Origin: Rhodovastum atsumiense
GTDB taxonomy: Bacteria > Pseudomonadota > Alphaproteobacteria > Acetobacterales > Acetobacteraceae
Assembly: GCA_026225115.1 (NCBI GenBank)
Contig: JAMFSE010000106.1
Coordinates: forward strand, 1 to 49,467
Direction: 5' to 3'
Length of the DNA: 49,467 nucleotides
Of the stretch, positions 1-49,467 are shown piece by piece. Made by a program: the position numbers and the translations under genes. The notes under the pieces are model-generated. The model did no database searches, was not told the DNA's origin, and saw nothing but the letters and a program-made list of their open reading frames with translations. How positions within the stretch are numbered: the stretch's first letter is position 1; each line of letters opens with the position of its first letter.

Positions 1-62
1 GAGCACCGGAGCGGAGCGTATTTCAGTACGTGAGCAGGGTGCGGCCGACCGCCGGAGCACGG
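1..62 (-). repeat. Family B structured repeat, copy B1 (cut by window edge)
   Basis: This divergent, truncated copy shares the core GCGGCCGACCGCCGGAGC (about 40-57) and the preceding GTGAG with the copies at 40788-40943 and 46362-46476. The short stem before the core is CGTA/TACG (around 17-31), where the other copies have GGCC/GGCC and CGACCT/AGGTCG. It lies downstream of the stop codon of fliE. Read in the direction of fliE transcription, it has the same orientation as the other two copies relative to their upstream genes. Its outer arm is outside the window. Confidence 0.6.
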
Positions 63-107
63 AGAATCGCCGTCAGGCGGCCACCAGCGCGGCTTGTGGA
101 ATAATCT

Positions 108-410
108 CTATATGGGCATGTTCATGATGGATTGGTACGCTTGCACCATGCGGTCCCGCAGCGCGACGGTGGTTTGCAATGCCAGCTGGGCCTGGGTGAC
201 GGAGGTGACGATCTGGGTGAGGTCACCCTGGCCGTTGAGCCCCTGCGCGGCCGCCGCGTCGGCCTGCTGGCCGGTTTGCACGGCGCTACCCAGCGCGTTT
301 GACAGTGCTGTGCCGAAGCCTTCCGAGCCGCCGACCGAACGATCCGAAGCCACGCGTGCATAGGCCTGGGCGGCGGCGTTCGGCGTGACGGTGAGCGAAC
401 CAATGGCCAT
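108..410 (-). CDS. fliE: Flagellar hook-basal body complex protein FliE
   Basis: This 100-residue protein matches FliE in size and character. FliE sits at the junction of the MS ring and the proximal rod and is exported by the flagellar type III apparatus. The C-terminal half (about residues 62-100, with LTQIVTSVTQAQLALQTTV then RDRMVQAYQSIMNMPI) is the conserved FliE helix: a region rich in T/Q/A/L followed by a conserved R..v.AYq.i..M. No signal peptide is seen, as expected for a type III substrate. It is last in a flgB-flgC-fliE operon, with 5 bp to flgC. Confidence 0.93.
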   Translation of the reverse strand: MAIGSLTVTPNAAAQAYARVASDRSVGGSEGFGTALSNALGSAVQTGQQADAAAAQGLNGQGDLTQIVTSVTQAQLALQTTVALRDRMVQAYQSIMNMPI

Positions 411-415
411 GGCGA

Positions 416-823
416 TTATTGCAGAAGTGCAAGGGTACGATTGAGCATGCTGCGCGAGGCCTGCATGACCGAGAGATTGGCGCTGTATGAGCGCTCCGCC
501 TGCTGCATATCCATAATTTCGATCATTTCATTGACATTCGGCGTTTCGACATAGCCGTTTTTGTTGGCTGCCGGGTTGGAAGGATCGTATTTCAGCGGAT
601 ACGGCGTCGGGTCCGTATTGATGGCGCTGACATTCACCAGCGGCGCGCCGGCGGCCGCATCCATCTGGTCTGAAAACGTGACAGTCTGGCGCTGATAGGG
701 CGCCGCACCCGGGGTGGTGCCGGTGGTGTCCACATTGGCGAGGTTTTCGGCGATCACCTGCAGACGGGTGCTCTGCGCATCCATGCCGGCGGCGGAAATG
801 GTCAGGGCATTGGTCATGTCCAT
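416..823 (-). CDS. flgC: Flagellar basal-body rod protein FlgC
   Basis: This 135-residue proximal rod protein of the flagellum has the N-terminal rod signature (residues about 5-35: ALTISAAGMDAQSTRLQVIA then ENLANVDTTG), which is typical of FlgB/FlgC/FlgG-type axial proteins. The C-terminal amphipathic helix ends NLSVMQASRSMLNRTLALLQ, and the segment GYVETPNVNEMIEIMDM before it is diagnostic of FlgC. Length is normal. It lies between flgB (20 bp upstream) and fliE (5 bp downstream), the usual order of this operon. Confidence 0.95.
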   Translation of the reverse strand: MDMTNALTISAAGMDAQSTRLQVIAENLANVDTTGTTPGAAPYQRQTVTFSDQMDAAAGAPLVNVSAINTDPTPYPLKYDPSNPAANKNGYVETPNVNEMIEIMDMQQAERSYSANLSVMQASRSMLNRTLALLQ

Positions 824-843
824 AATCTGCGCAGCTTTCCGTT

Positions 844-1227
844 TTAGCCGGTTGTGCCAAGGGCGGTTTTGAACATGCCCATATAGCTCTGGTATAAATT
901 GGCGGTGAATTCCTGGTCGGTTTCGTTTTTCGAAATCGCCACCAGCTGCCGGTCGAGCGAGACGGCGTTGCCGTCCGGCGAATGCTCGCCGGGTGCCGTG
1001 ACCTGGCTGGCCGGCGAAGGATCGGCAGCACCCGGCAGGTCATTGGCGTCATTCTGCAGCATCTTCACCTGACCGGAGCTATTGTCGAGAAAATCTGAAA
1101 ACGCAATGACGCCGGCGGGCTGATAGCCCGGCGTATCGATATTCGCGAGATTCCCCGCGAGCAGATTCTGCGCGTCGCTCAAATAGCCAAGCCGGGCCGA
1201 CGCCAACTGCATCAAGGATATCGTCAT
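844..1227 (-). CDS. flgB: Flagellar basal-body rod protein FlgB
   Basis: Proximal rod protein with the signature QNLLAGNLANIDTPGYQPAG near the N-terminus and a C-terminal helix (YQSYMGMFKTALGTTG) that packs into the rod. The frame opens at 1260, but the ATG at 1227 is preferred because GGAGGG sits directly before it; this gives 127 residues. The upstream ATG pair at 1255-1260 has no ribosome-binding site. It is the first gene of flgB-flgC-fliE and is divergent from fliO-fliP across about 200 bp that must hold both promoters. Confidence 0.93.
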   Translation of the reverse strand: MTISLMQLASARLGYLSDAQNLLAGNLANIDTPGYQPAGVIAFSDFLDNSSGQVKMLQNDANDLPGAADPSPASQVTAPGEHSPDGNAVSLDRQLVAISKNETDQEFTANLYQSYMGMFKTALGTTG

Positions 1228-1394
1228 CAACCCTCCATATATATTTTGGAGTGTCATCATAAAACATTGAAGATGGCGTTAATGGATTTCTGAAGATCGC
1301 ACATTCTCGCGGACGGTTTCTTTAAGTGGGAAGGTTCCGTTAATTCTTTTCCTGGCTAATGCGGAAAACATATGGTTGAGGCCGCACCCGCAAA

Positions 1395-2477
1395 ATGCCA
1401 GGGATTTTCGAAGCAGGAATATTCAAACATGTTCAGCAGCAATCCCGTGCTATCCGCCCTGCTGGCCTTAAGCATTACATTGGCGCTGATCTGGCTAGGC
1501 GCGAAGCTGCTAACGATAACCTGCCGTACCGGATCGCTCGGGATCTCACCGCCGCGAATATCTTCGAACTCAGCAACGCTCACCATCGAGTCAGTTACCA
1601 CCATTGCACCACGCCGCCGCGTCGTCGTGCTGCGCTATGGGGAGCACCGGCTGGCCGTTCTGACCGGCGGCCCGCAGGACGTCTCGCTGGGCTGGCTGCC
1701 TGCTGGTGGCGGGCCTTTCGGCCCGCCACCAGCGTCTTCTTCCTCCTAGCAATAATCTTCACGCTGGCACTGCCGCATTGCGCGATCGCGCAATCGGTCA
1801 GCCTTGACCTCGGCAGCAATAGCGGCACGCCCGATCCAGGGGAAACGTCCAAGCTGGTACAGATCGTCGTCGGCATCGGCATCCTGTCGCTGGCGCCGAG
1901 CCTGCTGGTGATGATGACGGCGTTCACGCGCATCGTCATCGTGCTCAGCATTCTGCGCAACGCACTTGGCACACAGACCACGCCGCCGAACATGGTGCTC
2001 ATCGGCCTCGCCCTTTTCCTCACCTATTTCGTGATGCAGCCGACCCTGCAGCAAGCCTGGGAAAACGGCCTGCTGCCGATGAGCAACGGCACGGTCGACA
2101 CCATCACCGGGCTGCAGGCGGCGGCACTGCCGTTCCACGGTTTCATGACGAACAATACCAGGCCCGATGACATCGGGCTGTTTCTGAAACTGGGCAATAT
2201 CCCGCCGCCGGGCAGCGCGGACGCCACCCCCTGGCGGGTGCTGGTGCCGGCCTTTGCCATTGGCGAAATGCGCCGCGGGTTCGAGATGGGTTTCCTGATC
2301 TATTTGCCGTTTCTGGTCATCGACCTTGTTATCGCCTCGATCCTGATGAGCCTCGGCATGATGATGCTGCCGCCGACCGCGGTGTCATTGCCGTTCAAGC
2401 TGATCTTCTTCGTGCTGGTGAACGGCTGGCAACTGGTCTGCGGCAGCCTGGTACAGAGTTTTTCCCCGCCGCATTGA
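1395..2477 (+). CDS. fliP: Flagellar export gate protein FliP (start unclear)
   Basis: Polytopic inner-membrane protein of the type III export gate (FliPQR). The conserved body is plain from about 1840: VGIGILSLAPSLLVMMTAFT, then RIVIVLSILRNALGTQTTPP, NMVLIGLALFLTYFVMQP, EMRRGFEMGFLIYLPFLVID and a C-terminal MMMLPPTAVSLPFKLIFFVL. A signal-like hydrophobic stretch lies just before it (about 1734-1790). The frame holds no ATG, GTG or TTG between 1395 and this region. The ATG at 1395 is the only standard start, but it would translate the whole of fliO out of frame. A CTG (1692) or ATA (1752) start, a -1 frameshift from fliO, or a sequencing indel are the alternatives. Confidence 0.85.
   Translation: MPGIFEAGIFKHVQQQSRAIRPAGLKHYIGADLARREAANDNLPYRIARDLTAANIFELSNAHHRVSYHHCTTPPRRRAALWGAPAGRSDRRPAGRLAGLAACWWRAFRPATSVFFLLAIIFTLALPHCAIAQSVSLDLGSNSGTPDPGETSKLVQIVVGIGILSLAPSLLVMMTAFTRIVIVLSILRNALGTQTTPPNMVLIGLALFLTYFVMQPTLQQAWENGLLPMSNGTVDTITGLQAAALPFHGFMTNNTRPDDIGLFLKLGNIPPPGSADATPWRVLVPAFAIGEMRRGFEMGFLIYLPFLVIDLVIASILMSLGMMMLPPTAVSLPFKLIFFVLVNGWQLVCGSLVQSFSPPH
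1429..1749 (+). CDS. fliO: Flagellar biosynthesis protein FliO
   Basis: Short membrane protein of about 106 residues that helps assemble FliP in the flagellar export gate. It has one N-terminal membrane segment (NPVLSALLALSITLALIWLG, about residues 5-24). A small cytoplasmic domain follows, with the FliO pattern TLTIESVTTIAPRRRVVVLR..EHRLAVLTGG..VSLGWL. The start at 1429 puts the membrane helix right after the initiator, as in other FliO proteins. It ends in a Pro/Ser-rich tail at 1749, inside the beginning of the fliP coding frame. FliO is poorly conserved, so the call rests on architecture and position before fliP. Confidence 0.75.
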   Translation: MFSSNPVLSALLALSITLALIWLGAKLLTITCRTGSLGISPPRISSNSATLTIESVTTIAPRRRVVVLRYGEHRLAVLTGGPQDVSLGWLPAGGGPFGPPPASSSS

Positions 2478-2517
2478 ATCGGTTTTCATTCCGGTAGAAA
2501 CCACTTTAAATGACACC

Positions 2518-2907
2518 ATGGCGCTGGTGCCGCTGGTCTGGCGCATTTTCGAATTGCCCAACCTCACCCAGATGGCGATCTCGATCAGCGCAATCCTCGC
2601 CCTGCCTTTCGCCGCCATATGCTCGCAACTTCAAACCGGTCCCCACGCCATGCCGGTCATCGGAACCCAGGCCATGGTCGCGCTCATCCTAACCGTCGTC
2701 CAAGGATGGGGACCCGCCCTCACGCTACTGCCGGCAATAGACCGCGCCGCCGGAATGATCGGCGCGATTTTACTGCTATTTGCAGTAAATTTTGTATCAG
2801 GCCAGCCAAGCAAGAAGCACTTCTTTTTTGAAAAAAAGAAGCAAAAAACTTCTGCTATGCTGGGACATGGGCGTTTGCAGCATCACGCCCATGGTCTAGA
2901 TTCATAA
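2518..2907 (+). CDS. Hypothetical small membrane protein, tail encoded by a repeat
   Basis: No family is recognised. The first ~95 residues are hydrophobic with two or three likely membrane segments (around 18-35, 48-70 and 78-93). From about residue 99 on (SKKHFFFEKKKQKTSAMLG and following) the frame runs through the intergenic repeat at 2815-2953, so this tail is not ancestral coding sequence. The ORF begins 41 bp after fliP. It may be a real gene whose end was rewritten by the repeat, or a chance open frame. Confidence 0.35.
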   Translation: MALVPLVWRIFELPNLTQMAISISAILALPFAAICSQLQTGPHAMPVIGTQAMVALILTVVQGWGPALTLLPAIDRAAGMIGAILLLFAVNFVSGQPSKKHFFFEKKKQKTSAMLGHGRLQHHAHGLDS

Positions 2908-2953
2908 AAGTTTTTGCGCCGCGCCTAGTATACTTCAAAAAAGCGGCTTACTT
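2815..2953 (+). repeat. Family A three-hairpin palindromic repeat, copy A1
   Basis: The left arm (from 2815) has the hairpin CTTCTTTTTTGAAAAAAAG-AAG followed by CAAAAAACTT. The centre has CATGGGCG paired with CGCCCATG (about 2866-2892). The right arm ends in CTTCAAAAAAGCGGCTTACT and is an inverted version of the left arm found in copy A5. The copy therefore combines two arm subtypes, GAAG and GCGGC. It ends 5 bp before the stop of the convergent aldehyde dehydrogenase gene and probably acts as a terminator for both sides. Confidence 0.7.
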
Positions 2954-2957
2954 TCCC

Positions 2958-4382
2958 TTAGCCGTAGCCTACGATTCCTTTGATTTCCAGGAAATCGTTC
3001 AATGCGAAATCGGCGTATTCGCGGCCGTTGCCGGATTGTTTGTAGCCGCCGAAGGGGGCGGTGAAGTCCATGTCCGGGTAGTTCACGTAGACCGAGCCGG
3101 CGCGCATCTGGGCGGCGACTTCGCGGGCTTTGTCCTGGTTTTTGCTCTGCACGTAGGCGGCCAGGCCGTAGACCGTGTCGTTGGCGATATCGATGGCTTC
3201 TTCTTCGGTATCGTAGGGGATGATGGAGAGGACGGGGCCGAAGATTTCCTCGCGGGCGATGGTCATGTCGCGGGTGACGTTGCCGAAGACGGTGGGCCGC
3301 GCGTAGTAGCCGCGGTTGAGGCCTTCGGGGCGGCCGAGGCCGCCGGCGGCCAGGGTGGCGCCTTCGTCGATGCCGGCTTTGATCAGGCGCTGCACTTTTT
3401 CGAATTGGATATTGCTGACCAGTGGTCCCAGGATGGTGCCTTCGGCGAAGGGGTTGCCGGTGATTTGCGTGGCAGCTTCCTCGGCGGCGATTTTCAGGGC
3501 TTCGTCATGGAGTTTGCGCGGCACAAGCATGCGGGTTGCGGCGTCGCAGGACTGGCCGGAGTTGATGAAGCAGGCGCCGATGCCTTTGCGGACCGCGTCG
3601 TCGAGGTCGACATCGGGGAGCAGGATGTTGGCGGATTTGCCGCCGAGTTCCTGGGCAACGCGTTTAACGGTATCAGCGGCAGCTTTGGCGACGATGATGC
3701 CGGCGCGGGTGGAGCCGGTGAAGGACATCATGTCGATGCCCGGGTGTTCCGCCATTTTCTGGCCGACAGAGGGGCCATCGCCGTTGACCAGGTTGAAGAC
3801 GCCGGCGGGGATGCCGGCTTCATGCATGGCCTCGGCGAAGATAATGCCGCTGATCGGGGCGATCTCGCTGGGCTTCAGCACCATGGTGTTGCCGCCGGCA
3901 AGGGCGGGGGCGACCTTGCAGACGATCTGGTTGAGCGGCCAGTTCCAGGGGGTGATCAGGCCGCAGACCCCGATGGGCTCCTTCACCACTAAGGTGGTGC
4001 CGCGTTTTTCGGTGAATTCGAAGGTCTCGAACACATCGATGAGCGCCTGGAAATGCGCCTGGCCGACGAAGGCCTGGGCTTCCTTGGCGAAGGCGATGGG
4101 GGCGCCCATTTCGTGGGCGCAGGCCTCGGCGATGTCGTCGAACCGGCGGTTATAGGCGGCCAGGCATTCCTTCAGCAATTCCAGCCGGTATTTTTTGTTG
4201 GTGCGGGCAAAGGCGGGGAAGGCGGCGCGGGCGGCGGTTACAGCCTTGTCGATATCGGTGGCGCTGCCGCCGGAGATTTCGGTGAAGACCTCCTCGGTCG
4301 CGGGGTTGATGACCTGGATGCGGTTCGGCGTTGCCGGGTCGACCCAGGCGCCGTTGATGTAGAATTTCAGGTTGTTGGACAT
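2958..4382 (-). CDS. NAD(P)-dependent aldehyde dehydrogenase
   Basis: A full-length (474-residue) member of the aldehyde dehydrogenase superfamily, oxidising an aldehyde to the acid in the cytoplasm. Visible motifs are TPWNWPLNQ (about 144-152), the cofactor-loop FTGSTRAG (221-228), the general base Glu245 in AQELGGKS, and the nucleophile Cys279 in NSGQSC. The C-terminal segment PFGGYKQSGNGRE is also standard. The substrate cannot be read from sequence. It is divergent from a GFA-family gene with only 61 bp between starts; the shared theme of aldehyde handling is suggestive but unproven. Confidence 0.93.
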   Translation of the reverse strand: MSNNLKFYINGAWVDPATPNRIQVINPATEEVFTEISGGSATDIDKAVTAARAAFPAFARTNKKYRLELLKECLAAYNRRFDDIAEACAHEMGAPIAFAKEAQAFVGQAHFQALIDVFETFEFTEKRGTTLVVKEPIGVCGLITPWNWPLNQIVCKVAPALAGGNTMVLKPSEIAPISGIIFAEAMHEAGIPAGVFNLVNGDGPSVGQKMAEHPGIDMMSFTGSTRAGIIVAKAAADTVKRVAQELGGKSANILLPDVDLDDAVRKGIGACFINSGQSCDAATRMLVPRKLHDEALKIAAEEAATQITGNPFAEGTILGPLVSNIQFEKVQRLIKAGIDEGATLAAGGLGRPEGLNRGYYARPTVFGNVTRDMTIAREEIFGPVLSIIPYDTEEEAIDIANDTVYGLAAYVQSKNQDKAREVAAQMRAGSVYVNYPDMDFTAPFGGYKQSGNGREYADFALNDFLEIKGIVGYG

Positions 4383-4443
4383 GGGTTCTCCTATCTGGCC
4401 GCCACGATGGCTTCAGCTTAACCTGCAAATGGGAGGATAGACC

Positions 4444-4860
4444 ATGGCTTTCAGGGGGGTCTTAACAGGTGGCTGTCTCTGCGGCGCGATCCGCTACGAA
4501 ATTCGGGTCGATGGCGATGAGGTGGTGGATTATTGCCATTGCCGGCAATGCCAGGCGGCCAGCGGGGCGCCGGTTCTGCCATGGATTCAGGTGCCGCCCT
4601 CGGCGTTCCGGGTAACGGCGGGGGTGGCCAGGGGATTCGCCTCCTCGGCGAGCGCCACGCGGTGGTTCTGCACCGAATGCGGCGGTCAGATCTATATGAC
4701 CGATATCAACGACAGGTCGGTCGGCATCACGCTAGGGACGCTGGATGATGCAAATTTGGTGCGCCCGACCGTTCATGGCTGGACAGCGTCACGCCTGGCG
4801 TGGTTCGACACTGCGGATGACTTGCCCAGATATCCGGAATACCCACCTTACGACCTGTAA
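4444..4860 (+). CDS. GFA / CENP-V family zinc-binding protein
   Basis: A 138-residue protein of the glutathione-dependent formaldehyde-activating enzyme (GFA) fold. The zinc-ligand pattern is complete: CLCG (Cys11, Cys13), CHCRQC (Cys31, Cys33, Cys36) and CTEC (Cys76, Cys79). Family members are often annotated as formaldehyde-activating enzymes, but for most, including this short type, activity is not established. It is followed after 14 bp by cbpA and may be co-transcribed with it. An aldehyde dehydrogenase gene is divergent upstream. Confidence 0.88.
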   Translation: MAFRGVLTGGCLCGAIRYEIRVDGDEVVDYCHCRQCQAASGAPVLPWIQVPPSAFRVTAGVARGFASSASATRWFCTECGGQIYMTDINDRSVGITLGTLDDANLVRPTVHGWTASRLAWFDTADDLPRYPEYPPYDL

Positions 4861-4874
4861 TGACTGAGGATTAG

Positions 4875-5822
4875 ATGGCGGAAGATCCGTATAAAATTCT
4901 GGGCGTGGCGAAGGAGGCAAGCGCGGAGGATATCCGCAAGGCCTACCGCAAACTGGCGAAGAAGCATCATCCGGATTTGAATCCGGGCAACAAGGCGGCG
5001 GAGGAGCAGTTCAAGGCGGTCTCGGCTGCGAATGAGCTGCTTTCCGACACCGAGAAGCGGGCGCGCTACGACCATGGCGAGATCGATGAGAGCGGGGCCG
5101 AGAAAGCGCCGCCGCGCGGCTATCGGCATTACGCTGAGGGCGCGCCTGGCCAGCGCTATTCTTATTCGTCGGGCCCGGAAGGGTTCGGCGGTGCTGCGGG
5201 TTTTGGCGGGGAAGAGAATTTCGAGGATATTTTTTCGACGATTTTCCAGAACCGGGCCGGCGGCACGCAGGCGGCGCGCGGGCGCGATGCGCACTACGTG
5301 CTGGCGGCCGAATTTCTGGACGCGATCAACGGCGGCGCCAAACGCCTGACCCTGCCGGATGGCCAGGTGCTGGATGTCAAAATCCCGGCCGGGACCGAGG
5401 ATGGCGATACGCTGCGCCTGCGCGGGCGCGGCACGCCGGGCCGCAACAACGGGCCGGCGGGCGATGCGCTGATTGAGATAAAGGTGATGCCGCATAAATT
5501 CTATAAACGCGACGGCCAGGACATTCGCTTCGAATTGCCGGTGAGCGTGCAGGAGGCGGTGCTGGGCGGCAAGGTGACGGTGCCGACGCCGGCTGGTGCG
5601 GTTGCCATGACGATCAAGCCGCATTCCGATAGCGGCGTGGAGCTGCGCCTGCGCGGCCGCGGCGTACCGGCGCAGGGCAGCCGCGCCGCCGGCGATCTAT
5701 ACGTCAAACTGCGCGTGGTCATTGGCCCGGTGGATGTGAAGCTCGAAGAATTCCTGCGCGAATGGAAGCCGGAGACGGCATTTGATCCGAGACGGGAGAT
5801 GGAGGGAGACAGCAAAGGATGA
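4875..5822 (+). CDS. cbpA: DnaJ-class chaperone CbpA
   Basis: A 315-residue class II J-domain co-chaperone that stimulates DnaK. The J domain (1-70) carries the essential HPD at 32-34 ([10 protein letters not shown]). A Gly/Phe-rich linker follows (about 100-120, [20 protein letters not shown]). Two beta-rich substrate-binding domains come next (about 130-300), including [20 protein letters not shown] and [10 protein letters not shown]. There is no cysteine zinc finger, which separates it from DnaJ proper. Its stop overlaps the start of cbpM in ATGA, the classical cbpA-cbpM pair. Confidence 0.94.
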
Positions 5823-6148
5823 TCACTGTCGAAGCCCTGTTTGTGGAAATTCACGGGCTGCAGCGCCAGGACCTCGAGCGCTGGATCGGCAATGCCTGGG
5901 TGCGTCCGGATGGCGATCCGGGGCATTATCTGTTTCGCGAAATCGACGTGGCGCGCATCCGGTTGATCATGGAATTGCGCGAGCATCTGGAAATCGAGGA
6001 ACCGGCGCTGCCGACGGTGCTGTCGCTGCTCGACCAGCTTTACGACTTGCGGCGCCGCTTGCGCGGTTTGAATGCGGCGCTGGAAGAAACCGTTCCGGCT
6101 GAGATACGGGAGAGGTTGCTGGAGAGGTTGGGTGGTGGGTTAAGTTAG
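5819..6148 (+). CDS. cbpM: Chaperone modulator CbpM
   Basis: A 109-residue MerR-like helical protein that binds the J domain of CbpA and blocks its stimulation of DnaK. The segment [15 protein letters not shown], then [18 protein letters not shown], and a leucine-rich C-terminal coiled coil ([18 protein letters not shown]) match the CbpM pattern. It overlaps cbpA by 4 bp, so translation of the two is coupled. A repeat with hairpins (6260-6358) follows and likely ends the transcript. Confidence 0.9.
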
Positions 6149-6259
6149 CCACTCTCGCCGAGTCTGATTCTATTGTATCGTTGCTAATCCGTCCTTAAAG
6201 TGCCGACATGCAAAACCGAATGGTAACACTGCCCAAATGCAGGGCGCAAGGCCAGTTTA

Positions 6260-6358
6260 CAAAAGTACCTTGTAACCATGGGGCGTTGGCAGTGCGACGC
6301 CCATGGCCTAGATTTACAAAAGTCTTTTGCTTCTTTTCTTCAGAAAAGAAGTGCTTAC
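6260..6358 (+). repeat. Family A repeat, copy A2 (left arm reduced)
   Basis: The central hairpin CCATGGGGCG/CGCCCATGG (about 6276-6305) and the complete right arm (CCTAGATTTACAAAAG, then CTTCTTTTCTTCAGAAAAG-AAGTGCTTACT) are present. Only a remnant of the left arm (around 6260-6274) is left. It lies between the convergent cbpM and porin genes and ends 4 bp before the porin stop codon. Confidence 0.65.
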
Positions 6359-6362
6359 TCAA

Positions 6363-7703
6363 TTAAAACGTAATGATGCCCCTGATGCCAATGACGAACT
6401 CGTTGTTGAGGTTATGCGTCGGGTCATTGGGGTTGGGCGTACCGCCGCCGGGATTGGCGATGAACTGAAAATCCGGCTGCAGGATCAGCCAGGGGGTTGC
6501 CTGCGCCTGATAGGTGAGTTCGATCAACTCTTCCGTGGTGCGGCCGGGAAGCCCCGCGTCCGCATCGGCGCCGGCCGCCTGGCTGCTGACTTTGCCGAGG
6601 CCGAAGTCGATGCCGACACTGTCATTGTCGCGGCCGGGGAAGGGGGCGGTCAGCGTGGCGCCACCGTTGAAGCTGAAGCTGACCAGATTCTGCGCCGACG
6701 GCGCGCCCATGATGCGGGCGAAGACGTTGACGGTGCGGGCGGTGTCCGTCTTGCTCTGCCAGATTATCTGGTCGACGACGCCGTACAGGCTGTAATTGCC
6801 GACATGGGTTTGCGGATTGCCGTTGCTGGCACTGCTGGCGAGCGGAATGCCGTTGCTGTCGTAGCGCTGGTCGAGGAAGCCGGTGCCGCTGTCGTACCAG
6901 CCGCCGAATTTATAGGTTCCGGCAAGCCCGTTCAGCTTGGTCGCGTACTGGACTTCGGCAATCCATAGCGCGCCGGTGTTAAGATTGAACAGCGTGCCGC
7001 TGGGGTTGAGCGCCTGCGCGTCGTCGGAGAAGGCGCCGCCGCCGGGATTGTCGTCGAACACGCCTGCAAGAATCGTAACGTTGCTGTTGGGCTCAAAGCC
7101 AAGCCGCACGCCTGGCGAGGACAAGGGATAGGCCGGACCGCCGCCGTAAAGATCATCCGACGGCACCAGCGGCCAGCCCGCCATGGTGTTGACGAACAGG
7201 CCTGAATAGGTGCTGCCCATGAATTCATTATCGATGCTCTGCTGACCGATTTTGATATCGAATGTGTTGTTCAGGAATTGCTGGTCATACCACCATTCCC
7301 ACAGACGCGTCGCATTCTCACCCTCATTGCCGTTGGCGGCCTGCAGATTGTCGAGATAGGCGGCACTGAGCGAACTGCCGTGAATCTGCAGCGCGCTCGC
7401 ATGCATGGTACCGCCCGGCAGGCCGAACGCCTTGCCGGTATCGATATCAACCGCCATGGTCGTCACACCCTGCATCGTCGCGCCGGTTTTGACGCCGCCG
7501 GCAAGATTGGCCAGGAGATTCTCGGAATCATTCAGGTTAAATGTGATCCCGTGATCACCCAGCACCGTGCGTAAGCCGCCGATATTGCCAAGCAACTCGC
7601 CGCTGGTGTCGTTCTGCGCCATCGCCGGCGTAATCCCGGCCATTATCAGTAACGACACTGCGGACACACTTCCCCGCATCCAAAATTTGTTGGATTTTTT
7701 CAT
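6363..7703 (-). CDS. OprB family carbohydrate-selective porin
   Basis: An outer-membrane beta-barrel of 446 residues. It starts with a signal peptide (about 1-29, ending ITPAMAQ). The OprB family pattern follows: LTGD-like YLDNLQAAN, then LWEWWYDQQFLNNTFDIKIG, a region of alternating beta strands (KFGGWYDSGTG, YSLYGVVDQIIWQ) and a C-terminal strand ending in Phe (FVIGIRGIITF). Family members pass sugars, but some in this group serve other solutes. It has AGGAG before the ATG. It is separated from the upstream peroxidase gene by a family A repeat, so it may have its own transcript despite lying in the iron cluster. Confidence 0.85.
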   Translation of the reverse strand: MKKSNKFWMRGSVSAVSLLIMAGITPAMAQNDTSGELLGNIGGLRTVLGDHGITFNLNDSENLLANLAGGVKTGATMQGVTTMAVDIDTGKAFGLPGGTMHASALQIHGSSLSAAYLDNLQAANGNEGENATRLWEWWYDQQFLNNTFDIKIGQQSIDNEFMGSTYSGLFVNTMAGWPLVPSDDLYGGGPAYPLSSPGVRLGFEPNSNVTILAGVFDDNPGGGAFSDDAQALNPSGTLFNLNTGALWIAEVQYATKLNGLAGTYKFGGWYDSGTGFLDQRYDSNGIPLASSASNGNPQTHVGNYSLYGVVDQIIWQSKTDTARTVNVFARIMGAPSAQNLVSFSFNGGATLTAPFPGRDNDSVGIDFGLGKVSSQAAGADADAGLPGRTTEELIELTYQAQATPWLILQPDFQFIANPGGGTPNPNDPTHNLNNEFVIGIRGIITF

Positions 7704-7730
7704 AGCACTCTCCTGTTAGATTATTTCAGG

Positions 7731-7862
7731 AAGTAGTTCTTTTTTGAAAAAAAGAACCAAAAAACTTTTGTTACGCTCGGCCTGGGGCGCGATATCGCCA
7801 ACGCCCATGGTCCAGAATAAAAAAGTTTTTTTGTTTCTTTTTGTTCACAAAAAGAAGTGCTT
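7731..7862 (+). repeat. Family A three-hairpin palindromic repeat, copy A3
   Basis: A complete copy. The left hairpin is GTTCTTTTTTG-AAAAAAAGAAC, the centre pairs CTGGGGCG with CGCCCATGG (about 7781-7810), and the right hairpin is TTCTTTTTG-TTCACAAAAAGAA ending AGTGCTT. It fills most of the 167 bp between efeB and the porin gene, which run in the same direction. It is the only copy that is not in the same orientation as a gene that ends beside it. Confidence 0.7.
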
Positions 7863-7870
7863 CCCTTACC

Positions 7871-9148
7871 TCAAGCCGCAAATAATGTTTGCCCGATATA
7901 TTGGCCTTTGCTGATGCCTGGCGGGCAGGCGAAGATGGCGCTGCCGACATGCGTGGTGAATTGGTTGAGCGCGTCGATCTTCGACATTCTGTCGAAGAGT
8001 TTCACGAATGCGATGCGCGGGTCCTGCTGGTAGGATTGAAAGAACAATCCGGAATCGTATTCGATTCCCTGCTTCCAGGGCGGCCAACGCTCGGCGACGA
8101 AATTGGCGCCGTTGTTGTAGGAGTAGGAGCGCCGCAGCATGGTGGCGCCGTTGTTGTTCACCGGTGCGGCCAGGCGGATATGGGCGTTGTCGGGGATGAT
8201 GGCGTTGCCGTCGGCATCGGTTGCGTCGAAATCCGGCGTGTCGAATTCAGCGGTGCTGCCGAGCGGCGCGCCGGTATGTTTGGTGCGGCCGAAAGTTTGT
8301 TCCTGAAAAGCAACGTTCATGCGGTCCCAATGCTCAAGCCCGATGCGGATGCGGCGCGCCACCATGTAGCTGCCGTTCTGCATCCAGGCCGGACCTTCGG
8401 CGCCGGCCCAGACGACGGGTGCGACGTTGGCCGAGGTCGGGTTCATGGTGCCGTCCTTGAAACCCATCAGGTTGCGCGGCGTGCCTTGCGTTTTATTGGC
8501 GGTGGAAAAACCGCTTTGCACCCATTTGAGGGTGGCGGCGCCGTAGGAAATCCGGGCCAGTTGGCGGACCGCGTGGAATGCCACCTGCGGGTCGTTGGCG
8601 CAGGCCTGGATGCAGATGGCGCCGTTGCTCTGACCGTCGATCAGTTCGTCGCCGTTGAAATGCGGCAGGTCGACCAGTGCTGCCGGGCGCTTGGCGGCGA
8701 TGCCGTAGCGGTCGTCGCCGTTCAGCGAAAACATGTCGGGGCCGAAACCGAAAGTCAGTGTCAGGCGCTGCGGGTTCAGCCCCACGGCCTCGCCGCTATC
8801 CAGCGGCGGGTCGGCGAGATTCTGCGTGCCGGGTTCCGCCGGCAGGCCGGCGGTCAGACGGGCGGATGCTGCGGTCCAGGCGGCGAGCATGGCGATCAGG
8901 TCGCTGCGCTTGGTGGCGGCAAGGTCGAAGGAAGCGAAGTAGAGCGAGGACTGCATCGGCGTGGTGATGCCGCCCTGGTAGGTGCCGTAAAAGGGCTCCT
9001 CGTCGGCCTGCGCCGGTGTCGGCCGCGAGGGCGCTACCTGGGCCACGGCCGCCGCCGGCCGCAGCGCCGCCAGCCCGGCCCCGGCAATGCCGGCGCCGGC
9101 CAAAAAATTCCGGCGGGATGGTCTCGCCTGTTCGTCGTCCGATGTCAT
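7871..9148 (-). CDS. efeB: EfeB-type DyP heme peroxidase / deferrochelatase, Tat-exported
   Basis: A 425-residue dye-decolorising peroxidase of the EfeB branch. The N-terminus has a twin-arginine signal (SRRNFLAGAG, residues 11-20). The distal motif GFKDGTMNP (229-237) holds the catalytic Asp232. The proximal heme ligand is His323 (NAHIRLAAP), and the distal Arg lies in LRRSYSYNNG (338-347). EfeB proteins use heme and are proposed to take part in ferrous iron oxidation or iron release from heme in the periplasm. It follows a secreted beta-propeller gene by 12 bp in a leftward operon with fbpABC; no efeU or efeO is present. Confidence 0.92.
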   Translation of the reverse strand: MTSDDEQARPSRRNFLAGAGIAGAGLAALRPAAAVAQVAPSRPTPAQADEEPFYGTYQGGITTPMQSSLYFASFDLAATKRSDLIAMLAAWTAASARLTAGLPAEPGTQNLADPPLDSGEAVGLNPQRLTLTFGFGPDMFSLNGDDRYGIAAKRPAALVDLPHFNGDELIDGQSNGAICIQACANDPQVAFHAVRQLARISYGAATLKWVQSGFSTANKTQGTPRNLMGFKDGTMNPTSANVAPVVWAGAEGPAWMQNGSYMVARRIRIGLEHWDRMNVAFQEQTFGRTKHTGAPLGSTAEFDTPDFDATDADGNAIIPDNAHIRLAAPVNNNGATMLRRSYSYNNGANFVAERWPPWKQGIEYDSGLFFQSYQQDPRIAFVKLFDRMSKIDALNQFTTHVGSAIFACPPGISKGQYIGQTLFAA

Positions 9149-9160
9149 TGCGTTCCTGAC

Positions 9161-10291
9161 CTACTTTGCTTCCACCAGCGCGTTGATGTCGTCCTCGACA
9201 TAATAAAAGCTCTTGCCGTCCGGGTTGATCGCGATACCGAACAAATCGCCGCTGCCCGGCGGGCTCTGCGCCTGGTCACCGTCGATCAGTCTCCTGGCCA
9301 ATTGCTTGCCGCCATCCGGGTCAACTTCGACCACAAAGCCATCAAGCCCGTTAATGACGAGCAAATTTCCGTTCGGCGCCGTCGCCAAAGCCAGCGGCCG
9401 GTTCAAAAATCCGCCTTTGGCGATTTCTTTGCCGGTACCGGCGGAGCTGGTCCGCGACGCCGCATCCGGGATCGAAACCACCCGGTTGCCGATCGCGTCG
9501 GAGATGTAGAGCTGGCCTTGCGAACCGAGCGCCAGGCCGGTCGGCCCGATCAGGAACACGCCGGGATCGGCCTGGCTGGCGAGGCCATCGGCGATTACGG
9601 TTTTTTCGGTCACCACCGGCGGCTTGCCGTCCGGAATGCTGAGGTCGATCCGCAGCACGGTGGCCTTGTCATGCACCGTGGGGGCGCCGGACGTGCCGAT
9701 ATCGAACCCGACATTGCTGACGAAGAGTTTGGCGGTATCGCCGTTATCGATTACCGCCATATTGCCCCAAGGATCGTTGATCTCCGGCCCGGCGATGGTG
9801 CCGGCGACCTTGCCGAATGAATCCAGCACGATCAGACAGCCCTGGCCGAGGGTCTTGCTGGTGCCATCGGTGCTGGGGGCACTGCCGACGATCACCCAGC
9901 CGGATTTCAGCATGGTCATGGCGGTGGTCAGCCCGACGCCGCCGGGGCAGCCAGGCAGGCTGGCGGGAGTGGCGGCGAAAACCGACATCTGCCCGGTCGA
10001 GGGCCGGTAATCGACGATCGTGCTGCCGGTTCCCTGCAGATTGCCTTTGTTGTTGAAATTGCCGATCAGCACATCATTCTTCCGCACGCTGCCGGCCGAT
10101 GCCGGGGCCACCACCAGCGCGTAGGGATTCTGATCGCCATTATCGGGCGAGGTTGAGGTCAGGAGCTGGTGTTTTTTGAGGCCGGGCAGAAAGGCGGCAT
10201 CGGCCTTAGCCGGCGCCGAGGCGATGAGCGCCAGCCCAAATACCGCCATCGCGGGCAAGATTGTAGAGGATTGCTGGTTACGCACGGCCAT
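9161..10291 (-). CDS. Secreted NHL/SMP-30-like beta-propeller protein
   Basis: A 376-residue exported protein (signal peptide about 1-31, ending SAPAKADA). Repeated blade-like units are visible: GPTGLALGSQGQLYISDAIG-NRVVSI, FLNRPLALATAPNGNLLVIN-GLDGFVVEVD and LFGIAINPDGKSFYYVEDD. These are typical of NHL six-bladed propellers. No catalytic residues can be assigned. Its place between the iron ABC transporter and an EfeB-type peroxidase, with only 12 bp to the latter, suggests a periplasmic partner in iron handling. This is inference from context only. Confidence 0.75.
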   Translation of the reverse strand: MAVRNQQSSTILPAMAVFGLALIASAPAKADAAFLPGLKKHQLLTSTSPDNGDQNPYALVVAPASAGSVRKNDVLIGNFNNKGNLQGTGSTIVDYRPSTGQMSVFAATPASLPGCPGGVGLTTAMTMLKSGWVIVGSAPSTDGTSKTLGQGCLIVLDSFGKVAGTIAGPEINDPWGNMAVIDNGDTAKLFVSNVGFDIGTSGAPTVHDKATVLRIDLSIPDGKPPVVTEKTVIADGLASQADPGVFLIGPTGLALGSQGQLYISDAIGNRVVSIPDAASRTSSAGTGKEIAKGGFLNRPLALATAPNGNLLVINGLDGFVVEVDPDGGKQLARRLIDGDQAQSPPGSGDLFGIAINPDGKSFYYVEDDINALVEAK

Positions 10292-10372
10292 TCTTAGTCA
10301 CTCCCTGGTCTGGATAATAATGCAATTCATTCGCAGTTAAATAGGTAAAGGCATCCCTAACGATCAATGCGG

Positions 10373-11425
10373 TCATGCCGAAACGGGCTCCGCATAGGCC
10401 ACCACGTCGCCTTCGACGGCGAGCCAGACATCGCTGCCCGGCTCCGGGATGGATTGGCTGAAAATCCGCGCCGTCACGTCGCCGGGTTCGGCGCCGACGA
10501 TGGCCAGGCGCAGAACGGCGTCGTGGCCGTAGAAGGTGACATGGTTGACGATGGCGCGGACGCTGCCGGGCACCGGCGCATTGGTTACCTTGATCTGTTC
10601 CGGGCGCACCATGACCTCGACCGAGCCATGGACGGCAGGGCCAGCCAGGCTGAGTGCGCCCAGCGCGCAAATCACCTTGGGACCGATGGCCTGACCGGGG
10701 AAGAACACCGCGGCGCCGACGAAATTGGCGAGCTCCGGGCTTACGGGCTGACGGTAAAGCGCTTCCGGCGCGCTGATCTGCGCCAGCCGGCCGTTCTGCA
10801 GCACGCCGACGCGCTGACCCATCGAGAGTGCTTCGTCCTGGTCATGGGTGACCAGAATGGCGGTGGCGCCAGCGGCGCGGATGGCGGCGGCGACGGCTTC
10901 ACGGGTTTCCGCCCGCAGGCCCGCGTCCAGCGCCGAGAAGGGTTCGTCCAGGAGCAGCAGCTTGGGGCCGGGGGCCAGCGCGCGAGCCAGAGCGACGCGC
11001 TGCTGCTCGCCGCCGGACAGTTCCTGCGGGCCGCGCTTGGCATAAGCGCCGGGCAGACCCACCAATTCCAGCAGTTCGGCGACCCGGTGGCGGGCACGGC
11101 GTTCGGCGCGCTTGAGGCCAAAAGTGATGTTGTCGGCGACGGATAGATGCGGAAATAATGCGCCTTCCTGCGCCACGTAGCCGACGCCGCGCAGCTCCGG
11201 CCGCTTGCAGATTGTGTCCGAGGCGACGAGTTCGCCGCCGATGCGGATCTCGCCGCTATCCGGGCGTTCGAAGCCGGCGATCAGGCGCAACAAGGTGGTT
11301 TTGCCGCTGCCGGAGGCGCCGAGAATGGCGATCAGCGTGCCGGGGTCCACCGTCAGGCTGACATCGTGCAGCAAGGGGGCGCCGCCGAAGGATTTGGTGA
11401 GATTTTGGATGGATAAATTCGCCAT
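10373..11425 (-). CDS. fbpC: Iron(III) ABC transporter ATP-binding protein
   Basis: A 350-residue ATPase with Walker A GASGSGKTT (36-44), ABC signature LSGGEQQ (136-142), Walker B LLLLDEP (156-162), the H-loop in LVTHDQDEAL and a C-terminal TOBE-like regulatory domain. The N-terminal ATPase is of the spermidine/iron/sulfate (CysA/FbpC) type, and the permease and binding protein beside it specify iron. Its start overlaps the fbpB stop by one base (TGATG), so the two are translationally coupled. Confidence 0.92.
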   Translation of the reverse strand: MANLSIQNLTKSFGGAPLLHDVSLTVDPGTLIAILGASGSGKTTLLRLIAGFERPDSGEIRIGGELVASDTICKRPELRGVGYVAQEGALFPHLSVADNITFGLKRAERRARHRVAELLELVGLPGAYAKRGPQELSGGEQQRVALARALAPGPKLLLLDEPFSALDAGLRAETREAVAAAIRAAGATAILVTHDQDEALSMGQRVGVLQNGRLAQISAPEALYRQPVSPELANFVGAAVFFPGQAIGPKVICALGALSLAGPAVHGSVEVMVRPEQIKVTNAPVPGSVRAIVNHVTFYGHDAVLRLAIVGAEPGDVTARIFSQSIPEPGSDVWLAVEGDVVAYAEPVSA

Positions 11426-13005
11426 CAGGGCACCGGCCGGAAAACGGTGGCGGCGCCAAAGCGGCGGGCCAGCAGCCAGGAGGCGGCCACCGAGACCACG
11501 GCCAGCACCGCGGCGTAGGGGGCGGCGGCGGCGAAGGCCAGGGTCGAGGTATCGGCCCAGATCTGCGTGGCCAAAGTCCGCGTGCCGATCGGCGCCAGCA
11601 GCAGCGTCGCGGTGAGTTCGGTGACGACGGCGATGAAGACGAGTGCGGCCGCGGCGCCGAGGCCCGGCGCGGCCAGGGGCAGGGTCACGCGCAGCAGCAC
11701 CTGCAACCAGTTGAGCCCCAGAGAACGCGCACCTTCCTCCAGCCGTTTCTGCGCCTGCATCAAGGCCGAGCGCACGCTGACCAAAGCCAGCGGCAGGAAG
11801 ACGATGGCATAGGCGATGACGAGCAAGGCGGTGCTTTGATAGAGCGGCCGGATGCTGTGGACGGTAAGGGACACCAGCGCCAGCGCCACCACGATGCCGG
11901 GAATGCTTTGCGCGAGATAGGCGCTGCGCTCCAGCAGCGTGACCAGCCAGCCGTCATAGCGGGTAGAAAGAATGCCCAAAGGCAGGGCCAGAACCAGCGT
12001 CAGAATGGCGCCAAGCACGCCCAGCCGCAGCGAGGCCCAGCCGGCGGCAAGCAGCGAACCGAGAGAGTAGGCAACCGTGCTGGTGGCGGCATAGCTCGGC
12101 TGGGTGAGCCAATAGGTGATCATGCCCAGAGGCACGCCGATGGTGATCAGCGCCATCAGCGCAAAACCGACCGGCGACAGAAATTTCCAGCGCCCGGCAT
12201 TGTAGCAGGCCGCCTGCCGGCGGGTGCCGCGCGCTAGACGGCCGTATTGCGCCTTGCCGCGCACCAGATATTCCGCCGCCAGGCAGGCGATGCACAGCAC
12301 CAGCAGCACGGCGGCCAGCAGCGCTGGCTCGGCGCCGGAAAAACCGGCGCGGTAGGCCGAGTAGATGGCGGTGGTGAAGGTGCGGAAGCGCAGCAACGCG
12401 AAGGCGCCGAACTCCACCAGCACGTCCAGCGCCACCAGCAGCATGCCGCCCAGCAGCGCCGGGCGCAGTTGCGGCAGCGCCACCCGCAAAAATACCGAGC
12501 CCACGCTGTTGCCGAGCGAGCGGGCGGTTTCCTCCAGCGCCGGATCCATCTCCCGCAGCGCCGCCGCCACCGGCAGATAGACCAGCGGGTAATAGGACAC
12601 GGTGACCACCAGCAAAGCGCCGGCAAAGTTCTCAAGGCCGGGGTCGAGCGAGATCCAGGCGTAGCTGGTGATGAAGGGCGGAATCGCCAGCGGCACCACC
12701 GCCAGCACGCCCCAGAGCCGCTTGCCCGGCAGATCGGTCCGCTCCACCGCCCAGGCAGCTGCCGTACCGATGACGCCGCATAGAACAGCGGTGCAGGCGA
12801 TGAGCAGCAGCGTGTTGACCAGCAATTCGCCCACCAGCGGCCGCAGCAGAAGTGCTGAGGCCATCTGCCAGCCGGCGCCCGCCGCATCCGCCAGCGTCAC
12901 GCCGAGCGGCAGCAGCACCAGCCCGGCAGCGAGGCCGGCTGCCGCCAGCAATCCCGGATTGGGAAGCCGCAAGGCGCGTGTGGAGAGGAGGGCGATGCCA
13001 GGCAT
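11425..13005 (-). CDS. fbpB: Iron(III) ABC transporter permease, two-domain
   Basis: A 526-residue integral membrane protein with two tandem binding-protein-dependent permease domains and about 12 membrane segments, as usual for FbpB/SfuB. Each half has its EAA-type coupling loop: EETARSLGNSVGSVFLRVAL in the first and EEGARSLGLNWLQVLLRVTL in the second. It transports ferric iron released by FbpA through the inner membrane. It lies 5 bp after fbpA and overlaps fbpC by one base. Confidence 0.93.
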   Translation of the reverse strand: MPGIALLSTRALRLPNPGLLAAAGLAAGLVLLPLGVTLADAAGAGWQMASALLLRPLVGELLVNTLLLIACTAVLCGVIGTAAAWAVERTDLPGKRLWGVLAVVPLAIPPFITSYAWISLDPGLENFAGALLVVTVSYYPLVYLPVAAALREMDPALEETARSLGNSVGSVFLRVALPQLRPALLGGMLLVALDVLVEFGAFALLRFRTFTTAIYSAYRAGFSGAEPALLAAVLLVLCIACLAAEYLVRGKAQYGRLARGTRRQAACYNAGRWKFLSPVGFALMALITIGVPLGMITYWLTQPSYAATSTVAYSLGSLLAAGWASLRLGVLGAILTLVLALPLGILSTRYDGWLVTLLERSAYLAQSIPGIVVALALVSLTVHSIRPLYQSTALLVIAYAIVFLPLALVSVRSALMQAQKRLEEGARSLGLNWLQVLLRVTLPLAAPGLGAAAALVFIAVVTELTATLLLAPIGTRTLATQIWADTSTLAFAAAAPYAAVLAVVSVAASWLLARRFGAATVFRPVP

Positions 13006-13010
13006 GGTGT

Positions 13011-14021
13011 TTAGATCAAGCCTGCCTGCTGCAGCAGCGCGCCGGCATCCTGGTCGTCGCCCAATTGCGAGGCGTTGATGGCTGGCGGCGCCAGATCCTT
13101 GAACGGGGTGAGCTTGGCATTCGGCGGCACGCCGGGACGCAGCGGATATTCATAATCGATATCGCTCTGGCCCAGGATCTGCTGCGCCTTTTCGCTGACC
13201 AGAAAGGCCAGGAATTTCTGCGCCGCCGCCTGGTGCTTCGAAGACTTCAGCACCGCCGCGCCGGAGATGTTGATCAGCCCGCCGACATCGCCGTCTTTGA
13301 AGTGATAGACCTTGCTGTCGATTTTCGCAGGTCCAAGGTCAGTATCCAGCCGGTACCAGTAATAGTTGTTGATAATGGCGGCGGCGACACTGCCGCGGGC
13401 GACGGCGGCAACCGCGCCCTCATCATCCTGATACACGATGCCATTGGCCTTCAGCCCGTTCAGCCAGGCCAGAGCTGCGGTTTTGCCATATTGCTTGATG
13501 ACGGCGCTGACCAAAGGCAGGAAATCGGCGTCAGACGGCGCAAAGCCGATCTTGCCTTTCCATTCCGGTTTGGCGAGGTCCAGCAGCGAGGCCGGCAGCG
13601 CGGATTCCTTGATCAGCGCGGGGTTGTAGGCCAGCACGTTCTCGCGCGCCAGCACGCCGAGCCAGTTGCCGTCGGCGGCGCTGTATTGCGCCGGAACTTG
13701 TTTCAACGTCGCCAGGTCGACCGGGGCGAGCAGGCCCTTTTCGTCCAGCAGATTCAACTCGGGCGAATTCTCGGTGAAAAACACGTCGGCGGGGGAGTCC
13801 GCACCTTCCTGCAGGATCTGTGCGGCGATGTCCGGGCCTTCGCCCTCGCGCACCTGCACGGTAATACCGGTTTGCTTAGTGAATTCTGCTGTCAGCATGG
13901 AGTCAACCTGTGAATGCTGCGCGCTGTACAGCGTCAGCGTTTCCGCCTGCGCCGGGGCATTTGCCAACTCGGTTGCGCCCAGGCCGGCGACCAGAATACT
14001 CAAGGCAATCAAACGCTTCAT
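13011..14021 (-). CDS. fbpA: Iron(III) ABC transporter substrate-binding protein
   Basis: A 336-residue periplasmic binding protein with a cleavable signal peptide (about 1-27, ending APAQAE). The transferrin-like FbpA/FutA fold is shown by LTLYSAQHSQVDSMLTAEF at the mature N-terminus, ADVFFTENSPELNLLDEKGL, and AIINNYYWYRL, whose adjacent tyrosines are the usual ferric ligands. It is the first gene of the leftward operon and has a Fur-box-like site directly upstream (14046-14070). A Shine-Dalgarno GAGGAA precedes the ATG. Confidence 0.93.
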   Translation of the reverse strand: MKRLIALSILVAGLGATELANAPAQAETLTLYSAQHSQVDSMLTAEFTKQTGITVQVREGEGPDIAAQILQEGADSPADVFFTENSPELNLLDEKGLLAPVDLATLKQVPAQYSAADGNWLGVLARENVLAYNPALIKESALPASLLDLAKPEWKGKIGFAPSDADFLPLVSAVIKQYGKTAALAWLNGLKANGIVYQDDEGAVAAVARGSVAAAIINNYYWYRLDTDLGPAKIDSKVYHFKDGDVGGLINISGAAVLKSSKHQAAAQKFLAFLVSEKAQQILGQSDIDYEYPLRPGVPPNAKLTPFKDLAPPAINASQLGDDQDAGALLQQAGLI

Positions 14022-14045
14022 CAGTCGAAACTTCCTCTAGAAATT

Positions 14046-14070
14046 GAGAATGAGAATTATTCTTAATTAG
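14046..14070. promoter_or_regulatory. Fur-box-like operator upstream of fbpA
   Basis: The 19-mer GAGAATGAGAATTATTCTT (14046-14064) agrees at about 15 positions with the Fur consensus GATAATGATAATCATTATC and is followed by AATTAG, extending the AT-rich palindrome. On the minus strand a possible promoter (TTGGCT, 18 bp, TAATTA) overlaps it, so a bound regulator would block fbpA. It also sits about 125 bp upstream of the divergent phosphatase gene. Whether Fur, Mur or Irr binds cannot be told from sequence. Confidence 0.65.
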
Positions 14071-14194
14071 CCCAATGCTCTTAATGGAGCCAAATTATCG
14101 TGTCAATTGCGTGGCCGACTACATCGCGCTGTCGTCGTTTTGTCGCAGACAGCAGCGCCGCAATCGGTTATGCGGGGGCGTATAGGAGCGCCTG

Positions 14195-15121
14195 ATGAAA
14201 ATTTCCCGCCGCAGCCTGATCACCAGCACCGCGACGCTGACGGCCGGCGCCGTTCTGCCGGTCTTGCCGGCGCAGGCCGCCGCGGCGGCGCTGCCGTTCG
14301 TGCTGATCGGCGACTGGGGCCGCTACGGCATCGATTTCCAGACCAGTGTCGCCGACCAGATGGGCAAGACCGCGGCAGCCATTAACAGCCAGTTCACCGT
14401 CTCGATGGGGGATAATTTTTACGAAAACGGCGTCACCGGGTTGCATGATCCGTATTGGAATCTTTCCTTCGAGAAAATCTACACCGCGGATTCGCTGCAA
14501 TCGCCCTGGAAAATCATTCTCGGCAACCATGACTATCGCGGCAATGTGCAGGCACAGCTGGATTATTCCCATATCAGCCATCGCTGGCAGCTGCCCGCCC
14601 GCTATTACATCGAAAGCGTCACCTTGCCGGATGGCGGTAAGGCCGATTTCTTCTACCTCGATACCTCGCCTTTCATCAGCTATTACATGGGAACCGCGGT
14701 CGATATTTACGGCCAGGATACCCAAGCGCAGGTCGCCTGGCTGGACAAGGCGCTCGGCCAATCCACAGCGCGCTGGAAAATCGTCATCGGCCATCATCCG
14801 ATCTACACGCCGTTCAAGGAACAGGACAAAGAACAGGGGGATATGATCGCCCGGATCGACCCGGTCCTGCGCGCGCATAATGTGCCGATTTATATTTGCG
14901 GTCATTATCATTTGCTGCAATCGACCACGGTCAAAGGCCTCACCTATGTCGTCAACGGCGCCGGCTCCGAGACCTACGCCACCGGCCCGGTAACAAGGGA
15001 CGGCTTCACCAGCAGCAACCACGGCTTCATGACCATTGCGCTGAGCAGCGACAGGCTCGATTACGCGCTGATCGATATGAGCGGCAAAACCCTCTATGCG
15101 CAGACTGTCACGCCGGGATAG
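14195..15121 (+). CDS. Secreted purple acid phosphatase (metallophosphoesterase)
   Basis: A 308-residue enzyme of the small tartrate-resistant (ACP5-like) purple acid phosphatase type, hydrolysing phosphate monoesters with a binuclear iron centre. The five metal motifs are in order: GDWG (Asp40), GDNFYENG (72-79), GNHDY (110-114), GHHP (199-202) and GHYH (236-239). The N-terminus has a signal with Arg-Arg (SRRSLITSTATL) that may be a Tat signal, fitting export of a folded metalloenzyme. AGGAG precedes the start. It is divergent from the iron-uptake operon, which may share its regulatory region. Confidence 0.9.
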   Translation: MKISRRSLITSTATLTAGAVLPVLPAQAAAAALPFVLIGDWGRYGIDFQTSVADQMGKTAAAINSQFTVSMGDNFYENGVTGLHDPYWNLSFEKIYTADSLQSPWKIILGNHDYRGNVQAQLDYSHISHRWQLPARYYIESVTLPDGGKADFFYLDTSPFISYYMGTAVDIYGQDTQAQVAWLDKALGQSTARWKIVIGHHPIYTPFKEQDKEQGDMIARIDPVLRAHNVPIYICGHYHLLQSTTVKGLTYVVNGAGSETYATGPVTRDGFTSSNHGFMTIALSSDRLDYALIDMSGKTLYAQTVTPG

Positions 15122-15156
15122 AAAAGCCCGGAGATAAAAGCTAACGCCTACCGGAC

Positions 15157-16077
15157 ATGATGCAGAATTTTTTCGATACCCAAAAAGCCAGGCTTGCGCA
15201 GTGGCAAAAAGCTATCGCCCAGGTACGCAAGATTTACTTGGCGAAGCACGGCCGGCAACCGAACATCTTCAGGCCGCGCCGCTACACGGAAAAAATGCAG
15301 TGGCGGAAATTGTTTGATGCGAACCCGATTTTTCCGGTGCTCTGCGACAAACTGGCGGTGCGGGATTTTATCGCCGCGAGAGTAGGCAAGACATATCACG
15401 TTCCGGTTCTATGGATCGGCGCGCCTGCGGATATTCCATTTGACGCAATCGAGCCGCCCTATGTCATCAAGAGCAATCACGCCTGCGGCCAAGTGATCAT
15501 GATAGCCGATCGGGCAAGCATCGACGCGCCCGCCATTCGCGCTGCAACCGCGGCGTGGCTTTCGCAGCCCCATGGCGTCCATCTGGAGGAGGCGGGGTAC
15601 TGGGATGTGCCGCCCAAACTGTTCATTGAACGCATGCTGTTGACCGATACGGGCGGGCCGCCGGCGGAATTCAGACTGCATCTGTTTCACGGCAAAACGG
15701 CGTATATCCAGACCACGGTTATCGAGCATGGCCACGCCCGGCACGGGGCGTTCCACACGCCGCAATGGGAAGCGCGCGACTGGTATTTCACGCAACATCG
15801 AAATCTCGTTTATCCGAGACCGGAGCGGCTGGATGAGATGATCCGGCTGGCGGAAATCCTCGGGCGGGATTTCGACCATTTGCGCGTCGATTTTTTTGAT
15901 GACGGCCGGGCGCTATGGGCCAGTGAACTCACTTTGTATTCCTGGTCGGGCATGGGAATATTTCATCCCGACGAAGCGGACTTCATCTTCGGCAGCTTTT
16001 GGCACCTGCGCATGCCGATGCTGCGCGCGCTTCGAACGATATTGCTGCGCCGCCGGGCGGTTCCGCAAACAAAGTAA
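15157..16077 (+). CDS. TupA-like ATP-grasp protein
   Basis: A 306-residue protein of the TupA-like ATP-grasp family, found in polysaccharide and teichuronopeptide loci. Characteristic segments are RRYTEKMQWRKLFDANPIFP, the basic-acidic ATP-grasp core (PPYVIKSNHACGQVIMI and KLFIERML), and the C-terminal DHLRVDFFDDGRALWASELT with YSWSGMGIFHPDEADFIFGS. The protein probably ligates or modifies a cell-surface glycan; its substrate is unknown. It starts 35 bp after the phosphatase gene and is convergent with the chemoreceptor gene. Confidence 0.8.
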   Translation: MMQNFFDTQKARLAQWQKAIAQVRKIYLAKHGRQPNIFRPRRYTEKMQWRKLFDANPIFPVLCDKLAVRDFIAARVGKTYHVPVLWIGAPADIPFDAIEPPYVIKSNHACGQVIMIADRASIDAPAIRAATAAWLSQPHGVHLEEAGYWDVPPKLFIERMLLTDTGGPPAEFRLHLFHGKTAYIQTTVIEHGHARHGAFHTPQWEARDWYFTQHRNLVYPRPERLDEMIRLAEILGRDFDHLRVDFFDDGRALWASELTLYSWSGMGIFHPDEADFIFGSFWHLRMPMLRALRTILLRRRAVPQTK

Positions 16078-16174
16078 CCCACCTTCCTTTGCAGGCTCAT
16101 GGTTCTACGACCCAAATTGTGCAGCTGAAACGCGCAGTTCCTCGAGCGGTCTTTTTGAGGGGCGAGTCAATATG

Positions 16175-18103
16175 CTAAAACTCGGTCCAGTTATCCTGCT
16201 TCACAATCTTTAGTGCGCGGGGCGCCATTGCCGGCGCCGCGCCTTTAACGGCAGCGGCTTTTACGCGGGGGCGCGCCGGGCGGAGCGGCAGGCCGCCGTC
16301 CGGTGCGGCCTCTATTTTGAAGCGGGCGACCAGAGATTTGAGGCCGCCGGCTTCGTCGGCGAGATTGCGGCTGGCGGCGGCGGATTGCTCGGCGACCGCG
16401 GCATTCTGCTGTGTCACCTGGTCGATGGTGTTAACGGCTGTGTTGACCGTGGCAAGACTGGTCGCCTGTTCCTGCGCCGCCAGCGCAATTTCGGACACCA
16501 GGGCGCTGATTTCGGTGACGCGGGCGAGGATTTCGTCCAAACTGGTTGACATCTCGCCGACCAGGACACCCCCCTGGCCGACGCTTTTGGTGGAACTGCT
16601 GATGAGGGTTTTGATCTGCTTGGCGGAATCAGCGGAGCGCCCGGCAAGCGCGCGCACTTCGGTGGCGACCACCGCAAAGCCGCGCCCGGCATCGCCGGCG
16701 CGGGCAGCCTCGATACCGGCATTGAGCGCGAGCAGATTGGTCTGGAAAGCGATCTCGTCGATAATGCCAACAATCTGGTTGATTTCGCGCGAGGAGCTGG
16801 TGATCTCCTCCATTGCCACCAGCGCACGGCTGGCGACCTTGGTCGAAGTATCCGTACGGCTTTTGGTGTTGCCGGCGACCTCGGATACTTGCGCGGCGGC
16901 GGCGGCGGTTTTGCGGACCATGGCGGCAATCTCGTCGATCGCGGCGGCGGTTTCCTCCAGCCGGGCGGCTTGCTCCTCGGTACGCTGCGACAGGTTTTCA
17001 GACGCTTCCGAGATCTCGTTGCTGCCGCTGTTCATGGCCGCGACTGCGCTGCTTATCGCCGCCATGGCTTCGGCCAGCTTGGCGATGGAGGCGTTGAAAT
17101 CCAGACGCAATTTCTCATAGCCCTCGGGGAAAGCGTCGGTGATGGCGTGCCGCAAATCGCCGTCGGCAAGACACTCCAATGCGGCCGCAAGATTGGAAAC
17201 CACGATCTGTTGCTGCTGGCGGGCCTGCTCGTTCTGCTGCTCCTGGGCGTGCCGCGAGGCCTGCTCGCGGACTTCCATCGCCTCCTGCTCCTGGCGCATG
17301 GTGATCATGCGAAGCTGATTTTCCCGGAACACGGCAAGCGAGTGCACGATCGCACCGAACTCGTCGCGGCGTTCGAGCCGTGCCAGATCGAGATCGTTAT
17401 CACCTCTGGCAAGGCGTTCCGTCGCCTGCGAGATGTCCCGGACGGTCCGTTGCACGGCAAGAATGATAATGCCGGCGACAGCCGCAACGAGCACCAGCGT
17501 GGCGGCGGCGAAGGCAATGATCCAGGCAGCGGTCGATCTTGCCGCCCGCTTGCTGGCATCGGCGCGTGCCACCGAGGCTGCAGTGACCTGGCCCGAGGCG
17601 GCATTCAGCGTTGCGGTCATCTGCCGGTAGGTGACCTCAAATGGCTGCAGAAACGAGGCGGCGGAATTGAAATCGATCCCCAGCATCGAGCCGACCACCT
17701 GAACGCCGCCGCGATAATTGCCGAGTTTTTTGACCAGACTCTCGAAATCGGCGCGCTGCGCGGGGGGCAGCGTGCCGGAGAGTTGTTGCAGATCCGCTTT
17801 CACCGCATCGATCTGCGCCAGCACATCGCTCACGGCCTGCTGGCTGGAGGCGGCCGAAGCGCCGGCGGCCTGTTTGGTCATCAGGATATAGAGCGCGCCA
17901 TTGGCGGCGGTGATGTGCGCGGCATCGCCGGAAATCCGGTTCTGCAGCGCATCGTTCTGGATGATACCGCTCAAGACATTGCCATCCTGGCGTTGTGACC
18001 ACAAATTGCTCGCAACCAAAGCGGCGAGCATGGCCAAAGCGAAGGCCGGCGGCAGGCCGACCTTGAAAATCAATGGGACGTCGGCGAATTTTGGAAATTT
18101 CAT
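16175..18103 (-). CDS. Methyl-accepting chemotaxis protein
   Basis: A 642-residue transmembrane chemoreceptor. TM1 is at about 14-32, a periplasmic helical sensor domain at about 33-190, TM2 at 191-217, then HAMP, a helical linker and the cytoplasmic signalling domain. The conserved hairpin tip is present ([20 protein letters not shown], then [20 protein letters not shown]). The protein ends NWTEF, close to the NWETF tail that tethers CheR/CheB in enterobacterial receptors. It is the last gene of an operon with a TonB receptor and a YfiR-like protein (27 bp gap), suggesting that its periplasmic part listens to one of them. Confidence 0.95.
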
Positions 18104-18130
18104 CGGGGTTTTCCTGAGCCGGACACGGGC

Positions 18131-18763
18131 TCAGATTTCCGTGATCATCAGCATGAAGGCGGATGCGAAAGCGACCCCGCTGCTCTGCGCGGCAGCCTTG
18201 TTGACGGTGATCTGCACGCCGTTTGCCGTCTGCACGGTGACAGCGCAGCTTCCGGCCTGGGTCGCGGCAAGGTCGTTGGTGATGCAGAGCAGCTTGGCGG
18301 CGTTGGCCTGGCTTCCAACCTTCGCCGCTTCGGCGCCGAGACCTGCGGTCAGGAACAGGAAACCCGCCGGCGTGGAGCCGAGCTTGTCGATCGTGATCGG
18401 GACCGGGATCAGGGTCAGGGCGCCGACGGTAAGGCCGGAGCCCAATATGCCGAGCAATGCCTGTTCATCCGCCGCCGAGCCGGCATTTGCGGCATCATAG
18501 ACGATTCCCATTTTGACATTGCCGGTAAGCGGGGTCGTGGTGAACCCGAGAACCCGGGCGACGACCTGAATATCCTTCGCACTCACCGCGGCATGCGCCG
18601 GCAGCGGAAGCAGTCCGGCGACGGCCATGCCCATGGCGATGAAACGCCCGGTGCGACTGACCGGCACCGTCTTATTTTTCGGTGGGGTCATCAAATATCC
18701 CGTTAAACCAATGCATTTTTTGAAAGAACGCCGCGGCCGGAAAGCATCCAACACTCGTTTCAT
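18131..18763 (-). CDS. YfiR/DUF4154-like periplasmic protein
   Basis: An exported protein of about 160 mature residues, with a signal peptide ending LLPLPAHA. The layout resembles YfiR: an N-terminal VVARVLGFTTTP segment, a middle strand GFLFLTAG, a cysteine pair (LLCITND and GSCAVTV, 15 residues apart) that could form a disulfide, and a C-terminal ITVNKAAAQSSGVAFASAFM like the YfiR end. YfiR represses a membrane diguanylate cyclase from the periplasm; here the neighbour is a chemoreceptor instead. Starts at 18763 (AGGGC upstream) or 18691 are both possible. Family assignment is by architecture only. Confidence 0.55.
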   Translation of the reverse strand: MKRVLDAFRPRRSFKKCIGLTGYLMTPPKNKTVPVSRTGRFIAMGMAVAGLLPLPAHAAVSAKDIQVVARVLGFTTTPLTGNVKMGIVYDAANAGSAADEQALLGILGSGLTVGALTLIPVPITIDKLGSTPAGFLFLTAGLGAEAAKVGSQANAAKLLCITNDLAATQAGSCAVTVQTANGVQITVNKAAAQSSGVAFASAFMLMITEI

Positions 18764-18774
18764 TTTGCCCTGCT

Positions 18775-20802
18775 TCAATAAGTGAACGTGGCGGAGAATA
18801 GCACCCGGCGATACGGTTGCGGCGCGCCGAAGCCGTTTTGGTTCGCCTGGGTGAGGGCCTGGCCCGCTACCGCCAGAATGACGTGACTGTTCACCGTGTA
18901 GCCGATGCGCGCGCTGGCCGTGATGTAATTGGCGACCGCGACCGGGGTGTACACGGTGCCGGTCGCCGTGGCGCTGTAGATATTATTTTCGTAATTGGAT
19001 TGCCAATGCGCTTCTGCATCCGTTTCCCATTGGTGCCAGGAATAGCCGCCGCCGAAATCGATTGCGCTGGTGGGCGTGGCGTTGTTGAAATTTGCCGGCG
19101 CGCTGGGTGGCCCGAACGGCGTTTTGTTTCGAACTGAGACCAGGGAATAGGACGCGTTCCAGCGGAACCCGGCGTCATTGGAACCGCTCAAACCCATCTC
19201 GCCGCCGGCGGCCTGGCCGTTGCCGGTATTCTCACTGTAGAACTGGTAGGCCCCATCGGCGAAGTGGCCCGGCAAGCCCGAAGCGTTCGCCATGAAGTCT
19301 TGCGAGATGTTATAATATATGGCGGTCCGCAGAATGGAGTGGATCGGCGAGATTTGCCGGTCATAATCGATTTCGTAGTTGGTGCTGATCGAGGGTTTCA
19401 GATTGGGATTGCCCGCAACGACAACGGAAATGGGTCCTTCGGGAATCTGGATATCGAACCCCAGATCCAGAAGGCTCGGCGCCTGCACGGCGCGGCCGGT
19501 CAGAAAGCGAAATGTGTCATTTGCCGTGGGCTGCCAGACCACGCCGACATTATAGCTCGGCGTGGTGAAGTTCGAAGCATTGTAGTCAGCCGGCGTATAG
19601 ATGTCGGCGGAACTTAAAGGGTCGTCGCGTTCGATTTCCAGGTGATCGATGCGTCCGGCCGCGGTGAAGGAAAGGCTTGGGCTGATCTGCCAGTTCCACA
19701 TCGCGTCGGCGGCAAAATTATTGTAATGCAACGTGCCTGCGAACAGCAGGCCCGAGCCCCGGTTATTGCGGTATTCCAGTCCCAGCCGAATGGCGTGCGC
19801 ATTCGCAATCTTGAACAGATCGTTCAGTTGAATGACGTAGATCTGGTTATTGTCGTTTTCCGGGGTGCTGCTGGCGCTGCTGTGGTAGGTGGTTTCCGCT
19901 TCATTGGTGTAGCCCAGCAGGCTGATCAGACCGAGCTGCGTGTCTGCGGAAATACCGGCTTTATAGGATTCAATTCGATAGGACTGGGTAGAGTAGTTAA
20001 AGATCGACCCCTCATAGGATGCATTCGAAACGCTTTTCGTGGTTTCCAGGGTGACTTCGGTATTGTCTGTAGGCTTAAAACGCGCATCCACCGCGTAGTT
20101 TCCGGCATAGGGACGGCTGGCATCCGGCGGCGGGCTATAGCTTATTGCCGATTGGTTGAATTCATCGGTTTTGATGCCGCCAAGCTGCACGGTGATGCCG
20201 CCTTTTCCAGGCTCGTTCAGCGTGCTGACCAGCGAGCCGGTATAGGTGCCGTGGGTGCCGATGCCAAAATTCAGTACATTGGTCTTATCGAACAGCGGAT
20301 CGTAGGTAATGATGTTGATCACGCCGCTGGCGGCGTTGAAGCCGAACAACGCTGAGGCCGGCCCGCGCACGATTTCGATCTGCCGGATATCGGCCAACTG
20401 CACCGGCAGGTTTTGCCAGGCGGTATAGCCATAGTCGTCGAGATAGACCTGCCTGCCGTTGATCAATACCAGCAGACGCGGATTATAGGGCTGACCATAG
20501 CCGCGGATTGAAACATCATTATCCAGCGCGCCTTCGGTCCGAACGTCGATGCCGGCGTAATAGCGAAGAATATCCGGAATATCGGTTGCCCCGGACCGCC
20601 GGATGTCGTCGGCGGTGATGATCTGCAAATTCGCGGGCGTCTGGCTGGCCTTTTGCGGTGAACCGGTCGCCGAGGTCGTGACCGGCTCGCCGAACATCGC
20701 CGACAGCGCGCCATAATTTATCTCCTGCGCCCGGGCGCAGGGCGCCAGCGCCACACTCACAATCGCGGTGCAGGCAAGACCGAGGCTGGTTCTGACGCTC
20801 AT
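18775..20802 (-). CDS. TonB-dependent outer-membrane receptor
   Basis: A 675-residue receptor with a signal peptide (about 1-25, ending APCARA). The plug domain (about 45-155) includes ITADDIRRSGATDIPDILRY and VSIRGYGQPYNPRLLVLING, then IRQIEIVRGPASALFGFNAA. A 22-strand type barrel follows and ends in YRRVLFSATFTY with a terminal aromatic. It imports an unknown ligand (siderophore, vitamin or other large solute) with energy from TonB. It is first in an operon with a YfiR-like protein and an MCP; the stop codon is 11 bp from the preferred start of the next gene. Confidence 0.93.
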   Translation of the reverse strand: MSVRTSLGLACTAIVSVALAPCARAQEINYGALSAMFGEPVTTSATGSPQKASQTPANLQIITADDIRRSGATDIPDILRYYAGIDVRTEGALDNDVSIRGYGQPYNPRLLVLINGRQVYLDDYGYTAWQNLPVQLADIRQIEIVRGPASALFGFNAASGVINIITYDPLFDKTNVLNFGIGTHGTYTGSLVSTLNEPGKGGITVQLGGIKTDEFNQSAISYSPPPDASRPYAGNYAVDARFKPTDNTEVTLETTKSVSNASYEGSIFNYSTQSYRIESYKAGISADTQLGLISLLGYTNEAETTYHSSASSTPENDNNQIYVIQLNDLFKIANAHAIRLGLEYRNNRGSGLLFAGTLHYNNFAADAMWNWQISPSLSFTAAGRIDHLEIERDDPLSSADIYTPADYNASNFTTPSYNVGVVWQPTANDTFRFLTGRAVQAPSLLDLGFDIQIPEGPISVVVAGNPNLKPSISTNYEIDYDRQISPIHSILRTAIYYNISQDFMANASGLPGHFADGAYQFYSENTGNGQAAGGEMGLSGSNDAGFRWNASYSLVSVRNKTPFGPPSAPANFNNATPTSAIDFGGGYSWHQWETDAEAHWQSNYENNIYSATATGTVYTPVAVANYITASARIGYTVNSHVILAVAGQALTQANQNGFGAPQPYRRVLFSATFTY

Positions 20803-21202
20803 TTTTGAATTCCTGCGTTATGGCTCAGCGCCGCCGGCCAAGCCGGCAGCGCGGCGCGTGACCGGGATCGGGCGCAACCGGCGCCTACAGAAACACCGCT
20901 TGCAAAGGCCAGCGCGGCCGCAGAAAAACGCCTACCAAAAAATACTCGTTCACTGTCCACTCTCTACATCCCTGATTCAAAGCAGCAGGCCGCGTACCGG
21001 CCCTTGCCGACCGCTCATAATGTTAGAGTGTTGAGAAAGTTTTAAAATTTCAGGAGATTCGAAATATTTTGGATGCCGCCGGCGATGCAGGCCATGGTCA
21101 TGGAGGTGTCGCGCTCACGGCCGCGTCAGCTTGTGACCCGCGTTTCCCGGCCAGCCAATTTAATTATTTTTTCGAAACGAACTGGTTTCGAAAGAAGTTT
21201 TT
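20803..21202. other. Intergenic region upstream of the TonB receptor operon
   Basis: About 400 bp without a convincing gene between the TonB receptor start and the stop of the dap-operon membrane gene. It should hold the receptor promoter; AAGGA-like AGGAATTC lies before the receptor ATG. An AT-rich patch (about 21030-21075) and a perfect 9-bp stem (21170-21193) are the only structures seen. No Fur-like site was found. Confidence 0.5.
21170..21202. terminator. Hairpin at the end of the dapD-dapE operon
   Basis: TTTCGAAAC (21170-21178) and GTTTCGAAA (21185-21193) form a perfect 9-bp stem with a 6-base loop. A run of T (21198-21202) follows on the plus strand. The hairpin sits immediately 3' of the membrane protein gene read on the minus strand. 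On that strand the tail is A-rich, so termination of the dap transcript is less certain. Confidence 0.4.
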
Positions 21203-21811
21203 CTACAGACCGGATCCGCCGGTTTTCTGCATCAGAAAATCCGCAAGATCGGGCCCGAAGGTCAGCAAGCCGATGACGAAATTGCTAATGACCACCAGCC
21301 CCACGGCCCGCAGCACGGATATGTTGAGGCCGGTGCGCACCGTGAACCAGTGCAGCCAAAGCATGTAGGCGCCGAGCAGGACGATAACGCTTTCCTCGGC
21401 CCTGATCTGCGGTATGCCGGCCGTCACCAGCGCCGCGCCGATAAAGGCGGTCAGGACCAGCAGCGGGATCAGCAGCCAGAACGACCAGTTGAGCGCGGTC
21501 GCGGTGCGCAGCCAGGAATGCTCGCGGCCCATCAGTTTGGCATAGGCATGGGTGATCACCGGCAGCGCCAGCACGCCCGATACCCGCGACAGCACCGCGA
21601 TCGCCGCCAGTTTCGGCTGCCCGTCAAAGGCGATGATGCCGGCGCCGACAATCGGGAATGCAATCAGCGGCGCCAGCGAGGCGGATAGCGCGTCGCTGGT
21701 ATTGGCGAATTCGGCGATGCCGGATTTGCGGCCGCGCGCCAGCAGAAAAATGCCGCGCAGAATACTGCCCTGGCCGGGCCGCACCGGCATCATCGATTTT
21801 GGCCGGATCAT
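21203..21811 (-). CDS. Hypothetical membrane protein coupled to dapE
   Basis: A 202-residue protein of no recognised family with about four or five membrane segments (around 44-62, 68-88, 108-132, 140-160, 165-185). A basic N-terminus lies in the cytoplasm by the positive-inside rule. Its start overlaps the dapE stop in ATGA, so it is translated with the lysine/peptidoglycan genes dapD-dapE. A role in transport or cell-wall precursor handling is only a guess from position. Confidence 0.7.
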   Translation of the reverse strand: MIRPKSMMPVRPGQGSILRGIFLLARGRKSGIAEFANTSDALSASLAPLIAFPIVGAGIIAFDGQPKLAAIAVLSRVSGVLALPVITHAYAKLMGREHSWLRTATALNWSFWLLIPLLVLTAFIGAALVTAGIPQIRAEESVIVLLGAYMLWLHWFTVRTGLNISVLRAVGLVVISNFVIGLLTFGPDLADFLMQKTGGSGL

Positions 21812-22932
21812 TGCAAAAAGCTTTCGATGACGGATTTATAAATGCCGGAGAGCTTGCGGATTTCGGACACCGCGACGCATTCATCGGACTGATGCATGGT
21901 GATGCCGACCAGGCCGAATTCCGCCACCGGGCAATAGCGCGAAATGAACCGCGCGTCGGAGGTGCCCCCGCCGGTATCCAATTCCGGCGCGATGCCGGTG
22001 ACGCGTTCGATGGCGCCGGTCAGTTTCGCCGTGGCTTCTCCAGGTTTGGTCAGGAACGCCTCGCCCGAACATTTCACCGCGAGATCGGCGTTTGGCGCGA
22101 AATTATCCAGAGTCTCCCGCAGCCATGCGGTCAGCGAGGCTTCGCTATGCAAATCGTTGAAGCGGATGTTGAGCTTGGCCGTCGCCTCGGCCGGGATCAC
22201 ATTGCTGGCCGTATTGCCGACATCGACGCTGGTGATCTGCAGGGATGAGGGCTCGAACCATTCGGTGCCGACATCCAGACGGTGCGCCGCTAGCACGGCG
22301 AGTGCGGGGACCAGCCGGTGGATCGGGTTATCGGCAAGCTGCGGATAGGCCGCATGGCCCTGCCGGCCGGTGACGGTGATGCGCGCGTTCAGGCTGCCCC
22401 GTCGGCCGATTTTGACGGTATCGCCAAGCTGAACCTTGCTGGTGGGCTCGCCGACGATGCAAAAATCCGGAATCTTGCCATTGGCCTGTGCCCATTCCAG
22501 CATTTTCACCGTGCCGTCGGTGGCATCGCCCTCTTCATCGCCGGTGATCAGCAGCGAAATGCGGCCCGTGGCCTGTTCGGTATTGGCGGCGGCGGCGATG
22601 AAGGCGGCGATCGCGCCCTTCATGTCGCAGGCGCCGCGGCCGTACAGAACGCCGTCCTCGACAATCCCGCCGAATGGATCGTAGCGCCATTTTTCGGTCG
22701 GCCCCGTCGGCACCACATCGGTATGGCCGGCGAAGCATAGATGCGGCCCCGAAGTCCCGCGCTCGGCGAACAGATTATCGATATTGCCGAAGCGCAGCCG
22801 GGTGACAGCGAAGCCCAGCCGCTCCAGCTCGGCGGCCAGCACCAGCTGCGCGCCGCCATCGGCCGGCGTTACCGAACGGCAGCGCATGAGGGCCTGGGCA
22901 AGCAATAGCGGATCGGTGGCGGTCAGGGTCAT
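21808..22932 (-). CDS. dapE: Succinyl-diaminopimelate desuccinylase
   Basis: This M20-family di-zinc hydrolase (374 residues) removes succinate from N-succinyl-LL-diaminopimelate in lysine and peptidoglycan synthesis. The metal and catalytic motifs are clear: [32 protein letters not shown] and [15 protein letters not shown]. The C-terminal [15 protein letters not shown] and [14 protein letters not shown] are the DapE signature. The frame is open upstream of 22932, but the ATG at 22932 overlaps the dapD stop in ATGA and begins at the conserved N-terminus. Confidence 0.96.
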
Positions 22933-23780
22933 GCACGCAGCAGATCGTTGATGGAGGTTTTGCTGCGCGTCTGCGCATCCACGCGCTTGACGATCACGGC
23001 GCAGGCCAGGCCCGGTCCCGGTGTGCCGTCCGGCAGCGGCTTGCCCGGGAGGGTGCCTGGAACGACCACCGAATATGCCGGCACGCGGCCGGAAAAAATC
23101 TCGCCGGTATTGCGGTCGATGATTTTCGTCGAGGCGCCGATGAACACGCCCATCGCGAGCACTGCACCACGCTCGACGATCACGCCTTCGGCCACTTCCG
23201 AGCGCGCCCCGATGAAGCAATCATCCTCGATGATGACCGGCTCCGCCTGTAGCGGTTCCAGCACGCCGCCGAGGCCGACGCCGCCGCTGATATGACAATT
23301 TTTGCCGACCTGCGCGCAGGAGCCGACGGTGGACCAGGTGTCGATCATACTGCCCTCGGCGACGCGGGCGCCGACATTGATAAAGCAGGGCATCAGCACC
23401 ACGCCGGGGGCGATATAGGCGGAGCGCCGCACCACGGCGCCTGGCACCGCGCGAATGCCGGAGGCGCCAAACCGGTCAGCGCTCCAATCGGCGAATTTCA
23501 TGGCCACCTTATCGAACACCGGCGCGCCGCCGGCGCCCCCCATCGGCGCATTCGCATACAGCCGGAACGACAGCAGCACCGCCTGCTTCAGCCATTGATG
23601 CACGGTCCAGCCATCGGCACCGGGTTCCGCCACCCTGGCGGCGCCGGAATCCAGCAGCTCCAGCGCTGCTTCCACGGCATCGCGATCGGCGCCCAAGGTT
23701 CCGGGGCTAAGCGCGGCACGGCGCTCCCAGGCGGCGGCAATGGCCGCTTGCAGGCTGGGGGGAGTGGAAGTGCTGGTCAT
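22929..23780 (-). CDS. dapD: Tetrahydrodipicolinate N-succinyltransferase
   Basis: A 283-residue trimeric left-handed beta-helix acyltransferase that adds succinate to tetrahydrodipicolinate, the step that supplies substrate to the DapDCE branch. The hexapeptide-repeat region spans about 110-235 ([80 protein letters not shown]). Its length is standard. It is followed by dapE with a 4-bp overlap and is divergent from a PAS-domain gene. Confidence 0.96.
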
Positions 23781-23918
23781 CGGTCATCCATCAGTTACGT
23801 AAACGCGGCGGACCATGCGTGGGGCGCGCGCAAACTGTCAACGCACCGGCCCCGCGGCGCCCTCGGAGATGCTCCCGAAGTAACCGGCTCTTTACCCGTT
23901 ATGCGTAGGATTACCCGC

Positions 23919-24875
23919 ATGACCTCGCTCCCCTCGCCGCTTCCCCGAACCGGGGACCATTGGCTGAATATCGCCGCCATGCTGGCGGATCTGGCTTTTG
24001 AGATCGATATCGCCGGCCGGTTCACGGCCTTCGGCCGGGCCGATGTGCTCGGTTATGCCGCGCAGAACCTGGTTGGGCAGAGCCTTTCCGACCTGTTCGC
24101 ATTGCCCTCAGCTTGTGAGACCGGCCCCGCGAGTTTCAGCGCCATCTTCGCTGCCATCTACAACCGTAACGCCGAATGGCGCGGCGTGGTGGCGCTGCAG
24201 CGGGCAGACGGCACCCAGGGCAATTACCAGCTCTTCCTGGCGCCCAAGTTCGCCGGTGACGCCGCTATCCACAGGAACGGCGATTCCGATGGCGCCTACG
24301 GCCTGCTGATCGACCTGGAGGCGCCGGAATTGCGGGCCCTGAGGCCGGAGGAAGAACGCAGCAAAGCAGCACTTGACCCGCAAACCGGCCTGTGGTCCGC
24401 CGCCAGTTTTGCCGATGAAGCCGGCCGCCGGTTCGACCGGCTGGACGTGGAAGGCCTGCCCGGCACGCTGCTGTTGCTCGGCTTCAGCCGCACCAAGCCG
24501 ATTGGCCGCAATGCCGTGGCCACGCGCCTCGCCGAAGAACTGCGTGATATCATCCGCCCAACCGATTTGCTGGGCCGGCTGGACGCCACCACTTTTGCTT
24601 TATGGTGCGATGGCATGGACGACCTCACCGGCGCCGAACGCGCCGCCCGCTTCTGCCAGCGCCTGCCGGCCGCCCTGCCTGGCCAGCCCTGCATCTCGGT
24701 CGGGCTGGCGGCGCGCTGGCCGAACAAAACCGAAGATGCGGCAACGCTGATCCGCCATGCCGGCGCCGCACTCCGCCATGCCGATCGCGTCGCCCAGGCG
24801 GCGGCAGATGCCGGCAGCTCGGAATCCGTCGCCATGGGAACCTGGCGCGCCTGGAACCCCTCCGTCCCCAGCTGA
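23919..24875 (+). CDS. PAS-like protein with degenerate GGDEF domain
   Basis: A cytoplasmic protein of about 318 residues. The first part (about 12-130) looks like a PAS sensor (AFEIDIAGRFTAFGRADVLG then GQSLSDLF, EWRGVVALQRADGTQGNYQL). The second (about 155-310) follows the GGDEF fold: DPQTGLWSAASFADEAGRRF, ATRLAEELRDIIRPTDLLGR, ISVGLAARWPN. Where GGDEF should stand it has LDATTFAL, so it should not make cyclic di-GMP and may be a binding or regulatory module. An earlier ATG at 23901 is possible; AGGA precedes 23919. It lies 69 bp before grpE. Confidence 0.7.
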   Translation: MTSLPSPLPRTGDHWLNIAAMLADLAFEIDIAGRFTAFGRADVLGYAAQNLVGQSLSDLFALPSACETGPASFSAIFAAIYNRNAEWRGVVALQRADGTQGNYQLFLAPKFAGDAAIHRNGDSDGAYGLLIDLEAPELRALRPEEERSKAALDPQTGLWSAASFADEAGRRFDRLDVEGLPGTLLLLGFSRTKPIGRNAVATRLAEELRDIIRPTDLLGRLDATTFALWCDGMDDLTGAERAARFCQRLPAALPGQPCISVGLAARWPNKTEDAATLIRHAGAALRHADRVAQAAADAGSSESVAMGTWRAWNPSVPS

Positions 24876-24944
24876 TCGCTGATCAACCGACAGAACATGG
24901 CCGCTACCCTTGTCTCGAGCGCCTGCCTGCCCTAATTCCACGCC

Positions 24945-25523
24945 ATGACCGAACAACACCCTGAGCCGGCCCCGGCCGAGCCCCCGGAAACCACGCCCGA
25001 ATCCCTGATGCACGAAGCCGCCGGCCGTATTCAGGCGCTGGAAGCCGAATTGCAGGAAACCAAGGATAAATGGCTGCGCTCGGAAGCCGAAATGGCCAAT
25101 CTGCGCGCCCGCACCAAACGCGAGGTCGAGGAAGCCCGGCTCTACGCCGTGCAGAAATTCGCCAAGGACGTCGTCGAAGCCGCCGAAAACCTGAAGCGCG
25201 GCATCGACAGCCTGCCGAAGCGCACCGAATCCGAACCCGAAATCGTCACCAAAATGCGCGATGGTTTTGAGGGCATCGAACGCTCTTTCGTCGCCCTTCT
25301 GGAACGCAACCATATCACCCGCACCGATCCCACCGGCGCTGCCTTCGACGCCAATTTCCACCAGGCCATGGCCGAACAGGAATCCACCGAACACCCGCCC
25401 GGCACCGTGCTGCAGGCCTGGAGCCAGTCCTGGCTTCTCAATGGCCGCTTGCTGCGCCCCGCCATGGTCGTCGTTGCCAAGGCGCCCGCACCCGCCGGCG
25501 TCAAAATCGACACGACAGCCTGA
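24945..25523 (+). CDS. grpE: Nucleotide exchange factor GrpE
   Basis: A 192-residue co-chaperone that releases ADP from DnaK. It has the long N-terminal coiled coil (about 20-95, with EAELQETKDKWLRSEAEMAN and LRARTKREVEEARLYAVQKF) and the C-terminal beta domain (FDANFHQAMAEQESTEHPPG then GTVLQAWSQSWLLNGRLLRP and AMVVVAK), which is the GrpE signature. In many alphaproteobacteria hrcA precedes grpE; here a PAS/GGDEF-like gene is in that position. A family A repeat follows 9 bp after the stop. Confidence 0.96.
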   Translation: MTEQHPEPAPAEPPETTPESLMHEAAGRIQALEAELQETKDKWLRSEAEMANLRARTKREVEEARLYAVQKFAKDVVEAAENLKRGIDSLPKRTESEPEIVTKMRDGFEGIERSFVALLERNHITRTDPTGAAFDANFHQAMAEQESTEHPPGTVLQAWSQSWLLNGRLLRPAMVVVAKAPAPAGVKIDTTA

Positions 25524-25532
25524 AGGCAAGAC

Positions 25533-25620
25533 AAGCAGTTCTTTTTTGAAAAAAAGGCTGGCCGCCCGCGAACCAAAAAACTTTTTTAATCTGAGGCATG
25601 GGTTGCGCCAGCTGAATGCC
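25533..25620 (-). repeat. Family A repeat, copy A4 (one arm, with insertion)
   Basis: One arm is present (AAGCAGTTCTTTTTTG, then AAAAAAAGG, AACCAAAAAACTTTTTT), with part of the centre (GAGGCATGGGTTGCGCC). A 13-base GC-rich insertion (GCTGGCCGCCCGC, about 25557-25569) interrupts the 3' side of the arm hairpin. The central flank AATCTGAGG shows that this copy is inverted relative to the other four. It lies between the convergent grpE and AsmA-like genes, ending 6 bp before the stop of the latter, and has the normal orientation relative to that gene. Confidence 0.6.
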
Positions 25621-25626
25621 TTGGCG

Positions 25627-28425
25627 CTACTTCTTCTCCAGCTCATGTCCTATCCCGAAAATCTCGCGCAAAAATCCGGGGGTTAGCGCAGAGAGCGGGT
25701 TGACCGAAATTTTCGGATTGGCGGTGGTGCCGGTCATGCTGTAGCGCATGGCGAACAGCCCGCCGCCCTTCTCGGGGCTGAACAATCTGCCGATCAGCGG
25801 TATTTTCCCCGGTAACGCGTTCAACCCGTAGGCCGGCACCACGGTGCCGTGAATATCGTAGACGCCGGCGTTGAGATCGACTGTCCCCGAAGCCGTGAAG
25901 CCCAGGGTGGCCGCGTAGGCGCGGGCGCTCTTCAAGGTCATCACGCCGCCCTCGAGACTGAAGGGGGCAATGAGTTTTTTGAACGGCATGCCGGGGCCCG
26001 ATGTCGCATCCGGGATGCCGAAGACCGTGATCGCTTCCAGCAGTTTCGCTACCGCGGGGGCCTTGAGTAAACGGAAATTCGTCAGCGTGGTTTTGCCGGA
26101 AAGCAAAATACCGGTGCCGTAGCTGGCGTCGAAATCCAGATTGCCGCCGCTTAGCTGGCTATAGGCGCCAATGGCGCGCAACAGCTCCCCGCCATCCGCT
26201 GTTTTCAGCTGCAGCTGCTCCTGGTCGCCCGGCTGCGTGCCCGGCACCGCCTGAATGGAGAGATTAACCGGCTGGCCGGAAACAAGCATGCCGGTGGCCG
26301 TGGCATCGAACACCGAGCTGCCCTCGCCGTCGCCTTCAAAATCGAAATTGCCGAGCTCGGATGCCGGCGCTTTCGCCAGCAGCAAATGGTCGAAATGCGC
26401 CGTCGCGCGCCACGGAATTCCGGATGGCGGTTGCGGGTTCCCGGCCATCGCGCTTTGCGGTGCGGCCGGTGCGGCCGGTGCCGCCGGTGCCGCCGGTGCC
26501 GCCGGCGCGGTAAGCTCAGCCACCGGCTTCGGCGTTACCGATTTCGGCGGGTTTATCGCCGAGGAAGCATCCAGCATGTTGCCGAAGAAATCGAACCGCC
26601 ATGGGTCACCCTTGCGCGCCGGCAGGACAATTCTGCCGGCGCCCTCGGTATTGCCGATCTGAACATGACCGAGATTGATCCCGCCCGCCGACGCCTGGCT
26701 TTCGATATCGAGCCCGGGTGCCCAGGCATCGATGGTGACGATCCGGCTGATACCGGTGAAATTCTGCCCTTCGATGCTGGCCGAAAATTCAAATTTTCCA
26801 GGCGTGCCCACCGCTTTGCTCCAGCCGAAGACCGGCAGCGTTATGGCAACCGGCGTCAGGTCGCCGCTGACCGTCAGGCTGCGCGACAGCGATGGCGTGG
26901 TGCCGATCCGCACATCCAGCGGCACCGCGCCGGTGAGCGCCGCATCCGGATTCAGCCCGAACGAGGACAATGTCCTGGCGGTGATCGCGCTTTTCATCTC
27001 GAACTTGAAACTGCCCGGTCCGAACAGCGCCGAGCTGGTGATGCGGGCCGGCTCGCCGGCGAGCATCGCCGAGCCTGCCACATCGAGCCCCTTGGTGGTG
27101 ACGTTGATATTCAGCGCGCCCTGCCGCAGCGACAAATGTTCGACCGGCAGCGGAACCAGCACATTCGTCAACTTCGCCGCCACTTTCAGCGCGACGTCAT
27201 CGATGGTGAGTTTGTTCTTGAACGGCAGCACCATGTCGATTGCGCCGGTCATGTCGCCGGTGGCGCCCAACACCGGCTGCGGCATGGTTTTCAGCAATTC
27301 CAGAGGCGGCGCGCCAAGCACCGCGAAGGCGCTGGGGATGCTGCCACTGACCGGAATATGCAGCGTGCCGGTCTGGTCACGTTGCGCGACGCCGGCGATA
27401 TGCATGCTGGCCCCGGTCAGGGTAATGCCGCCAAGTGCGCCGTGATCGGCGGCGATCTCAATATTGTCGGGATCGGTTAGCGCAAGGCTGCCGGACAGAT
27501 CCGTTATCGGCTGGGCGCCCGGCAACCAGGTCAGGGTGAGATCCTGGGCTTTGAAACTGCCCGAGGCGTTCTTCAGCGTCAGGTTGGCGAGGTGGCGCGA
27601 CGCGCTGAAGGTGAAGGTGAAGTTCGGCGCATCCGCGGTGCCGGCGATGATATTTTTCGTCACCCAGTCACGGGTTTGCGGCACCAGTTGCAAGGGCCAG
27701 TAATGCGGCAGGTCCTGCGCCTGCACGGCATTGCCGGTAATATTGAGCGTGCCTTGCCAGAACTTGTCACGATGCGCGGCGCCGGACACGCGGAGTACCG
27801 GGGCGCTGCCGCCGATTGGCGTCAGGCTGAACTGGCCATCCGTCAGCGTCACGTTTTTCGGCGTGAAGTGAACCAGGAATTTAGCCCCGGACAGCGGCCA
27901 GGCCATCCCCGGAGGCCCAAGCCCGCCGGCCCCGAGGGTTACCCATAAATTGGCCTCGGTGAGCGTGAAGCTGCGGCCGAGGTGAATACCGGCCAGCATC
28001 GAGACCGGCACATCGGCGCCGGCGAAACGGGCATCGGTGCTGTTGACGTAAACCGTCGCATCCTTGCTGAAAAACTCGGCAGGGGTCAGCTCCAGCCTGG
28101 CATCCGGTATGGCCGCCAGCTGCGCGCCGCTGGTATTGCGCACGGTGATTCTGCCCAGCTGCAGGTACAAAGGCGCGCCGCCGCCTTTTTTATAACCGCT
28201 CCAGCCCAGCGCCGCCGAGCCGACATTGATGTCGATATCCTCGCCCGACACCGCATTTGCCAGCAGCGTCGTGATCCAGGGAATTTGCAGCGGCCCGTGT
28301 GAGAGCCGGAACGCCAGCCCGCCCAGCAGCAATGCCAGCACCAGGAACAACGTGATGAGGAACATGCCCAGCAGATGTAGGAACCCGCCAATCGTCCGCC
28401 CCGCTTGACCGGCGAGCCGCTTCAT
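25627..28425 (-). CDS. Large AsmA/YhdP-like envelope protein (DUF3971 type)
   Basis: A protein of about 932 residues with one N-terminal membrane anchor (FLITLFLVLALLLGGLAFRL, about residues 22-41) and a very long periplasmic beta-rich part. The repeating strands, with frequent DLSGSLALTD- and GATGDMTGAIDM-like units, and a C-terminal AsmA-like end (FTASGTVDLNAGVYDIHGTV, then VPAYGLNALPGKIPLIGRLF) fit the AsmA/TamB/YhdP group. These are proposed to bridge the periplasm for phospholipid movement. A Pro-Ala repeat interrupts it (26462-26506). ATG at 28425 is chosen, since it begins just before the membrane helix; the frame is open further but would overlap glnE. Confidence 0.8.
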   Translation of the reverse strand: MKRLAGQAGRTIGGFLHLLGMFLITLFLVLALLLGGLAFRLSHGPLQIPWITTLLANAVSGEDIDINVGSAALGWSGYKKGGGAPLYLQLGRITVRNTSGAQLAAIPDARLELTPAEFFSKDATVYVNSTDARFAGADVPVSMLAGIHLGRSFTLTEANLWVTLGAGGLGPPGMAWPLSGAKFLVHFTPKNVTLTDGQFSLTPIGGSAPVLRVSGAAHRDKFWQGTLNITGNAVQAQDLPHYWPLQLVPQTRDWVTKNIIAGTADAPNFTFTFSASRHLANLTLKNASGSFKAQDLTLTWLPGAQPITDLSGSLALTDPDNIEIAADHGALGGITLTGASMHIAGVAQRDQTGTLHIPVSGSIPSAFAVLGAPPLELLKTMPQPVLGATGDMTGAIDMVLPFKNKLTIDDVALKVAAKLTNVLVPLPVEHLSLRQGALNINVTTKGLDVAGSAMLAGEPARITSSALFGPGSFKFEMKSAITARTLSSFGLNPDAALTGAVPLDVRIGTTPSLSRSLTVSGDLTPVAITLPVFGWSKAVGTPGKFEFSASIEGQNFTGISRIVTIDAWAPGLDIESQASAGGINLGHVQIGNTEGAGRIVLPARKGDPWRFDFFGNMLDASSAINPPKSVTPKPVAELTAPAAPAAPAAPAAPAAPQSAMAGNPQPPSGIPWRATAHFDHLLLAKAPASELGNFDFEGDGEGSSVFDATATGMLVSGQPVNLSIQAVPGTQPGDQEQLQLKTADGGELLRAIGAYSQLSGGNLDFDASYGTGILLSGKTTLTNFRLLKAPAVAKLLEAITVFGIPDATSGPGMPFKKLIAPFSLEGGVMTLKSARAYAATLGFTASGTVDLNAGVYDIHGTVVPAYGLNALPGKIPLIGRLFSPEKGGGLFAMRYSMTGTTANPKISVNPLSALTPGFLREIFGIGHELEKK
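26462..26506. repeat. Five tandem 9-bp units encoding Ala-Ala-Pro linker
   Basis: Units of GCGGCCGGT or GCCGCCGGT repeat five times in the plus strand. On the coding minus strand they encode Pro-Ala-Ala repeats inside the AsmA-like protein, a flexible linker. Number of units is likely to vary between strains by slippage. Confidence 0.8.
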
Positions 28426-28442
28426 CCTGTCTTGTGCCGCAA

Positions 28443-31298
28443 ATGACGCCCGAGTCGAACCTGTCCCAAAAATTCCCGCCGCCGGCTGAACCGGAGGCGG
28501 CGGCAAGGCTGGCGGAGCGATTCGTCGCACTGGGCGGGGCGGGGCGGCGCTTCGCCAAAACTGCGGAAGGTACTGCTCTGCTCGCAGCGCTCGGCGGCAA
28601 TGCCCCCTACCTCGCCGACCTGGCGCTGGCAGAACCCGGCACGCTGATCGGCGCCATCGTAAAAGGCCCGGATGTCACTTTCGACTCGGTGATGCGCGAG
28701 CTGCAGCTGCTGCCGCTGCGCACCACCCGGCATCTGCTGATGCGGGCGCTGCGGGTGGCCAAGCGCCGCGCCGCGCTGACGATCGCGATTGCCGATATCG
28801 GCGGCATGTGGAACCTGGCCGAGGTCACGGCGGCGCTCTCCGGCCTGGCGGCCGGCGCGCTTGGCGTCACCATCAACTTTCTGCTGCGCGAACTGCATGA
28901 CCGCAAAATTATCAAACTGCCCGCGCCCTCGCAGCCCAGCCAGAACAGCGGTTTTGTCGCTTTGGCGCTCGGCAAGCTCGGCGCCGGAGAACTCAACTAT
29001 TCGTCCGATATTGACCTCGTTCTACTCTATGACCCGGAGAATCCCGTTTATCCCGCGCAAGCGCAACCCGTCATGGCAAGATTAGCGCGCGATCTCGTTA
29101 GTCTACTTAGTGACCGCGACGAAAACGGCTATGTTTTTCGGGTGGATTTACGGCTGCGGCCAAACCCTGCGGCGACACCGGCGGTGGTCTCGCTGCCGGC
29201 GGCACTCAGCTATTACGAAAGCCAGGGCCGCACCTGGGAACGCGCGGCGTTTTCCAAAGCCCGGCCGATCGCCGGCGACGTGACGTTGGGTGCAAAATTC
29301 CTGCTCGCCATCCGGCCCTTCATCTGGCGCAAGCATCTGGATTTTGCAGCGATCGCCGATATTCACGGCATGAAGCGGCAGATCGACATCCGTGAGGATG
29401 CCACCAGCCCTGCCGGGCCGAATTCGCTGCTGGGACATGACGTGAAGCTCGGCCGTGGCGGCATTCGCGAAATCGAATTCATCGTCCAGACGCTGAGCCT
29501 GGTATGGGGCGGCCAGGACCCGGATTTGCGAATCCCGGAAACCATGAAGGCGCTGCCGGCTTTGGCCAAGGCAAAGCATCTGCCGGCCCAGGCTGCCAAG
29601 GAGCTTGGCGTTGCCTACCAGACGCTGCGCAAGGTCGAGCACCGCCTGCAAATGGTCGCCGACCGCCAGACCCACGCGCTACCCAATACCGAGGCGGGAC
29701 TACGCGCCTTCGCCATTTTTCTCGGCGAGCCGGATTTTCTGAAAACCTTCCCGAAATTGCTGGAGCGCGTGCAAGGACATTTCGCGGCGTTTTTCGATGC
29801 CGGGGAGGACCATGCCGGCATCGACCCGGGCGCCGCGGGCAAGGCGCCGGAAGCTTTCACCGCCAGGCTCATTGCCCTCGGCTTTACCGATGCGCAGCAT
29901 GTCGCCGAGCGTCTGCGGGCCTGGGCCAATGGCGACGTGCCGGCCCTGCGTTCCGAGCGTGCGCGCGAACTGCTGGAATCGCTGCGCCCGGCTCTGCTGG
30001 CCGCCCTCGCCCGGCAGGCGGATCCGGACCGGGCATTCATTCGCTTCGATACGCTGATCTCCCGGCAGCGCGCCGGCATTCAGCTGCTCTCGCTGTTCCA
30101 GCACAACCCGGCGCTGCTGGGCCGGCTGGCGGCCGTGCTGGGCGCCGCCCCGGCGCTGGCGGAGCATCTGGCGCAGGACGCGCAGGCGCTGGAAGCCTTG
30201 CTGGCCCCGGCCGCGCGCTTTGCCGCCCCCAAACCGATTCTGCGCCGCCTGCTAAAGGAGGCCGGCGACCTGGAAGAAGCCGTCGACATCACCCGGCGCT
30301 TTGTCCGGCGTGAGGAATTTCATCTCTCCGTCGCCACCTTGGAAGCCAGGCTCGACGCGGATGAGGCGGGCAGGCTGCGCAGCAATCTGGCGGCAGCGGC
30401 CATCGGCCTGTTGTTGCCGCGGATCATCACCCAGCATGAAACCCGCTATGGCCGCATCAAGGGCATGAAATTCGGCGTCGTGGCGCTTGGCAAAGCCGGG
30501 GGAAACGAAATGCTGGCGGGCTCCGACCTCGACCTGATGCTGATCTACGATCACGCGAAACTGGACAGTGCACCCACGCAATATTTCGTCCGCCTCGCCC
30601 ATGCGCTGACCGGCGCCCTGACCGCGCAGGGCCCGGAAGGGCCGATCTACAAAGTGGATATGCGGCTGCGGCCATCCGGCAATCAGGGGCCGGTCGCGGT
30701 GTCCCTGGCCGCCTTCCGGCGCTACCACGCGGCGGAATCCTGGGTCTGGGAACGCCTCGCCCTCACCCGTTCGCGCGTCCTCACCGCAACGCCCGGCTTT
30801 CAGGCCATCCTCGCCGGTGAAATCCTCCTGGCGCTGACCCGCAGCCAGGAGGCCGCCACGATCCGCAGCGAAACGCATGCGATGCTGACTAAGCTGAACG
30901 CCGAAATCGCGCCCGCCGGCCCCTGGGATGTGAAATATCGCAAAGGCGGCATGATCGAGCTCGCCTTCATTGCCGAAGCCCTGCAACTGATCCATGGCCC
31001 CGCGCAGCCGGACCTCTTCCGCGCCAATACCGCGCAGGCCTTGCGAGCCCTGCAAAGCGCCGGACATCTTTCGAAATCCGACTCAACCTTGCTGCAGGAT
31101 GCCGATTTCCTGTGGCGCACTATCCAGGGCATCGACCGCATCACCGGCCTGCGCGACCAGGACATCGACCCGCCACCCACCATGCTGGCGCCGCTGCTGC
31201 GCGCCACCGGCACCGGCAGCCTCGCCGAACTGCGCGCCACCATGGCGCAAGCCGAAGACGACGTGCATGATTGTTTCATGCGTAATATAAGTAAGTAG
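28443..31298 (+). CDS. glnE: Bifunctional glutamine synthetase adenylyltransferase/deadenylase
   Basis: A protein of about 951 residues that attaches AMP to, and removes it from, glutamine synthetase according to nitrogen status and PII. It has two nucleotidyltransferase domains: the N-terminal deadenylase with YSSDIDLVLLYD (about 186-198) and the C-terminal adenylylase with LAGSDLDLMLIYD. GRGGIREIEFIVQTLSLVWG and KGGMIELAFIAEALQLIHG lie in the matching C-terminal subdomains. A GTG at 28434 is an alternative start. The start is only 17 bp from that of the divergent AsmA-like gene. The stop codon lies inside a family A repeat. Confidence 0.96.
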   Translation: MTPESNLSQKFPPPAEPEAAARLAERFVALGGAGRRFAKTAEGTALLAALGGNAPYLADLALAEPGTLIGAIVKGPDVTFDSVMRELQLLPLRTTRHLLMRALRVAKRRAALTIAIADIGGMWNLAEVTAALSGLAAGALGVTINFLLRELHDRKIIKLPAPSQPSQNSGFVALALGKLGAGELNYSSDIDLVLLYDPENPVYPAQAQPVMARLARDLVSLLSDRDENGYVFRVDLRLRPNPAATPAVVSLPAALSYYESQGRTWERAAFSKARPIAGDVTLGAKFLLAIRPFIWRKHLDFAAIADIHGMKRQIDIREDATSPAGPNSLLGHDVKLGRGGIREIEFIVQTLSLVWGGQDPDLRIPETMKALPALAKAKHLPAQAAKELGVAYQTLRKVEHRLQMVADRQTHALPNTEAGLRAFAIFLGEPDFLKTFPKLLERVQGHFAAFFDAGEDHAGIDPGAAGKAPEAFTARLIALGFTDAQHVAERLRAWANGDVPALRSERARELLESLRPALLAALARQADPDRAFIRFDTLISRQRAGIQLLSLFQHNPALLGRLAAVLGAAPALAEHLAQDAQALEALLAPAARFAAPKPILRRLLKEAGDLEEAVDITRRFVRREEFHLSVATLEARLDADEAGRLRSNLAAAAIGLLLPRIITQHETRYGRIKGMKFGVVALGKAGGNEMLAGSDLDLMLIYDHAKLDSAPTQYFVRLAHALTGALTAQGPEGPIYKVDMRLRPSGNQGPVAVSLAAFRRYHAAESWVWERLALTRSRVLTATPGFQAILAGEILLALTRSQEAATIRSETHAMLTKLNAEIAPAGPWDVKYRKGGMIELAFIAEALQLIHGPAQPDLFRANTAQALRALQSAGHLSKSDSTLLQDADFLWRTIQGIDRITGLRDQDIDPPPTMLAPLLRATGTGSLAELRATMAQAEDDVHDCFMRNISK

Positions 31299-31424
31299 CC
31301 GCTTTTTTGAAAAAAGCGGCGCAAAAAACTTCTGTTACTCTGCGGCATGGGCTGTGACGGCGACAGAGCCCATGCCCCAGATTGACAAAAGTTTTTTGGT
31401 TCTTTTTTTCACAAAAGAACTGTT
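31293..31424 (+). repeat. Family A three-hairpin palindromic repeat, copy A5
   Basis: This is the best-formed copy. The left hairpin is GCCGCTTTTTTG-AAAAAAGCGGC (31298-31320). The centre pairs GGCATGGGCT with AGCCCATGCC (about 31343-31376) as a perfect 10-bp stem. The right hairpin is GGTTCTTTTTTTCACAAAAG-AAC. The copy begins in the last codons of glnE, so the TAG stop of glnE (31296-31298) is part of the repeat. It ends about 27 bp before the bcp start. Confidence 0.75.
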
Positions 31425-31450
31425 TATTTTTAACTTGGGAGACAAATTTT

Positions 31451-31918
31451 ATGAGTATTTCTGAAGGCGGTAAAGCGCCGGATTTCTCGTTACCCGCTTC
31501 GGGTGGGCGCACCGTCTCCCTGGCGTCGCTGAAGGGCAAGCCCTTCGTGCTGTATTTCTACCCTCGCGCCGACACGCCGGGTTGCACCAAGGAGGCTTGC
31601 GCTTTTGAGGAAGCTTTGCCGCAGCTTGGGAAGGTCGGGGTTACGGTGATTGGGGTGTCGAAAGACAAGATGCCGCCGATCGAAAAATTCGCCGCCAAGT
31701 ATAATCTTACTTTTCCGCTGGCTTCCGACCCGGAGGCGAAGACCATCGAGGCCTATGGCGCCTGGCAGGAAAAATCGATGTACGGCAAAAAATACATGGG
31801 CATCGAACGCTCAACGGTGCTGGTCGACAAGACTGGAAAGATCGCCAAAATCTGGCCGAAGGTAAAGGTTGATGGCCATGCGGCGGATGTTTTGAAAGCG
31901 GTACAGGGCTTAGGTTAA
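31451..31918 (+). CDS. bcp: Thioredoxin-dependent peroxiredoxin, BCP/PrxQ type
   Basis: A 155-residue cytoplasmic peroxiredoxin that reduces hydrogen peroxide and organic peroxides. The peroxidatic cysteine is in YPRADTPGCTKEACAFEE, and the second cysteine five residues later is the usual resolving residue of atypical 2-Cys PrxQ. The start at 31451 has TTGGGAGA upstream; an earlier ATG at 31382 lies in the repeat and is unlikely. The 3' end overlaps the end of the convergent DUF707 gene by 9 bp. Confidence 0.94.
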   Translation: MSISEGGKAPDFSLPASGGRTVSLASLKGKPFVLYFYPRADTPGCTKEACAFEEALPQLGKVGVTVIGVSKDKMPPIEKFAAKYNLTFPLASDPEAKTIEAYGAWQEKSMYGKKYMGIERSTVLVDKTGKIAKIWPKVKVDGHAADVLKAVQGLG

Positions 31919-32695
31919 GCTCGATTTCGGCTTCAGCCGGTATAAAATCGCCTGCCATATGTTGATGTGGACTCGTGACAGCTCCCTTATATCGGCTTTC
32001 TCGATTCCATGGTTTGCCATCACCTGGTTCCTCTCCGAGGTGGGATCGACGCCGCTTGTTTCCAGCAGCTTGTAAAGTGACCCTGTGCGTAGCGCCCTGG
32101 TATGCGTTACGCAAACGGAATCGATGATCGCGAGCCTGCTCCCGTTTTTCGCAAGCAGTCTTGGCCAGATATGGCTGATGCCCCAGCCGGAAAAACTATC
32201 GCCGAAGGTCGCATGGCAAACCGCGAGCGCCCTTCTCGAGAATACCGGGCACATGTTTTCGACAAAACTGGTGCGCCGGTAACGGAGCCCGGCAACCGGC
32301 GCGGTGATGGGGTAGGAGATCGGCCCGTTGATCGCCGGCTGCGCCAGATCGAACCCATGGCGATCACAGCATATGAACAATGCATTCCAAACCGAAGCCG
32401 GCGCCGCGAGATCGTCATCGGCGAAGCAGACATAGTCGTATTTTTCGCGCAAATGCGGATTGTTCCGCATGATCTCATGATAAGCCGGCCAGGGCGGCCC
32501 GGTCATGACATGGTAGTATTCGCCATCATCGCTGTATTCGCCGCCGACGTTTCCGAAATAGGATACCAGAAGATCAAAATGTCGTTCGCTATTCGCATCG
32601 ATCCAGTTGCGGTGCAGCGACTCTTCGCCGGCGCGCACCGCCAGCAGATAGCGCCGGCCGGCATCCGGTTTCAACTGTTTCAGCCGATCGGGCAT
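31910..32695 (-). CDS. DUF707 family glycosyltransferase-like protein
   Basis: A 261-residue protein matching the DUF707 family, whose members look like glycosyltransferases. It has the opening RYLLAVRAGEESLHRNWI, a nucleotide-sugar-like DDD in YDYVCFADDDLAAPASVWNA, and later FSGWGISHIWPRLLAKNGSR with VCVTHTRALRTGSLY. No signal or membrane segment is seen. It starts one base after the aldo/keto reductase gene and so probably belongs to the same transcript. The acceptor is unknown. Confidence 0.75.
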   Translation of the reverse strand: MPDRLKQLKPDAGRRYLLAVRAGEESLHRNWIDANSERHFDLLVSYFGNVGGEYSDDGEYYHVMTGPPWPAYHEIMRNNPHLREKYDYVCFADDDLAAPASVWNALFICCDRHGFDLAQPAINGPISYPITAPVAGLRYRRTSFVENMCPVFSRRALAVCHATFGDSFSGWGISHIWPRLLAKNGSRLAIIDSVCVTHTRALRTGSLYKLLETSGVDPTSERNQVMANHGIEKADIRELSRVHINIWQAILYRLKPKSSLT

Positions 32696-32696
32696 T

Positions 32697-33647
32697 TCAG
32701 GCGCTGGCGTCGTCCAGGGCCGCGATGACCTGGCCGTCCAATTGCAGCGCCGCCGCCTTCACCAGATCCTCCAGCTGCGTCAGGCTGGTGGCGCTGGCGA
32801 TGGGGGCGGTGATGCTCGGCCGGGCGATCAGCCAGGCAAGTGCTACCTGCGCCGGCGTTGCGTTCAGCCGCGCTGCCTGTTCGCGCAGCGCGTCGACCAC
32901 TGCAAGTCCTTTGGGGTTCAGATATCGCTTGACGGAACCGCCCCTGGCCTGGTGGCTGGCGAGGTCGGATTCGCTTTTGTATTTGCCGGTGAGAAACCCA
33001 GCCGCGAGGCTGTAGTAATTGATCACGCCGATATCTTCGGCGAGGCAAAGCGGCTCCAGCTCGGACTCAAATCCGGCACGCGCCACCAGATTATATTCGG
33101 GCTGCAGCGATTCATATCTCGGCAGCCCGTGCCGCTTGCTCACCTCCAGCGCTTCGGACAGCCGGGCAGCGGAAAAGTTGGAAGCGCCGATGGCCCGCAC
33201 CTTGCCCGCGGCGATCAGCCCGGCGAATGCCTCCAGCGTTTCTTCCAGCGGTGTTTCGGCATCATCACGATGCGCCTGGTAGAGGTCGATATAATCGGTT
33301 TGCAGCCGCTTCAGGGAATCCTCCACCGCCGCCGTGATCCAGGCTTTGGACAGACCCGTTTTACCGTCCCCCATATCCATTCCGCATTTGGTCGCGATGA
33401 TAACCTTGTCGCGGTTACCGCGGCCTTTCAGCCAGGCGCCGATAATGGTCTCCGACTCGCCGCCGACATGTCCGGGCAGAAACCGCGTGTAGACATCCGC
33501 CGTGTCGATCGCATCCAGCCCGGATCCGACAAGCGCATCGAGTATTTTGAAACCGGCAGCCTCATCCAGGCTCCAGCCGAACACATTGGCGCCGAACATG
33601 ATCGGCGGCAGCGTCAGTCCGGATTTTCCAAGCGGCTTCCTGATCAA
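32697..33647 (-). CDS. Aldo/keto reductase
   Basis: A 316-residue NADPH-dependent reductase with a TIM barrel. The catalytic tetrad parts are visible: DAIDTADVYTRF (Asp, Tyr), IIATKCGMDMG (Lys) and DLYQAHRDDAETP (His). The C-terminal half has the cofactor-binding pattern ALAWLIARPSITAPIASATS. Its TTG start overlaps the stop of the alcohol dehydrogenase-like gene (TTGA). The substrate is unknown; the pair with a zinc-type dehydrogenase suggests detoxification or carbonyl metabolism. Confidence 0.92.
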   Translation of the reverse strand: MIRKPLGKSGLTLPPIMFGANVFGWSLDEAAGFKILDALVGSGLDAIDTADVYTRFLPGHVGGESETIIGAWLKGRGNRDKVIIATKCGMDMGDGKTGLSKAWITAAVEDSLKRLQTDYIDLYQAHRDDAETPLEETLEAFAGLIAAGKVRAIGASNFSAARLSEALEVSKRHGLPRYESLQPEYNLVARAGFESELEPLCLAEDIGVINYYSLAAGFLTGKYKSESDLASHQARGGSVKRYLNPKGLAVVDALREQAARLNATPAQVALAWLIARPSITAPIASATSLTQLEDLVKAAALQLDGQVIAALDDASA

Positions 33648-34657
33648 TTCGTGAACCCTTCGAGGACCATCTTGCCGCGTGCCGTACCGGCCTCGATGGC
33701 GGCGTGGGCGCGCTTCAGATTGGTTGCGTTGATGGCGCCGAAATTTTCCGTCATCGTCGTGCGCAATGTGCCGTTATCGACCAGATGCGCGATCGCCTCC
33801 AGCGTGCGGTGCTGGACGCTGATGTTTTTGGATTTCTGCATGCCGCGCGCGAAAACATATTCGGTGTGGATCGAGGCGGATTTTTCCCAGAGTGAGGAGA
33901 TGCTGAGCGGCGCGCCGCGTTCCAGAATGCCGATCGCCCCATCCGGCGCCACCAGCCGGGTCATCTCCGTCCAATGCGCTTCTTCATGCGTGGTGCAAAA
34001 AATATAGTCGGGCTGCGCGAGATCCAGCACTGCAAGTTGCTTTGCCATGTCCTGGCGATGGCTGATGACATGATGCGCGCCCAGCGATTTGCACCATTCT
34101 TCCGTCTCCGGCCGCGAGGCCGTGGCGATGACGGTAAGATCAGTCAGTTCCGCCGCCAGCTGAATGGCGATCGAGCCGACGCCGCCGGCGCCGCCGATGA
34201 TGAGGAGATTGCCGCCGACGGATTGGTCGCGCGGAATTTTGAAGCGCTCGAACAGCATCTCCCAGGCGGTCAGCCCGGTCAGCGGCAGTGCCGCGGATTG
34301 CGCGAAGGTGAGGGTTTTGGGCTTGCGGCCGACGATGCGCGCATCGACCAGCTGGAATTCAGCGTTGCTGCCGGGCCGGTTCGGCACGCCGGCATAATAG
34401 ACTTCGTCGCCGACGCCGAAATTCGTCACTTCGGTGCCGACGCCGCGGACGATGCCGGCGGCATCGAAACCGAGCACCCGCGGCACGCCGAGCGGATCGT
34501 CATAGCGGCGAATTTTGACATCGACCGGATTGACCGAGACTGCTTTTACCTCGACCAGCAAATCGTGATGCCGCGGATCCGGCGCCGGCAATTCGATATC
34601 GATAAGGGCATCTTCGGCGGTGATCGGTCTGGAATGCTCAAAAGCGACGGCTTTCAT
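33644..34657 (-). CDS. MDR-family (zinc-type alcohol dehydrogenase-like) oxidoreductase
   Basis: A 337-residue medium-chain dehydrogenase/reductase. The NADPH-binding motif GGAGGVGSIAIQLA lies around 155-170, with VDVKIRRYDDP and VLGFDAAGIVRGVGTEV in the catalytic domain. The cysteine cluster of the structural zinc is missing, so it is closer to the quinone oxidoreductase or ZADH2 branch than to true zinc alcohol dehydrogenases. It is first of three genes read leftward (this, aldo/keto reductase, DUF707). Confidence 0.9.
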   Translation of the reverse strand: MKAVAFEHSRPITAEDALIDIELPAPDPRHHDLLVEVKAVSVNPVDVKIRRYDDPLGVPRVLGFDAAGIVRGVGTEVTNFGVGDEVYYAGVPNRPGSNAEFQLVDARIVGRKPKTLTFAQSAALPLTGLTAWEMLFERFKIPRDQSVGGNLLIIGGAGGVGSIAIQLAAELTDLTVIATASRPETEEWCKSLGAHHVISHRQDMAKQLAVLDLAQPDYIFCTTHEEAHWTEMTRLVAPDGAIGILERGAPLSISSLWEKSASIHTEYVFARGMQKSKNISVQHRTLEAIAHLVDNGTLRTTMTENFGAINATNLKRAHAAIEAGTARGKMVLEGFTN

Positions 34658-34736
34658 CGTAACCCTTTCTAGCGTGGAATCCGGCTTGGATTTCTATTTA
34701 TGAGCGCTTTTCAACCGCGCTGATCAGACATAAGGC

Positions 34737-35441
34737 CTACCCTATTCTTAGTAATGCCTGGCCGTTGACGCTCAGCCATGCGGTGGCGGCAGATCTGTGC
34801 GAGGTCAGGTTTTCGGTAAGGGCCCAGAAATTGCGGCCGTGATTCATATGCCGCAAATGCGCGACCTCATGGCCGACCACGTAATCCTGCACGAATTCAG
34901 GCGCCAATATCAGCCGCCAGCAGAACGCCAGCGTGCCATCGGGCGCGCAGCTGCCCCAGCGGGTTTTGGTGTCTTTTACCCGCACCGATTTCGGCGCGAC
35001 GCCAGCCTGCTTCGCCTTCTCCGCGGTCAATGCCGTCAGCCGCTGGCGCGCCAGGCGCCGCAAATGATCGGTGACCCGGCGCGCCAGAAATTCCTGACCG
35101 CCGCTGACGAAAATCTTGCCGTCTTCGATCCAGGCGCCGCCCGGCCGGCTGCCGGCGGGCACAATCACATGCGGCTCGCCGTTAATGGGAATAACCGCGC
35201 CTGAAACGAACGGAATGGCGCCCGGCAGCTCCGCCAGTTTTTCCGCCACCCAGGCCTCATGCGTTTGCAGCAGCGAGAGCCCGGCCCGGCGCGAGGCGCG
35301 CGGCGGCAGGGTGATCACCACCCCGCCCTGGGCGGGATCGATCCGGAGCGAGACTTTGCGCGCCCTGGCGCTGCGGCGGAATTCCACCCGCGCCAGCGCC
35401 CCCTGCACCGGCAGCAGCTCGGTCGACATCGCGGGCATCAT
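34737..35441 (-). CDS. YgjP-like metallopeptidase (DUF45)
   Basis: A protein of 234 residues with the C-terminal zinc-protease domain of the YgjP/DUF45 family. It has [20 protein letters not shown], then [20 protein letters not shown] and the HExxH-type site [13 protein letters not shown], in which the two His and the Glu are present. The family is cytoplasmic and its substrates are unknown. The start at 35441 is chosen because it overlaps the upstream ycgN stop (ATGA). Confidence 0.88.
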
Positions 35442-35908
35442 GGCCGTGCCGCCTTTGCGCGCGCGGGGAGTCCCGGCCATTCGACGATATGATGCTCCAG
35501 CGGCCCGGCGTCGCGCTCGCTCAGTGCGCGGCCGTTGATGGCGGCGCCGGCTTTGCGCACCGTGTCCGGCGTGCCGGAAATCAGCGGATGCCAGGGGAAC
35601 AGATCCTTGCCCTCCGAGAGCAGGCGGTAGGCGCAGCTGGGCGGCAGCCAGTCCACCGTCTTCAATTTTGCCGGGGTTAGCTGCACGCAATCGGGCACCC
35701 TGGCCCGGCGATTCGCATAATCGGAGCATTGGCAGGTTTTCAGATCCAGCAGCCGGCAGGCGACGTTGGTGAAGCTGATCTCATCGGTGTCGTCATCGCG
35801 CAGTTTATGCAGGCAGCAGCGTCCGCAGCCGTCGCAGAGCGATTCCCACTCCCGCCGGGTCATCGCCGATAGAGGTTTTTCCCGCCAGAACGCCTTTAAA
35901 TCCGACAT
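35438..35908 (-). CDS. YcgN family cysteine-cluster protein (UPF0260)
   Basis: A 156-residue cytoplasmic protein with the YcgN signature: [20 protein letters not shown] then [10 protein letters not shown], then [19 protein letters not shown] and [11 protein letters not shown]. At least seven cysteines, in the pattern CxxCxxCC plus CxC, suggest a bound metal or iron-sulfur cluster; the biochemical role is not known. The start at 35908 agrees with the family N-terminus [11 protein letters not shown]; the frame is open further upstream. It is coupled by overlap to a DUF45 metallopeptidase gene. Confidence 0.92.
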
Positions 35909-35957
35909 GGCGCGAAGGATACACCGCAGGTGCTGCGCAACGGAAGCGGCAATCTGT

Positions 35958-36896
35958 TCATGACAATAATTTGTCCAAACTGGCTTCATCTCCCCAGACC
36001 AGCTGCACCGTTACCACCGTGGTTTGTGCCCGCAATGCCGGCGGCAGCTTGACGAAATCCTTGGCGGTGGTGACGAGGCTGGCGCCCAGGCCGATCGCCA
36101 GCCGCTGCAGCCGCCGCGCATCGGCATCGGTGTAGAGATGATGATCCGGAAACGGCGTTGGTGCCACGATCTCCGCGCCCAGGCTTCTGACGGAATCGAA
36201 GAATTTCTCCGGCCGGCCGATGCCGGCAAACGCCACGACCCGAACCCCGGCCAGATCCACGGGGCAGGCCGGCGCCAGGCTGGCGCGCAGCACCGGTAAA
36301 TTCGCCGGCAGTTTTTTCAACGCCCGGGTGGTGTCCGGGCCGATCACCACCGCGGCTTTGCAGCGGCCGGCAGCGGCCTCCACCGGCTCGCGCAAAGGCC
36401 CCGCGGGCAGCAGCCTGCCGTTCCCGAAGCCGTAGCCGCCATCGATCACCAGCAGGCTCAAGGTTTTGACGAGGCCGGGATTTTGCAGCCCGTCATCCAT
36501 CACGATAGCGCTGGCGCCCTTGGCCATCGCCAGCTGCGCGCCTGCCGCCCGGTCGCGGGCAACGATAACCGGGGCGACGGCGCCTAGCAGCAGCGCCTCA
36601 TCACCAACGTCCCGCGCCAGATGCTCTGGGGTCACCAGAACCGGCCCGGTAAGGCTGCCGCCGTAACCGCGCGTGAGCGCAAACGGCGTGCCCGGCAGCC
36701 GCTGCAGCAGATCGAGCGCGACGATTGTTTTGCCGGCGCCGCCCACGCCTGCGTTGCCGACGCAGATGACGGGGATTTTTGCGGTAAAGCCCGGTTCGGC
36801 CATGCGGTTCGCCGTGATTTTAGCGGTAATCCGCTCAAGCGGCGACAGCGCCAGCGCCAGCAGCGAATCGCTGACCCAGAATTTCGGGGTGTTCAA
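35958..36896 (-). CDS. lpxK: Tetraacyldisaccharide 4'-kinase LpxK
   Basis: A 312-residue inner-membrane-associated kinase that adds the 4'-phosphate to the lipid A precursor. The N-terminus [20 protein letters not shown] is hydrophobic and anchors the enzyme. The P-loop is [12 protein letters not shown] (46-57), followed by the family pattern [13 protein letters not shown] and DEALLLG, then [20 protein letters not shown]. Translation starts at a TTG that overlaps the waaA stop (TTGA), so both are coupled. The order waaA-lpxK fits lipid A/Kdo biosynthesis. Confidence 0.95.
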
Positions 36897-38137
36897 GCGC
36901 CGGCTTCCAGAATCAATTCCGCCAGCCGGGCCGGCAGGTCTTCCAGGCCATCGAATGCCAGGCGGGCCCGGGCGCCCGCCGCCGCCGCCGCTTCAGGGTT
37001 CGCCAGCCAGCCTTGCACCGCAGCCGCCAGGCTTTGCGCGTCCGAAATCTCGAGCATCGCATCGAAGGCTTTCATCCTTTGCACCAACTCGGCAATTTCC
37101 TGCGTATACGGGCCGCAGATCACGGCAACACCCAGCCGCGCCGCTTCGGTAATATTATGCCCGCCGATCGCCACCAGTGAGCCGCCGACCAGCGCAAAGG
37201 GCGCCAACCGGTAGAACAGCCCAAGCTCGCCCAGCGTATCGGCAATATACACAGCGCCGGGCACCGGCGGCTGACCGGCGCTGCGCAGCGCCACCGGAAT
37301 CTCACCGGCAAGCTTGGCGATCTCCGCACCGCGCGCCGGGTGGCGCGGCACGATGACCGTCGTCACATCCGGCCATTCCGCCAAAAGCCGCCGGTGGGCG
37401 GCGATGACAATTTCTTCCTCGCCGGGATGCGTGCTGGCGGCCAGCCAGCCTGGCCCCGGCATGGCCTGTTGCATTGCCGCCAGCGCTGCCGTGTCCACCG
37501 GCAGCACCGGCGCTGAAAATTTCACATTGCCCCATTCCAGCAGGTTTTTCGCGCCAAGCCGCCTGAGATTCGCGGCATCCTGCGGCGATTGTGCATGCAC
37601 CGCTTGGAACCCGCCCAGCAAATCCCGGATCAACCCGCCTGCCAGTCGCCAGTTGCGCGCGCTGCGCGCCGACATGCTGGCGTTGATCAGCAAGCGGGGA
37701 ATCCCCCGCGCGTCCAGCAGCCGCAGCGTCGCCGGCCATATTTCGCTCTCCACGAAGACCGCGATATCGGGCCGCCAATGCGCCAGAAACCGCTCGGCCC
37801 AGGGGGCCACGTCCAGCGGCGTGAACTGGTGGCGTGCGTTGGCCGGCAGGCGCTCGGCCGCCAGCGCGGCCGATGTCACCGTGCCTGTTGTCAGCAGCAC
37901 ATTCGCCCGCGGACCTAGCGCTGCGATGACCGGCAAAAGCGACAAGGTCTCGCCCACACTGGCGGCGTGAAACCAGACCAGCCGGCCTTCCGGCCGTGCC
38001 AGTGTGGCGATGCCGGTGCGCTCCGGCAGCCGCGCCGCGATTTCCTTGCCGCGCAAAACCCGCCTTGCCAGCTGCCGCCGCAAAAGTCCTGAGGCCGCAC
38101 GTCCGGCCAGTTCATAGAACGCGCCGATCAATCGCAT
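36893..38137 (-). CDS. waaA: 3-deoxy-D-manno-octulosonic acid transferase
   Basis: A 414-residue Kdo transferase (GT30) that adds Kdo to lipid IVA at the inner membrane. The catalytic-base motif HAASVGE is at 57-63 (Glu63). The acceptor and nucleotide-sugar regions include LRLLDARGIPRLLINASMSA and the C-terminal APFALVGGSLVAIGGHNITE, with the Gly-rich CMP-Kdo site. A basic amphipathic N-terminus anchors the enzyme. It lies between a DUF374 acyltransferase-like gene (3 bp) and lpxK (overlap). Confidence 0.95.
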   Translation of the reverse strand: MRLIGAFYELAGRAASGLLRRQLARRVLRGKEIAARLPERTGIATLARPEGRLVWFHAASVGETLSLLPVIAALGPRANVLLTTGTVTSAALAAERLPANARHQFTPLDVAPWAERFLAHWRPDIAVFVESEIWPATLRLLDARGIPRLLINASMSARSARNWRLAGGLIRDLLGGFQAVHAQSPQDAANLRRLGAKNLLEWGNVKFSAPVLPVDTAALAAMQQAMPGPGWLAASTHPGEEEIVIAAHRRLLAEWPDVTTVIVPRHPARGAEIAKLAGEIPVALRSAGQPPVPGAVYIADTLGELGLFYRLAPFALVGGSLVAIGGHNITEAARLGVAVICGPYTQEIAELVQRMKAFDAMLEISDAQSLAAAVQGWLANPEAAAAAGARARLAFDGLEDLPARLAELILEAGA

Positions 38138-38140
38138 CCT

Positions 38141-38800
38141 TTAAACCTCGGCCTGCTGCATCGCCGCCGTCAGCGCCGCCTCGATCAGCGGCAGCGCGCT
38201 CTCCCAGTCCTGCCGCGGCACTGTGATCGTCGGCCCGAAAACCAGGCGGCCGCGGCCAAACGGCAAGGGGAAGCGCATACGATCCCAGGAGTGGAATTTC
38301 AGCGCCCATTGGGTCCAGGCCGCCACCGGCAACACGCGGGCGCCGGACAATGCGGCGAGCTGTGCGACCCCGGCGGCTGCCACCCGCCGCGGCCCGCGCG
38401 GGCCATCCGGCGTCAGACCGACATCGGCTCCTTCGCGCAGCGCCGCTGCCAGCCGGCGCAGGCCAGAGGCTCCGCCGCGTGAGGATGAGCCGACCACCAT
38501 GCGCAGTCCGAAGGTCCCCATTGCCATGCCGATCATCCGGCCATCGCGATGCCCGCTTGCCAGCACCACCGCCGGCGTCGCGCGTCCGCGGCGCTTGGCC
38601 AGTTGCCAGGCAATCGGCATCGAGGGCAGTACTTCGTGCCAGAATGCCACGATGCAGGGTTCGCCCGCCGCCCAGCGCGAAAGCTCTTCGTTCCCGTCGA
38701 TCTGCCAGCGCGTCGTCAGCGCCACGAATTGCAGATAAACCCCGGCAATCCAGGCCAATATTGGCTGCATCAGCTCGGATTGAACGATATTTTTGAACAT
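38141..38800 (-). CDS. DUF374 lysophospholipid acyltransferase-like protein
   Basis: A protein of about 219 residues of the DUF374 type within the LPLAT superfamily. The diagnostic stretches are PCIVAFWHEVLPSMPIAWQL (the HX4 element), VGSSSRGGASGLRRLAAALR and VGLTPDGPRGPRRVAAAGVA. A hydrophobic N-terminus (ILAWIAGVYLQFVAL) suggests membrane contact. The family is often found with waaA and lpxK and is thought to act in lipid A assembly. The ATG at 38800 is preferred (GGCGGAG upstream); 38818 is an alternative. Confidence 0.88.
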   Translation of the reverse strand: MFKNIVQSELMQPILAWIAGVYLQFVALTTRWQIDGNEELSRWAAGEPCIVAFWHEVLPSMPIAWQLAKRRGRATPAVVLASGHRDGRMIGMAMGTFGLRMVVGSSSRGGASGLRRLAAALREGADVGLTPDGPRGPRRVAAAGVAQLAALSGARVLPVAAWTQWALKFHSWDRMRFPLPFGRGRLVFGPTITVPRQDWESALPLIEAALTAAMQQAEV

Positions 38801-38928
38801 TGCTCCGCCCGGTAGCATCTCGGGGGCCGTTACGCCAAATGGCCGGCGAAACGACCGCAATATTGCGCTAGCGTCGAACCTATGTAATTCCGGCGTCAAA
38901 AATACGCTCTGGGACAGGGATCATCTCA

Positions 38929-40023
38929 ATGTTTGGTCGCATTTTAAAAACGCTGATGGCGTTCGCAATCGCCTGCTTTTTCATCGCTTCTCCAGCACTG
39001 GCATGCACCAATATCCGGCTGATTGCCGAGGACGGGTCCGTGATCCATGCCCGCACCATGGAATTCGCGATCGACATCCATTCCAAAGTCCTCATCGTGC
39101 CGCGCGGCTACGGCCGAGTGGGCCTGACCCCCACCGGTGCGCCCGGCATGAAGTGGAATGCGAAATATGCCAGCATCGGCATGAACGGCGTTGGCGAGCC
39201 CTATTTGTTCGACGGCGTGAATGAAAAGGGCCTTTCCGCCGCGCTGCTTTATTTCCCGAATTACGCCGGCTATATGCCCTACACCGCGGCCGATGCCGGC
39301 AAGACGCTCGCTCCCTGGCAGCTTGGCTCCTACATCCTGGAAAACTTCTCCACGGTTGCCGAGGTCAAGGCCAATATCGGCAAAGTTGTCGTGCCCGAGG
39401 TGGTTTTTGCCGGCTGGGGATTTACCCCCGGGGTGCATTACGAAATCGATGACCAGACCGGCCACAGCATCGTCATCGAATATGTCGGCGGCAAATTGGT
39501 GGTGTACGAAAACCCGCTCGGCGTGCTCACCAATTCACCGTCTTTCGATTGGCAGATGACCAATTTGCATAATTATGTGAATTTCTCGATGACCAACGTG
39601 CCGCCCATCAAATTGTCGGGCGGGGTCACGCTTACCCCCTTCGGCCAGGGTTCCGGCATGCTCGGCATTCCGGGAGATTTTACCCCGCCGTCGCGCTTTG
39701 TTCGCGCTGTCGCCTTCACCCAATCCGCCTTCCCGACGAAAACCGGGCCGGATGCGGTGCTGGAAGCGTTTCACATCCTCAACCAGTTTGACATCCCTGT
39801 AGGTGCTGCCCGCGAAGATGAAAAAGACTCGCACGGCAATATCCAGGCTGATTACACAATCTGGACTTCAGTCATCGACCTCAAAACGCAGGACTATTAT
39901 TTCCGGACCTATACAGACAGCCAAATCCGTAGGGTCAGCCTGGAAAAAGCCGATCTGAACGCGAAAACCATCGTCGAAATTCCGATCGAAAGCAAGGAAG
40001 TCATTCAGGAGATCACGCCTTAA
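38929..40023 (+). CDS. Choloylglycine-hydrolase family linear amide hydrolase, secreted
   Basis: A 364-residue Ntn-hydrolase related to bile salt hydrolase and penicillin V acylase. The N-terminal signal (residues 1-25, FIASPALA) is followed at once by Cys26 in CTNIRLIAEDGSVIHARTME, which fits the nucleophile and its conserved Arg. Cleavage between Ala25 and Cys26 would free the catalytic cysteine directly. Other features (PRGYGRVGLTPTG, SIGMNGVGEPYLFDGVNEKG, LGVLTNSPSFDWQMTNLHNY) are standard. The likely role is periplasmic hydrolysis of an amide, perhaps an acyl-homoserine lactone or penicillin-like compound. Its stop overlaps that of the convergent GST gene. Confidence 0.9.
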   Translation: MFGRILKTLMAFAIACFFIASPALACTNIRLIAEDGSVIHARTMEFAIDIHSKVLIVPRGYGRVGLTPTGAPGMKWNAKYASIGMNGVGEPYLFDGVNEKGLSAALLYFPNYAGYMPYTAADAGKTLAPWQLGSYILENFSTVAEVKANIGKVVVPEVVFAGWGFTPGVHYEIDDQTGHSIVIEYVGGKLVVYENPLGVLTNSPSFDWQMTNLHNYVNFSMTNVPPIKLSGGVTLTPFGQGSGMLGIPGDFTPPSRFVRAVAFTQSAFPTKTGPDAVLEAFHILNQFDIPVGAAREDEKDSHGNIQADYTIWTSVIDLKTQDYYFRTYTDSQIRRVSLEKADLNAKTIVEIPIESKEVIQEITP

Positions 40024-40718
40024 TCGCCAACCACCTTGCGTAGCGACGCTTCAATCTGCCCGCCGCAATAGGCGTCGCCGTAATCCTTCCGGGCTTTGGC
40101 AGCCAGTTTGGCGAGGGGCGGCAGTTCGGAGACGCGGCGGCTGAGTGCTGCGGTCATCGGCGAGGTCTCATTGAGCATCGCCTCGATTTTGCCGAAGCGC
40201 TCGGTCATGGTCGACCATAGTGTGGCGGTGACGATGTCGGCGATGCCGAGTTTGTCGCCCAGCAGAAAACCGGATTGCTTCTTCAGCCCGTGGCGCCTTG
40301 CGGTTTCCTCCCAGAACGACATCCATTTTTCGAGCCGGGGCGTGAAGTCGGTCCAGGATTTTTTGGTCCACATTTCGCGGCCGCCATCCTGGGTGATCTC
40401 GTCGATCACATCGTTGCTGTCATTGACGATTTTCATCGTCATGGCGCGCAGGGCCGGCGTTGCGGGCATCAGCTTCAGCGTCTCGCCGAGATAGAGAACG
40501 ATCGCCGGCATTTCGGCGATGGAGAATTTTGCGGCTTTATCGACCAGCACCGGCGGGCCCATGAACGGGACCGGCATTTTTTTTACCGGCCGCTGCATCA
40601 ATTCCGAGATTGCTGCATCGCCGCGCTCCGTCCAGGTTTTGCCGGCATAGGCAAGGACCGCGCGCACGAACTGTCCGCGAAACGGCACGGACCAGTAATA
40701 CAGGTCGTAATCGGACAT
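40020..40718 (-). CDS. Glutathione S-transferase-like protein
   Basis: A 232-residue protein with a thioredoxin-like N-terminal domain (DLYYWSVPFRGQFVRAVLAY) and an all-helical C-terminal domain (about 90-225, including SGFLLGDKLGIADIVTATLW with the N-capping Asp typical of GSTs). The usual cis-Pro appears in MPVPFMGPPVLVD. It conjugates or binds glutathione; the substrate is unknown. GGGAGG precedes the start. It ends 4 bp inside the convergent hydrolase gene, and a family B repeat separates it from maf. Confidence 0.85.
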   Translation of the reverse strand: MSDYDLYYWSVPFRGQFVRAVLAYAGKTWTERGDAAISELMQRPVKKMPVPFMGPPVLVDKAAKFSIAEMPAIVLYLGETLKLMPATPALRAMTMKIVNDSNDVIDEITQDGGREMWTKKSWTDFTPRLEKWMSFWEETARRHGLKKQSGFLLGDKLGIADIVTATLWSTMTERFGKIEAMLNETSPMTAALSRRVSELPPLAKLAAKARKDYGDAYCGGQIEASLRKVVGD

Positions 40719-40787
40719 CTGAATGCCTCCCGCCTTTAAGGTTGCGCACGCGACATAGGCAGTCGGAGCCGCGGCTTCCAGCGATTA

Positions 40788-40943
40788 GAGAGTGTTTCAA
40801 ACGCGCTAGGCTGAGTCAGCTGACGTGTTTTTCGAGAACTGGATCGGAGCGGCCTATTGGCCGTGAGGACGGCAGCGGCCGACCGCCAGGAGCGCAGAAA
40901 AGCGCGCCAGATGGCCAGCCTAGTAGCGTTTTCAAACACTCTC
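40788..40943 (-). repeat. Family B structured repeat, copy B2 (complete)
   Basis: A 156-bp element bounded by inverted repeats: GAGAGTGTTTCAAACGCG at the left (40788) and the complement of GAGAGTGTTTGAAAACGC at the right (ending 40943), continuing to a CTAGGCT/AGCCTAG pairing. Inside are GAGTCAGCTGACGTG, the hairpin GGCC-TATT-GGCC, and the core CGTGAGGACGGCAGCGGCCG with ACCGCC. It fills the space between maf and the GST gene. Its right end supplies the first two bases of the maf stop codon. Confidence 0.75.
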
Positions 40944-41553
40944 AGCCACGCAAGACTTTTGCCTGGCGCAGATAGTCGAACAGCGGCAGCAGCGGCAGGC
41001 CGAGGATGGTGAAGAAATCGCCGTCGATGCGGGTGAAGAGTTGGCTGCCCAAGGCCTCCAGCCGGTAGGCGCCGACGCAATGGCAGAGTTCTTCGCCTTC
41101 GGCGTCGAGATAATCGGCGATGAATGCCGGTGAGAGGCTACGCATGGTGAGTTTGGGTGTTGCGACGTGATGCCAGACCATCAGGCCGCCGCGATAGACG
41201 CAGACCGCAGTGACAAGGCTATGGGTTTTGCCGCTGAGGCGCGCGAGGTCTGCTTCGGCGGCTGCGAGATCGGCGGGTTTGTCGAACCAGTCGTCGCCGC
41301 AGACCAGCAGCTGATCGGCGCCGATGACCAGGGCGACCGGAAATTTGCCGGAGATGCGCTGGGCTTTCAGCTCGGCCAGCGCTAGCGCCAGTTCGGCGGC
41401 CTCCCAGCCGTCATGCTTCGCGGCCTCTTTGACGGCCGCTTCATCGACATAGGCCGGCATGGCCTCGATCTGGAGCCCGGCCTGGCGGAGCATAGACTGG
41501 CGGGCCGAAGACGTGCTCGCGAGGATGAGCTGGATATCCGGGTTCTGGATCAT
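40942..41553 (-). CDS. maf: Maf family nucleoside triphosphate pyrophosphatase
   Basis: A 203-residue cytoplasmic pyrophosphatase that removes non-canonical nucleotides such as modified UTP or m7GTP. The N-terminal IQLILASTSSARQSMLRQAG is the Maf fingerprint. VDEAAVKEAAK, LVIGADQLLVC (catalytic Asp), and SLVTAVCVYR with EGEELCHCVGAYRLEALG complete the pattern. The C-terminus and stop lie at the very edge of the family B repeat. Confidence 0.93.
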   Translation of the reverse strand: MIQNPDIQLILASTSSARQSMLRQAGLQIEAMPAYVDEAAVKEAAKHDGWEAAELALALAELKAQRISGKFPVALVIGADQLLVCGDDWFDKPADLAAAEADLARLSGKTHSLVTAVCVYRGGLMVWHHVATPKLTMRSLSPAFIADYLDAEGEELCHCVGAYRLEALGSQLFTRIDGDFFTILGLPLLPLFDYLRQAKVLRG

Positions 41554-41682
41554 GGCAAATTTTCAACGGGACTTTCAGGGCGGAAGGGCGTAGCTTGCCC
41601 AGGGGTGATGTGGACCCAATGCCGTAAGGCGTGAAGCCAAGGCCGGCAAGCGGTGCGCGCCCCGAACATCGCGGGGGAACAA

Positions 41683-42543
41683 ATGCATATTCGCAATCCC
41701 ATTGAATGGCTGTTTGGCCAAGCCGATCTGGCGACGGCAAATGTCGGCGCCGCGCGGCCGGCGGAATACTGGGCGCCGCGCAAACTGCTGCGGGCGCCAT
41801 CGGTGCGGAAAATCACGTTCGACGACCTCAAGCAATCGCTTGAACTGGGTGTAAAAGATTTCGCCGCGGCGCGGACCGACGTGGCCCTTCTTTGTCTGAT
41901 CTATCCGGTGATCGGCATTTTTCTGGCGGCGCTCACTGCGCATGGGAGTCTGATCCCGCTGATGTTCCCCATCGCCGCCGGTTTCACACTGGTAGGGCCG
42001 TTCGCGGCTTTGGGCCTGTATGAAATCAGCCGGCGGCGGGAGATGACCGGCAGCGCCAGCTGGCTTGCCGCCTTCGATGTGCTGCGCTCGCCCGCCATTG
42101 GCAGGCTCTGCCTGCTGGGTGGGGTGTTGATCGGCCTGTTTCTGCTTTGGCTGGCCGCCGCATTGGGCATTTATGATGCGACCTTGGGGCCGCGCCCGCC
42201 GGCATCGGCCGCGGCATTCCTGAGTGAATTATTTACCACCCCGGCGGGCTGGGCGATGATCGCTTTGGGGCTGACGGCCGGTGCGGTGTTCGCGGTGGCG
42301 GCGCTGGCGATCAGTGTGGTCTCCTTCCCGATGCTGCTCGACCGGCCGGTGAGCTTAGGGACTGCCATTCGCCACTCGGTCTACGCGGTCCGGCTCAACC
42401 CCGGCGCGCTCGGGGTGTGGGGCATCATGATTGCGGCCGGGCTGTTCCTGGGGTCTTTGCCCTGCTTTCTAGGCCTGATCGTGGTGCTGCCGGTGCTTGG
42501 CCATTCAACCTGGCATCTGTACCGCCGGCTGATACGGCGTTAG
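41683..42543 (+). CDS. DUF2189 integral membrane protein
   Basis: A 286-residue protein with about six membrane segments (around 66-84, 90-112, 136-160, 188-214, 240-275). The DUF2189 family pattern is recognisable: RKITFDDLKQSLELGVKDF before the first helix, ASWLAAFDVL, VVSFPMLLDRPVSLGTAIRH and a final LPVLGHSTWHLYRRLIRR. Related alphaproteobacterial proteins have a cytochrome-like or regulatory role that is not established. The ATG at 41683 has GGGGGAACAA upstream and is chosen over 41653. Confidence 0.85.
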   Translation: MHIRNPIEWLFGQADLATANVGAARPAEYWAPRKLLRAPSVRKITFDDLKQSLELGVKDFAAARTDVALLCLIYPVIGIFLAALTAHGSLIPLMFPIAAGFTLVGPFAALGLYEISRRREMTGSASWLAAFDVLRSPAIGRLCLLGGVLIGLFLLWLAAALGIYDATLGPRPPASAAAFLSELFTTPAGWAMIALGLTAGAVFAVAALAISVVSFPMLLDRPVSLGTAIRHSVYAVRLNPGALGVWGIMIAAGLFLGSLPCFLGLIVVLPVLGHSTWHLYRRLIRR

Positions 42544-42850
42544 CTTCCTAACTCCAATCCGGACGAACCTCTTTGACGTTGAGCCAGCCGGGAGCCAGCC
42601 GGCTGCCGGCGCGTGGCCGGATGGGCGGGTGCAGCTCGGTTGTGTCGTTCGGACCAGTGCCCTGCCGCTTCTTCGAGCTACCTAAAAATATTCTGCTTAA
42701 TAAATATACATAATTCGGACGAAAAACCATCAAACTCATTTCTTGTCCGGATCGAGCGCATAATTTTGCGTCAAATCCTTGCAATCGCGCTTGCCATGGC
42801 AGCGTTATAATGTGTTTTATCGGCTCGAAATGGATGAAGGAGCCACCCCC
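42544..42850. promoter_or_regulatory. Intergenic region with repeated CGGACGAA motif upstream of amine oxidase
   Basis: The motif ATCCGGACGAA recurs four times in both orientations: 42557-42567, inverted at 42645-42654, ATTCGGACGAA at 42713-42723, and TTGTCCGGAT inverted at 42743-42752. The last two form an imperfect palindrome about 40 bp long. TATAAT at 42806-42811 is a likely -10 element for the amine oxidase gene, with TTGCAA (42779) or TTGCCA (42791) poorly spaced. The copies may be operators of a local regulator. A short minus-strand frame (stop 42548) was not judged to be a gene. Confidence 0.45.
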
Positions 42851-44803
42851 ATGGATGACATGATCCACACCGTACCCGCCGCTGCCGGCATCAGCGCCGC
42901 GCTGCGGCACCCGCTGGAACCGTTGAGCGCCGCCGAAATCCGTCTAGTAATGGCGGTCATTCACGGGGCAGCGGATTTCGGCCCGCAATTTCTGTTCGAG
43001 ACGATCGAGCTGAAAGAGCCGCCGCGTAGCGCCATCGCCGATTTCGAAGCCGGCCGGGCGACGCCGCGGGAAGCCAGAACCAATTTATTTCTCGGCGACG
43101 CGCCAGGGGTTTGGCGGCTGACGGTATCGCTGAGTGATGCCGCGATCACCGCGAAGCAGTATCTCGCCACCAAACACCCGATGGTCCAGCTTGAGCAGTT
43201 TATGGTCATCGAGGATATCGTGCGGGCGCATCCGGATTTTATCGCCGCCTGCAACCGCCGCGGCATCACCGATATAGCCAAGGTCTGCGTGGATCCCTGG
43301 TCGGCCGGCAATTTCGGCGTCGAGGGCGAGGACGGATACCTGTCCCACACCTTCTGCTGGCTGCGGCTTCGCGAGCATGAAAATTTCTATGCCCATCCGA
43401 TCGAGGGCATCAACGCCGTGGTGGATATCAAGGCGGGCAAGGTTATCCGCGTGGATGATTATGGGGCAAAGCCGATTCCGATGGCCGAGTTCAATTACGA
43501 GGCAAAATTCCGTACCGAATTCCGGGCGCCGCTGAAGCCGCTCGATATCGTCCAGCCGGAGGGCGCCAGCTTTACGCTGAACGGCCATGCGCTGGCCTGG
43601 GATAAATGGTCGCTGGTGATCGGCTTCAATGCGCGCGAGGGCCTGACCCTGCACGACATCCGCTACGACAATCGGCCGATCGTCAACCGCGCCGCGCTGG
43701 CGGAAATGGTGGTGCCCTACGGCGTGCCGGAGGGCGGGCATTTCCGCAAGAACGTGTTCGATATCGGCGAATACGGGCTTGGGAAACTGACCAATTCGCT
43801 GGCGCTGGGCTGCGATTGCCTGGGCAATATCGCCTATCTGGACGTCGATCTGAATACCATGACCGGCGATATTTTCCATATCGACAAAGCGATCTGCATC
43901 CATGAGGAAGATAACGGCATTCTTTGGAAGCATTGGGATTTCCGCACCGAACGCACCGAGGTCCGGCGCGGCCGCAAGCTGGTGGTCTCCTCGATCGCGA
44001 CGGTCGGGAATTACGAATATGCCTCCTACTGGTATTTCACCCAGGACGGCATGATCGAGTTCGAGATGAAGGCGACGGGGATCATCAACACCTCCGCCTG
44101 CATCCCCGGCCAGCCGACGAAATACGGCAGTGAAGTTGCCCCCGGCCTGCAGGGTCATATCCATCAGCACGCCTTCTGCGCGCGGCTGGAAATGGCGGTC
44201 GACGGTCCGGGTAATTCGGTCGTGGAATGCAATAGTTTTGCCGAGGAAGATGCGAAAAATCCGTATGGCAATGCGTTCTATCAGCAGGAAACCGTGCTGA
44301 AGACCGAGCTGGAAGCCGGCCGGAAGGCCAATGCCGAGACGATGCGGTATTGGAAAGTGATCAACCCGAACAAGACCAACCATACGGGCTCGCCGGTCGG
44401 TTATAAAATCTATCCCCAGAACGTGCTGACCTCGTATCTGAAACCCGGCTCGCCTTCGGGGATCCGTTCCAGCTTCACCGAAAATCACCTCTGGGTGACG
44501 AAATTCGACCCGGAGGAACGCTATCCGGCGGGCGAATACATGAACCATTCGGACGGCAAAGGCGGGGTTGCGGATTTCGTGAAGCAGGACCGGTCGCTTG
44601 AGAACACTGATCTGGTGCTGTGGCACGTATTCGGCGTGCATCATCAGCCGCGCACCGAGGATTTCCCCGTGCAGCCTTGCATCACCAGCGGGTTCAAGCT
44701 GATGCCGTCCGGCTTCTTCGACCAGAATCCTGGGATCGACGTGGCGCCCGGCGTCAATGCCGCCAGCAAGTTGGCGAACCCCAAATCCTGCTGCGCAACC
44801 TGA
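42851..44803 (+). CDS. Copper-containing primary amine oxidase
   Basis: A protein of about 650 residues that oxidises primary amines to aldehyde, ammonia and hydrogen peroxide with a topaquinone cofactor. The cofactor tyrosine is Tyr388 in the motif GNYEYASYW. Copper ligands are His438 and His440 (HIHQHAF), with a third in HVFGVHHQPRTEDFPV near the C-terminus. The start at 42851 has AAGGAG 8 bp upstream. No signal peptide is seen, so the enzyme should be cytoplasmic, unlike E. coli TynA. The permease gene after it probably imports its substrate. Confidence 0.93.
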   Translation: MDDMIHTVPAAAGISAALRHPLEPLSAAEIRLVMAVIHGAADFGPQFLFETIELKEPPRSAIADFEAGRATPREARTNLFLGDAPGVWRLTVSLSDAAITAKQYLATKHPMVQLEQFMVIEDIVRAHPDFIAACNRRGITDIAKVCVDPWSAGNFGVEGEDGYLSHTFCWLRLREHENFYAHPIEGINAVVDIKAGKVIRVDDYGAKPIPMAEFNYEAKFRTEFRAPLKPLDIVQPEGASFTLNGHALAWDKWSLVIGFNAREGLTLHDIRYDNRPIVNRAALAEMVVPYGVPEGGHFRKNVFDIGEYGLGKLTNSLALGCDCLGNIAYLDVDLNTMTGDIFHIDKAICIHEEDNGILWKHWDFRTERTEVRRGRKLVVSSIATVGNYEYASYWYFTQDGMIEFEMKATGIINTSACIPGQPTKYGSEVAPGLQGHIHQHAFCARLEMAVDGPGNSVVECNSFAEEDAKNPYGNAFYQQETVLKTELEAGRKANAETMRYWKVINPNKTNHTGSPVGYKIYPQNVLTSYLKPGSPSGIRSSFTENHLWVTKFDPEERYPAGEYMNHSDGKGGVADFVKQDRSLENTDLVLWHVFGVHHQPRTEDFPVQPCITSGFKLMPSGFFDQNPGIDVAPGVNAASKLANPKSCCAT

Positions 44804-44940
44804 CATAGCGCTTATTCCGGCGCGAAAAATCCGGCGCCGGGTTCTCAGCCAAAACGGCACAGGAGTTGCATTGCTTGCGCTCGGATAATCCAATTCAACA
44901 CTCGCCTATGTACCGCAAATTGTCTGGAGAATTTTAAAAT

Positions 44941-46356
44941 ATGGTTGCCACCACAGATATCCACGCCGTAGACGTACCGAAGGCGGCACAGCTTAAGCAT
45001 GGCGCGCTGAGCCTGCCGGAAACGATCGGGCAATCGATTGCCAATATTGCGCCGACACTGACACCGGCGCTGAATATCACCGTGGTCGCCGGGCTGGCCG
45101 GCGTGCAGTCCTGGCTGGCTTATCTGATCGCCACGCTGGCTTGCGTGTTCGTCGGCGGCAGCATCTCAACGCTGGCCAGGCGGCATCCGGAGGCCGGTTC
45201 GTATTTCGTTTACATCGGCCGTAACTTCGGCCCGGTGGCCGGTGCCTTGGGCGGCTGGGCGATGATCCTGGCCTACCTCACCACTGCGGTTGCGGTTGTC
45301 TTTGGCTTCCCGCTGTTTCTTGGCAACTTCCTGGCGGTTTTCCACATCACTCTGTCCACGCCGCTGCTGGTCGTGTTCATGATCGCGTTCCTGGGCCTGG
45401 TTACCTATGCGGCGTTCCGCGATATTCAGGTCTCCTCGCGGATCGGGCTGGTGATGGAAACCATCTCGATCGGCATCATCATCATCATCACCGCCATTGT
45501 GGTGGGCAAGCATGGCACCGTGTATGACGCCAAGGAGCTTAGCCTGTCCGGAATGAACTTCGGCGGCGTGAAAACCGCCATGGCGTTTGCGGTGTTCAGC
45601 TTTGTCGGCTTCGAGAGCGCCGCGACGCTGGCCAAGGAATCCGCCAATCCGCATCGCAATGTGCCGTTCGCGGTCATCGGCAGTGCGGCGGCGGCCGGCA
45701 CCTTCTTCACGGTCATGGCCTATTTCATGGTGATGGGCATGAACGATAATGCCGGCGCCATCGGCGGCTCCTCCTCGCCGTTTGCCGATATGACTGCGGC
45801 GGCGCATCTGCCCTGGGCCGCGGGCGTGGTGTATTTTGCCGCCATGATCAGCGCCTTTGCCTGCGCGCTTGCCTGCATCAACGCCAGCTCGCGCATGCTA
45901 TACTCGATGGGCCGCTACCAGTTCCTGCATTCGTCGATGGGTCTGGTGCATAAAACCCATAAAACCCCGCATATCGCGGTGTTGGCCTCCGCCGCGATCA
46001 CGCTGATCCTGGTGCTGGCGCTGCTGCCCGAAGGCTTCCTGAACGCCTTCGGTCTCACCGGAACCATCGCCACCTACGGCTTCGTGGTGGTGTATTTCGG
46101 CATCAGCATCACTGCGCCGGTCGATATGTATCGTGCCGGGCTGCTGAAAATCCAGCATGTGGTGGTCGGCGCCATCGGCGCCTTCCTGATGGGCTTCGTG
46201 ATCTACGCGAGCGTGGTTCCCTATCCGGCAGCGCCGTTCAATACGCTGCCGCCGGCCTTTGTCATCTACATGGTGATCGGTCTGATCTGGTTCTTGATCC
46301 TGAAGGCGCGGAATCCGACCGTCCTGGCCTCCATCGCCAACGACATGGAGGGATAA
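44941..46356 (+). CDS. APC family amino acid/amine permease
   Basis: A 471-residue transporter with about 12 membrane segments. It has the APC-superfamily N-terminal pattern LSLPETIGQSIANIAPTLTP, then PEAGSYFVYIGRNFGPVAGA and FSFVGFESAATLAKESANPH, typical of amino acid-polyamine-organocation carriers. It lies 137 bp after the amine oxidase and reads the same way, so import of an amine followed by intracellular oxidation is likely. The real substrate cannot be read from the sequence. A family B repeat begins 6 bp after its stop. Confidence 0.92.
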   Translation: MVATTDIHAVDVPKAAQLKHGALSLPETIGQSIANIAPTLTPALNITVVAGLAGVQSWLAYLIATLACVFVGGSISTLARRHPEAGSYFVYIGRNFGPVAGALGGWAMILAYLTTAVAVVFGFPLFLGNFLAVFHITLSTPLLVVFMIAFLGLVTYAAFRDIQVSSRIGLVMETISIGIIIIITAIVVGKHGTVYDAKELSLSGMNFGGVKTAMAFAVFSFVGFESAATLAKESANPHRNVPFAVIGSAAAAGTFFTVMAYFMVMGMNDNAGAIGGSSSPFADMTAAAHLPWAAGVVYFAAMISAFACALACINASSRMLYSMGRYQFLHSSMGLVHKTHKTPHIAVLASAAITLILVLALLPEGFLNAFGLTGTIATYGFVVVYFGISITAPVDMYRAGLLKIQHVVVGAIGAFLMGFVIYASVVPYPAAPFNTLPPAFVIYMVIGLIWFLILKARNPTVLASIANDMEG

Positions 46357-46361
46357 TTCTA

Positions 46362-46476
46362 CTGTGTGGTCATCTGAGGCGTCTGTCTGCGCTTCCGGCG
46401 GTCGGCCGCTGCCGTCCTCACGACCTGTAGGTCGCTCCGGTCCGTCTCGACAGCTGCCCCAGCTGACTCACCACAG
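46362..46476 (+). repeat. Family B structured repeat, copy B3
   Basis: Bounded by CTGTGTGGT (46362) and ACCACAG (46470-46476), which can pair. The core reads, in the minus direction, CGTGAGGACGGCAGCGGCCG with ACCGCCGGAAGCGCAGA, as in B2. The hairpin before it is a perfect CGACCT/AGGTCG stem (about 46421-46434), where B2 has GGCC/GGCC. It starts 6 bp after the permease stop and has the same orientation relative to this gene as B2 has to maf. Confidence 0.75.
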
Positions 46477-46508
46477 CGAATTATCGGTTCCCGTGTTTAA
46501 GAAAAAGA

Positions 46509-46536
46509 TGAGGGGCGTCCTGTTAGGCGCCCCTCA
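46509..46536. terminator. Strong hairpin before tRNA-Met
   Basis: TGAGGGGCG (46509-46517) pairs with CGCCCCTCA (46528-46536); a further CCT/AGG pair extends the stem past a bulge. It probably ends the amine oxidase-permease transcript, although only a weak T-rich tail (TTGACTTTC) follows. The tail also contains the putative -35 of the tRNA gene. Confidence 0.6.
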
Positions 46537-46565
46537 TTGACTTTCGGGGGGCTGCGGATTACCTC
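46537..46565 (+). promoter_or_regulatory. Possible sigma-70 promoter of tRNA-Met
   Basis: TTGACT (46537-46542) and TACCTC (46560-46565) are separated by 17 bp, and the tRNA begins 16 bp beyond. The -35 is good and the -10 poor, as is common for stable-RNA promoters in GC-rich alphaproteobacteria. Confidence 0.4.
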
Positions 46566-46580
46566 GGCCCGGTTCCGGAT

Positions 46581-46655
46581 GGCGGCGTAGCTCAGCGGTA
46601 GAGCAGGGGAATCATAATCCCTTGGTCGGCAGTTCAAATCTGTCCGTCGCTACCA
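46581..46655 (+). tRNA. tRNA-Met (CAU), elongator type
   Basis: A 75-base cloverleaf with encoded CCA. The acceptor stem is GGCGGCG/CGTCGCT, the D arm GCTC-AGCGGTA-GAGC, and the anticodon stem GGGGA/TCCCT with loop ATCATAA (anticodon CAT). The T arm is GGCAG-TTCAAAT-CTGTC. A G-U first pair, and resemblance to known elongator Met tRNAs (AATCATAAT context), favour Met over the lysidine-modified Ile2 or the initiator. Confidence 0.93.
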
Positions 46656-46690
46656 GGAATTCCGGATTAAAATCAAAAGCTTTAGCTTTG

Positions 46691-46711
46691 AACCTCAATA
46701 GAGGGGTTTTT
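46691..46711 (+). terminator. Terminator of tRNA-Met
   Basis: AACCTC, loop AATA, then GAGGGG followed by TTTTT (46707-46711). The short stem followed by a T run, 36 bp after the tRNA, is a plausible intrinsic terminator. Confidence 0.5.
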
Positions 46712-46874
46712 CCTGGCGCAGACCCTCGCAAATAAAACCAAGCATTTTCAACGGATTTCAACTGGTCTCGGCTGATGGCAAATCTGCCTTCACACTGGCA
46801 GAATCTGCAGCCGCCGAGGTCAATCATCCGTGGCGCCCGAGGCATATCCGCAATTCGCTGCAATCGCCGGCGGG

Positions 46875-47108
46875 CTATCGTTGCCGGCGCCAACGGGCTC
46901 CAAAACCCCTAGTACGTGAAGGTTCCATCTCGTCCTCGTCCCAATAGGCTTCCGCACCATTCCATAGATGCTCCCTGAGGCAGGACGGGCAGCAACGCAT
47001 CGTGACCTTTTTCAGCCCGGTCAAATCGGTGCCCAGGGGTGCTCGAAAGCCTGTCCAAACAGCGACATTATCGACGGGGCAGGTAGTGTAAATTTTCTTA
47101 TCTATCAT
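46875..47108 (-). CDS. Small cysteine-rich, zinc-ribbon-like protein
   Basis: A 77-residue protein with TTCPVDNVAVWTGF near the start, then MRCCPSCLREHLWNGAEAYW. It resembles short alphaproteobacterial proteins with a CPxT/D..V.TG and a C..C..eH.W pattern, here with a CxxC partner and probably a bound zinc. The last ~18 residues are basic and less convincing. GGAG lies 7 bp before the ATG. The function of this family is unknown. Confidence 0.6.
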   Translation of the reverse strand: MIDKKIYTTCPVDNVAVWTGFRAPLGTDLTGLKKVTMRCCPSCLREHLWNGAEAYWDEDEMEPSRTRGFGARWRRQR

Positions 47109-47181
47109 CTAAGTCTCCAAATCTGCGAGACATACCAACTGTGGCAGACAGATACCGATCGAATTCTAGGCTATTTGCGGA

Positions 47182-47262
47182 TCACCACCAACGGCCGCGA
47201 CCGTAAAATCCGCCGCCACCGAAGATAACAACGAGAAGAATGATAATTAGAATAGTGCTCAT
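47182..47262 (-). CDS. 26-residue single-pass membrane protein
   Basis: MSTILIIILLVVIFGGGG is followed by FYGRGRWW and a stop. It is one membrane helix followed by a Gly run and a short aromatic/basic tail, resembling tiny DUF3309-like hydrophobic proteins found in alphaproteobacteria. A strong Shine-Dalgarno, AAAGGAG, lies 7 bp upstream of the ATG. It is too short for many annotation pipelines. Its function is unknown. Confidence 0.7.
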   Translation of the reverse strand: MSTILIIILLVVIFGGGGFYGRGRWW

Positions 47263-47540
47263 AAGCTGACTCCTTTGTTCGGTTCCCCTGATATGGGGAC
47301 GCCGTCGGAGTTTCGCCAGTTCGTTAGCCCCGGCAGAGCTGAGGGCCCCACTCATCCTTAAACGGCAGTCAAACCTAAGTACCGTCACGCTACACAATCC
47401 TGGCCGGGATGTCTTCTTTTCATTTGACGCGCGTTGAAAATCTTCGGATAGCGATTTTCCATCCGGTCGGGAACGACTTGGGTCTGCAAGAGCCTGGAGC
47501 CGCGCGGCGCGCGGTCTTATCAAAAAAGGGAGTGATCAAT

Positions 47541-47792
47541 ATGGAATTTTTTAATCGCGGCACATTTCGCCTGGCTGCCATCATCGGGGCATCCGTGGCC
47601 TTTGGCGCTTTGGCCGGGGGCACCGCCATGGCCAACCAGCCGCATATGTGGAACGCTTTGCATGCTTTGCAAAACGCCGACAATCAGTTGCAATTGGCCG
47701 AGCCCGACAAGGGCGGCCATCGCGTCAATGCGATCAACCTCGTCAATGAGGCAATCTCCGAGGTTCAGGCGGGTATTCAGGCCGGCGCCTGA
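47541..47792 (+). CDS. Small secreted helical protein
   Basis: An 83-residue protein with a signal peptide (about 1-31, cleavage after GGTAMA). The mature part (NQPHMWNALHALQNADNQLQ then LAEPDKGGHRVNAINLVNEA) is helical, with the pattern of short proteobacterial proteins of unknown function in which DKGGHR is conserved. AAGGGAG lies before the ATG at 47541; the frame is open upstream but without a ribosome-binding site. It is followed by a TPR-glycosyltransferase gene after 49 bp. Confidence 0.7.
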   Translation: MEFFNRGTFRLAAIIGASVAFGALAGGTAMANQPHMWNALHALQNADNQLQLAEPDKGGHRVNAINLVNEAISEVQAGIQAGA

Positions 47793-47841
47793 TCGCCTGG
47801 CTGCGGGTTCGTAACCCCGGCGGTTTGGGGTAGTCTGCCGC

Positions 47842-49308
47842 ATGCGCGATGTTTTCATGGCGGCGGCGGCGCACCACAAGGCCGGGCGGCTGGCGGCGGC
47901 CGAGCAAGGTTACCGGCAGGTTTTAAGCGCCGACCCGCGGCAGCCGGACGCGCTGCATATGCTGGGCGTGCTGGCCTATCAGAACGGGAACAGCGAGACG
48001 GCCGCCGCGTTGATCGGGCAGGCGATCGGGCTGCATGGCAATTCGGCGGCCTATCACTCCAACCTTGGTCTGGCTTTGAAGGATCTGGGGCGGCTTGAGG
48101 CGGCGGCCGATGCGTTCCGCCGGGCGATCGCCCTGAACCCGCGTTCGCCTGAGCCGCATAACAATCTCGGGATTATCCACACCGCCCAGGCGCGCTGGGA
48201 CGAGGCCGTGGCGTGCTCGGAAACAGCTTTGGCGCTGGCGCCGGATTTTGCCGATGCGATATGCAATATCGGCCATGTGCGCCGCCAGCAGGGCCGGCTT
48301 GAGGCGGCAATCGCGCAATACCGCCAGGCGATCGCGCACCAGTCCGATTTTGCCGAGGCCCATACCAGCCTGGCGCATGCGCTGCTGCAGGACGGAAAAT
48401 TTGCCGAAGGCTGGGCGGAATATGAATGGCGCTGGAAAACCGGCACGATGCGACCGGGCCGCCGGAGCTTCACGCAGCCGCAATGGCGCGGTGAGCCGGG
48501 AGAAGGCCGCGTTTTGCTGGCGCATGCAGAGCAGGGATTGGGCGATACGCTGCAGTTCTGCCGCTTCGCGACCCAGGCGGCCGCGCGCGGTTTCCAGGTC
48601 ATCCTTGAAGTTCAGAAACCGCTGGTCCGGCTGTTGACCGGGCTGGACCGGGTTGCCTCGGTGGTTGGGCGCGGTGAGGGCTTGCCGGATTTCGCGCTGC
48701 ATGCGCCGCTGCTGAGCCTGCCCTTGGCACTTGGCCTGAGCCCCGATGCGCTGCCGGGGCCGGTGCCTTATCTGTCACCCGACCCGGCGCTGGCGGCCGC
48801 CTGGCGAACCCGGCTTGCGACCGGCATGGGGCTGAAGGTGGGACTCGCCTGGGCCGGTAGCCATACGGTGGCAAACGCCGCAATCGACCGGCGCCGATCC
48901 ATCGCACCGGAGCGCCTCGCGCCGGTGCTGCAAATACCAGGCATCGATTTTATCAGCCTGCAGAAGGACGGACCGCGAATGCCGGATGCCTTCCGGCTGA
49001 TTGACCCGATGGCGGCGGTGCAGGATTTCGCCGATACAGCAGCATTGATCGCGAATCTCGACTTGGTCATCAGTGTCGATACCGCGGTTGCGCATCTGGC
49101 CGGTGCGCTTGGCAAGCCTGTCTGGATGCTAAACCGCTTCGACAGCTGCTGGCGCTGGCCAGCCAGCAGCCCAACGCCGTCGCGCGCCAGCCCGTGGTAT
49201 CCGGTCCTGCGGATTTTCCCGCAGCCGGCGCCGGGTGACTGGGAAACGCCGCTTGCCGAAATCGCCAACGATCTTGCCAAGTCCAGCAGCGAGAAAAGCT
49301 GCAGCTGA
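47842..49308 (+). CDS. TPR repeat protein with glycosyltransferase-like C-terminal domain
   Basis: A 488-residue protein. Residues about 1-195 hold five or six TPR units (YRQVLSADPRQPDALHMLGV, LKDLGRLEAAADAFRRAIAL, LHNNLG-like PHNNLGIIHTAQARWDEAVA). The C-terminal ~280 residues have a GT-B-like fold related to heptosyltransferase/O-GlcNAc transferase enzymes: RVLLAHAEQGLGDTLQFCRF, VGLAWAGSHTVANAAIDRRR, and LDLVISVDTAVAHLAGALGK with PVWMLNRFDSCWRW. It may glycosylate proteins or a surface glycan; the acceptor is unknown. The remaining 159 bp of the window after it show no gene. Confidence 0.88.
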   Translation: MRDVFMAAAAHHKAGRLAAAEQGYRQVLSADPRQPDALHMLGVLAYQNGNSETAAALIGQAIGLHGNSAAYHSNLGLALKDLGRLEAAADAFRRAIALNPRSPEPHNNLGIIHTAQARWDEAVACSETALALAPDFADAICNIGHVRRQQGRLEAAIAQYRQAIAHQSDFAEAHTSLAHALLQDGKFAEGWAEYEWRWKTGTMRPGRRSFTQPQWRGEPGEGRVLLAHAEQGLGDTLQFCRFATQAAARGFQVILEVQKPLVRLLTGLDRVASVVGRGEGLPDFALHAPLLSLPLALGLSPDALPGPVPYLSPDPALAAAWRTRLATGMGLKVGLAWAGSHTVANAAIDRRRSIAPERLAPVLQIPGIDFISLQKDGPRMPDAFRLIDPMAAVQDFADTAALIANLDLVISVDTAVAHLAGALGKPVWMLNRFDSCWRWPASSPTPSRASPWYPVLRIFPQPAPGDWETPLAEIANDLAKSSSEKSCS

Positions 49309-49467
49309 TCGCGGCGTCAGCTGATCCGTAATGGCTTTTGCGGCTGAATTCGCCGCAACAGGCACGATTAACGCAATGCTAAGCGGTATCGCGCAAATAT
49401 CCTTAATGCCGCCAGTTCTACCGCGCTTGCCGTCCAGCCTGAATTTTCCACAGCCGCGCAGGGTCCC

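Follow-up and report, generated by a model that had tools for sequence, protein, structure and literature searches.

A family of ERIC-like palindromic repeats behind stop codons in Rhodovastum atsumiense and other Alphaproteobacteria

The genome of Rhodovastum atsumiense contains a family of interspersed imperfect palindromes of about 126-142 bp, here called family B (the covariance models R1 and R2 have 142 and 126 positions). The explanation that we favor, with a probability of roughly 65%, is that we are dealing with an ERIC-like palindrome, mobile but non-autonomous, that sits behind stop codons and whose hairpin, as part of the mRNA, acts on the upstream gene. As judged from sequence comparisons, the family is dispersed, has empty sites in related genomes, is biased in its placement and orientation at stop codons, has a structure with paired changes, and shares its core with ERIC. 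Family B may also have a role at mRNA 3' ends, by tuning them.

Three copies in one contig and many more elsewhere

The window (the whole stretch of DNA that was analyzed, 49,467 nucleotides) includes three copies, B1 to B3, with these features:

1..102, mRNA-sense strand minus, conserved motif on plus: copy B1, cut at its 5' end (R1 match 1-102, E = 1e-15)
108..110, minus strand: stop codon TAG of fliE, adjoining B1 (gene 108-410, minus strand; PF02049, FliE)
40788..40943, mRNA-sense strand minus: copy B2, a complete hairpin with outer arms GAGAGTGTTT/AAACACTCTC (R1 match 40795-40936)
40863..40887, plus strand: inner core of B2, GTGAGGACGGCAGCGGCCGACCGCC, with an extra small hairpin (exact match)
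40942..40944, minus strand: stop codon TGA of maf (gene 40942-41553, minus strand; PF02545)
46352..46485, mRNA-sense strand plus, motif on minus: copy B3, a hairpin with outer arms GATAATTC/GAATTATC (R1 match 46349-46487, minus strand)
46354..46356, plus strand: stop codon TAA of an amino acid permease gene, within the outer arm of B3 (gene 44941-46356; PF00324/PF13520)
46397..46421, minus strand: inner core of B3, a 25-mer identical to that of B2 (exact match)

An earlier note on this DNA had described three copies with a common core. The copies are real, but B1, which the note placed at 1-62, runs to about 102 in the R1 match; its left arm is missing because the window is the entire contig and B1 lies at the contig's start. 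Similarly, the core, the 25-mer GTGAGGACGGCAGCGGCCGACCGCC, is exact in B2 and B3 (100 shuffled versions of the window gave no match), but that of B1 is a looser version, GTGAGCAGGGTGCGGCCGACCGCC. Comparing the three copies, we found the changes on both sides of the inner hairpin just as described, and the outer arms of B2 and B3 do differ while each pairs with its own partner. Pfam domains agree with the names given to the three genes (FliE, Maf, and amino acid permease). All three copies also lie behind a stop codon in a constant orientation, but the motif as it was printed is on the strand antisense to the gene, and the mRNA of the adjoining gene would carry its reverse complement. The final two bases of the maf TGA are the opening two of the outer arm of B2. 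B2 folds at -85.7 kcal/mol (z = -8.03 against shuffles) and B3 has z = -4.05 against shuffles. The repeat observation is real and far beyond chance.

A near-exact pattern for the core, searched for in 41 genomes, was present in the R. atsumiense genome only, so we used a covariance model. This identified 46 distinct places in the R. atsumiense genome (55 rows with E up to 0.01, minus 9 duplicates on the opposite strand; the weakest E was 9e-4). With the source genome counted, there were matches in 24 of 61 genomes and, across the class, in at least 24 of 289 genomes (with no more than 12 candidates per genome scored). At least 119 stretches are in named genomes, and the 80 with titles include Mesorhizobium, Phyllobacterium, Devosia, Sphingobium, and Acidocella. 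Across genera, the inner core is conserved while the outer arms differ. A 52-base consensus probe matched 28 plasmid records and no phage record, and a gamma-like variant of the core had no matches in viral contigs. In Rfam 15, the window had no match at the gathering score, and a search of 7 element loci and 10 contigs with permissive thresholds gave no row at an element. We recognized no description of family B in the literature (open-licence papers). The earlier note had recognized no named element either, and it missed the likeness to ERIC.

Placement behind stop codons and paired changes

We examined the gene context of 40 of the 46 places, using a simple codon-score gene caller. In 29 of these 40 copies, the right side has a stop codon no more than 12 nt away; for the left side, this holds in just one. 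The corresponding counts in other genomes are 23 of 35 on the right and 2 on the left. Of 30 copies from seven named genomes (the rows with loci, of 125 rows), 20 are at a stop on the preferred side and 2 more are at a stop on the other side only, and in IMG/VR contigs, 41 of 52 copies are at a stop (52 of the 54 matches were considered, and these copies are not independent). Among 13 copies between convergent genes, 12 are at the right-hand stop and 1 is at the left. Furthermore, 28 of the right-stop copies are flush with the stop, versus 6.1 expected if they were placed uniformly in the same gap; in other genomes, 20 are flush versus 7.8 expected. The element starts at about -8 to +11 relative to the stop. 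Eleven of the 40 copies in R. atsumiense have no stop within 12 nt, and one of these is at a tRNA gene; at three copies that lie at no stop, a tRNA gene ends 5-7 nt away on that same side.

In an alignment of 99 copies, which was fitted to the structure, 95.5% of cells are paired and 36 of the 43 pairs have double changes, and none of 500 shuffles scored as high. Further copies, a biased orientation relative to genes, and covariation in a large alignment, which the earlier note had set as checks on its reading, were thus all found. The arms of a given copy also pair better with each other than with the arms of other copies: none of 2000 permutations reached the observed mean (n = 39 and n = 33), and pairing exceeded the mean for other copies' arms in 36/39 and 29/33 cases, with the copy's own partner being best or tied in only 15/39 and 10/33. 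(This comparison excluded L041, L042, L044, and copies without enough flanking sequence.) Paired changes would be equally expected of a palindrome that is maintained only as DNA.

We propose that the element comes to sit directly behind stop codons, or sometimes tRNA genes, usually with a fixed side at the gene end. Given this placement, it would be part of the 3' end of the mRNA: transcription of the gene would run on into the element and yield a long imperfect hairpin, with the stop codon in or next to its foot. The core (a GGAGC..GTGA internal loop with the CCGG-type stem on one side and a short hairpin at the tip on the other) might be recognized by a transposase or by a host protein. The RNA hairpin could affect the upstream gene if it blocks 3' exonucleases, slows ribosomes at the stop, or both, as is reported for REPs that lie within 15 nt of a stop. 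Alternatively, it could alter mRNA stability, as is reported for ERIC (passages on REP and ERIC effects in PMC5082802, PMC12306157, and PMC2229807). Such an RNA effect, together with tolerated insertion just behind the stop, would allow copies to persist.

Mobility and alternative explanations

By comparison of orthologous sites, family B is mobile, because most of these sites are empty and because the element occurs in both orientations at fmt-truA. With at least 150 nt required after the stop, it is present at 1 of 30 maf loci, 5 of 28 SDR loci (2 of 30 were left out because too little sequence follows the stop), and 4 of 30 fmt loci. Among the 4 filled loci at fmt-truA, 3 have the element in the reversed orientation, so that the fixed side is preferred but not obligatory. 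The constant orientation in the earlier note is a strong bias that can flip. In the closest fmt relatives of genome G012 (93% and 90% protein identity), the site is empty. Empty sites, and a site where the element has inserted in either orientation, support the mobile palindrome that the note gave as an alternative to an RNA function at 3' ends, and the two alternatives seem to be aspects of a single phenomenon. We found no transposase that moves the element; among the PF13751 transposases of 38 genomes of the genus, 30 loci were examined for an autonomous partner, and one of these has an IS with both ends partly similar to the element.

A selfish palindromic MITE could also spread in this way. 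It would be moved by a stem-loop-targeting transposase of the IS1182 type without target duplication, so that placement and orientation would come from the target, and there would be no RNA function. We consider this unlikely, although several observations fit it. First, across 74 copies there is no flanking direct repeat above the shuffled control, and PMC5678879 describes stem-loop-replacing transposition for IS1272, an element assigned to the IS1182 family. Second, when up to 2 mismatches are allowed, the outer-arm consensus GAGRCTGTTTSARAA matches at 60 sites in the genome, versus 14 for the reversed control, and 26 of the 60 lie in or at the elements themselves. Third, an IS of the IS1182 family in genome G048 has inverted ends GAGGCTGTGTGGAAAC, but the match to its ends is partial, and this IS has a 4-bp direct repeat (CACC) on its two sides. 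Finally, the empty SDR sites of genomes G010 and G006 have small hairpins across the stop, whereas no hairpin is apparent by eye at the empty fmt-truA site; and a stem of at least 7 bp is found at 12 of 76 element-free 3' ends (versus 2.9% in shuffles), but 7 of these 12 hairpins start 8-14 nt past the stop, whereas elements start at about -8 to +11. Also speaking against a MITE of this kind, the inner core is maintained across genera with different arms.

It is very improbable that family B is a family of intrinsic transcription terminators. The strong hairpin at gene ends and the preferred side fit this reading, but on the sense strand of B2 and B3, no T-run follows the foot of the hairpin (by eye), and we set this reading aside because of the absent T-run. 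A terminator scan had two weak 5-pair matches in B2 and none in B3 (the hairpin is too long for the scan to score), and overall it gave 8 matches versus a shuffle mean of 5.5 (sd 2.1), which is no excess. Also, 17 of 40 copies in this genome and 41 of 52 in IMG/VR contigs are between two same-direction genes. Even harder to credit is a static, vertically inherited RNA regulator in the 3' UTR that is not mobile: the paired changes are consistent with it, as is the SDR locus, where five of the genus's genomes have an element and the arm pairs are of several kinds, but the element is absent from 29/30 maf, 23/28 SDR, and 26/30 fmt loci that are long enough to tell, is in opposite orientations at fmt, and is missing from the closest fmt relatives of G012.

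Relation to ERIC and to other known repeats

Like family B, the REP/BIME repeats are extragenic palindromes, and some are near stop codons; in passages of PMC12306157 and PMC5082802, effects of REP on translation are reported when it is within 15 nt of the stop. REP units are given as 20-40 bp in PMC3733652. Family B does not fit a RAYT-associated REP, as its elements are 126-142 bp and only 19 of the 40 copies in this genome have GTAG in their final 25 nt. RIME1 and RIME2 of Rhizobium are palindromic intergenic repeats of Alphaproteobacteria. Bru-RS1 and Bru-RS2 of Brucella are palindromic intergenic repeats as well, described as 103 and 106 bp in passages of PMC10800456 and PMC3163539. By description (palindromic, intergenic, and alphaproteobacterial), family B resembles these four, and it might be identical to some of them. 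For Bru-RS1, which is beside lldP in B. abortus, R2 had no matches in 30 lldP loci from the genus Brucella; the published primers match none of these, so the described locus is absent from them. CIR (from Caulobacter and Brucella), again compared by description, is alphaproteobacterial and has a GANTC site, as do 34 of 40 copies of family B in R. atsumiense, but a passage of PMC2229807 describes CIR RNA as two independent stem-loops, whereas family B forms one end-to-end hairpin. A MITE of the IS1182 family (IS1272-like) resembles family B, in part, in its outer ends, in that no duplication is seen, and in its possible hairpin targets; it differs in that the core of family B is conserved well beyond an IS end. 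No IS with the same ends as family B was found in the loci examined.

Judging from sequence and layout, ERIC (also known as IRU or RU-1) is the closest known kin of family B, with a core that is alike but not identical. ERIC is also an interspersed imperfect palindrome, of about 127 bp. Its core has a CCCC/GGGG stem, an internal loop of GGAGC and GTGA, and a TTAC..GTAA tip, and family B has the same layout (CCGG/CCGG, GGAGC, GTGA, and GTAC..GTAC). The best two of the 15 matches to the family model R2 are an ERIC locus of E. coli in two strains (E = 7.5e-4 and 2.7e-3). Conversely, in 171 kb, all nine matches to the ERIC model R3 are inside family elements, which cover 3.7% of the sequence, although R3 found only 9 of the 48 elements searched, ERIC was picked for comparison after the likeness had been noticed, and long hairpins in general could favor such matches. 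Five of the nine have E up to 0.033 (the best is 0.0026) and four have E of 0.76 to 4.4, with one being only 20 nt. Both families are intergenic and near gene ends: 7 of 12 distinct ERIC loci either overlap an annotated stop codon or have one no more than 10 nt away.

The differences are in the ends, the sidedness, and the hosts. The outer arms of family B are, for example, GAGRCTGTTTSARAA, whereas those of ERIC are TATACTC. The combination of TA termini, a 7-bp TIR, and a duplication was not found in family B; in PMC2229807, an entry lists ERIC with TA ends and a duplication. We therefore call family B ERIC-like, and not ERIC, because the ERIC termini are absent and no target duplication was seen. 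Also, the preference for one side is stronger in family B, while ERIC uses both sides, and family B is described here from Alphaproteobacteria while ERIC is enterobacterial.

The ERIC model did not find the Paenibacillus repeats (5 loci). We suggest, tentatively, that ERIC, the alphaproteobacterial family B, and the Paenibacillus repeat might all descend from a single ancient element that spans phyla, share the core GGAGC(G)-TAN..NTA-(C)GTGA, lie behind stop codons, and be recognized by one conserved factor. If so, then bacteria of different phyla share a movable hairpin for control at 3' ends. As far as we know, the mover of ERIC is still not known, and a family with the ERIC core in Alphaproteobacteria, and apparently in Paenibacillus, provides new genomes in which to seek a shared factor. 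Family B offers a sharp, measurable rule (a stop no more than about 12 nt away, in most cases on a given side) and many pairs of empty and filled sites, and the effect of ERIC-type hairpins on the upstream gene becomes a testable question.

Copies of family B in this and other genomes

Three copies of the family B palindrome lie in the window, and the earlier note had correctly named the genes that they abut. The motif as printed there lies on the antisense strand of each of these genes.

1-102: B1, a looser copy abutting fliE, cut short because the window is the whole contig
40788-40943: B2, abutting maf, with an exact 25-mer in common with B3
46352-46485: B3, abutting an amino acid permease gene, with the same 25-mer

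The core that was said to be common to all three copies is exact in B2 and B3 (the 25-mer had 0 matches in 100 shuffles), while B1 carries only a looser version. Relative to shuffles, folding gave z = -8.0 for B2 and -4.1 for B3.

A covariance model built from eight copies (R1) found 45 matches in the Rhodovastum draft assembly (149 contigs) and matched 24 of 61 genomes, Rhodovastum among them. With a second model, built from 99 copies (R2), there were 55 rows in Rhodovastum, 9 of which duplicated another row on the opposite strand. The three repeats first noticed thus belong to a family with 46 distinct places in this genome and more in others. (The surveyed genomes are drafts, and the gene calls come from our own caller.) Seven named genomes had 12 to 37 rows apiece, a few of them opposite strands. 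Among 289 genomes drawn evenly from the class Alphaproteobacteria, at least 24 matched (again counting Rhodovastum); the estimate is low, since scoring was limited to 12 candidates per genome. The core pattern also occurred in 49 IMG/VR stretches and in at least 119 stretches of genome contigs. The 80 listed core-pattern matches with titles were mostly from Mesorhizobium and other Rhizobiales, followed by Sphingomonadales; Acidocella, Asticcacaulis and six Paenibacillus rows were also among them. In the Mesorhizobium and Sphingobium rows (L140-L258), another subtype, whose outer stem carries CGAAAATGG/CCATTTGCAG, looked frequent.

Structure and paired changes

The outer stem of the fold is long and has small, fixed bulges. 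Further in come an inner stem (CCGG/CCGG) and an internal loop, and the tip is a hairpin (GCGTAC..GTACGT). An extra small hairpin (helix 6) is present in about 12 of the 99 copies, B2 and B3 included. The paired changes proposed from three copies recur in the 99-copy alignment, where 36 of 43 pairs changed on both sides and 95.5% of cells pair (approached by 0 of 500 shuffles), although these pairing figures lean high because the copies were aligned to fit the structure. Beyond the common part, the arm sequences vary between copies, and each arm pairs better with its own partner: the mean own-arm pairing was reached in 0 of 2000 permutations, both in Rhodovastum (n = 39) and in other genomes (n = 33). 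The own partner exceeded the mean of other copies' arms in 36/39 and 29/33 copies, respectively, but was best or tied in only 15/39 and 10/33.

Shortened palindromic derivatives range from 54 to about 110 bp. We noticed mini-palindromes of 54-57 bp, chiefly of outer-arm sequence, in L412 (near 1460-1515, directly behind a gene) and L413 (near 1501-1557). A GANTC site (CcrM-type) is present in 34 of 40 Rhodovastum copies, whereas the window averages 0.23 such sites per 126 nt.

Placement at gene ends and mobility

In Rhodovastum, 29 of 40 copies had a stop codon within 12 nt (-8 to +11) on the 3' (right) side of the motif, belonging to a gene directed toward the copy. On the left this was so for just 1 of 40, which has a right-side stop as well; this strong one-side bias agrees with the single orientation described earlier. 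No start codon was within 12 nt of any of the 40. Among 13 copies between convergent genes, 12 were at the right-hand stop and 1 at the left, and 28 right-stop copies were flush, as compared to 6.1 expected under uniform placement in the same gap. In other genomes, a stop was within 12 nt at the right in 23/35 and at the left in 2/35. From the 125 rows of the seven named genomes we examined 30 copies: 20 had a right-side stop, 2 more a left-side stop only, and 8 neither. On IMG/VR contigs, 41 of 52 copies had a right-side stop, with many of these copies related. All three stop codons are in use. Three copies that abut no stop, one in Rhodovastum and two in other genomes, instead lie 5-7 nt downstream of a tRNA gene on the same side (tRNA-Tyr for L121 and L043, tRNA-Gly for L029; the tRNA scan covered five loci).

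The genes abutting 13 of the 52 IMG/VR copies share a terminal DAIKLLKF tail, and both of the two such genes that we tested encode phage capsid proteins (PF05065). One IMG/VR context adjoins a GTA holin gene. We also saw the element between a phage- or GTA-type capsid gene and the next co-directional gene (L061, L062, L069, L086, L089 and others), a place where a hairpin could set expression ratios.

We compared orthologous loci within the genus whose sequence continues for 150 nt or more past the stop. The element occupies 1 of 30 maf loci, 5 of 28 loci of an SDR gene and 4 of 30 fmt-truA loci. In empty genomes fmt and truA nearly touch. In G012, whose nearest relatives have an empty site, the element has its usual orientation and directly follows the fmt stop; in G019, G022 and G046 it is reversed, and in one of these three it lies three bases further on. 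The arms are alike between G019 and G022 and otherwise different. G045, outside the 30 loci counted, likewise has a reversed element. Directly behind the fmt stop is a repeated insertion site with both orientations (L374, L378, L381, L387, L038).

Flanking direct repeats were no longer than in shuffled flanks (74 copies). The empty SDR sites of G010 and G006 form small hairpins across the stop, and the base of the G010 hairpin matches the arms of the filled site in G044, which suggests that the element was inserted into, or lost from, a hairpin at the stop codon. A route via IS1182 is the best lead for how family B moves, and is only partly supported. An IS1182-family element in G048 (L438, 404-1958) has ends, GAGGCTGTGTGGAAAC, that partly resemble the family B outer arms, and CACC direct repeats at its flanks.

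Relation to ERIC and other repeats

We located ERIC copies through the ERIC PCR primers; their joined core was found in 5375 E. coli genomes out of 5426. R2 was built without ERIC, and the best two of its 15 matches were from two E. coli strains, at the same ERIC locus (E = 7.5e-4 and 2.7e-3; all E-values here are rough, as the models were built for this analysis), with an alignment that spans both the inner loop and the tip. We ran a model built from 13 ERIC copies (R3) over 171 kb from 40 sources with E up to 10. All 9 of its matches (five at E = 0.0026 to 0.033, four at 0.76 to 4.4) fell inside family B elements, which make up 3.7% of the bases; it missed 39 of the 48 elements there. Among 12 distinct ERIC loci, a stop was within 10 nt or overlapping on the right at ybhI, cusC, Rahnella and Pantoea, and on the left at Citrobacter, a gyrA neighbor, ptsG and Pantoea again; the remaining five had no listed stop nearby or were without annotation. 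By sequence, family B looks like ERIC. Because the ends differ and ERIC is listed with a target duplication (PMC2229807), we describe family B as ERIC-like and do not assign it to ERIC. Part of it may be RIME or Bru-RS under an existing name.

In Paenibacillus, the core sits in a palindromic repeat, about 190 bp long, that occurs at 24 places on one replicon. (Ends like GAGGTTGTTCAAAAAG were seen in L538, L539, L540, L151, L158, L161, L183 and L185.) Two copies with annotated neighbors abut or overlap the right-hand gene's stop, as in family B. R2 scored 5 of 5 Paenibacillus loci, a biased result because these were chosen by the core pattern; it also scored two diverged copies that lack the pattern and were retrieved because they resemble a copy chosen by it (E = 1e-7 and 4e-4). 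R3 had no match to the Paenibacillus repeats in 5 loci. They are possibly a third branch beside family B and ERIC.

The spread, structure, placement and mobility of family B are documented here from genome sequences, and the hairpin would be transcribed at the mRNA end of the abutting gene. Ribosomes reportedly stall at REPs that lie within 15 nt of a stop (PMC12306157, PMC5082802); REPs are also reported to block 3' decay, and ERIC to alter upstream mRNA stability in an orientation-dependent manner (for the latter two, PMC2229807, PMC5082802 and PMC12306157). Family B elements fall within this 15-nt range of REP effects, and they may work like ERIC.
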